Of a stretch of DNA of 64,000 bases, positions 1-64,000 are shown in pieces. The DNA lies in assembly GCA_025766275.1 (NCBI GenBank), contig JAFKAC010000032.1:496001-560000 (forward strand), given 5' to 3'. Positions within the stretch are counted from its first letter, which is position 1. Each line of letters starts with the position of its first letter. Both the position numbers and the translations under genes were made by a program. Below the pieces are notes generated by a model that saw only the letters and a program-made list of their open reading frames with translations, did not search any database and was not told where the DNA came from. The stretch comes from Lactarius indigo. Lineage: Eukaryota > Basidiomycota > Agaricomycetes > Russulales > Russulaceae.

Positions 1-265
1 CACTCGCAGAAGCGCGCGAAGATGGCCGTTTCGGGACACGGGCGCCGGAAGTGAGGTTGTGGTGCGATTTGTTGGGTGCGTGAGAAGAAGCTCGGGTCGG
101 GGAATAAATGTCAGGATGGCTCGCTTACGACCTCCCAGTGACCCGCGCCCTACCCTTTCCGCCGCCCCGGGTGGCTCCCATAGTTCCGTTGTTGCACGGA
201 CTCTTGTAGTTCCTCTTTCACAGTGACTTCGTTCGACGACAGGAGAGTAGGGAGACCTTCTCTGG
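1..265 (-). pseudogene. decayed duplicate of exon 2 of the hypothetical gene at 3639-6313
   Basis: The stretch is recognisably the same sequence, in the same orientation, as about 4525-4800, which is part of exon 2 of the minus-strand gene further right. Shared blocks include the 'gcgcg..gatggccgtt' start, 'agaagctcggg', 'gacctcccagtga' and 'gttcgacga'. It carries many substitutions and indels, and no long frame survives. It probably continues left of the window. It is a gene fragment and not an independent gene. Confidence 0.6.
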
Positions 266-1745
266 GAGTAATCCAACCATCGGCAAACGGACATTACAGG
301 TGGAAACGGACAGACAAGTGGAACGTCACCCGACCATTTATAATCCCTGATGCGCCAGGTGCGGGGCCATCTTTGTGAAATACTTGCCAGTACTGATTGA
401 AGTCTGTCTGGACGACGCCACTAGTAACCTCGTCAAACGAGGAAGCCACACTCAGCCCATTCCACTTGGATCCCGAGTCGCCGCGTAGACCAAAGTCCTG
501 GAGTAGCTGCGACACGGTAGCCTTGGAGAAGATATCGAGTAAGACCTCAGCTCCATCTCTCGTGCCCTCACTCCTACCCCCCGCCTCTCGCACTCTGTGA
601 CTTGGCTATGTCGCTCGCCTGCCTCCCACTCTAACTTACCTCTGCTCCTAGCTCACACAGTTCGTGTTCATGCTTGCCTCGTATGTTAGAGTTAGGCTTC
701 GTCACTCGCACTTTCTCGCACTCCTCCCCTCTGCTCCTTCACTCTCATCGACACTCCCTCCCTCCCGCTTTTCACCTGCGGCTTGCCTGAATTCAAATGT
801 TATTGTCTCATTTACCCCTCATATGCTGTGGCTCAGCTTTATTTCTGGCGCCCCCACCCTCTCCTCTCCATCCTCACCCTCGTCGCTAGGTCCTTCACCC
901 ACTCCTTCACCCTCGCTGCAGCTTGGCTACCATCACTCGCTGACCTTCTCGTTCTCCTCATATGCGTCGTCGTACCCATCGCTTGTCGCTTCCATTGTCG
1001 CCTCCAGGATGTGGCACCTTCGCCTCCCCACCTGGCGCAGCGTGCCGTCGGCCCCGGCTACTTCGTCCCTCTTATCCTGACTGCGGGTGCCGAGCGTGAG
1101 AGGTTGGTGCTGACTAGTCTGAACGGAAGTGGGTGAGAGCGTGTTCAGTGGAGTGACCCAATAAACGCGAGTGCGAATGCGGTTCTGACGATTGACGACC
1201 GTAAGTGCTGAATGTGACGCCAATTAGTGCCGGGTAGTGCTGGTGGATGGGTTACCCGGGGTGAGGTAGAAAAGAACCCTCAGGTTAGTGAAAACTCGGC
1301 ACAGGAACACGTAAAATTAGAATTATTGCTGTTATGAGGGCGGAATAAATGTAATCCTCGAGAGAACGGATGAGGCGGCACGTGCCTGCCTTCTTGCGTG
1401 CACTCGCTCGTCCGTCAAACCATAAATGACCGAAAAAATTTCTTTTGCCCGCCTGCCGCGCTCAGTAACTGCTATGGTGATGCATACTTGGCCTTCATCG
1501 ACTTTCCATGGCGTCCACCCACCGCTTGCGGCGTCGTCTCGAATCTGTTACTGTATGAAAGCTACCTGGCGTGACTGGATCTAGATTAACTAGAGTACGG
1601 GCTGGAATCTTGACAGTAAAACATGGCATACGCTAATCACGCCATACTTTCATCTTGCTTTACTGCGTTTTACTTTGGAATCTTGGCTGACGTCTCGTGT
1701 TTCGTTGCGCCCAAACTGGTTACAGGAATGTGAACATCGAGAGCG
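266..1745. other. intergenic, no gene recognised
   Basis: The short open frames here overlap on both strands and have low-complexity C/T-rich content (about 700-1000), with no family resemblance. The right part is the upstream region of the secreted-protein gene. Confidence 0.5.
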
Positions 1746-1753
1746 TATAAAAG
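1746..1753 (+). promoter_or_regulatory. TATA box of the secreted repeat-protein gene
   Basis: The sequence is TATAAAAG. It lies 93 bp upstream of the chosen ATG (1846) and is followed by a pyrimidine-rich leader. A canonical TATA box suggests a strongly or conditionally expressed gene. Confidence 0.6.
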
Positions 1754-1845
1754 TAGGCGTTCAACCGCTCCGGTTCATCAGTCCCCAGCGGTCCTCCTGC
1801 GACGGTTCTCCCACTTTCTTCTCATTGCTATTCTTGCTTTCCATC

Positions 1846-2886
1846 ATGCTTTCGCGTTTCTCTGCTTTGCTCGTCTACGTCATCGCCGGTCTGGTCATCT
1901 CCGCGGCCGCGGTACCTATGGGGCCGCAACCTGACTACTATGACGAACCGAAGTACCGCCACCCGGGCAAATACTACCCTCAATCTTACTCGCCTCATCA
2001 CAAGTACTCTAAGGACAGACCTTATTACAAGTCTTATGATCACAAGTACAGGGCTTACGGTCTCGACGAGGATAAGCCGTATCCTTCCCCCGAGGAGAAG
2101 AAGCAGTATCCTGAGGCGAACCAGCCGTATCCCGCCACTGAGGAGAAGAAGTACCCTGAAGAGAAGCCTTATCCTCAACCTTACTCCGAGGACGTGAAGT
2201 ACTTCGAGGAGAAGCCTTACCCTCAGCCTTACTCTGAAGATAAGAAGTATCCCGACCCGTCGAGCGACAAGGGAAAGGACCCCAAGTCCGACGAATACAA
2301 GGATCACAAGTCGGACGACAGTAAGGGGAAGGACTTCAAGTCGGACGAAAATAAGGACCATAAATCGGACGACGACAAGGCGAAGGAAGTCAAGCCGGAA
2401 GACAATAAGGATCACAAGTCGGACGATGACAAGGCGAAGGACGTCAAGTCGGACGACAACAAGGAGCACAAGTCGGACGACAACCAGGAGCACAAGTCGG
2501 ACAACGACCAGAACCCCAAGCCGGTAGACGATAAGGATCACAAGTCGGACAACGTCAAGGGCCAGGACATCAAGCCGGAAGTTAATAATGACCACAAGTC
2601 AGACGACAATAAGGATCACAAGTCGGACAACGACAAGGGCAAGGATTACGCGCCAAACGACGCCAAGGACCACAAGTCGGAGGGCGGCAAGGACGGCAAG
2701 GCGGACTACGATGGGAAGGATCACAAGTCGTACGACAACAAGGGCTACAAACCGTACGAGGACAAGGATCCCAAATCGTACGACAAGTCCGGCGGCAATC
2801 CCAATGATATGTTCAAGAACGCTCTTGATACTAGCGGCATTGTCTCGAGTGTCACCAAGAACGTCCCTTCTGACCTCGGCGTCTAA
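1846..2886 (+). CDS. secreted Tyr/Pro- and Lys/Asp-rich repeat protein
   Basis: This is a single-exon gene of 346 residues. ATG 1846 was chosen because it begins a clean signal peptide (MLSRFSALLVYVIAGLVISA, then AA-VP) and sits downstream of a TATA box; the frame is open upstream but without a better ATG. The mature protein starts with a Tyr/Pro-rich segment containing repeats such as EEKPYPQPYSED. A long hydrophilic tract of imperfect repeats around the core DDNKDHKSDD follows, from about residue 135 to 310. A less biased tail ends in NVPSDLGV. There is no Cys-rich or catalytic domain. The composition (K, D, Y, P, S, H) suggests an extended, disordered cell-wall or extracellular protein that may bind metal or polyanions; that function is inference. 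The long reverse-strand frame over the repeats is a composition artefact. Confidence 0.8.
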   Translation: MLSRFSALLVYVIAGLVISAAAVPMGPQPDYYDEPKYRHPGKYYPQSYSPHHKYSKDRPYYKSYDHKYRAYGLDEDKPYPSPEEKKQYPEANQPYPATEEKKYPEEKPYPQPYSEDVKYFEEKPYPQPYSEDKKYPDPSSDKGKDPKSDEYKDHKSDDSKGKDFKSDENKDHKSDDDKAKEVKPEDNKDHKSDDDKAKDVKSDDNKEHKSDDNQEHKSDNDQNPKPVDDKDHKSDNVKGQDIKPEVNNDHKSDDNKDHKSDNDKGKDYAPNDAKDHKSEGGKDGKADYDGKDHKSYDNKGYKPYEDKDPKSYDKSGGNPNDMFKNALDTSGIVSSVTKNVPSDLGV

Positions 2887-3638
2887 TCGGGTCTTCTACT
2901 TCGCTCTCTGTGTGTTTCGTGGTGGGGACAATTCTCTCTATTCGTTGCCACTCTTTTGTACACGCATATGTGCCTTTGTAACCCGGTTGTTCCTGTCGGC
3001 GTAACATACTACCACCTCTATAAATATAATTCGTTGTAATCGTCTACCTGGCGCTAGAGTCTGAATCGTCGTTTGACGCGAGGGCTATTATTAGACTCTC
3101 ATACAACTGTACGCGGAGGTACTGAGTGTACCCTCAGTATCGTCATCCGATTGGTATGTGGTATTTGCGGGCACCCTTCCCATGGGATGGCGTTCATAGC
3201 TTTCCGCATGATAAGGGAATAATCGAGAACTGGACCCGGATATATCGGTCTTTCATGGTGACTGGTGACGGTCCATTTGAGTTCGACTTCTGGGTGAGAG
3301 TCGTGGCTCTTTGGAACTAGTACACTAAGGCTCACGACGACTTGTATCCCTGATAGTCGCACTTGTTCATACTCATCTATAGGCTTCAGATTGGAGGACG
3401 TTCCCTCCTTTCGATGTCCCTGCCATTCGTTGTGCCTTGACATGCCCACGAACGGGCTAGCTGCTTTGTGAGTCGTGATCGTTTTCCGACAATTAGCGTA
3501 CTATCAAATTTGTTGATTCGACTAAGGATATGCAAGAGCTATGCTACAATGATTGCGGTTTGCGTGGCACACAAACCCAAGAGACGAGTTTGGTACGGTC
3601 GTGAGTATCGTAAATATATCGTGAGGAACGGAGAGTCA
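2887..3638. other. intergenic between two 3' ends
   Basis: This is the convergent intergenic region between the secreted-protein gene and the next minus-strand gene. I see only short overlapping open frames and no recognisable element. Confidence 0.5.
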
Positions 3639-6313
3639 TCACAAAGGGTATGGCCGAGGGTCGCACAAGGCGAGTAGCGTGCGCTTGATCCCTTCGATTT
3701 CTCCCCGGACTGAGACGAGACGGGCCTTGTTGTATTCGTGCGCTGCTGCCTGTTCTGGCGAAGCGACGAGACGCCGCGCGGTATGACGCACGCGCACGCG
3801 GTACTTTTGTTCGATCCGGATGTGGTAAGCGAGCTTAAGGAGCGCGTTTAAGTATGCAGGGTCAGGAAAGAGGAGGTATTCTATGCGTACCTTGAGACGC
3901 AGGGCGATATCCTCGAACTTGCCCACGAACTGCGAGATGCGTTCGTGGACGTTGCTCCTGTACGCGGCATCCGGGTCTTCGCGTACACGCTGTGCAAGGA
4001 GCGCGAGGCGTGTGAGATTCCTGTATCCATGCGTGATCAGTCAAAAAAACAAAAAACGAAGGGGAGGAGGGCGCCTACCGCTGGAGAGAGGTAGTGAACT
4101 CGTGTTGCTTGAGGTACCACTTGCGCTCCGCGTCGCTCATGTGCTGCAGGTGCAGCTGAAATTCAGCCGGGAACGGCTGCCCACCTTCGGTACCAAGTGA
4201 CGGCTGGCGTACCAGGGGCCACGTGAGCGTGACGACGGGTGCAAGATCCGAGAGCGCTTGGTAAAGCATCGCACAGTCGTCATCGATGACGCTCAGCGCG
4301 ACACCGTCGGGCATCACCGTGATATTCTGCCAGGAGCGGGCGATCTTATGCATAGCCTGCTCATGTGCGGGGTCAGCGTTCCGTATACGAAGCGGATTGC
4401 GGTGGCGCGGAGATACGTACGCTACGGATTATGCTCACGTGGGTCTCGCCGTGCGCGAGCTGCTCGATGATCGGGGCGCTGTCAAGCGGACCCGGGAGCT
4501 TGGACTGAGGGTGTCGCCGCTCGCTGAGAAATGCGGAAGCGCGCGGGGATGGCCGTTCCGGCACGCCGGCTCCGGTCGTGGGCATGCTGTGGCCCGTGGG
4601 CGTTTGGAGAAGCTCGGGAATCGGGGTCAGCGGGAGGTCGCTCAATGGTGGTGCGATAGACGGGCTGCTCCCGATCGTCGCAACGGAGTGCGACGACTCG
4701 CTTGCGACCTCCCAGTGATCTGCCCTTTCCATCGCCACGGGTGGTTCCCAGAGTCGTATAGACTCCTGCCGAACCTCTGGTGTGGGGGCTCGGTTCGACG
4801 AGGGGATGCGGGGAGGTACGGATAGAGACAGGTTATGCATGCCAAGCCCATCAAGAGAGAGGTCGAGTGTGAGCGCCATCCTGTCCTGGTGTATATTCGC
4901 CACCCATGTCCCTTCGAAATTACCTGAGCGTCTTACGGGTGGGATCGTGGGTTCCTATAGGTGTTCGTTAGCTAGGGCAACAAAGTTAGGAAAACGAATG
5001 TATACCTCCGTGGGTTCGAAACAGGGCTGGGGCGCCAAGTTATACCGCAGTTCTTGACCGTCTAGCCCAATGGCTACGGGCATTGATGGCACTGGAGCTG
5101 CTATAACGCGATCGGTGTAGAGATCCGAGGCTGAATCGACCACGCTCCCTCGGCGACTGGTGGCATGAACGTCGGCCATTGTAAGTCCGTCATGACCAAG
5201 GGCGACGACATTGGCGGGATGGATGAGACCTTCCGAGGGACCAAGAGGGTCTGGATCCGCCGCAGTATACACCATACTTCCTTGGGAGAATGCCCCACCA
5301 TGCAAAAGAGGACTAGACTCGGCGTTCGGCTGCTCTTGGAAGTCTGGTTGGACATCGTGCGCGGGATGAGAGTACGGGACCACGGTCTGAGTGCTGCGCT
5401 CCGAGCCAGTGTAAGCGGGCGAACTGGGAAGTGAGGGCAGCGGACCGATAGCACTAGGCCCCGAGATATCCGAACATCCACCTTCAGACGTGGGTGACTG
5501 AACGAGTGGAGTACCCAACTCAGAACCGAATAGTATTTGCTCAGGGATAATGTTCAACCTCACTTTGCGGGGGAACGATGGCGGATTGGGCGAGGACGGA
5601 GGAGGCGGGATCGTGTTGGAAGGGTTTGTCGCGTCTTCGGGGCCCAATGGTGGCGTGTGAAACGTGTCGTGTGTGTCGCTGCCAGGGCTCTGAGAACGCT
5701 GCCGCATAGAAGCAGGAGTCGGGGTGAATGGGCTTTTCAAAGCCTCAACGGATGTCTCTGGAACCGGCGCCTCGGATTCGCTACCCTGAGGTTCAGGATG
5801 AGAGGGTGAGGGTGAGGACGTCATTAGTGTCTGCACCACGACCAGGGGCGTTAGGGTGGTCACTGGTCGCCGATGCGCGCCAAATGGTGACTTTGGAGAT
5901 GGGTACAAGTGACTGTGTTCTCGGAGATGCGCTCCACCACGGGGATTCTCAGGGGTTCCTGGGAAGTTGTGGCGTAGGGAAACCGGATCGTTGCAGCCGC
6001 AGGGATGGACGTCGAGAACACATCCATGGGCGTCGATTGCCCGTCCAGAAAGAATGGGTGTCCCAGAGCTCGGGTCGATACCTAGGTTCAAGGTCATAGA
6101 AGTTCCGGCCGAGTCTTTCATCAAGATCGACGCGCCGCCTGGTACTGGAACTTGAAAGGTGCCGACGTCTTGGTCTTCGTCCCGGTGGCGATGGGCATCT
6201 TCTCCGTTTTCAAAAGACCTGGGGCTAGTATCAGGCTGTCCCAGACTAGCAACGTCGATGCTGAGGGGCCTCAGAAGAGTGGAGGTGCCAGCGTCTTGTT
6301 GGTCGTGATACAT
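3639..6313 (-). CDS. hypothetical protein, disordered N-terminus and helical C-terminus
   Basis: The spliced model on the minus strand has exons 6313-5006, 4954-4421, 4356-4079 and 4020-3639 (833 residues). Introns of 51, 64 and 58 bp have donors GTATAC, GTACGT and GTAGGC, and acceptors CCTATAG, GAGCAG and ATACAG; phases add up exactly. A fifth, 57-bp in-frame intron is possible in the last exon (GTACGC near 3910, CCTGAC branch, CTTAAG), which would remove 19 residues. ATG 6313 starts MYHDQQDAGTSTLL. The first 600 residues are Ser/Pro-rich and disordered. The last 220 are Arg/Leu/Glu-rich and helical (HERISQFVGKFEDIALRLK and following). I recognise no family. The 590-bp gap to the divergent gene at 6904 is probably a shared promoter. 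Confidence 0.65.
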
Positions 6314-6903
6314 GGTATTGATTAATGGTAATATAGGATTCGTATCTAGAGTCGTGATGAAGGAACAAAATTGTAAGAGAGCAGCGGGGCGGTATGGTGT
6401 AAAACGCACCTAGTAGTGATTGCAGTTGGTCGTAGAGAGGAACAAGCAAAAATAGAGGAACTTAAGTGAGAGGAGGGTAGGATAGCTGTGAGGTCGATCC
6501 ACGACGCCACAAACCGGGAAACACAGGAAGAGATGCTGCGGAGGCTAGTGAAAGCAACTCCGGTACTTATACGAGCCAGCGACACTCCGAGCCGTCACCA
6601 AGAGGGCGCTACTGCATGAAAATAGAACAATAGGGTCAACTTCCGGCTTGCACAAGAACAAGAACGCTGCCGTCGGTTCTCTCATCAGAAGCCATGAACA
6701 ACAACGGAAAGGAAGCGTGTGTACGTGTATGGGTCCTTGCATTTTTGTTGTTCTTGCCGTAAAAGAACAATAAGATCTCGAGCACGTGCCACGGGACCGA
6801 GACGCGTCCGTTGTTTGGTCCGAGCCAAACAAGTTTGTATTCACGCACGACTGCCGGTGTGGCTTGACCGCTCCTTCAAGTTCTCCCATTGTCAACTCGC
6901 CTC
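6314..6903. promoter_or_regulatory. divergent intergenic region
   Basis: The region separates two divergently transcribed genes (starts at 6313 minus and 6904 plus) and should carry both promoters. No coding frame is credible and no single strong TATA box stands out. Confidence 0.4.
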
Positions 6904-9842
6904 ATGTTTCCCTTCATTCTCGCCTTTATTCTTGCTATTGGTATACCATTTCTGCCTTCTAGCTTGCACAGAGCCCTCCACCTCCCAAGGTTCAACTTTC
7001 TATCGGCTTCTTATGCGCCTGAGCGAGCGTTCGTCCCTTCCTCAGAAACACCTTTGCTGCTAGGCAACAGCTACTCGAGAGACAGCAGTGATTCTGGCGA
7101 GTCTTCGCAATACTTGGTTTTTTCCATCCCCAACTACGAAGCCGACTCGGACGTACTTGCCTACATGTCGTTCACAGAGAAGCTAGAGTTGAATTATCCT
7201 CAAACATCCATCTGGTTGATTATATGCGCACAACTTCTGTACCAGCTCGTAGAAGCTATGGTGGTCATGGTGCTCTCGTTTCTCTTCGCCGCTACCTTCC
7301 TTTCTCGTCGTTCTCTTTCTACGCTCCTTGAACGCTTCTGCACTGCACTCTTTATATGTTGGCATTATACTCCGAAAGTCGCCCTTTCCTCCTTCCTCCA
7401 AGACGTCCTCGTTTGTGTCCACAAGTATTGGATGGATGACAGCATCACCTCGGACCTGGATCCAACCACGGCGGCTAACATCTCCCAGCATGTCCCACTC
7501 GATGTTTTAGCCGATAGTATACTCAGTACCTCGGAAGGCCTCGATCTCATCGCATCGAAAGAGGCTAATCGCTTGTCTGAAAATTCTTCTAGCATCGCGT
7601 TGATTACTCCCCCTCGCTCTAGGGAAACCTCGGCTCCGCCAGAGCCGGCTTTGATACCGCTTGGGCAACCCGTCGACCCTCTTTCCACCAACAAACAAGA
7701 CACGCATGTGAAACCTACTCTTCCTACATATGGGTCAAGCACGAATGTTTGTTCGCGCCGTCTTGGTAATGTCGCAGAGCTCTCCAAGCACGATCGATCT
7801 TCAGATGCGCTCAGAACTCCTGTTGAACCCCACCCTTTTCACTCTACAACATCATCTATCGCCACAAGGGCCGCAAACCAGAACTCTAAATACGCAGGTT
7901 CCAGCACATCTAGCTCTAAAGCTGATCTATCAGGCACCGATGAAGTCGCAGCATCTCTCAGCCATGGTTCTACGCCGTCATTCGTTAATATTTCAATGCG
8001 GGATCTGTATAACGCGAACAAACCAGGTTCCACCCCAATCCCTCTTTCCGCGACTTCTGCTGAAGACCGCGAAACCAAACCTCCTGATGCGATATCCGGC
8101 GCGTCCCTCGATCACGGCTCCATTACCAGCATCAATAGTACCATCTCCAATCCAGAACCTGATGAAAGCCGTGTTGATGACCTTCATTCGTCCTCATCAG
8201 AAAGATCCCACGACGGGCGCAGACGATACAAGTCGGACGGTATCCAAGTTCGCTCCGCCCGCTGTCACCTTGGGGACTCTGCCGCGCCACCCGACCCAGC
8301 AAAGGTAGACGGAACCTGCGCGTTTTGGAAGAGTGGTATGCAACATGACGGAAAGGGAGGCGGAGTATTTGAGAAACAAGTACTCACTCCTGGATTCCTC
8401 CCCGGAAGCTCGTTACTCGAACGCGCCATCAGATCAGAGCCGGACCGGACTGGGGCCGCGGGCAGCGTTGGTTCCGTTGACGCTACTCTCGCAGGGATGG
8501 TTCTGACACCTGAGGGAAAAATGATGGTGCCTGCGAGCCAGAGGGCCGACGGAAGGTACGTTGCGCTCTTTCATCTTTTCTGCACTGATTCTAATGTTGC
8601 GGCCTTTGCAGTATGCGGAAGGAGATTAAAGTCCGCCCAGGACATTTCTTGAGAGAACCCCTCGCCGAAAAATACCACCCACCGGCAGCGCGTGTGAGGA
8701 CGTTAACATGGGAACCCCGCTTGCGCGAGTACTTGGCGACGCCTCCTTCATCTCTGCATGCACCAATCACGTCGATGAGCGTGCATCAGCGGTTCTTTGC
8801 CAGTGGGCATCAATGCGACTCTCCTGGATCACTATCAAACAACTGGCGTCGGTCAAACTGGAGCTTGACCGTTGTGAAAGCGTCACTGGGAAAAGGAAAT
8901 GACCCTTTTACGCCAGCGCCGCCTCCGTCTCCAGCAGAAAAGGTGAGTTCATCCCCGACTGGATCGACCTATGAGTTTGACACATCGCCAAAGCTACCGG
9001 CTGCAAAGTTTTCTACACCCTCACAGACGGGGACAATAGTTTCTCCAATATCCGCGCAGGCGTGGATGCCGGTTAACAAACAAAGCTCTCTGGTCCAGCC
9101 AGGGGACCAGCTTCCATCTCGTTTTTCTGAACTCGAGTGTGCCGAGAGAGTTGCAGTACCTGTCTCCTATGACAGTCCTGAACAAACCAAGTCAAGCAAT
9201 ACTGCGCGTCCAGCAGGGGACAAGTCAATTGCATCGTTCAATGCGGAAGAAGAAAGTCGCCTTCCCTTACGAGATATTACAACTCCCATGTCCGTTCCGA
9301 AGGCCGCCGATCGTCCGAATCCTCCTTCCACCCCGACTGTCCTGGCTTCCATGACAGCCCTACAAGTCGCAAACGTCATCCAGCGAGATCTTGAGGCGCC
9401 GAGTCGGACCCCCGTCATGGAGTCTCGAGAAACCCCCCTTCCGAGTCCATACCGAAAGAGGAAGCCATCCGGCGAGCCTAACACCCAGTGCACCATCAAG
9501 TCGGCCTTACTTTCGCCAAGCGAATCTCCGACGCCTGCACCCCCCCGCCGCCCGCGTACCCGCCGCTCCGCCCCGCATCTCGGAAACAGCGCTAGCAATA
9601 AGCGACAAGTCAAGACGCAGACACCGGAGGGCTCCGCGAAACGTCGGCGGATGTGGACAGCGAGCGCGCTCGGCGTGGAGAACGTCGCTATTGCGGTTGC
9701 TGCGGCGGTTGACCGCAACGGGCAGATCGTCCTCCCGGCTGGGACGGGTTGGAAGGGCCGTTCTATGACGGGGTCACAACTTCCAGTTCCCCAGCGCCAG
9801 AGGCAACAGACGCTGCCGTCAGGCGCTACCACACACGCGTGA
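6904..9842 (+). CDS. membrane-anchored protein with a PYM/WIBG-like Mago-binding motif
   Basis: There are two exons, 6904-8555 and 8612-9842, joined by a 56-bp intron (GTACGT donor, CTAAT branch region, TTTGCAG), giving 960 residues. The N-terminus is a hydrophobic anchor (MFPFILAFILAIGIPFLPSS). A second membrane segment lies near residues 103-130 (SIWLIICAQLLYQLVEAMVV). The rest is Ser/Pro-rich and disordered. At the exon junction (about 525-575) the sequence reads VPASQRADGSMRKEIKVRPG. This closely resembles the N-terminal Mago-binding motif of PYM/WIBG proteins, which take apart exon-junction complexes. That assignment is from memory of the family and covers only the motif. The gene forms a convergent pair with an F-box fragment, and a decayed copy lies at 19447-21779. 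It could instead be two fused genes. Confidence 0.65.
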
Positions 9843-10239
9843 AGTATATGCCATTCTTTCCATATCACAACTTGAATATTTCTCTCGGTTTGTAATAAGT
9901 GATACGAGTAGACCATAAATAAATGTGATACGTATTGTGTACTGTACAAGGTGTGGATAATGGTATTCGAGGATGAATAGCTCAGCAGTCATCAAGGGCA
10001 TCACGGACATTACAGGAAGTATGGTACAAGCAAATGCATTCTCCAAGCCCAAGAGGCGGCACGATGACGCCCCTAGTAGGGCACGAATCAACGGCAGTCA
10101 TGTTACAGTTAACCCACCTTTTCTCCTGGAGTAACACCGTCTCTCACGGGTAATGCACACACTAAATAATAACGAAATAGCTCCAAAATGGCCATCAAAG
10201 TGTTGCGTTATCAAATGTTGGTGCAGTCACGATATAATA

Positions 10240-10760
10240 TATACGGCCAATCCCGGAACGAGGATGGTCATGATCGAGAAATGCTCATGCGCCGGCATCA
10301 CGAGGTCACATCGCATTCAGCGAGAGCGATAGAAATCGTAAACGCAGTCGCTGTTGACGTTGCAGGCGCAGAATGTGCGAGGCGTGGTGTGTGAAGGCGG
10401 CCTGGAATTTCTTGATGCCCTCCTGGTGCATGTAGACCGGGAAGGAGACGCCGAGCTTCATGCGCTGAGAGCGTTCCACGAAAGACTGAACGCCAAGCTG
10501 GACGACGCAGAAATGGTCGTCTTAGCGGAGAGCGACGACGTTCCAAGCGCGAATCGCAGACACAACGTGCGAAGCCGGGACGACGTAGGCACCACTTCCG
10601 AGAAAACTGGAAGTGTGGGCAAGGAGCTCGGACGGGAGACGGCTGAAAGGTCGCAGATGACTTTCTCAGAGTGCTGACTCCACGGAGGAGCATCGGCTAA
10701 CAGCGCTTCCGCCTCGGCGAGCTACAGCAGGTGTGACATGACGGCGTCCAGGTACAGTAC
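10240..10760 (-). pseudogene. truncated F-box protein gene (duplicate copy A)
   Basis: It matches the 5' part of the intact F-box gene at 22251-24114 (its 23455-23960 region), including 'gagcgatagaaatcgt', 'gacgacgtaggcaccac' and the intron-1 neighbourhood. About 1.3 kb, the rest of the coding region and its LRR-like domain, is deleted: the sequence jumps from the shared 3' flank ('ccaatcccggaacga') straight to the F-box-proximal part. The remaining frame is shifted. The break is clean, so this is a deletion in copy A. Confidence 0.8.
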
Positions 10761-10804
10761 TCGCTAGGTGGGAAAGGAAGACGGCTGGAACGCATATCAT
10801 TTGG

Positions 10805-11215
10805 ACTAGTGTTTCCGCATGCCAATGGAGGCCGACTCAAGTTGGTAACTTGGTTTCAACTTGCACCGCCAAGCTGACACCGATGTAACTTGAAACTTCG
10901 GGGCTTCTGAGTTGCTGTTTCCATAGCCAATGGAAACAATGCAAATTTTGATTTCTCGCAGTAAAACTCCTCACGGTAAATATGATAAAAGTCATCATGT
11001 GCATTGGGAGTTATCAGACATGTATTTTAAGTATTATTAAAGATAGATATGTCCAAATACGGGTTGAAGCATGTGGAAAAGTTTCTACCAATGACTTGCA
11101 AGCCACGCCAGTGTGTAGCTTGGCAGTGCAAGTTACTACAAGTTCCATAATTTCCGAGTCAAGTTCAAGTCACACACCGGTGTCAACTTGAACTTGTGGA
11201 AACCTTGTTTTGGAC
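10805..11215. repeat. inverted-repeat region, possible MITE remnant
   Basis: An arm around 10856-10885 ('aacttgcaccgccaagct') recurs inverted around 11113-11135 ('agcttggcagtgcaagtt'). It is surrounded by many short 'caagtt/aacttg' motifs in both orientations. It lies between the F-box fragment and the 3' end of the GTPase gene. No transposase and no clear target-site duplication were seen. Confidence 0.35.
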
Positions 11216-11323
11216 TGGCTCTGATGGATGGTTGTCGTCGACTCAATCCGGTTGGCTAAATACATTCTACAGTGAAGTACATTGATTTCACAATGTAATC
11301 TATCTCAAACTTGCCCGAAACAC

Positions 11324-14300
11324 CTATGTTAATATGTGCGTGCATGTTATATCAGTAGTCATAATAAAATCCGCAAATAACTCATTAGACTGTTCTTGAG
11401 AATGTGTAACAAGGTATTGTCGAATCCTTGAGTTAATATTCGCTTCCCGATAGTCTACCTCCGCGTGGGCTAAAGACGATTCTGGCGACATTTTTGAGAG
11501 CTCTAAAAAAGTGGCGTGCTTCAAGATGAGGATAACAGCTTCGACAAAAGTTAAATATAGCCTAAAAATGATGAAGTGAAATACCAAAGATTAAATGATA
11601 ACCGCCAAGACTGGTGGGGGTGAGCTAAAGAGATAAATATCATAAGTTCGGACAAATGACCGTAATAAAAAGAGGACACATTTTGAATGGTCGGAAGTGA
11701 CACAATCAGCTTCACCTAATGAAGTGAGATGTATGTTTTAGTAAACATATGAAGACAACTTACAAGCTGGGGAACGAAAGGTGAACACCATCAGCAGACT
11801 AGAAAGGGGAGCTTGCACGTACAGACTAGTTGGCCAGGGATTAGTACAATCAATGGAGAGTAAAAGACAGACGTATTGAGCAGGCAAAAAATGCAGTAAG
11901 TCAGACAGAAACTAACATCCTGAATAGTCAAGACAGACGTCGTTAGCACGCTTAGAATGGAGTGAAGTATGGCAGCAACTCACAAACTGGAGAGTCGAGA
12001 ACAAGCGGCGTCAGCACACTTGAAATGTGGTGAGCCACAGCAACCACTCACGTTCTGGAGAGTTGAGGACAGACATCGTCAGAAGGGTTGGAACATAGAG
12101 GGCCACAGCAGCCACTCACTCTCTGGTGAGCCGAGGAGAGGTGTCGTCAGCAGGCTTGGAACGTTGCGGGCCACAGCAACCACTCACGTCCTGGAGAGCC
12201 GAGAACAGGTGTCATCAGCATGCTTGAAACACAGCGACCCATGGCAGCCACTCACCACCTGGAGAGCCGAGGGCAGGCATCGTCAGAAGGGTTGAAACAT
12301 AGCGGGCCACAGAAGCCACTTACAGACTGGAGAGTCGAGGACAGGTATCATCAGCATGCTTGAAACACAGCGAGACATGCCAGCCACTCACTCTCTGGAG
12401 AGCCGAGGACAGGCATCGTCAGCATGCTTGAAACACAGCGAGCCATGGCAGCCACTCACACTCTGGAGAGTCAAGGACAGGCGTCGTCAGCATGCTTGAA
12501 ACACAGCGAGCAATGGCAGCCACTCACCAACTGGAGAGCCGAGAACAGGTGTCGTCAGCAGGCTTGGAACGTTGCGGGCCACAGCAACCACTCACTTCCT
12601 GGAGAGCAGAGGACAGGTGTCATCAGCATACTTGAAACACAGCGAGCCATGTCAGCCACTCACTCTCTGGAGAGCCATGGACAGGTGTCGTAAGAAGGGT
12701 TGAAACATAGCGGGACACAGCAGCCACTCACTTCCTGGAGAGCCGAGGTCAGGCATCGTCAGAAGAATTGAAACATAGCGGGCCACAGCAGCCACTCACC
12801 AACTGGAGAGCCGAGGACGAGTATCATCAGCATGTTTGAAACACAGCGAGCCATGGCAGCCACTCACTCTCTGGAGAGCCGAGGGCAGGCATCGTCAGAA
12901 GGGTTGAAACATAGCGGGCCACAGAAGCCACTCACTCTCTGGAGAGCGGAGGACAGGTGACATCAGCATGCTTGAAACACAGCGAGCCATGGCAGCCACT
13001 CACATACTGGAGAGCCATGGACAGGCATCGTCAGAAGGGTTGAAACATAGCGGGCCACAGCAACCACTCACTTCCTGGAGAGCCGAGGACAGGTGTCGTC
13101 AGAAGGGTTGAAACATAGCGAGCCATGGCAGCCACTCACTTCCTGGAGAGCCGTAGATAGGTGACATCAGAAGCGTTGAAACACAGCGAGCCATGGCAGC
13201 CACTCACACTCTGGAGAGCCGATGACAGGCATCGTCAGCATGCTTGGAACGTTGCGGGCCACAGCAACCACTCACTTCCTGGAGAGCCGAGGAGAGGTGT
13301 CATCAGCATGCGTGAAACACAGCGAGCCATGGCAGCCACTCACACTCTGGAGAGCCGATGACAGGCATCGTCAGCATGCTTGGAACGTTGCGGGCCACAG
13401 CAACCACTCACTTCCTGGAGAGCCGAGGAGAGGTGTCATCAGCATGCGTGAAACACAGCGAGCCATGGCAGCCACTCACAGCCTGGAAAGCCGAGGACAG
13501 GCATCGTCAGCAGGCTTGGAACGTTGCAGGCTACAGCAACCACTCACATACTGGAGAGCCGAGGAGAGGTGTCATCAGCATGCTTGAAACACAGCGAGCC
13601 ATGGCAGCCACTCACTTCCTGGAAAGCCGAGGACAGGCATCGTCAGCAGGCTTGGAACGTTGTGGGCCACACCAACCACTCACAGACTGGAGAGCCAAGG
13701 ACAGGTGCCATCAGCATGCTTGAAACATAGCAAGCCATGGCAGCCACTCACCGACTGGAGAGCCGTGGACAGGCATCGTCAGAAGGGTTGAAACATAACA
13801 GGCCACAGCAGCCACTCACTCTCTGGTGAGCCGAGGACAGGTGTCATCACAAGGGTTGAAACACAGCGAGCCATGTCAGCCACTCACCACCTGGAGAGCC
13901 GAGGACAGGCATCGTCAGCAGGCTTGGATTGTTGCGGGCCACAGCAGCCACTCACTCTCTGGAGAGCCGAGGAGAGGTGTCATCAGCATGCTTGAAACAC
14001 AGCGAGCCATGGCAGCCACTCACTTCCTGGAAAGCCGAGGACAGGCATCGTCAGCAGGGTTGGAACGTTGTGGGCCACAGCAACAACTCACAGACTGGAG
14101 AGCCAAGAACAGGTGTCATCAGCATGCTTGAAACACAGCGAGCCATGGCAGCCACTCACCAACTGGAGAGCCGTGGACAGGCATCGTCAGAAGGGTTGAA
14201 ATATAGTGGGCCACAGCAGCCACTCACCTCCTGGAGAGCCGTGGACAGGTGTCATCAGCATGCTTGAAACACAGCGAGCCATGGCAGCCACTCACCAACT

Positions 14301-17300
14301 GGAGAGCCGAGGACAGGTGTCGTCAGCAGGGTTGGAACGTTGTGGGCCACAGCAGCCACTCACTCTCTGGTGAGCCGAGGACAGGTGCCATCAGCATGCG
14401 TGAAACACAGCGAGCCATGTCAGCCACTCACTTGCTGGAGAGCCGATGACAGGCATCGTCAGAAGGGTTGAAACATAGCGGGCCACAGCAGCCACTCACG
14501 TTCTGGAGAATCATGGACAGGTGTCATCAGAAGGGTTGAAACACAGCGAGCCATGGCAGCCACTCACCAACTGGAGAGCCAAGGACAGGCATCGTCAGCA
14601 GGCTTGGAACGTTGCGGGCCACAGCAGCCACTCACATACTGGAGAGCCGAGGACAGGTGTCATCAGAAGGGTTGCAACACAGCGAGCCATGGCAGCCACT
14701 CACTTCCTGGAGAGCCGAGGACAGGCATCGTCAGAAGGGTTGAAACGTAGCAGACCACAGCAGCCACTCACTTTCTGGAGAGCCGTGGACAGGTGTCATC
14801 AGAAGGGTTGAAACACAGCGAGCCATGTCAGCCACTCACCATCTGGAGAGCCGTGGATAGGCATCGTCAGCAGGCTTGGAACGTTGCGGGCCACAGCAAC
14901 CACTCACTTGCTGGAGAGCCGAGGACAGGTGTCACCAGCATGCTTGAAATGCAGCGAGCCATGGAAGTCACTCACTTGCTGGAGAGCCGATGACAGGCAT
15001 CGTCAGAAGGGTTGAAACATAGCGGGCCACAGCAGCCACTCACTCTCTGGAGAATCGTGGACAGGTGTCATCAGAAGGGTTGAAACACAGCGAGCCATGG
15101 CAGCCACTCACCAACTGGAGAGCCAAGGACAGGCATCGTCAGCAGGCTTGGAACGTTGCGGGCCACAGCAGCCACTCACATACTGGAGAGCCGAGGACAG
15201 GTGTCATCAGCATGCGTGAAACACAGCGAGCCATGTCAGCCACTCACTTCCTGGAGAGCCGATGACAGGCATCGTCAGAAGGGTTGAAACATAGCAGGCC
15301 ACAGCAGCCACTCACCTCCTGGAGAGCCGTGGACAGGTGTCATCAGAAGGGTTGAAACACAGCGAGCCATGTCAGCCACTCACCATCTGGAGAGCCGTGG
15401 ATAGGCATCGTCAGCAGGCTTGGAACGTTGCGGGCCACAGCAACCACTCACATACTGGAGAGCCGAGGACAGGTGTCACCAGTATGCTTGAAATGCAGCG
15501 AGCCATGGAAGTCACTCACTTGCTGGAGAGCCGATGACAGGCATCGTCAGAAGGGTTGAAACATAGCGGGCCACAGCAGCCACTCACTTTCTGGAGAGTC
15601 ATGGACAGGTGTCGTCAGAAGAGTTGAAACACAGCGAGCCATGTCAGCCACTCACACTCTGGAGAGCCGAGGACAGGCATCGTCAGCAGGCTTGGAACGT
15701 TGCGGGCCACAACAACCACTCACTCTCTGGTGAGCCGAGGACAGGTGTCATCAGCATGCTTGAAACACAGCGAGCCATGTCAGCCACTCACTTTCTGGAG
15801 AGCCGAGGACAGGCATCGTCAGAAGGGTTGAAACATAGCGGGCCACAGCAGCCACTCACTTTCTGGAGAGCCGTGGACAGGTGTCATCAGAAGGGTTGAA
15901 ACACAGCGCACCATGTCAGCCACTCACCAACTGGAGAGCCGAGGACAAGCATCGTCAGCAGGCTTGGAACGTTGCGGGCCACAGCAGCCACTCACTTCCT
16001 GAAGAGCCGAGGACAGGTGTCATCAGCATGCGTGAAACACAGCGAGCCATGTCAGCCACTCACGTGCTGGAGAGCCGTGGACAGGCATCGTCAGAAGGGT
16101 TGAAAAATAGCGGACCACAGCAGCCACTCACTTCCTGGAGAGCCGTGGACAGGTGTCGTCAGCAGGCTTGGAACGTTGCGGGCCACAGCAACCACTCACT
16201 TTCTGGAGAATCGTGGACAGGTGTCGTCAGAAGGGTTGAAACACAGCGAGCCATGTCAGCCACTCACCATCTGGAGAGCCGAGGACAGGTGTCGTCAGCA
16301 GGGTTGGAACATTGCGGGCCATAGCAACCACTCACTCTCTGGAGAGCCGAGGACAGGTGTCATCAGCATGCGTGAAACACAGCGAGCCATGTCAGCCACT
16401 CACTTCCTGGAGAGCCGTGGACAGGCATCGTCAGAAGGTTTGAAACATAGAGAGCCACAGCAGCCACTCACTTCCTGGAGAGCCGAGGACAGGTGTCGTC
16501 AGAAGGGTTGCAACACAGCGAGCCATGGCAGCCACTCACATACTGGAGAGCCGAGGATGGGTATTGTCAGCAGGCTTGGAACGTTGTGGGCCACAGCAGC
16601 CACTCACTTCCTGGAGAGCCATGGACAGGCATCATCAGAAGGGTTGAAACATAGCGAGCCCTGTCAGCCACTCACTCTCTGGAGAGCCGAGGACAGGCAT
16701 CGTCAGCATGCTTGAAACACAGCGAGCCACAACAGCCACTCACACTCTGGAGAGCAGAGGACACACGTTGTCAATACACTTAAAACGCAGAGCCACGGCA
16801 GCCACTCACGTTCTAGAGAGTCAAGGATAGGAGCTGTCAGTACACTTGAAGTGCAGCGAAGGACGGTAGCCACTCACAAACTGAAGAGTAGATCACCGGC
16901 ATGGTTAGGTCAGTCGATCTGAAAACCGTGAATAAGAGTTAGCACTCACATACTATGAGTGAAGCGGCATCAACCATCATGATCCATGTACCACAATTTA
17001 ACACACCATCAAAACTTACCCAGATGTATGGAAAATGAAGAAGACATTCCTCGACTATAACTTCGCTGCGCTTGTCCCAGCTGGTATTGGAGAGGATACT
17101 GCAATGGTTGCTGTGATCAACGCTCGCTTCGCCCCTTCAACTGGTGCACTCACCGGTCCAACGCTGTTTTAACACTCAGTTTTATATTATCCTTTTGCAC
17201 AGCCAAGAGCATCAGTGCGACAGCGTCATTACTCAAAGCTGCGGCCGTCGTCTCAATAAGCGTATCACAGCGCGTGTTTTGCCTGTGCATTTCTACCGAC

Positions 17301-18141
17301 ACCCATTAGCACATAACTCTGGTATTTTGCCTCTGAACCTACTTTCTAGTCGAACAAACCTAACATCGTCACCTAGGAGACGCAGGTAGTGCTCTTGAAA
17401 TTGTTTGTCTGCCACATCGAGTACGTTGTCATTTGGGCTTCCGAAATCCTCCACATGGATTTCGACATTTCGCAAGAATTGGTCGTATTTTGTAAATACC
17501 GCAATGACGGGGACTGCAAATCATTTTGTTAAATACAGTCACAGATTTCCATAACGTCGTACCACTCCGGTCGGGACAAATGCCCTTGAAAAATTTGAGA
17601 TCGAGTTGTGGACGTTGGTTGTCCATTGGCACGCAGTACCTGAAAGTATGATCGTCAGTTGTCGTAACCGTGAATGCGTGAACCCTTGAGAGTCCAAACC
17701 ATATCGCATGCAATCTGTCTTCCAGTCGCGTTCCTCTACATTTGCGTCGAATGAATTCTTTCAAATCCCAGAGTTCCTCTACGCCTCCAGACTCGATTCC
17801 ACAAGAATCGTGAAATATGTAGCCCTTATGATTGGAGAACGTAAGCTCATCGTCGATGCGGTGCTCGCCTCGCTGGCTCTAAGTTTAGAGGCAACCAAAG
17901 GGAAGTACTATTGGCACTAACATCTATGGACGGGTCGAGTGTAACCTGATTGGAGGTGAGATCAGACCCGCAGATATGTTGTTTGAGCTCGTACCTCCTT
18001 TCCTCGCCGGTAAATAATGGGGCTGTCCGTCGTCTCGCATACTCGTTGCAAGATAGATGTTTTTCCAGCATTCGCCCTTCCTATAATAAGGACTCGGAAC
18101 TTGATATCTGGAATTTGACGAGTGGGTTGTTGGGTGTCCAT
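11324..18141 (-). CDS. P-loop GTPase-family protein with 77 single-codon microexons
   Basis: The predicted gene has 86 exons and 463 residues. 5' exons: 18141-17995, 17945-17922, 17878-17700, 17639-17563, 17513-17339, 17282-17154 and 17098-17020, together 810 nt or exactly 270 codons. They encode an Agaricomycete P-loop GTPase domain: G1 GRANAGKT (21-28), DxxG in HDSCG (81-84), TKYD (150-153), a helical segment (CDTLIETTAAAL), and an end at FPYIW. Then 77 exons of 3 nt (residues 271-347) are separated mostly by 65-bp introns (see the array entry). The 3' exons are probably 11715-11603 and 11561-11324, giving a helical C-terminus (YLTFVEAVILILKH) like the family's C-terminal region. All exon sums keep phase. 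The GTPase identity is firm and the flanking splice sites are strong. The least certain point is the 41-bp intron 11602-11562 (donor GTTATC). The alternatives are skipping of some or all microexons, or removal of the whole array as one 5.3-kb intron. Confidence 0.8.
11764..16952 (-). repeat. 68-bp intron/3-nt-exon tandem array inside the GTPase gene
   Basis: On the minus strand each unit reads CTCTCCAG, NNN, GTGAGTGGCTG, with a CTGAC/CTGAT branch site about 24 nt before the AG. NNN (minus strand) lies at 16952-16950, 16880-16878, 16812-16810 and 16746-16744, then every 68 bp without exception down to 11986-11984 (71 units in perfect register), and finally at 11919-11917, 11825-11823 and 11766-11764. 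I read all 77 triplets. None is a stop codon. Residues: E17, R12, S10, L8, Y7, K5, Q4, M3, N3, F2, V2, D2, H1, A1, and no G, P, C, W, I or T. The first 18 are YFNSREYEERMKEHELKK. The introns are nearly identical between units while the triplet is freely variable. Every unit keeps AG before and GT after the triplet, even where neighbouring bases differ (GTAAGT in the unit at 12324; CTCTCTAG at 16813). Confidence 0.88.
14249..16152. repeat. 272-bp higher-order repeat (4 x 68 bp)
   Basis: Within the 68-bp array, diagnostic variants ('gtgtcatcagaagggttgaa', 'caggcttggaacgttg') recur every fourth unit. The same landmark falls at 14249, 14521, 14793, 15065, 15337, 15609 and 15881, exactly 272 bp apart. 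This is the signature of recent expansion by blocks of four units, meaning four codons on the minus strand. A 136-bp dimer pattern is seen around 13222-13490. Confidence 0.85.
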
Positions 18142-19446
18142 TGGAATGAGTGAGTGAGTGGGGGAAGCAAGAGTTGTCGATCGATTTGACCCCGTCCTCG
18201 ATCGATGGTTCACACGGTTCGCCTTCCTTATGTGGCAGCCACCATGCAACTCAGTCATATCGACGTCTCAGTTCTGTCATCCAAATACCCAACTAGGTCC
18301 ACCCGTGGACTGGGCATTATCCTGCAGCTTGAGATATCGTCGTCTCCACCTAGGGTACATACAGTACATCCACCTGCCCATACAATGAGTGGGTCACTGA
18401 CAGGCTTACAATCTCCACCTTCTCGTCATGTTTGATCGCGTGCGTAGCGTTCTCCTTTTTTCTTCGCATTCCGCTCATTCCGCTATCTGGTTGCGATACC
18501 AGGATCCCATTTGAGAGTTGACGAAAGTCAGCGTGCTCAGCGCTCAACAGCATCACCATCGTCATGGTCTCGTCATATTTCCCCCAGACAATTACAGCCC
18601 TTGCAGACATACATGTGCGCACTCAAAACAGATGGGGTAGCCCAATAGCTCACAGCCTGCAAATACCCTGAGCACCACCAGCCCACGCTGACCTGCGAGC
18701 ACATGTTCACGACCCCAACTACGGTCCTACACACGGCTTTTCACGAACACCCCCCTGAACAAGGTGGACTTCGAAACGCTCTTTGCATCATTAATGTGCC
18801 CTCCCCCCGCCCCTTGCACTTCACAAATCTCTACCCTTATCCCCGCACTTCGTCTCCCCTGCTCCCTTGCTATTACAGCGCGGCCTAGTAGCAACAGGGT
18901 CGGTGGCGGCGTGAACAGATAAATGGAAGCTGGTATGAACACTGTCTGTGGCTTCGAACTCGATTTTAACTCCTTTCCTGATCCTGCGCCGATGTGCGGC
19001 AATGCGTCACCCAAGTGCGGGAGCGAGGAGAGGGAGAGCCCACTCCGGAGCATCGAGCTCAACAAGGCCGCTGCTCGAGGTAGTATAGAGTCTGGTTGGC
19101 ACTTTACCTCTTTTGACCTCGTAAGTTCATATAGCTTCATATGTCGAATGCATATAGCTCCAGCGCTAGACCCAAGGAAGGCCCAGGCGTCGCGCAATTG
19201 CCTGACCTCAAGGTCTGCAAAGAAACGACATCGACGTTCCGTACGTGCCAACCCATTCTACTCGATCCCTACTGCAAGAAAATATGACGATGGCATGAGC
19301 TGACGCTCTCATCGCTCGTATGGCAAGTAGCTTCCGCATCTATTCACACTGTCCCATCTGCTAGGCCAAAGACGTCCTCCGTTGGGAGAAACAAGACATC
19401 CGATATACAGACAGGTCGTACCGAGAACCAAGTACCCGACCTTTCA
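18142..19446. other. intergenic, 5' flank of the microexon gene
   Basis: No credible gene. It should contain the promoter of the minus-strand GTPase gene (ATG at 18141). The open frames on both strands are short and unrelated to known families. Confidence 0.4.
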
Positions 19447-21779
19447 TAGGTTCAACTTTCTATCGGCATCTTATGCGCCTGAGCGAGCGTTTGTCCCTTC
19501 TTCAGAAAGACCCTTGCTACTAGACAACTACTCAAGAGACAACAGTGATTCCGGCGGGTCTTCGCAATACTTGGTCTTTTCCAGTCCGAAGCCGACTCGG
19601 ATGGTGGAACTATACTCCAAATGCCCTTTCTTCCTTCCTCCAGGACGTCCTCGTTTTTATGCGCAAGTATTTGGTGGACGAAAGTGTTACCTCAGACCCA
19701 GCTCCGACGACGACGACGACCAGCATCTCCTAGCACGTCCCACCCAGAGTTTTAGCCGACAGTATACTTGGTATCTCAGAATGCCTCGATCTCATCGCGT
19801 CGAAAGCTAATTGTAAGTCTGAAAACCCCTCTAGCATCGTATTGATTACCCCTCCTCGTTCTGGGGAAACCTAGGCTCCATCAGAGCCGGCTTTGATGCC
19901 GCTTGGGCACTGGCAACCCGTCAAACAAGACATATGTAAGACCCACTTTCCCTATATATGAGCTCATCATAAACGTTTGCCCCGCCCTCTTGACAGTGCT
20001 ACAGAGCTCTCCAAGCACGAACGATCTTCAGAACCCCTGTTGAATTCTACCTTTTTCACTCCACAGCATCATCTATCCAATGAAGTCACAGCATCTTTCA
20101 GCCATGGCTCTACGCCGTCGTTCGTTACTATTTCAATGCGAGGCCCTATAACGCGAACAAACCAGGTTCCGCCCCAATCCGTCTTTCTGTGCCTCCTGCT
20201 GAAGACCGTGAAACCAAACCACCCAATGCGATATCCCTCGATCAAGGCTCCGTCACGAACATCAATAGCACCACCTCCGATCTAGAACCTGGTGAAAACC
20301 AAGTTGATGGTATTCATTTGTCCTCATCAGACAGTTCCTACAGCGGACGCAGACGATACAAGTCGGACGGTATCCAAGTACTCGCGCCTGGATTCCTCCC
20401 GGGGAGCCCGTCACCCGAACGACCAGAGCCAGACCAGGCCGTAGCCGTGAGCAGTGTTGGTTCCTCTGATGTTTCTCTCGCAGGGATGGTTTTAACGCTT
20501 GAGTGTAAAGTGACTCGCGGGCCGGAGGGCCGACGGAAGGTACATCGCCCACTTTCATCTTTTGTGCCCTGATTCCCACGCGGCGGTCTTTGCAGCATGC
20601 GCGAGGAGATTAAAGTCCGCCCAGGACATTTCCTGAGAGAACCCCTCGCCGAAAAGTACCGCCCACCAGCAGCGCGTGTGAGGATGTAAACGTGGGAACC
20701 TCGCTTGCGCGAGTACTTGGCGACGCCTATTCACGCCGAGAAGGCGTAGCATCAGCGATTCTTTGAGCGTCAGTGCGAATCTCCTGCGTCTCTATTCGTC
20801 GGTCGGGTTGAGGCTTTACCTTCATGGGGACGCCCTTGGCAAAGGAAATGACATTTTTCACGCCACCACCGCCTCCAGTAGAGAAGGTGAGTTCATCCTC
20901 GACTAGATCGACCTTTGAGTTTGACACATCCCCGTAAATACTAGCTCCAGAATTTTCAATATCTTCGCAGACAGAGGAGGTGGTACTCCCAATGTCCGCT
21001 GGCCCCGGCCGACAGCCTCATCCAGCCACGGGACTAGCTTCTATCTCGTCCTTCCGAACTACCGAGGGTGACAGCACCTGTCCTCGATGGCAGCACCGAA
21101 CAAACTGAGCCGAGAAACCTGTGCGTGGAGTTGGGGACAAGGTGAATTTTGCTGCACCTTTCAACGCTGAAGAAGAAAGTCGCCTTCCCGTACTAGATAT
21201 CACAATTTCCTTGCCTGTCCCGGAGGCCGTCGATCGTCCGAATTCTCCTTCCACGCCGACCGTCCTGGCTTCCATGACGGCCCTACAAGTCACGGACGTC
21301 ATCCAGCGAGATCTTGAGGCGCCGAGTTGGACCCTCGTCATGGAGTCCCGAGAAACTCCCCTTCCCGGCCCATACCGAAAGCGGAAGCCATCCGGAGAAC
21401 CTAACACCAAGTGCACCATCAAGTCGGCCTTACTTTCGCCAAGCAAATCTTCGACGCCTACACCCCACCGCCGCCCGCGTACCCGCCGCTCCGCCCCGCA
21501 TCTCGGAAACAGCGCTAGCAATAACCGGCAAGTCAAGACCCAGACGCCGGAGGGCTCAGCGAAACGTCAGCGGATGCGGACAGCGAGCGCGCTTGGCGTG
21601 GAGAACGTCGCTATCGCTGTTGCCGCGCAATTGAATGCAATGGGCAGATTGTCCTCCCGGCTGGGGACTGGTTGGAAGGGCCGTTCTATGACGGGTTCAC
21701 AACTGCCGGTACCCCAGCGCCAGAGGCAGACGCTGCCGTCAGGCGCTAATCACATGTTGAACATTTCTCTCGCTTTGTA
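19447..21779 (+). pseudogene. decayed copy B of the 6904-9842 gene
   Basis: Collinear blocks match copy A, from 'ttcaactttctatcgg' to the 3' end ('caacatttctctc..tttgtaa') and on into the 3' flank. The N-terminal anchor is missing, about 220 bp including the second membrane segment are deleted, and frameshifts and in-frame stops interrupt the rest (for example TAA shortly after 'gcgtgtgaggatg', near 20686). The PYM-like block survives as SMREEIKVRPGHFLREPLAE after a decayed intron. It is not functional as a protein. Confidence 0.85.
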
Positions 21780-22250
21780 ACAAATGATACGAGTGGATCA
21801 TAAATAAATGTGATACGTTTTGTGTACTGTACAAGGTGTGCATAATGGTATTCGAAGAAGAATGGCCTAACGGTCATCAAGGGCATCACGGGCATCACAA
21901 GAAGTATGATACAACCAAATGCATTCCCCAAGCGCAAGAGGGCGGCGGTACGATGATGCCCCTGGCAGGGCACGAACTGCAATTATGTTAAACCCACCTT
22001 TTCTCCTGGAGCACCACCGACTCTCACGGGTAATGCAAGCGCTAAAGAATAACGAAATAACTCCAAAATGCCCATCAAAGTGTTGCGCAATCAAAAGTTG
22101 GTGCAGCCATGATATGATATATACAGCCAATCCCGGAACGATGTCTGTCATGCGGATGCAATCAAAATAAAATAAAAAATGGAGTTGGAACGCAGGGGAA
22201 GTACTGTACGAGTTTTTTTTTTGAAGACGACGCAGCTGATTCGAGCGCGA

Positions 22251-24114
22251 TCAATTGAGGTGCTCCTCGAGCAACGCGCCCATGCGTCGTGGGAATCCAG
22301 GGGGGTCCGCCCATTTGCCAGGGTGGCCAAACTCAACAGAATCGACGAGGGAGAGCACGCCGGGCATCATGACGAGCGCTTCTACGTCTGCGTCGTTCCC
22401 GTTGTCCGAGTCGTCGGGCGCAGAGCAGACGATGCTCTCGATGGGGATTCCGAGGTCCGCACGGCGCTTCAAGAACCGCAAGAGGACCTTTTCGCCATTC
22501 GCGCCGTCATTGTTGCCGCTGCCGCAGCGGAAGAGGTGCAATACGCGGAGCGCGGGGAGGTGCGGTGCGGAGGTGTGGTCTGCGCTCGCGAGCGCGGTGA
22601 TGATGTCGACGGGACGGTGGACGTACAGGCGGAGGACGCGGACCGCAGGCAGCCGGTGGAAGAAGCTGCCCCACGAGCCGCGGAAGAACCGGCTCCAGTT
22701 GTAGGGCAGCGCGCTGGTTAGCGTCAGGTGCGTCAGGTGGGAGAGGTCGACACGGACGGAAGACGCGAGGAGCAACCCGTCGCCCGTGCCGTCGTCCCAG
22801 CCCCAGCCGCCGTCGTCGATGCAGGTGCCGTCGACACAGGACAGCGCGCCGCCGCAGACGGATTCGATCGAGGCGCGGTGCACGCGCACGCTGAAGAGCG
22901 TCTCGTGCTTGTGGAGGCCGTGGAAGACGATGTTGTTGCGTGCGGGCTTGTCGGGCGAATAGTGCGTCGCCTCGAGACATAGTTCCGTGATAGTGTGGAA
23001 GAGTGTGGTGGAACGGTGGCAGGGCATGTATAGGTCCGAGACGGCGTATTTTGTGGGGTCTAGCAGGAGCACGAACTCGGGGCTGTCGAGGCTTGGAAGG
23101 ATGAGATGCTCGAAGAGCTTCACGGTCCCGAGCACGTTGTCGTAGACGCGGCCCTGGAACCAATGGAACTCCTTGAGCTTGTCCAGCGCGACAACGGGTC
23201 TTCTTCTCGGGTCGAACGTGTGCGGTACCGAGTCCAAGAGCGCAAGGTACTCCAGGTTCGGCGCCGCGCCGAGGCAGCCGAGGAGCTCGTCCAGGTCGAC
23301 GACCCTGTCCGCCAGAGTGAGCGATCGGATGGCAGGCGAGAGGTGGGCCTGGAGCGGGAGCGCCCTTTTGAACGTGAGCTCGGTGAGCAATTCCGACTCG
23401 TCGAAGAAACTCAGGGGGCCGTCGACGTGGCTGTCGTCGGGGAATCCGTACTCGATCATCATGATCGAGAAGTGCTCGAGCGCCGGCATCACGAGGTCGC
23501 ACCCGGCGAGCGAGCGATAGAAATCGTCAACGCGGTCGCCGTTGACGTCCACGTGCAGGCGCCGGATGCGCGACGCGTGGTGCCCAAAGGCAGCCTGGAA
23601 TCCCTTGATGCCCTCTTGCTGCATGTAGATCGGGAAGGAGACGTCGAGCTTCAAGCGCCGCGAGCGCTCCACGAAACACTGCACGGCGCAGAAGTGGTCG
23701 TCTTGCCGGATGGTGGTCCAGAGCGATGGCGTGTCCAGCGCGACGTTCCTCCATCGCTGACATACGTGCGAAGCTGGGACGACGTAGGCACCACCTCCGA
23801 GGAATGTGAAGATGTGAGCGAGGAGCTCTGGCGGGAGACGGTTGAAAGGTCTTAGATGACTTCGCAGAATGCTGACCCCACGCAAGACATCGGATAAGAG
23901 CGTTTCCGCCTCGGCGAGCTATAGGAGGGTAGGTGATGGTGATCAGGTACTCGGGAGACAAGAAAGGAAGACAAAGACGGACCTCGTTCGCCAGCACGGG
24001 GTTCCAGCTGTTGTTCAGGCACACTGCTCTAGTGTTTGGGAATTCCTGAGCTAGTGCCCGCGACAGACGTAGCGCCGACAGGTGTGTGGCAAAAAGGTCA
24101 TGATGGCCGGACAT
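22251..24114 (-). CDS. F-box protein with leucine-rich C-terminal region
   Basis: There are two exons, 24114-23983 and 23918-22251, with a 64-bp intron (GTCCGT, CCTATAG) in phase 0, giving 599 residues. ATG 24114 starts MSGHHDLFATHLSAL. The F-box motif is around residues 65-110 (FNRLPPELLAHIFTFLGG, then VCQRWRNVALDTPSLW). It should bind Skp1 of an SCF ubiquitin ligase. The remainder has irregular Leu-rich repeats (LTELTFKRALPL, LEYLALLDSV, LTHLTLTSALPY) and probably recruits substrate. The length is normal for Agaricomycete F-box/LRR proteins. It is the intact partner in duplication copy B; its counterpart in copy A (10240-10760) is truncated. Confidence 0.85.
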
Positions 24115-26279
24115 CGCGGCTAAGACTGAGCATTACACGTCAAATATCAGAGGAAAACAAGGGGCATCCATGCCTCGATAGAGCCCCGAAGTACCTTGTA
24201 AATGACGGAGGTGGGCCAACACCGGGTCTGCCTCCGATGTTTTATTGGTTCGTGGGTACCAGCACGTGTTCTGGTTCATGAAAAAGCGATGACTAATACT
24301 AGACCACGTCATAAAAATTCGTCTAAATCTTGGTCTAAATCAGTCTGGCTGAACGCGAAGTTTTTTTTTTCTCATGTGATAAATGGATTCTTGAATGGAC
24401 ACAAATGTAGGTCATAGTATACTTCTAATTATGGATGAGTAAGTTAGTCGCCTGGTACCGGTAAATGACAAGACCGTCATGTCGTCAGTCCCCGCCGCAC
24501 ACTTCATTTCATTTAGGACGCGGAGTCGATTATGATGGGACACTGCCAGTGGCTCGTACGTTGAATGTGAAGATTGCGCGAAATCTACAACGGGTCTTCG
24601 GCTAGGTAGATGTCCGTTGACTGCACTCTGGGACCATTTGTCATTTTGCGGTCCCCACGAATGAATGTCGAGCATTGGAGATATTCTCAGAAGAAACGGC
24701 TTGGACTCGGATGACGAGTAGGTGCGGACTGTGGTCTATTCCAGTTTCCCACTACGCCACTGCGAAATGGAGACTTGGCCGCCTTCCCATTATCTTTGGA
24801 CGGCCAAAATTCTCTTATGATACGCGAGAGTTGGACACCATCTGCTCTTGATTGAGGGACGCGCCTTTTACTTTTCATCTGCAGGGGGAGTTGGTATCAA
24901 CGACCTGAAGACTCCATGGTATTACTGTCAAGCTGCGCTCTGTTGGTTCGGGACTCGTCGGCTTCAGGTTATCATCGTATGCTGATTATTTATCGACGTC
25001 GCCGCTGATGTGATACAATAACAACTGGCAGTGCGTCTTCAGCCCAAAATACGATGCATATTCTGGCGGGTAGGATATCTCCGAGTCGAGCAGAACGTCT
25101 GGGCGACATCCTTTCCCCCTCTCCCTGCTTGAAACATGGCGTCGTCTCCGAAGAGCGTGCTACCAGTCTTGCCCTCCTTCGCGTCAAGCAGGCCAAAAGT
25201 TGCTTCTGAACGTCAAGGCTTCCGGCCCACCTATCATAGCCATATAGCCCCTATATCACATATTCAACTATAGGTGTTAGCTCCGCAATCACAGATCAAT
25301 CCCCCTACTTCCATAGGCGGCGTTCTATCACCACTGTGACATAGCAACCGCGTCCGTAATGTCAATACAGGCTATGCTGCTGGTTATACATGTGGACTCA
25401 GCGTCTTGCTTGAAGGGCAGATGGAAAGAGATATCCCGATAGCCTCCGATGGTGCACAGCTATCCTTCATTTTCATTTCCGCCGATCGACGAAAAGGGTA
25501 TAGAAAGTCAGCTGGGTGATCCTGGGGCTGATCTAGCCATACTGGCGCGTACAAATCGTCAGCGCGTCAGCGCTTCAGCCGTGATCTTGAAGAACAGTAG
25601 ACCAAATTCGATGTGGCAGTTCAGCAAGTCGGGACCTCCTTTCACTTCGTTTTCGTTTGTTCATGTACTCAGTAATATCGCACACGAAGGCCTGGGACTA
25701 GATAACTCGAGCCACAATTTGTGCAGTCGCGGCAGCGCTTTCATGATGACTCGTAACTTTACGAGAGCAGATGAGAGGGTATATGCAGTTCAGGGGACTC
25801 CGAGTCGGACTCACGCCACTCGGGCGCGTCCGCGTCGATCAGTACAATGTTCACAGGGTGAGCGCCTATGAACCGCGCATCAGCACCAAACTCAGACTGA
25901 ACGCGCTGATGTGTTTGCATCGACCCGCGGGGCCCCCTTTACCTAGAGATAGAACCACCATTAGTGGGACGACTACCGGTCGCTCGGGCTTCTTGGGCAT
26001 CGAATTGTGCTCTGTTGAGTCTGGTACGGACTCTGATCGAATCAGAGGCGCACCACCGTCCGAGGGAATCGGTCGGGTTTCACGGGAGAGGATAAACAAC
26101 TGCAAGGGAGCTTACAATTCGGTATGACGAGTTACAACAAGCTAGACTTTTTTTCCGACTTCCGCCTCTTTAATATTTTGCAATCTACACACGTTATCCT
26201 GTGAGACTGGAGTGGGACGATAGTGATGGTAAGTAGCCTGAAACAAGGTACTTTGAGGTAAGAGGTCTTACGGTAGTCG
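24115..26279. other. about 2.2 kb without a recognised gene
   Basis: Short overlapping frames only, none with motifs or convincing splicing. The left end is the 5' flank of the F-box gene. Confidence 0.4.
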
Positions 26280-26952
26280 TCATGACGAAGCTAGTTCTCC
26301 CTCATCCTCGGGCATATCAGCAGCTGCGGGCAGGGACCCGTGTGCGACCCGACCGTCGGCATCCCGGACCTCCGCATCGGCTTCTTCCTCACCCAGTGCG
26401 GCGCCCGCATCGTCAAGACGCATGACCTCGACCATCCACTTGGCACCTTCATCCCACCCGGCCGCCTCTGCCTCGCCGAGGGGCGAACGGCCCGCGGAAT
26501 TCTTGATGTCGATCAAGTCTGCGCCTGGGCCACCGGGGAAGCCGACGAGGGCGCGGGCGGTGCCGAGCTGCGCGTTGAGCGCAGCCCAGTGCAGCGCCGT
26601 TGAGCCTGCGCGATTCTGTGCGGATAGGAGAGTTGACGGTACGATGGGCAGGAGGACGTCGAGCAGCTCTGCGAATGCCCTTCCGAGCCGGGTATCAGTG
26701 GTGATCGACTTCAATCGCGGGACGTCTTGAACGAACACAAGACTCACCGGTGTGGCCGTTGGCAGAAGCCATGTGTAGGACGGTGTTTCCGTTCTCGTCA
26801 CGGACATTACCTACGGAGTCTGTGCCAAAACGGTCGATGAATGACTTGAGGTCGTCGATGTCACCGTAACGACAGGAAAGGAGAAGGTCTTCTGTGTCTT
26901 CAGGTGACAGGTTGATCGGGTTGTTATTGTTGTTGTTGGAGTGGTTGTCCAT
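26280..26952 (-). CDS. ankyrin-repeat protein, Yar1-like
   Basis: Exons are 26952-26748 and 26668-26280, with a 79-bp intron (GTGAGT, TTCGCAG) in phase 1, giving 197 residues. After an Asn-rich start (MDNHSNNNNN) come ankyrin repeats: ENGNTVLHMASANGHTELLD, then NRAGSTALHWAALNAQ, then NSAGRSPLGEAEAAGWDEGA. The C-terminus is acidic. Size and arrangement match the small fungal Yar1 group, known in yeast as a chaperone of ribosomal protein S3. The assignment is by architecture, so another small ankyrin protein is possible. Confidence 0.75.
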
Positions 26953-27517
26953 AACTTAGTCGTGCTAGCTTGTTTAATGGTGTCGTCGAACGGAAGGACG
27001 GGAAGTTTCATTTTGGCGGTACGCTCGGGATCCCGGGGGTCGGAGTGGTCCGGTTCGGAAAGAAAATTGAACCGGTGGGAGAGTGGCATTCGAGCTGTCC
27101 CCGCAATGGCGTAGTGATTACCTAGGTGCGCGCAGTTATTCAGACCCATCAATCTGTATTATTCGTTGCCAGGAAGCTAACATGCAAGCGAACCGGATAA
27201 GCGTTCATGCCCATGCAAGAACTCTGATCTATCAAAACGATCATATCTGTTCCCCTTCCATTCTGGCTGATCTCACCCCTTGCCGTTACCAATTTCCCTC
27301 TCACGCTCATCCCGTTGGCGCACACCCAAAACCGTATCCAGTCTGAATGTACCATGTGCTCCAGTTGATGGTCCTGAACAAGAACTGTAATTTTAGCTCT
27401 CTACATAAAAATGGATCGGTCCCTCTTTTCGATTTCCCCTCCCCCTCCAAGCTTTCGGGTCTGATAGAATAACTTTGGTGTGGCCCTGTCCGTTTTCGCC
27501 CGCGGCGTTGCAGAGCT
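26953..27517. promoter_or_regulatory. divergent intergenic region
   Basis: It lies between the starts of the ankyrin gene (minus) and the membrane-protein gene (plus). No coding signal. It is presumed to hold both promoters. Confidence 0.35.
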
Positions 27518-29582
27518 ATGTCTCATTCTACGCCCCCTACTCTTCTTGTCTGGTCTATGCTCTCGTCTCTGGTGAGTGTTCCTGTGCTACTGCGGAATGC
27601 AGCTCTGACGATGACCTGAATCGGTGGTTAGCTGGGCGTTTTTCTGATCTATCATCTATGGTGTTTTGACCGCTTCAGGTGCTTGCGGTGAGTACACACA
27701 CCTTCACTGTTGGATATCCCCTCGAGCTCGTTCCCTCCTATCAGCTGGAACCATGGCTCGCAAGGGACCTTCAAGCGTGTGATGACCGTTCGTGGCATTT
27801 CAACGACGTGCATCCCTCTTCGTCTGATTGACTTTTATAGTACTCGTACCTGCTGAGCGTACCATTGATAATCATCTACTCCGTGGGTTTCTGTATCATC
27901 AAGTACAAGGAGGGATATATCTTCCTTCCAGTATACGGGAGTACGTCTGTCTCGTCCTTCCCCCCTTCTTCTCCGGCTCAGTTGTCCCAGTCAATCCTAC
28001 TCCCCACCAACTGTGGACACCCGCGCACAAAAACGCCATCTTGCCCTTATATTTGTGCCTTTCATGGGCTTGGGGACTCGAAATGTGAGTCGCCTTGGCA
28101 AAATTCCCGCAATGAGTGTCTCATCTGCCCTCAGGGTTACCCATCTTGAAGGTACGGCGTCAATTTAGTCCGTGACTTCCCAAAAATGAAACCTTGCTGC
28201 CTAGAACTCTGTTTTTGGCTCTTTGTTGTCAACGCAGGACCAACGCAGAAGGATTGGTTCCGCAGTCTGTACTTCAAAACGTGGATCGTGGGCTCGGTCA
28301 TTGCCATCCTTTACATGCCACTGGTGACTATTCTCACGCGACACGATCCTCTCAAGGTGCGGTGTCATTTCCTGTGCGAATTTTGGAGGGCTCCGTATTG
28401 ATTCCGTTGGTAAAGTGCGAGGCGTATACATTCCTTGCTGGCAGTCTGGGAAGCCTGTCGCTTACGTTGTGGTTTCTCCCCGTCCTGTGAGTGTCCCTCC
28501 CCTTGAGCCAAATTACTGTGTTCACTGTTTTCAGACATCTCTTCCGACCCTTCTTAGGTGGACTGGTCAGTCGGCTCCATAACGACTTGATCCTCATATA
28601 GCTAAATGGTCCTTAGAGGAAAGAAGGAGTTGATACGAACACTATCATCCGGCTAACCAAGTTCCACGAGCTCAATGTACGTAACGTCTTTTGGCGCCTC
28701 GTCACCTAATCATGTTCCCACTCCAGACAATACGTGTCGTTTTCCGCCTTCTCTTCGCGGTACCTCTCTTTATCTTGGCCGTCGATGGCGTTCGCCCCCA
28801 CCAGCACATAAACGATACTATGTACGTAGTACCGATGGTGGTTCGTTGACTCCTGCTGACTCATTGTTGTGACAGGTTTTGGACCGGTACGTGTCCTATG
28901 ATCTCGCATCGCAAAGACAGGTTCTAATAATTACTGTGTGAAAAAAAAAAACAGAGTTTCTTGCGATAACCGGCGCGTTCGGCGTTGTCATCTCATCTGG
29001 TATCACGCTTGTGGTGCGTCCCCCCATATTTCTCATCAGGACTGACCTTAACGAATCGCGCAGATCTTCTTCCCCCGCTCCATCGAAAATGAGATAGTCG
29101 CGCACGAATCAGGGATCCGAAGCCGCGGCTTCTTCAGCTCGCGCCACCAGCAACTCTCCTTCGTCTCGCAAGAGCAGGAACTCTTCGGCACGTACGACTA
29201 CGAAGACGCGCAGATCGACGCCAAGGGCATATCCCCATCCTCCCTCTCGCAGACGCCCTTGCCCTTGCTTCCCTCGAAAGCAAAGTCCCCAACGACGACC
29301 CAATCGCAGTATTCGCAGCCGCAGCCGCCATACGCGCAGCTCCAGACGCCTCCTCAGCGGCAGTCCTCGGAACCCATACGCCTCATCCCGAACCGCCGCG
29401 CACCTTCGCCCAACCACGAGACGCGCGTGACGTTGGCCAAACCGATGTCCGATATCGTCGACCGGTTCCACAACCCGGCTACTATGAAAATCTCGCCGGG
29501 GCGGAGGAGGCCTAGCTTCCGTGCGCCGATCGGTGCGTCTGAGCTCCGTGCGGCTCCGCGTGCCCATCAGGAGCGTTTTTGA
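27518..29582 (+). CDS. multi-pass membrane protein, fungal family of unknown function
   Basis: The gene has many short exons. Exons I can place: 27518-27571, 27679-27687 (9 nt), 27841-27940, 27982-28084, 28135-28151 (17 nt), 28205-28356, and one starting at 28416. After an unresolved stretch (28495-28645) come an exon ending at 28676, one starting at 28727, an 11-nt exon (GTTTTGGACCG, near 28876), and two more to the stop at 29582. Membrane helices include YSYLLSVPLIIIYSVGFCII, LYFKTWIVGSVIAILYMPLV, AGSLGSLSLTLWFLPVL, VVFRLLFAVPLFILAVDGV and GAFGVVISSGITLVIFF. A disordered cytoplasmic tail rich in Ser/Pro/Gln follows. The pattern (VTHLEELCFWLFVVNAG, FLAGSLGSLSLTLW) resembles a conserved Agaricomycete integral-membrane family. 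Its substrate or ligand is unknown. Confidence 0.7.
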
Positions 29583-32500
29583 CTGACTTTGACCGACTGC
29601 TCGACCGATATTGTATTATCTGTACTTTTTGGTTTTTTTTTTTTTTGCAGATTTGCGGGGGCGTTCATGGCGGTGATCGCACACTTAACCAGCGAGCGTC
29701 CCAAACGAGCATCTATCTGCGCGCATCAGTTTTTGATCTATATCATTATATTATACCACTCACTAACTTTCATACCATCGCATCATTCATAAAGAGGGTC
29801 GTGGATAGAACCAACTAATACCCTCTTTTTATCTTATCGCTCTCTTTGGCTTTAGGCTCACTTTGGGCCCTGGGACGCTCGCTCAACTGTAAGCGGGCCA
29901 TGCACCATACATGTAGTACTGCATACGAGGCGGACATATCTCGCTCCCCCATCCCCCACCAACTGCATTTTAGTGATCTTTATACAAGTGGTCTCGCTGG
30001 TCGTGTCATACACTCGAAAAACCCCTCTGGACTTGAACCCATCTGTATTACGTAGTCCGAATCATGGATTTCTCTTCCCTGCATTCGCTGCTTGTTTTGA
30101 TGGTACGAAGTATCGGTATGGGGAATCCTGAGTCTGCATGGAGAAAGAAGCGGCATCATCACTCCACATCTTCGACCCCCCCCCTCCCCCCGCGTGGGAC
30201 CGTGGGCGTCCTACACTGCATCATCGCTCATTATCACGGTTCCTGTCCAACGTGTCCGCCAACCAACTTGAAAGCCCATTGTTCTGCGACGATTCATCAG
30301 GTTTGACATAGCCAAGGGTCGGATAGGTGGAGTAAAAAGCTCTCATTTAATTGCACGCTCTAGTACTCCACCTCAAGAGTTCCTCTCAATCCTCGCGTCC
30401 TCCGTGCCTTCTTTTGACCTGGCGCACGGCGCTGTACCTGGCGAAGCACGGAGGCAATCAGATAAGCATGCCAGCCGAACCGCAACGCGTGTATATGCCA
30501 GAAAAGCAAAAATTTTGATTGCCTGGTATCTCCAAGAATAAATTTTTTTGTGTGTAAAGTTGCCCTATCTTCTGTTTCGAGTTGCGATGGGGGGGTGCGA
30601 ATTACCGACAGGGGAAACGTCCTTTCCGTTTTTACAGTAGCAAACTCGTTTTTTGTGGGTCGCGTAATTCATTTTACGGAACAAGGCAGAACACCAAACA
30701 CGTTCGGTGCTCATGAGCGCTTAAACGATGTAAGCGGCCAATGTGGCCTTTTTTTGAGGCACCCCACTTTGACATGACAGGCGACCTGTGCTCACGGTCT
30801 GCAAACTCTCAGCCCCGATATCGTTAGCGCCCCCGGATCTGCTCCGAGTACGCAAATCCCAGAAGCGAGTGGAGCCCCCTAAAACATACGATTTGCTTAA
30901 ATTGTGGTTGTCCTCCTGCCGGCCTTGGGTTGGGTGGCAGTTCGATTCGGTTCAAAAATTCCAGGTTCTAAAAATTCCCACCGTTACGCGCGAGAAGGAG
31001 AAGATCGGCTTCTGCGCGAACCAGTGTGATAGCTGGTGAAAAATGTGAAAAAGCTGTGAAGAGCGCCACACGGTCGCCATGCGCTGTTATTGTAGATCGA
31101 TACATCAAAGTAACTTGGCTACAGCGTATTGTTTTTGCGCCTTCGAGATGATAATAACCTGTACTCCGACCCTTTGTTCGTAAAATTTGTTTGTTGATAT
31201 ATAAAGTGTGTAACTTGTAAATTATCGCCCCCCCCCCTCTCGTTGCCCCGCGGACAGACGACGATACCTCGTTTCTACCCCCCCGGGCCCCGAGATGAGG
31301 CGGGCCTCAGAAATCGAAAGCGCCACAAATTAAACAAACGCAACGTCCCCAAATCCAAAAACATGAAAAGGTCAATTTCGGCTGTATTTTTAGTTGGATC
31401 CCAATAAGAATTTACGTTGTTAGGGTGCCGATTGAACGCCGCCCAGAGTTGCGCACTCAGTCCATTGTGTTTTGAGCCACCGTGATCGAGGCTTTGGATC
31501 GAGGTCGAAAGGGCCGTAGTTTGATTGTCTCGTCTCCTGTGTGCTATGCTATCATATGTGATTCATGAGAATGTCGTCGGGCGCCGTCACAGAGACTGTT
31601 AAGGACACTATGGTGGCTTGATAGTCTGATCATGATCCCTGTACATGCTTGTTCCTTTGTCCGTACAGAACTGGGAGATCCGATGTCGTCTAGTAAGTGT
31701 CTAAACCCACGAACGCCATATATGACGGAGACTGGAATATTGGCTGGATGGCAAAAACATACTGCTTCACAGAGGACTTTGCGCCATAGTAGATTGGTCT
31801 CATGGCGAGGAAGGGAGGACGCCACTGTCAGTTCTGGCACCCTGTCAGGGCTTGGCCGCCACTGTACGTGAATCACCTTACAGTGGAGTCTCGTGCTTTT
31901 GCACCTTGAACTAGGTGCCTCATGATGCTCACTGGCAAACGCGCGCTGGACGTCGTGTCACGGTACTAGTGGGCGCCGCATCAGTTGACGATCTACACTC
32001 ACATAACTTAGTCGGCCGCCTGCAGGAGTCCAAAGAGGCAGGCTCAAGTGCGGATTCCCAAGACTCACCCGGTCAGGCATCAACATGTGTACGCTTACGA
32101 TGAAGTGTACCCCGGCCATCGCGGCCGTGGCCGTGCTACACTTGCGTCTGTTCGTATCCTCATGCGTTTGCTATCTACAGTACTTGTTACTGGATTTTTG
32201 GGCACATTCCGCTTGTATTCGGTGCCAGAATCCAGCTACCATATACCTCGGTGATATCCTGACAAGCCAGCGCTGTTGCAGTTCTCATCAAGCGCCGATC
32301 CAGGCACTGGCATGTGTGTTTGAGAACCACAGTACCGCATCTAGGTACACTTTCCATCCACTCCGATTCATAAGTTACGCACGGTGGATTCGATACCGGT
32401 CACGGGGTTGTTGGCAGGCGTTTGTGGGTCCTACAGGAGTCCACCGTGAGCGACCGAGTTTGTTGGACAGCTCTGACAGATGAGATCCGGATGACCACCA

Positions 32501-33192
32501 GTGTTCCATAGATTCGGTACTCACTATTCTAACTTGGGTCTTCGATTCTATCTCCCTTGATCTCTCAAGAATGATGGATGTCAACGAAGATGCTCAGGAT
32601 AGGCTGTATTGGAACGAAGGGTGCTGCCAGCGCGCGGGGGCGATAAGGTAACCCACCGCCTACAAAGGTAACGTCTTTCTGCTTGATGAGTTTTAATCTG
32701 CGTACATTCTTTTCTGAACCTGCGGGATCTTATGTAGCAGGCAGGTGAGCAGGCTCGCCCAACCTGACGCCACCGTGGACGTATCCTCGAGAACTTGAAG
32801 GAGAACGGGGCCTTATATAGTGATGGGGGTATTGTCGTTGAGGGCACCTTCTATCTTACCAGCCCCAGCAACTTGAACTAGTTGGTGTTACCATTTTGCT
32901 GCAATAAATGAGGCGTGTTCCTTTCTCCAAGGAGTCCGTCTCGGTAGAGCGGCGTCATAGGCCCTACTTGCGGACTCTCGCATTGGCAACATTTTACGAT
33001 AACTATGTGGGTCACATAAAAGGTGCAAATGAAAGAAGTGGTAGGCGGATAATATAGCACCAACAGTTGAATTGTCGAACGCACCGCGTGTCTCGGTTGC
33101 TGCCGTAACGGGATGCGGTGACAGTCAACAACAGAGCAGCGCCCTCGAACCAACACCAGTAGCACCCGGTCTCCTCGACACATTTTCGTGTG
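29583..33192. other. 3.6 kb without a recognised gene
   Basis: It contains homopolymer tracts (T-rich near 29632, C-rich near 31228) and scattered short frames on both strands. None has motifs, consistent splicing or family resemblance. No repeats shared with the rest of the window were noticed. Confidence 0.4.
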
Positions 33193-34534
33193 ATGCCCAG
33201 AAACATCATCCATTCCGATGTTTCGATGGACCCGGAGAGCGAGTCCGAGGCGCTTTCCATCGCACCCGACGCAGAAGAAGAGCCCGAGCTAGAAGAAGAG
33301 GAGGAAGCTGAGGGAGAAGGCGAGGAGGAAGAAGAGGAAGGAGAAGAGGGAGAAGAGGGCGACGAGGCTGAGGAAGAAGAAGCGGACGATGCTGAGGAGG
33401 AGGGAGAGGACGAGGAAGCCGCCGACGATGGTGACGGCGACGCGGTGCAGGAGGTGCGCAACGTGTCTTTCTCTGACCTCTCTCCCCACTGAAATATTCG
33501 TTCATCTTTCTCTGCTGTCGTGATAGTCGGACCTAGATGAGTTGTCTTCACCGTCGGCGTCCCCTCCGCCAGCGCAGGCCGCACCTTCCCGCACGTCGCG
33601 CCTCAAAATCACGCTCAAGCTCCCCACCCAGAAACCAGCGCGTGTGCGCCGCTCCGCTCACAAAGAGAAAGATCCTGACAGTGCCGTTGAGTCTGAAGAC
33701 GACGACGATCAGCCCCGCGGCGGAGCAAAACGGCCTCTGACCACGCGTCAAGCCGTCCTCGCGAGCGTAGTCGGGTCGTCTCACGTTTCATTAGGTGCGT
33801 TCTCTGTTTAACAAACCAGCACATGGTCTCACCAACGTATCATATGATCGGGGTAGACGAGACTTCGCGCAAGAAAAAGCAATTGAACGAGGCTGAAATC
33901 GCACTCAGACGCGAAGAGACCGCGCGTAAGCGCAAGCACCTCTCCGAGAAAAAGCTAGAAGACGAGAAGGTACGCATATATATATAACCCCTCTGATCCC
34001 CCTCTCTGTTCCTCACGCGCAGTCTACATACAGGCAGAAACAATCAATCGTCTCCTCAAGAAAAAGTCTGGGACACGGAATAGACGGAACGCGCTCGCCA
34101 CCGCAGAGGATCGCACCCCTGCCACGCAAACTGGCAACGGCACGCCGGCAGAGGGCGAGCCCGAGGAAGAAGAGAGCGGCGAGGTTGCAGTGGTGCCAAT
34201 CATTGAGGTTGTCCCGACGTGCTACAGGTGGATATCGACCATACGACCCGCCCCCGATGCGCCGTCAGGCGGAGAAAAGATGACACTATCGTTTTCCGTG
34301 CCCGCGTCTCTGCTACCGACTCCGCACCAGGCGGCAACCGAGGGCGATGGGGACGGCGACGTCAAAATGGACTCGCAGGAGGAGCCTCGAAAACCGCGAG
34401 CGCCAGCGGTTTGCAACGTTGACGGGTGTACGGCCACGAGGAAGTACAGGCTCGTTCGTGATCTGGAACGTGGGGCCTGCGGGATGGGACACCTGCACCT
34501 TCTGGAGACGCAGTCTAGAGCGGTTGCGACCTGA
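33193..34534 (+). CDS. IES2: INO80 chromatin-remodelling complex subunit Ies2/INO80B
   Basis: There are four exons, 33193-33453, 33527-33794, 33857-33969 and 34034-34534, giving 380 residues; all phases agree. The N-terminus is a long Glu/Asp-rich stretch (about 20-85). The PAPA-1-like conserved region spans exons 2-4 (LTTRQAVLASVVG, then RKKKQLNEAEIALRREETAR and a Lys/Arg-rich helix). The C-terminus is a HIT-type zinc finger (CNVDGCTATRKYRL, then GACGMGHL). This domain order is diagnostic for Ies2 (INO80B), which stimulates the INO80 ATPase in the nucleus. A second ATG at codon 12 is an alternative start. Confidence 0.88.
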
Positions 34535-35211
34535 GAAGACGTCAAAACGGCGGGTACGCTGATAATCTGCGCGAGTCATACTTGTATGGACCGGGTTAAT
34601 GAGTGTCTTATATGGGCTCAACCACCGGTTTATGACACTCTGGGTGACGGCACAATCCCGCTTTGGACTTCTAAGGCACATGGCGTATAACTTAGATCCT
34701 TTTGAAAGTATTAGTAGGCATCCCTTTGACGAATAGTATGGGCTGTAGGAGTGGGCTAGGTGATCAGGCGTCGTCGCCAGTATACGGCACCCCGGAAGCG
34801 AAATCTCAGTGAGGCCAGTTGCGCCCGCAGTACAGTGTGTCAGTCCGAGTCTAGTTCGTCTTGTGGCTGATCTCTTCAGGGTCTAGATGACGTTACAAGC
34901 CCAGTTCCTCAGGCATAAGGCAACAGCCTGAGGCCTTAGATGGGCTATTTTTTTGACATAATATGGCATAGCGCTTGCATCTAACGTTCAATTGATTCAC
35001 CCAAACAAGGCTTAGTGATAACCGTCAGGACCCCCGCAAGAAGGTGACGAGCAGCAGTGAGACAGTGCGGAACCGTACCTCTTAAGCGGAGTATCGAATG
35101 GGGAAGGAAGGACCTTGAACTCTACGTAACTTCCACGTAAGTTGCACCATGGGGAATTCATAAATACGAATTTGCTATAGTTCTCATGTCTGCTGCTGGC
35201 CTAGTTCGGAC
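34535..35211. promoter_or_regulatory. upstream region of P450 copy 1
   Basis: No gene. The last 110 bp ('cttccacgtaagtt' to the ATG) resemble the flanks of the other P450 copies, including a conserved CATAAATAC TATA-like box at 35159-35167. Confidence 0.5.
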
Positions 35212-37377
35212 ATGCTGTCTCTCATCACAGCGATCGACTGCCTCGCCCTCTCTACGTTTCTCTATGTCCTCTTCGCCTTCCGTGACCACAGAAGGCGAAG
35301 GGGCTTCCCGTATCCACCAGGACCTTCACCTTTGCCTCTCCTAGGCAATTTGCTGGATGTCCCAATGCTCTCTCCCTGGTCAGGCTACGCAAACATGTCT
35401 AAGAAATACGGTAGGACTAGCTTGTCCTGGTGTTTATAATCCTCTGAACGTTTCGTGTTTATTAGGCGATGTCGTATGCCTTCAGATTTTTGGCCAAGTA
35501 GTCGTTGTCTTGTGTTCGCCGACAGCCATCAAGGATTTAATTGAAAAACGTGGAGAGATGTACGCGGATCGAACACCGTTTCCGGTCTTTGAGTCTGAGA
35601 TGTTCGTCTGATCTTTCTCCTTCCCTCGCCCTTGGTGCTGGTTCTACTAATATCCTAGTATGGATGTAGATTGGGTGTTTCCACTTTCTAGAATGGGAAA
35701 ATACTGGCGCGAAGGTAGAAGGCTATTAGATCGCAGCCTCCGCCCTGGTGCACCAGCTTTGGACCAGCATTTCATTGAAGAAAAGACACACGTTCTCCTT
35801 GGCCAGTTACTTGCCACCCCGAAGGCCTTGCGCAAACACCTCCATCTGTTGGTCCCACCACCACGTTTCCCGATAACCGTTGACTCGCATTGTAACTTAG
35901 ACTTCAAGGAAAGATTGTCATGCACCTCACCTACGGGTATGACTTGAAAGAGAACGACGATTTGTTGGTACCGCCCAAGAGGGTCGTTGAAATCATGGTA
36001 CAATTCGCGTTACCTGGGGCAGCATTAGTAAATCATCTCCCATTTCGTGCGGTTTTTTTTTTTTTTCGTTCCCTACTGTCTCTCACGACTATTTTCAGTG
36101 CGACGCCTCCCTTCGTGGGTTCCTTGGTTCAAGTACGAGCCTCTGGCAGGCGAATGTCGGGAGCTGGCACGGAGGACGAGGAACGAGCCTATGGACTTCG
36201 TAAGGAACTCCATGGTATGAATTGTGTAACATTCCGGTAGTTTGTCTCCACTCATAGATTGTCAGCGTGAAGGCACGGCGGCACCATCTCTGGCGACTGA
36301 ATACCTCCAAGAGGTGGACCTTCTGAACAGCCTGGAAAGTCAACCGAGGTTGAAAGGCATCAAAGATCTTTTAGGGTCTTTGTTCATAGGTAATTCCCTG
36401 CGTTATCTACGAATACATGTAGCGCGCTTACGTCGAGCACCAGCTGGTTCAGATACAGTACGTGTTATCCCTATTCCCATAGCTCGTTCCTTGGCTGAGG
36501 CGTGACTTTTAGACCGTTGCTGCTATGTACTCACTTTTCCTCGCGCTCATCCTTTATCCAGAGGTACAGAAGCGAGCACAGGCAGAGCTTGACTCGGTCA
36601 TCGCAAGAGATAGGCTGCCAACGTACGATGACAGGCTACGTCTTCCGTACATAGAAGCGATGAGCAAAGAGTTATTGAGGTGGCAAATGGTGACGCCGCT
36701 GGGTGAGGGTCACTTGCTCTTGTCCATAGCGACGCGTGCTAACATCTAATTGGAGGTGTCCCCCACTCGTCGACTGATGATGACTTCTACAAAGGCTATT
36801 TTATTCCAAAAGGTCCGTAAACATCGTTCAACGTTGGCTGAAGTAATTAAAGTCCTTCGCTCTGCAGGTGCTGTGGTCATAGCTAACGGATGGTGCGCGA
36901 CAACCTTATGGCACAGTTGCCCTCCAGAATGTTCTGAGATGGATTGACAGGGGTGTCCTCCACGACCCGGAGCTATATCCCGACCCAGATGCATTCAATC
37001 CAGATCGATTCCTTAACGAAGATGGAACGTTCCGCGACGATCCGATGATCTCGCTGGCGTTCGGCGCAGGCAGGCGGATATGCCCAGCGCGCCACTTAGT
37101 CGACACAGTACTCTTCGTGGTGACTGCGTCGGTATTATCCGTGTTCAACGTGACGAAGGCCAAGGATAAGGACGGGAACGACATTCCGGTCACAGCACCT
37201 CCCCTCGACTCGGTCCGACCTGATCTAACCGTGTGAGTAAACCTATGACATGAGCCTGGTACGTTTGTTGCTGATCTGATGAAATCCGTCGAAAGTTGGG
37301 TGCCGGAGTTCGAGTGTGCTATTACGCCAAGAGACAAGGTTGCAGAGGACTTGATAAGGGCAAGCGTCTTGGCTTGA
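35212..37377 (+). CDS. cytochrome P450 monooxygenase, copy 1
   Basis: It follows the 12-exon model worked out for copy 4 (55552-57711). The N-terminal anchor and hinge read TAIDCLALSTFLYVLFAF, then YPPGPSPLPLLGN. The I-helix AGSDTT is assembled across a 14-nt exon, the ExxR motif is in KELLRW, and FNPDRF is present. The haem loop is FGAGRRICPARH near 37060, with Ala where FxxGxRxCxG has Gly. The C-terminus is ITPRDKVAEDLIRA. A 5-bp length difference in the short intron near 35855-35910 fits an intron and not a frameshift. It appears intact. It is expected to oxidise small lipophilic substrates at the ER membrane; the substrate is unknown. Confidence 0.8.
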
Positions 37378-38199
37378 ACGTCACCAGTGCTACACATACT
37401 GCGGGCACCTATCCGCCATCCCTTTCCTACTCTGCCAAACCTGTGTTCTGTAGCATAACATCAGGGCCTGGGGCTGCTATATCAAATATTCTAGCGGAGA
37501 CGTGAGGGTCACTCTTTACGCGCCTCTGCGACCGTCTGCTCGGCAACGTGCTCTGCAGCAAAGTAGTCACCGGCATCAACAGAGGTAGGTGGTCAAGCAA
37601 TGAGTGCGACTCAATTTTCCTTTATTTAGTTGCCATTGGCAAGGTACAGTATATCGAGAATACAAGCGCCTTCCAAGAAATGAACGTATCGAGGACCCAT
37701 TTATTAGATTTGGCCATAATCTCTGCCGAGTTGGCCTGCACCCTCTCCACCAATGGCTAAGAATGAGGCTATTATAGCCCTTGAGTGCTTTCGTACTTGT
37801 GCTCAACGACTTGTGGTTCGAATGAACATTGTGACAAAGCTAATCCGGTCGCAAAATTCTCGCGAAAGTCATACCGACAAATCACAGGTAGTATTGCTCC
37901 AGTCACGGTCTTGACAGCCTGAGCTATACGGTGCTTAGTCCTTTATCGCAACACTCCTGTGTCATTGAAACATTGTTTTCTAGTTGCCGTCATGGTCATA
38001 TTTGTTGTAACATGATCGCCGCACGAAATACGTCGACTCTTGCTCACTTAGCCCGCTATGTGCACATGTGTCATATTCCTCTTTTCAAGTCCACTGTGCG
38101 TCGTCATCACCTCGTCGAGAAAGACAATGATTCGTCTGCACCGCAAAAAGTCGATGTACGCAATGTACAGTAGTATACAGTCTTAGAAGGGGAGATAGG
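37378..38199. other. P450 3' flank, no gene
   Basis: The 3' flanks of copies 1, 2 and 4 share blocks ('gtacagtat.gagaatacaagcgcc' at about 37643 and 47828; 'ttagattcggcc' at about 47860 and 57960), showing that the duplication unit extends past the stop. No coding frame. Confidence 0.45.
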
Positions 38200-38480
38200 T
38201 AGGTCGCCAGCGACCACTTAGGCAGAGCGCAGGAAAGAAGATTGAAGATTACAGCACAAGCTCAGCCACGGCAGCGTATGAACGCTTCTGTGCCTAACAG
38301 TTGTTCGACCCCAGATCTAGCCTGAAGCTAGCGAAGCTAGCCCCCCAAAATGTTATAAACCTAGAACGATAACCTGCCAGTAGAACGATGAGAAGGAATC
38401 TTATGAAATCATCTCCCGCTGGTGGGACCATGCGACGATGGGGGTCCGAGTCGAGGCTACTACATCCCATGAATGTTTCC
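38200..38480 (+). repeat. orphan copy of the P450 upstream segment
   Basis: It matches the segments upstream of the P450 copies: 'cacttaggcagagcgcagg', 'cttctgtgcctaacagttg', 'ccccccaaaatgttata'. No P450 gene follows, so it is a solo promoter/flank segment left by duplication and deletion. Confidence 0.6.
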
Positions 38481-38917
38481 GTGCTTGTGCTCAACAGTCA
38501 TAACGTAACACGACGAATCACAAGTACTGATCGTCATGGCCTTGTCAGCTACATGATCGGTCAATTGATCGTTAGCCTTTATGACAACCAGGTCTTGTGG
38601 GGCCGTCCCTCACACCCTCTCGATTCGCTCGTTTAAAACCGTGAATATGAACGAAAAGGCCCATGCCGTCCCGATCCAGCGCGTAGAGTAAGGGTTATTA
38701 CCATGTCGTGGGTAGTACGTATGAGTATCCGTGATTTCCTAGTGCAGAGTCCGATGAATCTCTGAAATAAGAATCTACCGAAAATCGACAATCCCGGGTT
38801 CTGTTCAGACGTAGCACACCTTAGTTATAGCCATACTGGGAAGTATGGTACGCGACACAATTAATGTGCTGTCGTTAAGGGTGGGGATTATCCAGGATTT
38901 AAGGGACCAGTGGGCCC

Positions 38918-39055
38918 ATCAGGAAAAACGTACTTTGCTAATTTGAGATAATTTCCAAATTGAGCAAGAATTATTGACATCTTAGTGACAGCTAGCGTTC
39001 GCTAGTCTTGATTATCTCAAATTATCTCAAATTAGCAAAGTAGGTTTTTCCTGAT
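38918..39055. mobile_element. MITE-like foldback element
   Basis: Terminal inverted repeats of about 35 bp: the left arm begins ATCAGGAAAAAC and continues TACTTTGCTAATTTGAGATAAT; the right arm is its complement, ending GTTTTTCCTGAT. The centre contains a palindrome, CTAGCGTTCGCTAG (38992-39005). It is about 138 bp long and non-coding. Flanks 'gggccc' and 'gcgccc' give no clear target-site duplication. Confidence 0.75.
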
Positions 39056-39530
39056 GCGCCCATGTACTTCCATGGATTTCCTGATTGAACGCCGAAACTG
39101 GATATCAGATGTGTGAGACGTGGTCGGAATCTTGATGAGTGCGGGTGTGGCTTTCTACGCATGGCGGGGCAAGGGAGGAGTCCGAAAGCGCCATCGATAG
39201 CCGGTAATTGAGGATACCAGGGACGGAAGGATAGCTCCGAAACTGCTAGGCATGAGGGTGACGATCTTCTGTATCATTCGCGTGGCAGAGTAGTAGATTA
39301 GAAATGACATACTCGTTGGCGTTGAAAGAGAGGCCTGGCAGAATAAGAAAAAAAAAATTGGGGGGAATTAGGAAGAGGGAGCGAAACGGATGGAGGAGAA
39401 AATAAAATACGACAATGAATGTATACACGGGAGCATGGCGACGATTCTAGGTCGTGTCGGATCTAGCCGGGGAGCGTTGTCCCTCTCAGGGACCGTGAAG
39501 ATAACTGGAATCACAGCGGGGAAAGGCGTG

Positions 39531-39760
39531 TCACGTACTTTTAGGGGAGGGCCGATCGGTATACGACGTTTGTCGGCTTTCGGTTAGATTTTGTTGGGGT
39601 TTGCATTTGATTTCATGCCGACTTTTTACTCGTGACAAGGCTACGTATAGTTGCCCATATGCAAAGACAGGTAGACATAAATCCGCGCCCATGGACCGAA
39701 AGCTTTTTCCTTGAGATTTCTTAATTATCATCACGAAGCTAGGGCAGGGAATTACAGGTG
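39531..39760 (-). pseudogene. Helitron PIF1-like helicase C-terminal fragment
   Basis: The minus-strand frame reads INKSQGQ-like 'IIKKSQGKSFRSMG', then 'LPVFAYGQLYVALSRVKSR'. This is the conserved C-terminal motif of PIF1-family helicases carried by Helitrons (KSQGQ, FxHGQLYVALSRV). The upstream part is broken by stops. It is a remnant; no Rep domain and no element ends were identified. Confidence 0.75.
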
Positions 39761-39785
39761 TTGGAGTACGAACAGTGACTCTAGG

Positions 39786-40479
39786 TCATTCTATATCAAC
39801 TTGACACGGCGGATGCGTTCGAAGTGCGCGGAGGGGGGGGGGGGGTCGGCGTGTCAAAGTCAACGACGGACTGCAGGAGAGAGCCCTTGAGCAGATGGAA
39901 GTTGGCGAGATCGCCCGAGGGCGCTTCGGCAACGGACCCTTAGGACCGAGTGGAGGATGGCGTCTGGGGTGGCTGCCGTTGTCACTGCTGCTCATGAGGT
40001 TGTGGCGACGATGCGATGAGCGTGCCATGGCGTGCGGGGGTCAAGGGGTCCACCGAACCTACGGCTCGTAGAGGGATGGGGAGAGCGGGTGATGGCGACG
40101 ACAATGCGCGAGGGAGTATGAGAACTTCCAGGAATGGTGACGCATGCGCTCGCAGCGCGGGGCTTTGGGTCGCAGTGCGATGGACGGCGGTGTAATCGGA
40201 CGAAGCACCGTCTGAAGAGAAACCCGAGTGAGGAGACCACGCGTCGGTTGACCGCAGGGTTGTTGTTAAAGGGCGATTGTGGTTGCAATTGTAGGTGTGA
40301 GTGCGATTGAGAAACGTTGACGGTTGGAGGAACCGTGTCGCCAAGGCTGGGCGAGTGCGTAAAGGTGCTGGTGTTGTGAGGAGTGTAGCACAGCTCAAAG
40401 ACGATGTCGGAGCCGCTTGCGCTTGCGACATAAATCGATGCGTATTGGAATCCAATGTGAAATCATAGCCTGATCCATT
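39786..40479. other. low-complexity region, no supported gene
   Basis: A minus-strand frame (40539-39982) is rich in Ser/Thr/Pro/Arg and lacks motifs. A G-run lies near 39832. I cannot support a gene. Confidence 0.35.
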
Positions 40480-40800
40480 GGTCGGCTGTGGAGAATGAAC
40501 CCGATCGAGGAAAGGGATATAGGTACAGTAGGCAGTCACTCAATTTGGCAAAGAGATGGAGACTACGGCACAAGCTACAGTACAATAAGTTACGGCAGAG
40601 CATGCTTCTGTGCCCACTGGCAACGGGCACATGTTGCTCGAGGTCTGTAGCGCCAGTCCCCCAAAATAGTAGACCTGGAGCAATGGGGATGAAATCCTCT
40701 CCCGCTGTCGGGACTCGAACCCATTCCGAATCAAACAATCAAAGAGCAAGCGAGTGAGTTGGTTGATTAAATATTGCATACAAATCCTGGGCCTGGGGCG
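40480..40800 (+). repeat. second orphan copy of the P450 upstream segment
   Basis: Shared blocks with the P450 flanks: 'atggagactacggcacaag', 'gcttctgtgccca', 'agtcccccaaaatag', 'gacctggagcaatgggga', 'ggactcgaa.ccattccgaa', 'attgcatacaaatc'. No P450 follows. Confidence 0.65.
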
Positions 40801-43259
40801 AGAAAAGTAGCACATGATTCCTGTGGTCCGACGCACCACCAGGGAGCTAGATCGTCTAACACGTACCGAAGAAGTGCGCAAAGCCAAAAGACTCTGAGTT
40901 GGTTCACTGTTGAAAGCCCAACATGTACAGGTACGGTAGTGTGATTACGGTAAAAATTACGCGGTGAATATATTCTCGATTTACGTTAGTCGTACTGTGC
41001 AAAGGCTCAAAAATGGGCCACCAAAATATAATCACTTCGTCGCTCCTATTCTCCTGTGCGCTCATACATCACTCTCCGTTACTCCAGTTCGCGAGTCGCA
41101 CAACAGGGAGTGGTACCTTTCTCTGTCGAAAGCTATCACACTGTCTGAGGCCGACTTGTTGGAGGAAACTATAGCCGGTGGATGGACAGCCATGTTGGTG
41201 CTTGTATCTTGTACACCGGCGTCCGGGACGGCCGCGGCAGTACCCGTGCGTACCTTGAGCTGGGTGAACGTAACAACAACACCTCCCGATCCGTCGAGCG
41301 TCTCGCGGAGGTGATCTCGTGAGTTCAGGCTACGAATGAGTGTCAGGAATCAGGAATATCACAGTTAATGGACGAAGAGGACACACATGGCCATAAACGC
41401 GCAAAGAGAGAGCCGAAATATGATGAAGAGGGACGGGACATATATGAGCGTATCTGGATACTTGGCGAACTTCGTCCAACGAGTTATCGTTTGACTGGAG
41501 GCAGAGGGTGAAGGTGAACAGTACCGAAGTCAGGCAAACGATGGAAAACACTCTGGAGAATAGCACAATTGTCAGAAAAGAAGTCGATACCAATTGGCGC
41601 ACTGGCTCACAAGTTAAGTGTGCCGCAATTGATAGAATAAATCGCCAGAAGGTTCAACACATTATTTGTTCTAGAGAGAGGGCCGGTATAAACAAAGTAT
41701 TGGTGATTTTGCGATGTTCGGACGTGAACGTACCTCCGGACTTGACTGCGGTTACTCAAGAGGTAATAAACCATTCCAGTAGTGATGAGCGCGTCGCTGA
41801 GGACCTTGCAAGATAATGGAGCAAAGAAAAACGCCTGGTGTGAACGGAAATTAGAGACCACAACCCACATCAGACGACGAGCAAACGTGCCTTAAAGTTT
41901 ATTGGGTCCGAGTCGTGCATATGCTTCAGGCTAGCATAACTTGTGAGAAAAAATAAGGAAACGAACATGTGCAACTACGACTGACAGATTTACATTGAAC
42001 ACTGAGGACGAGAATAATACCTTCAAGTTAGCGGGCCACAAATAAAGGAACAGAAGGGGAGAGAAACATACCAATCGAAAAACCTTACGAAAGCCGGTTA
42101 AAAATACGGTGAAAGATTCAAGGAATGCTACCGCGGAGGGACTCACTGAACTCTGTCAGCGAGGTGACGGACTGCTCATGTGAGTGGGTGCTAGCCTCGA
42201 ATAAATTGTGTATACATACGATGGCTACTGGCAGGTACAGAGAATTTCCGCCTACTGAACTAAAATAAGACTCACACAGATGAAACAAACCGGTAAACTC
42301 ACGGCGATAGATCCTATATGCATAGAAGCTACGTCCTTTTCAGTCGCGGTACCAAGAGCTGCTTCATGATGTCCCCATGAAACGTACTGTTGTACAGAAA
42401 CTTCGAGAACAACTGGTTATATATGCATAAGAATTGCGGATAAAATTGGTCACAACAGACTAGCGCACTGGCAGAAAAAGATGTCGCCTTTAGGAATTTG
42501 TAAGTCTCAAATGAGCTCCGTGTTGTAGTAGACGTACGGGTTGAATCCTAGAAGGTCGATAAGAATCTTGACCAGCACAGTACTTTCGGAGCGGCTTACC
42601 ATGGGTGGGATACAACAAATTGATAATCCCCAAAATTTGTGACGCCAAACTGATAAGTCATATAAACACCGAAGACTAGGTTGACCGTGTCAACGAGCCT
42701 AGTCGAAAATGAAGTCACTATCGTGTATTGGATAGTGGAGCTTTTGAAAATTTATACATCAAAAAAGCGACCTGCGAAGTCCTCATTTAGATCCCAATTA
42801 TGGGACATCACATGTGGGGACCCTTACGAAGGACTTTAAAGGCCACCGGTCCTGTGAGCAGTGACTACTCCAGTAGGAATAGACTTGCAACCAAGTAACA
42901 CCATAAATACTTGATTGGCGCGATCATGTACTTCGACGGTGTATCACAGACAGTGAGACGCACATAGACGAGAGGGCGGTGCCGATGAACAACGCCCCAA
43001 GGGTGTTGTCCACAGGAATTAATGCGGGCATAGAAGATAAATGTCAAGGCAGAGAGAACAAGAAACGACAGCAACGGAAGGGGAGAATATGGCTGATGAT
43101 GGGAGCTGTCTTCCACTCGACCCCCAGTGCTGTTGATAAAGGCCTCTGTCATGGAGCTAGCGCACATAACACGACGATAGATGACCAACAAGAGTGATCC
43201 CATCAGGATAGTGCAAAGGATCGTCACGTACTTATGTTTCAAACACCGGTTTCAGGTCA
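40801..43259. other. 2.5 kb without a recognised gene
   Basis: Short frames only. A minus-strand frame at 43242-42865 is hydrophobic (CTILMGSLLLVIYRR, LLSFLVLSALTFIFYA) and could be the remnant of a membrane-protein gene, but splicing and family cannot be supported. Confidence 0.35.
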
Positions 43260-43900
43260 GCAGGTGGCTTGGGCGATTTCCATGGTTGGCAGTGGTTTTC
43301 AGGCTCAGTTACGCCTCCACCACCAAGCAACCGGCCAGATCTAGTCTAGTCATCCCCAAGCTCGCCTCTGAGGACGCTGACCAGGCTCTCGCTATCAAAC
43401 GTTCACCTGCGTCCACCCCAACACTGCCCTTCTCACCTCCCCCCACCAAGTCACCTTATCTTCTGCATCGTGGACCCCTAAGAACAACCTCGTGGTGATC
43501 GGGGGACCCGACACTTCATTTCATCACCTCACCGCAGCCACCTACTTCATCTCCGATACTCTTTCCTCCTTCCTTTCACACGACCTCTCCACACCCCCTC
43601 CCATCAGAACCCGCAAGAACATTCATTGGTCTCGCCTCGCTATCAACGGCATCCCCACTGGAGCTAGCTCTACTTGTGTGCCTTATTCTCCCGACGAATG
43701 CCATGAGGCAGTTGCTCATGACAACCCCTCCTACCGCACCCTCCGACTCCTGTGTCCGAGCCCCGAGCCCCTATACTCCTAGCTCCGTCTCTAGTCTGGT
43801 CATCACTTTCGAGGGTCCCAATAGGGAAACCCTGCGGGCACTTCTTGGTCAGCGAACCATGTATGTCTTTGGGCACGTGAGGGACATTAGGCGCTGAAAG
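43260..43900 (+). mobile_element. LINE-like retrotransposon ORF1 remnant
   Basis: The plus-strand frame reads TRKNIHWSRLAINGIPTGAS, then YSPDECHEAVAHDNPSYRTL, then, after a frameshift, SLVITFEGPNRETLRALLGQ and MYVFGHVRDIRR. This resembles the gag-like ORF1 of basidiomycete non-LTR elements. Frames are broken. No reverse transcriptase or endonuclease was seen nearby. The family resemblance is from memory. Confidence 0.5.
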
Positions 43901-44214
43901 CCAAAGCCCCGGGCCAAGGTAACCACGCCCCAAGCCTCAAGTCGGAGTGACTGAAGCATCATCTCGTCCTCCCTTTACCCTGATGTGGGCCCCTCCCACA
44001 GAAACCTCGCTTCGAAAATTGTACACAGACTTTCCCTTTGTGTGGTGAGGGGTGCGATTTCCCTTTTATTTACCCTTCTTCAATGGCATTGAGTATTCGG
44101 TTCTCGATCCCTTCTCCCTATATTTACCCTTCCAGCTCCGTTTCACTTGTCCCATCCTAAGTCAGCGACGAGCCCCACCTCTAAGTTCCCACCGTCGGTA
44201 AAGGGCGTTTCTCG

Positions 44215-44400
44215 TCTTTCGGTTAGATTTAAGGGCATTTGATTCCGTATCGACTTTTTGTTCGTGATGGGGCTATATTTGGTTGCACATTTGCAAAGAC
44301 AGGTAGACGTGGGCCCACGCTAACAGACTGAAGGTTGATTGCCATCGCGAAGCCAGGGAGCAGGTGTTGAAGTACAAACGGTAGCTCTGGATCATTCGAT
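44215..44400 (-). pseudogene. second, more decayed Helitron helicase scrap
   Basis: It is collinear with 39575-39755: 'tttcggttagatt', 'cgactttttgttcgtga', 'tttgcaaagacaggtagac', 'gaagcyaggg'. The helicase motif is no longer readable. It marks a second, older insertion or a duplication. Confidence 0.6.
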
Positions 44401-44929
44401 ATCAATTCGACGCAGGCTGTAAAGCTGTAAAGAGGCGAACCTATAACACCCCTTCAGCTTATATTAGTCACAATTTCTCGTGATTCTTTACAGATACTTT
44501 TTCTCGGTTCCAAGTTTCGTAGAATGGTGACAGGAACCAAGAGGAAGTTGGGGATCCATGTGCTGAGCGGAGTGCACGCTGGACTGAATGTGTATTCAAT
44601 AAGGTACGTTGACAACCAACAGCGAAATGGTGTGCACTCTGAAATCTTTCGCGCTGATGCCGCGCACGTTAGGAAATCTGGAGAATTCACACTGGCAGAA
44701 GCGAGAAATGAATGTGGGTAGTTGATGTGACCATCATAGTCTGAACAACAGTTCAGTAAACCGAAGGGAAAAAATAAACAAATAGCGCCGTACCACTCCC
44801 AAAAGTCCGCGCTGTTGACAAATCCGCTCATTGAAGTACACTAAATAGTTGAAAAAGAGACGGGTTAGATCGTGAGGGTAAGCCGAGGAACTTGAGACGG
44901 AAGAACTGGGTCTCTGAATGACCCCTATA

Positions 44930-45455
44930 GGCTATGGAATGCATTGTGAGATCGTGATTCGACTGTGGAGAACGAATCCAACCGAAGGTGTAACCAGTCC
45001 AGTGATCCACTTAAGCAAAAAGCGGGGAAAAGGGTTGGATACTACGGCACAGACTAAGTTACGTCATGAATGCTTCCAACTTGAAGAATGCTCCTGTGCT
45101 CAATGGTGCTTGTTGTTAGACCTGGAGCGGGTCTCCCCCTGCTGGGGACCCGAAGCCATTCCGTTCCGAATAATCAAAGTACAACTTGAAGTGAGTTATG
45201 GCATTGCGTACAAATCTTGGTCTTGGACGAGTGAAGAAAGCACATTTCCGGTGGATAAAGAAGGTAATATGACCATTCTTGGGAATGTATTGCGTAAACC
45301 CACACCTGGTGGCGTGTTCCGTTCAGTTTGGGGTCTCGCCAAATACCGCTGGAGCTTCCATACTCTTGGAGCGTCTATGGGCCTGTTCATAAATGCGCAT
45401 CTGCTTATGGTTCTCGTGAATACTTCTGGCCCTTGTCTGGTAGCTTTGTTCGGAC
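44930..45455 (+). repeat. P450 upstream segment of copy 2
   Basis: It shares blocks with the flanks of copies 3 and 4: 'ttgcgtacaaatcttgg', 'gcacatttccggtgga', 'atatgaccattcttgg', 'ttggagcgtctatggg', 'cttgtctggt'. It includes a TATA-like CATAAATGCGCAT about 65 bp before the ATG. Confidence 0.65.
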
Positions 45456-47601
45456 ATGCCATTTTCTCTCATCACGGCGACCGACTCCCTCGCACTCTCT
45501 GCGTTTTTCTATATCCTCTTTGCCTTTCGTGACCACAGAAGGCGAAGGGGCTTCCCGTATCCCCCGGGACCTCAACCTTTGCCGCTCATCGGCAATTTGC
45601 TGGATGTCCCAAAGCTTTCTCCCTGGTTCGCCTACGCGAATATGTCTAAGAAATACGGTAATACTGACTTCTCCTGGTGCTTCTTCCCTGATATTGGTGT
45701 TGATGTCTATTAGGCGATGTTGTATGCCTTCAAGTTTTTGATCAAGTAGTCATCATCCTGTGTTCACCGACGGCTATCAAAGACTTGCTCGAAAGGCGGG
45801 GAGAGTTGTATGCGGATCGAACGCCGTTTCCGGTCTTTGAGATGTTCGCTTGATCTCTGTTCCTCGCTTGCCATAGGCACTGATTTCACTAATGACTCAG
45901 AATGGATGTAGATTGGTTTTTTCCACTTTCTAGAATGGGAAAATACTAGTGCGAAGGTAGAAAGTTATTAGATCGCAGCCTCTGCCCTGGCTCAACAGCC
46001 TCACATCGGCGTCTGATCAAGGAAAAGACATGCGTATTTCTTAGCCAGTTACTTGCCACCCCGAACGCCTTCCGCGAACACATCGAACTGTTGGTCCTAC
46101 CACCGCGTTACCCGATTGTTGTTGACCCGCGTTGTAGTCTTCAAGGAAAGCTCGTCATGCACCTCACTTACGGGTATGACTTGAAAGAGAACGATGATAT
46201 GTTGATACCACCAAAGGCGGTTTCTGACGTCATGAGACAATTCACTTTACCTGGAGCGGCATTAGTAAATCATCTCCCATTTCGTGCGGTTCATTCCACC
46301 CCTACTGTCATTGGAGTTCCTCACGGCTATATTCAGTGCGACGCCTCCCTTCGTGGGTGCCTTTGTTCAAGTATGAGCCACTGGCGGGCCGATGTAGGGA
46401 ACTGGCACGAAGGATGAAGGATGCGCCTATGGACTTTGTGATGGACTCCATGGTATGATTTGGGTAACATTCCGGCAATTTTTATCTACTGATGGATTGT
46501 CAGCGTGACGGAACGGCGGTGCCATCTCTAGCAACTGAATACCTCAAGGAGGCAGACACTCTGGGTGGCCTGGAACGTCGACAGACGGTACAAGGCATCA
46601 CGGATATTCTCGGGTCTCTATTCCTAGGTAACTCCTTACGCCATCTACGAATAATGTAGCGCTTACATCGGGAACCAGCCGGCACAGATACAGTACGTGT
46701 TACCCCTATCCCAGTGGCTCGCTTCTTGGCCGACGCGCGATTTTCAGACCGTTGTCGCTATGTCCTCACTTTTCCTCGCGCTTATCCTTTATCCAGAAGT
46801 TCAGAAGCGAGCGCAGGCAGAAATTGACTTGGCGATCTCAAGAGATAGGCTGCCAACGTATGACGACAAGCCACGTCTCCCATACATTGAAGCGATCAGC
46901 AAGGAATTGTTGAGGTGGTATCTGATGATGCCACTGGGTGCGGGTTCCTCACTCATCAACAGCGGCGTGTACTAACATTTACATGGAGGTGTTCCCCACG
47001 CCCCAACTGATGATGACTTCTATAAAGGCTACTTTATTCCGAAAGGTTTGGAAGCATTCTTCAATGTTGCACGAAATAATCAAATATTCAGGTGCTGTGG
47101 TCATGATTAACGCATGGTACGCGACAATTATATGCCACATTCGCTCTCCAGAAGATTCTGAGGTGGATTGACAGGGCTGTCCTAAACGACCCGGAGCTAT
47201 ATCCCGACCCAGAGATATTCAATCCCGATCGCTTTCTCAACGATGATGGAAGCTTCCGCGACGATCCGATGATCTCGCTGGTATTTGGTGCAGGAAGGCG
47301 GATATGCCCAGCGCGCCACTTGGCCGACACGATACTCTTCATAGTGACGGCGTCGGTGTTGTCCGCATTCAACGTGACGAAGGCCAAAGACAAGGACGGG
47401 AACGAGATTCCGGTCGCAATGCCTCCTTTCGACTCGATCCTACCCGACATAACTGTGTGAGTAAACCTATGACATGAGCCCAGTGCATTTGTGGCTGACC
47501 TGATGAAATCCTTTGAAAGTTGCGTGCCTAAGTTCGAGTGTTCTATTACGCCAAGAGACAAGGTTGCAGAGGACTTGATAAGGGCGAGTGCCTCGGCTTG
47601 A
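45456..47601 (+). pseudogene. cytochrome P450, copy 2, with nonsense codon
   Basis: It is collinear with the other copies over all exons, with the haem loop FGAGRRICPARH near 47284 and AGTDTT across a 14-nt exon. Where copies 1, 3 and 4 encode TGG in the exon-3 context NYWREGR, this copy reads TAC-TAG-TGC: a stop at 45947-45949. It also lacks 6 bp (in frame) at the end of exon 2. Splice sites are otherwise kept, so inactivation is recent. A sequencing error at the stop would restore it. Confidence 0.75.
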
Positions 47602-49164
47602 ACCTCACCGGTGCTGCCCATTCTGTGGGCATCTATTCTCCACCCCTTCCCCTCGGTTGAATGTGAATTCGGGGGCTACTGTATAAAATATTTTAACGAA
47701 GAAGCAGGGTCGCTCTTTACGCGCCTGTGCGATTATCTACTTGCCAACAGTCAATAGGTAATGACAAGGGTAATGAAGCAATAAGTGCTCAAATCGTCTT
47801 GATTTATCTAGTCGCCATTGGAAAGGTACAGTATGTCGAGAGTAAAAGCGCCTGCCATTAGATTCGGCCATGATCTCTACTGAGTCGTCTGCACTCTCTG
47901 TCGAGATCCAGCGCATCTATGCGCGACGTTCCCACATTTCCGCCATCTTTCCGCCGTCGGTCATACTTTTGTTGCAGTCTAATGTCTAATGTAGAGCATT
48001 CCAATACGCCAATTAGTGTCAACACCTTAGTACCTTTCGAATTTTGTCCCGTAGTTAAATGCCCTCGCCCAGCAGCGGTTGTACCGTCCACCTCAGTCAT
48101 CGCTCGTACACGCGCGATTCCTGAGGTGAGAATACAGTAGTTTACCACTCGTTTACATTACAGTATGCTTACGCCTGGATAGACCATTTCCTCGTTTATC
48201 TAGTCCGCCTCGCGCGTGTTCCAAGCTCCCGGGTACAGCCGTACGGGAAGTCATTGATGGTTGCGTTCGTGACTGTCGCTGGCCGTGGCGTTCATAGATT
48301 GTATGCGGGATCAGGTACCGCGGCCTGCACTGGCTTGGAAACTTACGGATGCTCATCTGCGGGGTTTCTTTACATTGGTGTGGTGGTGTTGAGATATCCA
48401 ACTGAATGTGCGCGGGACAGTCATAGAAAGGGTGTGAAACAAAAATAAAATAAAATACGGCCCGCCTTCCTGTTCACGGTAGCATCGGCAACACGTTTTC
48501 TAGACAGCAAGGAATAGAGAGGGGAGGCGCATCCTCACTTTATTGGGATGTGGTTCGTTGTGCCCGAGATCGCCAAAGAATCAGATTCAGTCATAGGAAG
48601 GGCACGAGAAGGAGTAAACCTTTTTTTTTTTTTTTAAATTCCATTTTCGTGCACCTGAGGGTACAGAACCCTATGTAGCACGTTACATTTGGGTATCAGG
48701 AGTGAACCTTACTAGAGCTCATGACGGCGCTGTTATCGTCAACCGTGTTTTCTCAGGCTCGCGCGAGGCATTGAGGAGACGTTGAAGTTAGAACAAGGGT
48801 ATAGTATAACCATAGAGATCAAGATCATATGGCCAATCGCCAACCACAGCCGATTCACGAACGCTCAAGAAGGGATTGAAAGCCAACGTATTCACTCTTG
48901 TTCAGATTACGAGGCACAGCGACAGCAAGGTGTGTCCCATACGGAGCCATGGGCAGAACCAGGAGCTCAGATTTCGTCAATACAGGAAGGATTGCGTTAT
49001 AGAGCGGACATGGCTCTGAAAACAAGCCACTGAACTGCCACGGTCGTAGTCTCACGTAATTGATTATTGCGTCAAATGTAACAGCGGCGTCGGTGGACGC
49101 GAAGTGTCCCCGAATCACGTGGGTAACACATGAAGTTTGATTTCTCTGATAGGCCTGATCGGTT
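47602..49164. other. P450 spacer, no gene
   Basis: It contains the duplicated 3' flank and a poly-T tract near 48620. No credible coding region. Confidence 0.4.
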
Positions 49165-49886
49165 ACCTACTTAGGCAGAAAGCAGGAAAAGGGATTGGAG
49201 ACTACAGCACAGGTTACGACAGTGGATGATTACTTCTGTGCCCAACAGCTTGTTGTTCGACTCTTGCAATGAACCCATTGTTCGGAAAATAGGTCTGTGT
49301 TGGGAGCCAGCCGGCACCATCCGGTGGCCGAATTATCAATAAGCGTAATTACCTATTACGGATGTCCATATGGTCCGGTCGGAAAGTAAAACTAGGAGAA
49401 GCTCGTTCGTGTCTCCAAACATCATCCCGTCTATCCTTCGTTCCACGTCCCACTCATTGGGACACGTAATATAACTTATTCTCTTTATTCCGTAGCTCCA
49501 GTCCCCCAAAATGATAGGGAAGGAAACCTATGCCGTATGACGCTCTCCCACTCTTGGGACTCGAAACCATTCCGAATAGAAGAACAAGTGAGTGATTGAG
49601 TTCGCGGATAGTATATGTTACAACATTGCATACGAATCCGGGTGCGCCCCAAGTGCGCCCCAGGGAAGTAAGCACATTTCCGGGTGAAATAAGGCAATAT
49701 GACCACTCTTGGATATGTAGTGGCGCCACACCATTCGGCGTATTCTGTTCCCTTTGAGGTCGCGCCAAATTCGACAGGCCCTGTGCTTCTATACTCTTGG
49801 AGCGTCTATGGGTTTGTTCATAAACACGCATTTGCTTATAATTCTCGTGTATACATCTGGCCCTTGTCTGATGACCTAGTCTAAAC
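49165..49886 (+). repeat. P450 upstream segment of copy 3
   Basis: Shared blocks: 'cctacttaggcagaaagcag', 'ggagactacagcacagg', 'acttctgtgcccaacag', 'cactcttgga.atgta', 'cttggagcgtctatggg'. It ends with a TATA-like 'cataaacacgcattt' at about 49820. Confidence 0.65.
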
Positions 49887-52039
49887 ATGCTTATTTCTGT
49901 TGTCACGGCGATCGACTGCCTTGCCCTCTCTACATTTCTATACATCCTCTTCGCCTTTCGTGACCACAGAAGGCGAAGGGGCTCCCCGTATCCCCCAGGA
50001 CCTCCGTCTTGGCCTATCATCGGGAATTTGCTGGATGTCCCAAAGCTCTCTCCCTGGTTGACCTACATGAATATGTCTAAGAAATACGGTAAAATTTACC
50101 TCTCCTTGTGCTGTGTTGCTTCTCCGAAACCCTGATTTATGTTGATTAGGCGATGTTATATCCATTCGAGTCTTCGGCCAAGTAGTCGTCGTCCTGCGCT
50201 CGCCCACAGCCATCAAGGATTTACTCGAGAGACGTGGAGAGTTGTACGCGGATCGATCACCGTTTCCGATCTTTGAGCCTGAGATGTTCGTCTAATCTTG
50301 TCTTCCCTCGCCATAGGCACTGATTCCACTGATGACTCAGAATGGGTGTCGAGTGGTTTTTCCCGCATGCTAGAATGGGAAATTACTGGCGCGAAGGTAG
50401 AAAATTATTAGATCGCAGCCTCCGCCCTGGCGCAATAACCCCGCATCGGCGTCTGATCGAGGAAAAGACACACATATTTCTTGGCCAGTTACTTGCCACC
50501 CCAAACGCCTTCCGCGAACACATAGATCTGTTGGTCCCACTGCTACGCTACCCGATAACTGTTGACTCGCATTGTAGCCTTCAAGGAATGATTGTCATGC
50601 GCCTCACCTACGGATATGACTTGAAAGAGAACGACGATATGTTGGCACCACCGAAGAGGGTTATTAACGTTATGAAACAGTTCATTTTGCCCGGAACAGC
50701 AGCAATAAATCATCTCCCATTCCGTGCGGTTCATTCACCTCCTACTGTCATTTGAGTCCTCACCGCTATATTTAGTGCGACATCTCCCTTCATGGGTTCC
50801 TTGGTTCAAGTATGAGCCACTGGCCAGCGAATGTCGGGAGATGGCACGGAGGGCGAAGAACGAGCCTATGGACTTCGTGAGGAACTCCATGGTATGCATT
50901 GGGTGACATTCCAGTTTGTCTCTACTGACGGACTGCCAGCGCGAAGGTACCGCAGTACCATCTCTAGCAACCGAATACCTTCAAGAGGTAGACTTTCTGA
51001 GCGACCTGGACAGTCAATCGAGGTTTCAAGGCATAAAGGATATTCTAGGGTCTTTGTTCATAGGTAATTCCTGCGTCATCTACGAATACATGTAGAGCTA
51101 ACGTCGAGCACAAGCCGGTTCAGATACAGTTCGTGTTCTCCCAATTCCCATAGCTCGTTCTTTGGTTGACGCGCGACTTTCAGACTGCTGCCTTTGTGTC
51201 TTCACTTTTCCTCGCGCTTGTCCTTTATCCAGAGGTCCAGAAGCGAGCACAGGCAGAAATTGACTCTGTCGTCTCAAGAGATAGGCTGCCAACCTACGAC
51301 GACAAACGGCGCCTTCCATATATAGAAGCGGTGGGCAAAGAGTTGATGAGGTGGCAAATGGTGACGCCACTGGGTGAAGGTTCCTCACTCTCGTCAAATT
51401 CCATGTACTAACATCTGAAAGCTCCCCACGTGACAACTGACGACGACTTCTATAGGGGCTATTTTATTCCAAAAGGTTTGTAACCATCCTTCAAAGTTTG
51501 CTTAAGTAATTAACACCCTTGCTCTGTAGGTGCCATGGTCATTTCTAATGGATGGTACACGACAATCATATGCCACATTTGCTGTCGAGATGGTTCTGAG
51601 ATAGGTTGACAGGGGTGTGCTACACGACCCAGAGCTATATCCCGACCCAGAGACATTCAATCCTGATCGATTCCTCAATGAGGATGGTACGTTCCGCGAC
51701 GATCCGATGCTCTCACTGGCGTTTGGTGCGGGCAAGCGGATATGCCCAGGACGCCACTTCGTCGACACGATACTCTTCATAGTGACGGCTTCGGTATTGT
51801 CCGTGTTCAACGTGACGAGGGCCAAGGACAAGGACGGGAACGACATTCCGGTCGCGGTGCCTCCACTCGACTCGGTCCTACCCGATATAGCCATGTGAGT
51901 TAGCCTACGATATAAGCCTGGTCCGTTTGTAACTAATCTGATAAAATCCGTTGAAAGTCACCTGCCGAAGTTTGAGTGTTCTATCACGCCAAGAGATAGT
52001 GTTGCGGAGGACTTGATAAGGGCAAGTGCCTTAGCTTGA
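49887..52039 (+). CDS. cytochrome P450 monooxygenase, copy 3
   Basis: It has the same intron positions as copy 4, with all frames open and phases consistent. ATG 49887 starts MLISVVTAIDCLALSTFLYI. The I-helix AGSDTT is assembled over a 14-nt exon, ExxR lies in KELMRW, and the haem loop near 51722 is FGAGKRICPGRH. It is the only copy with the canonical Gly after the haem Cys-Pro. Predicted length is about 520 residues. It appears intact and membrane-anchored. Confidence 0.82.
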
Positions 52040-54929
52040 ACGTCATCGGTGCCACGCATGCTGCAGGGCTGTTGCATCAAATATTTTAGTCGGAGTCACT
52101 AGTCGCGCCTGTTCGACTTTCTGTATCTCGGTAGCTAAGTACTCAATAGCTTTGGCCATATCCTCTACCAAATCGCAAAATCCCTACGAAAGTCGTCACC
52201 GTGAAATGCGACAAATCACAGTTATCGTCACGGTCTTGACGACCATATGTAGTGTTGCGCAGTGGCACTCGCACTAGAGCTGCTGCAGAGTGTCCTTGAG
52301 TGTGTCCACCATACGGACTCATGCACTCGTAGGAAGAATGGCTCAGATTTTGTCAATAAAAGCAAGATCGCGTGATCGGACAGATACTGTAGAGCAAGGT
52401 GATCGGTCTGAGCCGACGCGAGGAATGAGCAAAGGCTTACAGTAGAGCATACTACTAGTAGCCTGAGTACTAGTCTGCCAGTGCGCGAGCGGACAGGGCA
52501 GCACGTGCTCATTCGCTTTCCTCCGTGTCGCCACCTGTCTACCCATATTCTCAGCCGGTTCAAAGAACCATGCACCATGTCTTTTTATTTCGCCCGCCCA
52601 CCACACTCTGGTGTATTAAAATGCCAAAGGGTCGATGAAATAGCGTTTCTTGTCCCTCACTCCTTGGCGTTTCTCGGTTTTCCCCACCCGCCCGTCGCGA
52701 CCTCGCCTCGGACACAAAACACCTGTTTTTTCAATCGAGAAGCACTTCGTGCTTCTGCACAGTCTCTACTAGCCCACCGCGTATCTATATAGTCACTCGC
52801 TTTCCATGTACATGCCCTTTTCGTTCTCGCTATTTCCTGTATACCCCCAACGATCTAGAATGCGACATGTGTTTTCTGCTTCCTCTCTCCCCGTGTCTTT
52901 GCGCCGGCCTCTTCCCCCAGGTCTCCTGCACCACGCTCCCTCAACCGGCGCCATACGGGCATGCTCCCGCGGAAAGCTAAGGTAAGCGACTCGCAAAGAA
53001 AAGCAAGCCACTTCAAGTTGGCTTATAGAAAAGGTCGTCGTAATTGGCCTTTGCGCTTGCATCGACAAAAACCTCCCGAGCTAATTGGGTTTCCTGATTG
53101 ATCCCTTAGCAATCAATTAGTTTGCCACAACTCTTTGACCAGTACGGTATCACTACAGAACCAGCTCGGAAGCTACGGAGTATCACAATCTTATCACACC
53201 AATATCAACGGGAACCAAATTTTATTAAACAACCACAGACGTTATTGTGCAATTATATCGTATAGAGTGCGGAGATGTACGAGTAATAAAACTAATGAAC
53301 TACTTGACCCGCTTGTGATCCATGCGACAAGCCCCTCATCCCTCTGGACCCAATGACTTTCACACTGACCGGAGCGTCCATGAGCTACATGTAGCAAGTC
53401 AGGATTTAGTCGCAAAGGAGGTGCGGGAAGATGAACGTACGAGTCCAGCAAGTAACTGTCCTCCGCCATTCCCATTAAACCACACAAAAAAATCCATTTG
53501 TACATCGGCGTTGTTCATAGATGATGGAGGAATTATGGGAGGATGTAAGAAGGGTGACCCATGCAGCCGGGGTAGCATCAGGGGGTGCCGACACGCGCTG
53601 TAGTATGAGCCTGATCCGGGGCCATTGTCGGCATTGGAGGTGTCATTGCTACCACTACCAAGGTTCAGGCTGCAGTTACTGCCGTCATTCGATAGAGAAT
53701 AACCGGGACCTGAAAACGAGAAGTCCATCAAGTGGCATGCCGGGCTTGAGGAGGATGTCGCGCCACTTGTCGAAAAGCTGCTGCTGTCCCGACCGAAGGA
53801 TGAGCACGGGACGGCCAAATTGAGCAGCAAGCGAGACTGAGGACAAAGTAAGACTCATTAGTGAATGTAAATTGCTTCTGACATTCGAGATAACCCCAGT
53901 GTACCACAATAACGGACGAATCTCCCTTGCTTGGCGTCTTGTGGTTGAGGTGGCCAGAGCAAGTAGAAATTAGATATATCGGTCAGCGGGAGTTGAAACA
54001 ACATATGTACGCCGAATGAAGAAAGAAAAAAACGCCTTGGAATTGGTGTATGATCCAAAAATTAGGTTGGAAATAGTCTCGGCAGGAACTTGAAGTCATG
54101 CGTTGAAAGTGGAGACATCGTTGTGAGATCTGTGACAAGACGCGCTGGTAGTTCACGCTCTTTTAGGACACTTACAGACATAAAAGGATGTTAACGATTT
54201 CCAGGCTAGCCGTACTATTCACACAGAGCTTGTCAAGCCGGAAATGGTATTTGTTCTGCAATTCTAACATACCAGCTTTCTACCAGCGCTGCGTGGACGC
54301 GGATTTCCTGAGCTGCTGTGAGGACCGGGCCGCCCAGTGAGAGACGTACAAGGAGGTTAGTGCGATGCCAATGTACCAAATGAAATTTGACAACATGGGG
54401 CATAGAGGAGCTGAGCCTGAGAGGAATGGCGGAAGAGTAAGACATAGTAGTAGTAGTAGTGCTCAAAGACAGACAAATTAGAGAGGGGAAGAAGAGAGAA
54501 GGACAGAAAAAAACTCACTAAAGCCGCATATGAGTAGGTTTCCCCATTATGCTGGGCCAGCGAAAGTGGACACCGGCGCAAGCATGCCATCACAGCCACA
54601 CTTGTCACATGTGTGTTGTGCGCCGCTACATCGGGCAGGTACTCTCTGGTACTGTAACAGCGGGCGTTGTTGCGTTGGACACCGCGTCGCTTGCCACGTC
54701 AAGCTTGACGTCAAGTGCCACGTCGTCCCAAGCGTTACCCTGACTCGCCCGGAGAGTTCCGAAATCACGTGAAGCGTGTTTTTTAACTGTGGTAAGACGA
54801 TGTGGCAAAGTCCTTGGCAAAGTTCGAATCAGCAGAGGTTCTTTGGGTAAAAATTCACCCAAATAAAGCGACGGTGGGAAAGGACTGTAGAAGGTAGGGC
54901 CCCAGTGACCGGTGACGGTGACCAGTCAC
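52040..54929. other. 2.9 kb spacer, no confident gene
   Basis: A Ser/Gly-rich minus-strand frame (53830-53399) and another at 54466-54233 might be exons of an unrecognised gene, but no consistent splicing joins them. At 54696-54711 there is a perfect 16-bp palindrome, ACGTCAAGCTTGACGT, containing two CRE-like TGACGT half-sites. Confidence 0.4.
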
Positions 54930-55551
54930 CCACTTAGGCAGAAGGCAGAACACGGATTGGAGACTGAGATACGAGTTACGGCAGTGTATGAATGCTTCTG
55001 TGCCCAACAGCAATTGTTGTCTGACCCTGCCAGTGGCGACGAAGTATTAATGAAAACGTAGTTGGATAGGTCTATAGCGCCACTGCCAAAATGTTAGACC
55101 TGGAGCGATAGGAAGGATTTCTAATGAAGTCACCACCCCGTTGACTCGAAGCCATTTCAATCAAAGAGTAAGCGAGTGCCAGTGAGTGGTCGTAGATATT
55201 TGGATAATATTGCTTAGAAATCCCGGGTTTGGGGCGAGAAAAGTATGCACATTTCCTGAGGGAAAAAAAGGGCAATATGACCATTCTTAGAAATGTATTG
55301 GCGCCAAACTCGAATCGTAGAATGAACAGGACCACATCTCGTCACGTATCTTCACGTAACTTATACCATGGCGGATCATGATTCTGTTTCAAGCTGGTTT
55401 GAGGTCTCGCCAAACACGAAAGGTTCCATAATCTTAGTTCCTGAAGCGTCTATGGGTCTGCTGATGCCTTGACCGACTTTGCTCATAAATACGCATCTGG
55501 TCATAGTTCTCATGTGTTCACCTGGTCCTTGTCTGGTGGCCTCGTTCGAAT
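54930..55551 (+). repeat. P450 upstream segment of copy 4
   Basis: Shared blocks: 'cacttaggcagaaggcag', 'gaatgcttctgtgcccaaca', 'gcacatttcctga', 'tgaccattcttagaaatgta'. A TATA-like CATAAATACGCAT begins at 55484, 68 bp before the ATG. Confidence 0.65.
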
Positions 55552-57711
55552 ATGATTTCTCCCGTCACTGCGATCGACTGCCTCGCATTCTCTACGTTTC
55601 TGTATATCCTCTTCGCCTTTCGTGACCACAGAAGGCGAAGGGGCTCACCATACCCCCCAGGGCCTCCATCTTGGCCCGTCATCGGCAATTTGCTGGATGT
55701 TCCGAAGCTCTCTCCTTGGTTAGCCTACGCGAATTTGTCTAAGGAATATGGTAAGATTGAACTCTCCTTGTGTTTCTTCTCTGAAATTAGGGATATGTTC
55801 ATTATTAGGCGATGTCGTTTGCCTTCAAGTTTTTGGCCAAGTGGTCGTCGTTCTGCGTTCGCCAACGTCCATCAAGGACTTGTTCGAAAGGCGTGGGGAG
55901 TTGTATACGGATCGAATATCGTTTCCGATCTTCGGGCCTGAGATGTTCGCCTATCCTTTATCTTTCTCTCGTCATAGGCGCTGATCCTACTGACGACTCA
56001 GAATGGATGTAGATTGGTTTTTTCCATTTTCTAGAATGGGAAATTACTGGCGCGAAGGTAGAAAATTATTAGATCGCAGCCTCCGCCCTGGCGCAACAGC
56101 CTCGCATCGACGTCTAATCGAGGAAAAGACACGTGTATTTCTTGGCCAGTTACTTACCACCCCGAACGCATTCCGCCAGCACATAGATCTGTTAGTCCCA
56201 CTGCCACGTTACCCGATAGTTGTTGACTCGCATGGTAGCCTTCAAGGAAGGATTGTCATGCGCCTCACCTACGGGTATGACTTGAAAGAGAACGACGAAA
56301 TGTTGGCACCACCGAAGAGGGTTGTTGAAATCATAACACACTTCATTTTACCTGGAGCAGCATTAGTAAATCATCTCCCATTTCGTGCGGTCCATTCACA
56401 CCCTACTGTCATTTGAGTTTCTCACAGCTATATTCAGTGCGACGCCTCCCATCGTGGTTGCCTTGGTTCAAGTATGAACCTCTGGCAAGTGAATGTCGGG
56501 AGCTGGCACGGAGGATGAAGAATGAGCCTATAGACTTTGTGAGGGACTCTATGGTATGAATTGTGTAGTATTCCGTTTGTCTCCACTCATGGATTGCTAG
56601 CGCGAAGGTACCGCGGTACCATCTCTAGCGACTGAATACCTCCAAGAGGCAGACCTTCTGAGCAGTCCGGAAAGTCAACCGAGGTTGCAAGGCATAAAAG
56701 ATCTTCTAGGGTCTTTGTTCATAGGTAATTCCTGCATCGTCTACGAATACATGCAGCGCGCTTACGTCGAGCACCAGCCGGTTCAGATACAGTTCGCGTT
56801 CTCCTTATTCCCATAGCTCGTTTCTTGGCTGACGCGCGACTTCCAGACCGCCGCTCCTGTGTTTTCACTTTTCCTCGCACTTATCCTTTATCCAGAAGTT
56901 CAGAAGCGAGCGCAGGCAGAACTTGACGCGGTGATCTCAAGAGATAGGTTGCCAACATATGATGACAAGCCGCGTCTTCCATACATAGAAGCGATGAGCA
57001 AAGAGTTATTGAGGTGGCAAATGGTGACGCCACTGGGTGACGGTTCCTCGCTCTCGTCAATAGCGCCGTGTACTGACGTCTACTGAAGGCGCTCCTCACT
57101 CGCCAATTGATGATGACTTCTATAGGGGCTATTTTATTCCAAAAGGTTTGTAGCCATCGTTCAATAATGTTGGCCGAATAAGTAATCAAAATCCGTCGCT
57201 CTGTAGGCGCTGTGGTCATAGCTAACGCATGGTGCACGGCAATCATACAGTTACTGTCCAAAAGGTTCTGAGATAGATTGACAGGGGTGTGCTACACGAC
57301 CCGGAGCTATATCCCGACCCAGAGGCATTCAATCCTGACCGATTCCTCAACGAAGATGGAACATTCCACGATGATCCGATGGTCTCGCTGGCGTTTGGTG
57401 CAGGCAGGCGGATATGCCCAGCGCGCCACTTCGCCGACACGGTGCTTTTCGTCGTGACGGCGTCGGTATTGTCGGTGTTCAACGTGACAAAGGCCAAGGA
57501 TAAGAATGGGGACGAGATTCCGGTCGCGGCGCCTCCTCTCGACTCGGTCCTACCCGATGCGGTCATGTAAGTAAGCCTTTGACATGTACCTGGTACGTTT
57601 GTAGCTGATCTGGTAAAATCCATTGAAAGGTGGGTGCCCGAGTTTGAGTGTTCTATTACGCCAAGAGACAAGGTTGCAGAGGACTTGATAAGGGCAAGTG
57701 CCTTGGCTTGA
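55552..57711 (+). CDS. cytochrome P450 monooxygenase, copy 4
   Basis: There are 12 exons: 55552-55750, 55809-55944, 56002-56207, 56247-56384, 56438-56553, 56601-56724, 56778-56791 (14 nt), 56847-57036, 57089-57145, 57207-57231, 57285-57566 and 57630-57711, in total 1569 nt or 522 residues, the usual P450 length. Motifs: membrane anchor and Pro hinge (YPPGPPSWPVIGN), WREGRKLLDRSL in the C-helix region, AGSDTT in the I-helix, ExxR in KELLRW, PDPEAFNPDRF, and the haem loop FGAGRRICPARH near 57394. The type resembles basidiomycete OrdA-like P450s. It is very similar to copies 1-3, which points to recent tandem duplication or gene conversion. Confidence 0.85.
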
Positions 57712-58367
57712 ACGTCACTGGTGTCGAACATTCTGTGGGCATCTATCTTTCACACTCTTTTCCGTCCTGTTGAACCTGTGTTCCGTAGCCTAAATTTGGT
57801 GTCGCTCCTTACGCACCTGTGCAAGCGCAACTTTCTGCTCACCAACATTCTCCACAAAGTACTCGTCAACAGTCGATAGGGTAACGGACCAATAAGTACA
57901 AGATTCGTCATGATTTGTTTAGTTGTCACTGGTAAGGTTGAGAATCGAATCGGCTTTCATTAGATTCGGCCTCTACTCAATCGCCTGCGCCCTCTCCGTC
58001 GACTTCCGGTAACAAGCGCGCGAAGGTTTCTGTGCCCGACCTGTGGTTCGAATGGCCTCTATGATACCTATCTGGCGTGGACTTCGGATACTCCCATTGG
58101 CAGTCGTGGAGTAGTCAGTGTTTCGTGGTGACCTGAGTGCTAATTAGATATTAATGTGATGTAAAAGTACGTTTATTATTTAAACAGGTGGCCTAGAAAA
58201 AGCTTGCGTACTTGTACTGTACATCTTCTGTTGGATCAGCGGCACCGTACAAACTATTGTATCGTCCCGGTAATGTCGGGCCGGAAGCCGGTGCCCCGCA
58301 CCCTTGCTCTACTCACTACCTCTACTTTCGATTCGTACACACACCCACGGCGTCACTGCAGACATAA
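57712..58367. other. spacer between P450 copy 4 and the CHY gene
   Basis: The left part is the duplicated P450 3' flank. The right part should be the promoter and 5' UTR of the CHY zinc-finger gene. No other gene seen. Confidence 0.4.
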
Positions 58368-58919
58368 ATGTGGTGAGATATTTGAATGCTCTGTGCATTT
58401 ATTTTTGGCCTGAGTGTTGATTCTTCGTGTCCTCCATAAAGCAAGCACATCTTGAACGCCCAAGTCTCCATCCGCGCACCATGCTGCAAGCAATGGTACG
58501 ACTGCTCCGAGTGCCATGCTGAGTCGCAGACTCACCAGCTTGCTCGGACGACGGAGATGGCGTTCATCTGCAAAAAGTGCAAGAAGGCATTTCGCAAGGA
58601 TATGACGGCCTACGAAGAGAGCGACGAGTATTGCCCACATTGCGATAACCACTATGTGAGTTTGTCGCATGACACCGCATATATCTTAGTCCTGATTGAT
58701 GGATTTCCATGGAGGTAATCGAGGCGAAGACACCACAAGCTGCGATTGGAATTGAGGGCGAGGATGCACGCGTCGATTCGCGGTACGTTGTCTTCCTCTC
58801 GCGGTCAAAGTTGTCTGGTCATTTGAATACCTCTTCGCAGGCTTCTGAAGGATGAGAGAGTTAAAATGGATCTTTCTCGGTCGTTGTACAGCCAAGATAA
58901 CTCTGATCGCCTTGGGTAG
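58368..58919 (+). CDS. CHY-type zinc-finger protein (Hot13-like)
   Basis: Exons are 58368-58372, 58442-58655, 58715-58782 and 58841-58919, giving 121 residues. The first coding exon is only 5 nt (ATGTG); with the next exon it gives MCKHILNAQVSIRAPCC, the expected start of this family, and phases agree throughout. Zinc ligands: C2 and H4, CCKQWYDCSECHAE, then ICKKCKKAF and EYCPHCDNHY. The C-terminus EGEDARVDSRLLKDERVK ends in DRLG. Short fungal CHY proteins include yeast Hot13, a zinc-binding factor of the mitochondrial intermembrane-space import pathway; an equivalent role here is inferred. Confidence 0.85.
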
Positions 58920-60195
58920 ATCGCCAACTTCGTCACCATTTGTCCACCACACTTTATAGAGACTCTGTCCACTACATGGGGAAATACAAGCATTTCAGCC
59001 ATATATGCGTCCGGCCTGCGTCTCCGATCTATGTGGCCTTTGATTTCGCTGGTCTAAACCTGTCTTCGTTCACCTTCAGGCAGTACGATCCCTATACTCG
59101 ACGTTCGTTACAGTAAAACTCTGCTTTTCTGGTCACATGCTAACATTAGAAGCACGTGCGTCTTCTGGAGAGAAACACAGGAGTTCGAGCAAGCGTTCGA
59201 GTCCGTATATTGCTTTTGTGGCCGTTGGACCAACCACTCCGTTTGGAATTTACGGCCACCGTCGTAAGATCACATGTGATACGCAACGCTTCGCAGACGT
59301 ATGTTGGTGGCATGTTGGCCTTTCCCGTCTCTCGACCCATGCGCCCACCGCTGCGCCTACACTATGGTAACGTGGAAAATCTGTGACATGTTCCTTCCGC
59401 TGTTACTGAGACCCAACTTTGCGTACCATGAATTGTAAATTGGCAATTTCCCTAGGCCTACTGTCGCGCGCGTGTCTAAACAGTCCCCTTATTGGGCAAC
59501 ATTTCGTTGTTTGAGACGCGCGATCTCGGAAACTCGGCATTTACCCCCAGTGGGAAGTCCGTCGATTCGTGTGAATTATATTCGAATGACATCGATTATG
59601 TCAAACAAAATCCAAGAGTCGGTTAAATGTTATGTATAGTCGAAGATTTTAGATAAAATTTAGATAAACCCTCCGTTTTCTTGGATTGCTATCGATAATA
59701 TCACGGATATTCGAGGAAAATCGAAATAAATTTACCAGGGGCCAGTCACTCGATATCCCAGTTGAATCGACATAAATCATCCGAAATCGCCACCTTTCGA
59801 TTGCAGGCGATTGTTGTAGAATGACCGTAGACCTAGTCTGACAGTATCGATTTTCCGTCTCACGATTGCAATCAATTTTTACGCATTAATAATTGATTTC
59901 TAATAAAAAAAAACATCGATTCTGTAATCGAAAAGACACAAGACCGACTTGACCCCAGAGCCACTACAGAGTTTGGCTGGGTTGGGCTGTCCAGGCCGCA
60001 TCCAAGCATATGGCGTCCATAAGGCAACGCAGGCGAAGCGGCAGGAGCACAGAGAGTTGAGAAGCAGAAGAGAGACGATCCAGGATGACTGCGAACGCGT
60101 GCAAGACGGAATCGTGGAGCCAGGGCATTTGATACCAGCAGCACAAGCGGAGGGGCATAAGAAGGCTCTGAGTCGCGTGCCCCACATACGTTCGG
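58920..60195. other. AT-rich spacer, no gene
   Basis: From 59520 to 59940 the sequence is unusually AT-rich, with many 'atcga/tcgat' motifs in both orientations ('tcgataatatcacggatattcg'). It may be a decayed mobile element or matrix-like DNA. No coding frame is credible. Confidence 0.35.
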
Positions 60196-62699
60196 TCAGT
60201 TGATTGATGGCGCTTCACTGGGCTTCTTGGAAGTTGCCTTCGCCTTCCTCTAAAGAGAATCGTCAATATGTGCTGCTACGAAGACGATAAGTACTCACCG
60301 CGGCAGCTTGGGCAGTACGCATCTCCCTTTTGAACGGCTGGTCGCAGGGAGACGAGGTAATGGGCCTGTGTCAGCGCGTGCTTGTGTGAATGAACGCACC
60401 TCCTTGTCTACGTCGGATAGCCCCTTGAAGTATGCGTCAAAGTCGGCGGCGAGACCTTGACCGCCTGGTTGCCGTTCGTTCCACTGGCGCATACAAATGT
60501 TTCTGAAGATGAAATGTTAGTATGTTGGATGCTACCTGAGTGAAACGCACTTGATAGTGATCGTGCTGGTAGGTTCGGCTAGACCATTTGCAGTCTTTTG
60601 CTTCTTCGATGCTGCAGTCGTGGTCTTGCCTTCAGCCTTTTGCTTTTTCTCCGCATTGGCCATGGCTCGCTCGAGACGGAGGTTGGGAATTGCTGGATTT
60701 ACGGGGGGTGGGTCGGGATGGACTGGATCGGGAGTCTGGCCATCAGATGGACCAGGTGCTGGTGTCTGCGTCGGTTCAGATGGCATTGGAGGTGCGGCGA
60801 GGTCCTGATCCTCCCGCGTGGCCGTCGATTTGACTGGAGGATTGAGTTTGAGTTTGATTCGAGGGCGAGGTGGAATCGCCCCACTGGTCGTCGCAGTGGT
60901 ACTACTCCCACCTGGTGGTGTCGTTCCAATGAGTCGAGACGGGACGTCTGGGCCAGGGTGGGTTTCCGTCGGTACCGCAGCTGAGGCCCCTCTGGGTACG
61001 TCGCTCGGTGTTGCATGTGTCTGTGTGGTCGTTGTGGGATCCTTGGACGTCTGAGATAATGCTCGCGTCATAGACTTGTACTCACCTGAACGGGTGCTGA
61101 GGAAGCTGGGTCGGTGGGGGATGGGTTGATCCTCGTCACTCCTGCGTGAGACCCTAGCGGCGAATTCGAGGTTGTGGGTGCGCTAAGGAAAAGGGGGTAT
61201 GTAAGATATGTGGGACGGCGCTAGATAAAGGCCCTTACAATGGGTTGGCTATGACCGATTGTATGGGCCCTTGGGGCTTGGGACGTATGTTAGCGCCGTC
61301 GAGAATAGGGAGGATGCGACGCACCGGTTGTGTTGATGGGGCCGGGTTTTCTTCTGAGACCACAGGCCCTTGGGGCTTAGAAGGTGTGTTAGCGTCGTAG
61401 GGGGGGGGGGGATGAAGACACCACGTACCGGTTGTGTTAATGGGCCAGGGCCCTCATCGGGATCGTCGACAGCCTCTGGGAAACCCACATCGTTGGGTTC
61501 CAGTGTCGTCTCCGCGATCCTGTTGTTGTCGCCCTCTAATACACGGTCAGCTGGTTGTATGTTGTCGTTGGGATCGTTCGTTCCATCGCTTGACTTCATC
61601 CTGATCAAGGTGGGGTCATTCAGGGCATCTTCATTCTTACCCGCGTCCTGGTTGGGGATCTTCGTTCGGAGTCCCCGGTTGCCGGCCCAGCCCGGGTAGT
61701 TCTGAGTGGACCACTCACGAAGCTTCCATGTCGCGTCGTCACATAAAAGAAGGAAGTCGAATTGACGGTCTGTGAGCATGGCACGTGCGTACAAGTCCCA
61801 CGCGTCCCACGGCAACTTGCCGAACGTAGGGGTGGCCATCTTCTTCTTGAGGAGAAAGTCCCAGATGGATCTTGCTTTGACGCTCATCTTGCCAAGCGTC
61901 TCGACACTGATCGGGATACCATCACGGTCTTGGAGGTATATGTGTTTGTGGCCTGTTTCTCCTTGGTCTTTCTTGCTCGGGCGACCCACTTGTCCTTTTG
62001 TCTTGGCTGTATCTGATGGATCTCCGCTTGTCTCCCCTTTCCGGGCATTGGCTGCCAGTACCTCTTGGGTGTACTCGCGCTTCATCCAAATCGTTACATC
62101 GGGGTTGTCGTCTCTCTTCCAGGGCGTCGGCATCGGTCCAAGGTCTGTCATGAATGCGATTGGACCTGTATCGTCGCCTGCGTCCCTGAGAGAATGATAA
62201 TCTCTCGCGAATCTATCGATCGTCCCTCTGGGCCAATGGTATCAGCAACGACAGCACTCCCGAGCTTTCTCCGTTGCACGTACTCGAGGGTCTCACATCG
62301 AGCCTTCAATATATCGATCTCCTTTTTGCACCTGACGATCTCCTGGATCTTCTGTTCGATTGTCCCTTTGAGTGCTTCCACTTCTGTCGCTCGGTTGCTG
62401 GCCATCGTCTTGAGCCCCACGTAGAACGCGTTACGTTCTAACGTCGCTTTGGAGGCACCTGCGACTATACCCAGGATAACGTCTGTGTTCTGGGACACAG
62501 TTAGTATGGGGCTGGAGCGAAATGTATGCTCTCGTCTCACCTGTACAGCTTGTGAGCCGAAAGCGCTCTGTCTGTTGCCAGCACCGTTCCCGATGCTGTT
62601 GAATTGCCACTGGCCCTGATTCTCGTGTGCTTGGAGTCCAACGTCGCCAAATGAGCCACTTTCGAGGCCATTCCCGAAGCCAGTGAGATACGTGGACAT
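60196..62699 (-). CDS. hypothetical protein with coiled coil and tandem exon duplication
   Basis: There are ten exons: 62699-62541, 62489-62258, 62177-61429, 61375-61325, 61276-61239, 61182-61086, 61050-60551, 60502-60400, 60337-60299 and 60249-60196, in total 2022 nt or 673 residues; every phase agrees. ATG 62699 starts MSTYLTGFGNGLESG. A coiled coil lies near residues 80-130 (ATEVEALKGTIEQKIQEIVR). A basic AT-hook-like GRPSKKDQ follows, then a conserved-looking block (IWDFLLKKKMATPTFGKLPW). The rest is Pro/Thr-rich and ends in a Lys-rich tail. A 17-codon exon ending PAPSTQP is tandemly duplicated in part (PQGPVV, then PQGPIQ). I do not recognise the family; a nuclear or DNA-binding role is only a guess. 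It is divergent from the gene at 62842. Confidence 0.65.
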
Positions 62700-62841
62700 T
62701 GGTAGGGGTGGGAGTGGGGATGAAAAAAAAAAAGCGACGATACCCCACCCGATCGCATGTCGCGCTTTTGGGGCTTTGGCATCTATAAATGCCCCCAAGG
62801 CTCCACCTCCCTTCGTAGTTCTCTTGCTCGCTCACCACACC
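62700..62841. promoter_or_regulatory. 142-bp divergent promoter with TATA box at 62784
   Basis: It separates the starts of the minus-strand gene (62699) and the plus-strand gene (62842). TATAAAT at 62784-62790 is placed for the plus gene (52 bp before its ATG). A poly-A tract lies near 62727. The tight spacing suggests co-regulation. Confidence 0.6.
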
Positions 62842-63474
62842 ATGTCCTCTGAATCTGAGAATGCACACAAGTCCCCTGAAGCTGCGGTTGTATCCAAGTC
62901 GTCCGATCATATCTACCACTGGTCTAAGACTCCAATCAGCCACGCGCAAGCCCTGTCTATTGAAACCATCCATGAGGCGACGTTGTGAGACCTTCTGCAT
63001 GCGCGCAATGGTGCTGTGTCCCACCTCCTCTGGGAGCGTAACCAATTGTTGCGCGAGCGGTGAGTCCATCCTTGTCTTGTCTCTCTCACTGATTCTCACA
63101 GTCTCAAGGGTCGAACTCGGCGCCGAGGAACTCCCATACTGCAAGGAAGACTTCCTGACTCCGCCTCTCCCCCCGCGTCCTTACAGGATTACGGCCTGGG
63201 GACACGTTCTCAGGTATCACTCTGATAGGCCCAATCAGCGTCCAACGACGTATCCTAAGGATGTACGTTGTTTCCAGACTCTTATTTTTCATTCGACTGA
63301 CCTTCACAGCGACGCCTCTTTGATAAAAGCGTCCAGACAGAATGTGACTCTAATGATGCTGACACCACACTTGCCGACGTTGACCCCGTCGTGCCCACAA
63401 AACGCAAGGACATTGACCAGCAGCTTGAAGAAGACAACCAAGATTCTAGAAATAAAAAAAGGAAAATTAATTAA
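62842..63474 (+). pseudogene. small hypothetical gene with an in-frame stop
   Basis: ATG 62842 opens MSSESENAHKSPEAAVVSKS. Codon 49 is TGA (62986-62988) in the context ATL-stop-DLLHARNGAVSHLLWERN. The frame continues well past it, through plausible introns (GTGAGT near 63060, CTCACAG near 63102; a GTATCA donor near 63213), to a Lys-rich end (KRKDIDQQLEEDNQDSR) and TAA at 63474. A single C-to-T change of CGA (Arg) would create the TGA. It is either a recent pseudogene, a readthrough or differently spliced gene, or a 48-residue product. Confidence 0.5.
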
Positions 63475-63649
63475 TTATCCTACCAGTTCTGACTAACGTA
63501 CTACTGTGTATAACGATTCGAAGCTACATAGTGTACTGTATTAAACAATGCCATCGCAACGGGTGCTGGGCCCGACCAACCATTTGTCTGTTCCGGCAGC
63601 TTGTCTCACCTCAGCCACTCATTTCAAAGTCAAATTGGTGCCGCCTGCT

Positions 63650-64000
63650 ACTTTTGGGACTCCACTTCCCTCACGATTGCCATGCGTCAGCTCGTTCCTT
63701 GTATATACCCACTCTAATCCGACTTTGCTACACCTTCGCCACCAAGTTCCCCGCTGTTATCTGTCTCCCTCTCATCGTCATTTGTGTCTTCCTCGTCGTT
63801 CTCTTCATCGCCAACATCCTCCTTCGGACATCACCCTTTTTATACCGGGCGCAGATCTTGACTCAAACACCCTCCATCCGCCCTCCCATGGCGCTGCCTT
63901 GGGGCGGGCCTCTTGCCCGATCAACGACGTGGCCCTCCTTTGCCGTCTACAAGACACTGGGTGTACCAAACTACACTGAGCCCCACGTCGCCCTTATTGG
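63650..64000 (+). CDS. partial membrane-protein ORF running off the window
   Basis: A frame open from about 63650 to the window end includes a strong membrane helix (FPAVICLPLIVICVFLVVLF) followed by IANILLRTSPFLYRAQILTQ and a Pro-rich stretch ending EPHVALIG at the border. The start or upstream exon is unresolved: ATG 63681 is in another frame. A closed frame overlapping it in a different register is less plausible because it lacks the helix. Confidence 0.4.

Follow-up and report, generated by a model that had tools for sequence, protein, structure and literature searches.

Tandem arrays of predicted single-codon exons in a P-loop GTPase gene family of Lactarius indigo

Related gene structures

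Series of very small exons whose lengths are multiples of three are found in the micro-exon genes (MEGs) of the flatworms Schistosoma, Echinococcus, and Hymenolepis, where in-frame skipping can produce proteins that differ by single residues (PMC7653826, PMC4350168). According to the numeric definition given in one of these sources, such a gene has at least 7 exons, at least half of them micro-exons (shorter than 70 nt and divisible by 3), in a run of at least 4 (PMC7653826). MEGs are portrayed in the other source as seemingly restricted to platyhelminths and as carrying signal peptides (PMC4350168). The predicted gene described here falls within the numeric definition, since 77 of its 87 exons are 3 nt long and form one run; as the gene of a basidiomycete, it has no platyhelminth origin and belongs to no flatworm MEG family. 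In contrast to the flatworm genes, the Lactarius array consists of about 28 to 82 consecutive 3-nt exons, placed between tandem copies of one intron in a fungal P-loop GTPase.

The introner-like elements of fungi are described as invasive spliceosomal introns that have multiplied in the genome and have been gained in different genes (PMC4457414). The Lactarius units resemble them in being apparently multiplied spliceosomal introns but differ in following one another in tandem at a spacing of 3 nt and in belonging, at the loci fetched, to one gene family. Two isolated 3-nt exons are reported in lipS of Dactylellina (PMC5639578). Exons of this size in a fungal gene are thus common to both cases, although lipS has two of them and no array. 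HNWD of Podospora, which is NLR-like, contains hypervariable repeats that vary between alleles and each encode dozens of protein residues within a continuous exon. Like HNWD, the Lactarius genes combine an NTPase family with an allele-variable repeat region; unlike it, their repeat is mostly intron and supplies one residue each. Among the matches listed in the open-licence literature, no description of arrays of single-codon exons or of this GTPase family in Lactarius is found, and we know of no micro-exon gene on the scale of 77 consecutive one-codon exons.

Gene model and array in the window

The window is a stretch of 64,000 nucleotides of L. indigo contig JAFKAC010000032.1 (assembly GCA_025766275.1, positions 496,001 to 560,000). 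The gene lies on its minus strand, and its exons were modelled by hand. Exon 1 (17995..18141) contains the start codon and the P-loop (GRANAGKT), into which the N terminus runs directly. It is followed in frame by exon 2 (17922..17945; 24 nt), exon 3 (17700..17878), exon 4 (17563..17639), exon 5 with the TKYD motif region (17343..17513), exon 6 (17154..17292), and exon 7 (17020..17098), which ends with ..FPYIW in phase 0. These seven exons amount to 272 codons, and not to exactly 270 as in the preliminary description of the window. The match of the encoded GTPase to Pfam MMR_HSR1 is borderline, its score of 21.9 bits being equal to the cut-off of 21.9 (E 0.0002).

The array occupies positions 11764..16952 and comprises 77 predicted exons of one codon each, separated by 76 introns of the form GTGAGT..CTGAC/T..CTCTCCAG. 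Each exon appears as AG-NNN-GT, with AG before and GT after it, from the first (TAT, Y; 16950..16952) through the last (CTT, L; 11764..11766). The 77 segments are thus present just where they had been noticed in the preliminary description. Its 68-bp repeat, consisting of a full intron plus 3 nt, holds for most units, which have 65-nt introns, but not near the edges, where the introns have diverged and measure 56 to 91 nt. Tandem Repeats Finder (TRF) reports a 136-bp period (2 × 68). None of the 77 codons is a stop, as had been claimed, whereas stops occurred in every one of 20,000 column shuffles of these same codons (mean, 9.2).

Three exons downstream of the array continue the frame to the family-like C terminus that had been predicted: 11680..11715 (VKLIVSLPTIQN), which is in phase 0 and is kept in paralogues, 11585..11624 (LTPTSLGGYHLIF), and the final exon 11324..11538 (AVILILKHATFLELS...FADFIMTTDI..), whose stop codon at 11324 closes the frame. 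Their joints (11715-11680, 11624-11585, and 11538-11324) were placed in frame by eye, guided by the C terminus of the related proteins P0121, P0123, and P0126; the first joint is the same in all three, and the second was modelled on P0121 and P0126. The complete model has 87 exons, 86 introns, and a single frame of 1,338 nt coding for 445 amino acids. The earlier picture of a many-intron GTPase gene thus stands, with its estimates of about 85 introns and 1.39 kb of coding sequence revised.

The array has not arisen by chance, because the pattern GTGAGTN{45,70}AGNNNGTGAGT, with its 3-nt gap, has 1,725 matches in the whole genome versus 65 for the reversed pattern. The version with a 4-nt gap has 39 matches versus 48 reversed, and that with a 6-nt gap 56 versus 20. 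Several of the 17 (of 56) 6-nt-gap matches for which the letters were listed represent one dispersed element rather than arrays. A search for GTGAGT-N10-CTGAC does not discriminate (56 places in the genome versus 48 reversed), the real spacing within the units being longer.

Arrays across the GTPase family

Arrays are present in the 20 best-matching GTPase loci and in all 27 fetched loci, which had been chosen as GTPase or array matches; all 27 arrays belong to GTPase loci. Each contains about 28 to 82 exons of 3 nt in a row. With the length of internal exons left free at 0 to 15 nt, it is 3 nt in 1,276 of 1,286 cases. The best chain scores per locus range from 335 to 954 in the forward direction and do not exceed 168 in reversed or reverse-complement controls. 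Weak second chains in two loci (L023 and L026) are included in these exon totals and in a count of 1,133 codons but not in the 1,117 codons used below.

At 25 of the 27 loci, the array's first intron is directly preceded, in phase 0, by an exon ending with ..FPxIW (FPYIW, FPHIW, FPRIW, and similar). The exon directly after the chain has the form ..SLPxIxN or a variant of it, also in phase 0, in 16 of 27. At L039 and L040, neither flanking exon fits the family patterns. An exon directly after the chain was not found at 9 other loci; 3 end at the border of the fetched stretch, and at L028 the exon comes two codons after the end of the chain. The alignment of this 3′ exon took in 14 of the 27 loci. 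L030 contains a 4-nt exon (GACT), which breaks the frame unless skipped. At L032, about 8 kb separate the array from the P-loop exon of that locus, although GTPase exons immediately precede the array; this gene copy has therefore probably been interrupted by an insertion. The old array of L039 has introns of 55 to 88 nt with a mean identity of 0.70 (300 sampled pairs), and yet 81 of its 82 exons are 3 nt long, CTNAY is present in 76 of its 83 introns, and it has no stops, as do only 0.16% of its shuffles.

Codon choice and codon turnover

Codon statistics are based on the 3-nt exons of the main chain of each locus, with L032, L037, and L040 left out before counting as near copies of L035, L036, and L039, respectively. 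The remaining 24 arrays contain no stops among 1,117 codons, compared to 129.4 expected (105 to 153; 2,000 shuffles), and none among 328 when each distinct codon is counted once per array, compared to 25.5 expected (12 to 40). Codons that would create cryptic splice sites are depleted in the same comparison: 13 NAG codons are observed versus 50.1 expected, 36 NYA codons (which form YAG with the next G) versus 176.3, and 21 GTN codons versus 111.3. GAA is found 199 times and GAG 11 times. The array ends with D-[SHR]-[FLVI] in 14 of 27 L. indigo arrays. The encoded segments display no helical periodicity (z of -0.25 at 100 degrees; largest z of 1.68 among 15 angles), so no fold can be claimed for them; an amphipathic helix or coiled coil, the initial impression of the window segment, was rejected on these 15 angles.

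The codons change far more than the introns around them. In 4 of 6 likely haplotype pairs, 28 to 67% of the codons differ, compared to 2 to 5% for the introns; the other 2 pairs hardly differ. Unit number also varies between likely haplotypes (77/75 and 60/48). L036 and L037 share one contig and are therefore duplicate copies, not haplotypes. Between the paired copies L039 and L040, exons differ at 0 of 243 nt and introns at 8 of 5,265. Within L021, units 25 to 31 and 33 to 39 form a block duplication, with 3 differences in 455 intron bases; after one duplication, 33% of the exon bases differ versus 0.7% of the intron bases. Of the exon sites whose 130 flanking bases show no more than 2 differences, 52% still differ, so that codon identity is almost unlinked to intron identity. 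Neighboring codons are no more alike (0.111) than any pair (0.112), contrary to a 3-bp target-site duplication at each intron insertion. Searching the genome for an uninterrupted coding version of the L039 segment gave no match, an outcome that carries no weight for this kind of search.

Proteins of related fungi

Several related proteins, available as predictions, come from JGI contigs of 1.1 to 1.5 kb, in which the GTPase part is uninterrupted where the L. indigo paralogues carry introns. Because of the missing introns and short lengths, these contigs appear to be transcripts. Two of the six JGI proteins read through to the C terminus with a stretch of 42 to 47 residues in between. In P0126, FPYIW is followed by 47 residues, ending with NHF, and then by TAHIMSLPIIQN; this stretch has the residue make-up of the microexons (0 of 20,000 random draws were as good). 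In P0123, FPFIW is followed by about 42 residues and ..IMTLHTIQN; the microexon make-up is absent from this stretch (7,894 of 20,000 draws were as good). P0114 continues from FPHIW into LFEEEGDTFIE and then VSGCNGLI, a tail that by eye resembles the unit intron, although a search for a unit-intron match to it gave none. P0069 continues from FPYIW into FFFN, beyond which the unit intron is translated (68% over 19 amino acids), P0086 passes after FFG into the unit intron in a different frame, and P0041 runs straight into the first intron without any microexon.

Pieces matching translated unit introns are found in 25 of 126 collected proteins, 23 of which are NCBI models from other Lactarius species; public gene models of these species misread such arrays. 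This, like the multigene family and the hypervariable codons amid similar introns, was beyond the view of the preliminary description. The structure model of P0117 (34 sequences) has a mean pLDDT of 60.6, and a structure search with it gives only generic G-protein matches, with TM values of at most 0.52 among the 50 matches listed. A sequence search of the PDB gives a single match (E 0.0063).

Alternative explanations

Tandem arrays are common in introns, and the window array might be a minisatellite within a single large intron (17019-11716) that is removed whole, its 3-nt remainders being non-coding. This agrees with P0098, a Lactarius tabidus gene model rather than a transcript, in which FPYIW leads to the C terminus with only TE before QVVSLPAIQK. 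However, a non-coding minisatellite would be free in frame and stops, and the class fails on the absence of stops and the constancy of the 3-nt exons. The phase-0 borders (25 of 27 loci on the 5′ side and 16 of 27 on the 3′ side), the avoidance of cryptic splice sites, and the 47-residue stretch of the cDNA-like P0126 at exactly this position also argue against this option, making it highly improbable. Stwintrons, in which a splice signal of one intron is split by a second intron and no exon separates the two, fail as a class as well: every unit carries a separate donor and acceptor, and 3 nt lie between successive units.

The array might instead act mainly as a brake or switch, with slow, partial splicing, retained units that give stops, truncated or decayed transcripts, and a segment of little weight. 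Four of the six JGI proteins (P0041, P0069, P0086, and P0114) indeed end in an apparently retained array or flanking intron. A pure brake, however, needs neither stop-free codons nor 3-nt exons in 27 arrays, the codons of L039 and L040 are identical, and two proteins (P0123 and P0126) read through in full; this explanation is therefore unlikely. Alternatively, mobile introns akin to the introner-like elements known in fungi (PMC4457414) might have been inserted singly between the codons of a formerly continuous stretch, without unit duplication. Codons older than the introns would account for the near lack of linkage between codon identity and flanking-intron identity, but block duplications exist, unit number varies in likely haplotype pairs, strict 3-nt spacing is unexpected from insertions, and neighboring codons lack the likeness that a 3-bp target duplication would leave. 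This scenario, too, has little probability.

Predicted function and implications

The single-codon exon reading is favored by the frame, the absence of stops, the constant length, the splice-site footprint, the family loci (27 of 27), and the cDNA-like proteins. The 77 in-frame, stop-free codons lie between complete intron-like units, and the 78 introns that border them are, with a probability of roughly 0.9, removed to give a segment of 77 residues that links the GTPase domain to the C terminus; splicing of the window gene's own 77 exons is predicted from its sequence. In the mature mRNA, this segment would join the two parts. A 3-nt exon is too small for two splice complexes at once, and the array introns would therefore be removed one by one, probably from 5′ to 3′. 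Skipping of whole units would always keep the frame, so that errors in length would either do no damage or be of benefit.

The array would serve as a store in which the exchange or replacement of codons far outpaces change in the surrounding introns. The genes can be read as a GTPase family with a linker built residue by residue, one per exon, which is likely hypervariable from one allele or paralogue to another. Other hypervariable NTPase families suggest, by analogy, that it may have a role in recognition, e.g., self/non-self recognition or defence. A more tentative and rather doubtful extension is that the array is a diversifier, in which one-codon intron cassettes would swap codons between units of the same genome while leaving the introns untouched, and any donor might join any later acceptor, invariably in frame. 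A single gene would then give rise to many linker variants differing in length and sequence, a scheme as ambitious as the diversification of immune receptors.

If true, no exon-intron structure known to us would be more extreme than this one, with 77 consecutive one-codon exons and dozens of genes in the family. Such a structure would challenge the notion of a minimum exon length for recognition, provide a natural test bed for the ordered splicing of short introns, and make unit duplication a route to protein growth by single residues, while bringing to light a gene class misread by automated annotation. The turnover of codons, with 33% of exon bases changed versus 0.7% of intron bases, would point to a new kind of diversity-generating locus, one that is directly testable.

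Architecture of the window gene

The region 18141-11324 on the minus strand can be read as a single gene, whose product in a hand-built model has 445 residues. Its 5' part consists of seven exons (272 codons, ending in phase 0) that encode a P-loop GTPase domain, recognized by Pfam MMR_HSR1 with 21.9 bits, exactly the cut-off. Between 16952 and 11764, on the same minus strand, lie 77 segments of 3 nt, each with AG before it and GT after it. The introns of this array are mostly 65 nt long, start with GTGAGT in nearly all cases, and in most cases contain CTGAC or CTGAT and end in CTCTCCAG; those near the array edges are diverged and measure 56-91 nt. The frame is closed by three C-terminal exons ending at 11324, with joints placed by eye and guided by the family proteins P0121, P0123, and P0126.

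Two other parts of the window contain repeats with periods that are multiples of three: tandem repeats of 15-126 bp at 2140-2786, with units rich in Lys and Asp codons, which perhaps encode a repeat protein, and GA-rich short repeats of 12-24 bp at 33291-33418.

The array family in the genome

A search of the genome (90.3 Mb, 291 contigs) with the protein of the first exon gave 73 matches. The best 20 of these were fetched, along with seven more loci, some of them picked for array hits there. All 27 carry an array, with 27-82 internal exons in the main chain; at some loci the fetched sequence stops short of the array end. At 25 of the 27 loci, an exon ending in FPxIW leads straight into the array and meets its first intron in phase 0. 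The exon directly after the chain reads SLPxIxN or a variant, also in phase 0, at 16 of 27; at L028 an exon of this type is found two single codons further on, L032, L042, and L043 leave the fetched stretch before the 3' exon, and the exon after the chain gave no match to the pattern at L029, L030, L031, L034, and L035. At L039 and L040, the family exon patterns were matched on neither side of the array. Genome-wide, there are 1725 occurrences of the two-donor pattern with a 3-nt exon, versus 65 of the reversed pattern; the corresponding counts are 39 versus 48 for 4-nt exons and 56 versus 20 for 6-nt exons.

Four pairs of loci on different contigs (L019/L022, L021/L020, L028/L029, and L023/L026) share 95.6-99.2% identity in their flanks and probably represent two haplotypes. 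L021 (G000:C218:475500-485499), a sister gene that also encodes a GTPase and has 60 array exons, is located on the same contig as the window gene, ~26 kb away and in the opposite orientation; the likely haplotype partners of both genes are on C259. Second, weaker short arrays, mostly with 3-nt exons, are found on the gene strand downstream of the main array at L023:5874-6603 and L026:6635-7244. In L032 (C6:35700-45699), the P-loop exon is at ~171 and the later GTPase exons and array appear only at ~7.6-9.9 kb; its near copy L035 is compact, and L032 has probably been split by an insertion.

The 3-nt segments as likely exons

Four sequence-based tests (length, stops, splicing footprint, and an old array) indicate that the 3-nt segments are likely exons. 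When a dynamic-programming chain based on generic splice matrices was allowed any exon length from 0 to 15 nt, it selected 3 nt for 1276 of the 1286 exons at the 27 loci. Of the ten exceptions, six are codons before a non-consensus donor (GCGAGT and GTGAAG, three each), one is 6 nt long, and two belong to the weak second arrays of L023 and its near copy L026. Array units with GCGAGT, found in L023, L026, and L027, are likely GC-AG introns. The tenth, in L030 (C248:1967500-1977499), is a 4-nt unit exon, GACT, which breaks the frame unless it is skipped; this locus may be a decaying copy or one in which skipping is forced. Chain scores were 335-954 in the forward direction versus at most 168 in reversed or complemented control loci.

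None of the 1117 codons counted in 24 arrays is a stop, compared with 129.4 (105-153) after column shuffling within arrays. A second count, meant to blunt the effect of duplication, took every distinct codon of an array only once and gave 0 of 328 versus 25.5 (12-40); the window array alone has 0 versus 9.2. Codons of the types NAG (13 versus 50.1 in shuffles), NYA (36 versus 176.3), and GTN (21 versus 111.3) are also scarce. NAG would create a second acceptor, NYA would give YAG with the following G, and GTN would offer a second donor. The rarity of such codons accounts for the excess of GAA (199) over GAG (11) and of AAA (32) over AAG (1). AGN codons show the opposite trend (128 versus 55.3), which the splice-footprint idea does not predict.

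The array of L039 (G000:C1:1971400-1978200, minus strand), with a partner copy, L040, on C175, is old: its introns are 55-88 nt long with a mean identity of 70%. Despite this divergence, 81 of its 82 exons have 3 nt, splice signals are kept at both intron ends, and CTNAY is present in 76 of 83 introns. Between the two copies, 8 of 5265 bases are different in the introns and none of 243 in the codons. Read one residue per exon, the L039 array yields a hydrophobic Cys-rich stretch (..FSVLLVCCLCCFCPICIPCCLCNC..), identical in L040, that is suggestive of a segment for membrane insertion or acylation.

Variable codons between uniform introns

Within 13 measured arrays, diversity at exon sites is 0.46-0.76, on a scale that saturates at 0.75 and can be exceeded in small samples, versus averages of 0.06-0.21 in intron interiors. 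Among unit pairs with at most 2 differences in the 130 sites of their flanking introns, 52% of exon sites and 71% of codon pairs differ, and in 79 of the 179 differing codons all three bases are changed. In L021, units 25-31 and 33-39, which look like a recent duplication of eight units, differ at 3 of 455 intron bases and 7 of 21 codon bases, with two codons replaced whole.

The likely haplotype pairs show the same disparity in introns and codons, respectively: 62/3575 and 48/165 bases in L019/L022, 44/2145 and 46/99 in L021/L020, 67/1430 and 44/66 in L028/L029, and 37/1300 and 17/60 in L023/L026; these counts are limited to well-aligned units, and some of the divergence in codons may be due to misalignment. 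By comparison, 13 of 816 sites are different between the GTPase exons of L019 and L022, and 9 of the 13 changed codons are nonsynonymous. L028 (C270) and L029 (C160), with flanks 95.6-98.8% identical, have very unlike codon sets, rich in S/E/L/Q and F/A/G/D/R, respectively, and share 0 of 22 well-aligned codons. Two other pairs, L035/L032 (introns 11/1755, codons 3/81) and L039/L040, are nearly unchanged, as are L036 and L037, which are copies on one contig (3/2145 and 0/99).

Arrays use their own codon sets (heterogeneity 148.7 versus 104.5; maximum of 2000 permutations, 111.0), which favours copying of codons among units over free mutation. Candidate mechanisms for codon replacement without the flanks are very short conversion tracts and homogenization of introns only, with ends exactly at the splice sites.

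Proteins from relatives

Six proteins come from JGI contigs of 1.1-1.9 kb. They show no interruption at places where the L. indigo paralogues carry introns and, for this reason, appear to derive from transcripts. P0126 runs continuously from FPYIW through FLREERLESLEFEELDVQMESSEEMSELSLGSLFEELLRSLKSLNHF to TAHIMSLPIIQN; the residue make-up of this stretch is that of L. indigo arrays (0 of 20000 random draws as good). In P0123, the same position is occupied by about 42 other residues, whose make-up is not that of the arrays (7894 of 20000 draws as good). Of 27 L. indigo arrays, 14 end in D-[SHR]-[FLVI]; the stretch of P0126 ends in N-H-F. P0114 has eleven microexon-type residues and then VSGCNGLI, which, read by eye, may be the start of a unit intron, GTGAGTGGCTGC; it gave no match in the search of proteins for translated unit introns. 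In P0069, four such residues are followed by a translated unit intron (68% over 19 residues), in P0086, FFG is followed by a unit intron in a different frame, and P0041 enters the first intron directly.

Pieces matching translated unit introns are found in 25 of the 126 collected proteins, 23 of them NCBI models from other Lactarius species. Public Lactarius models that end in or include such translations comprise P0004, P0005, P0022, P0045, P0067, P0107, P0122, and others. Judging from these protein sequences, arrays are probably widespread in Lactarius and misannotated.

Likely splicing, precedents, and possible role

With splice sites 3 nt apart, adjacent introns can hardly be processed simultaneously, so the pre-mRNA would be spliced one intron after another. 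Partial JGI products are spliced upstream and retain introns downstream, which fits a 5'-to-3' order in a sample of three that is biased by open-frame calling.

As a predicted model, the window gene would qualify as a micro-exon gene under the numeric definition that PMC7653826 gives (at least seven exons, at least half of them micro-exons, with a run of at least four), although its lineage is not that of the flatworm genes. Among the literature matches listed, no counterpart was found for near-identical introns in tandem, for 77 consecutive exons of a single codon each, or for codon turnover decoupled from introns; in how it would work, the architecture resembles that of micro-exon genes.

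The product would comprise the GTPase, a linker of ~28-82 residues, and a hydrophobic C-terminal part whose modelled fold is uncertain. The residues E, L, R, F, S, and D are abundant in the linker, and a test for helix periodicity in the array-encoded segments found none. The hypervariability and the number of genes lead us to guess at a role in recognition.
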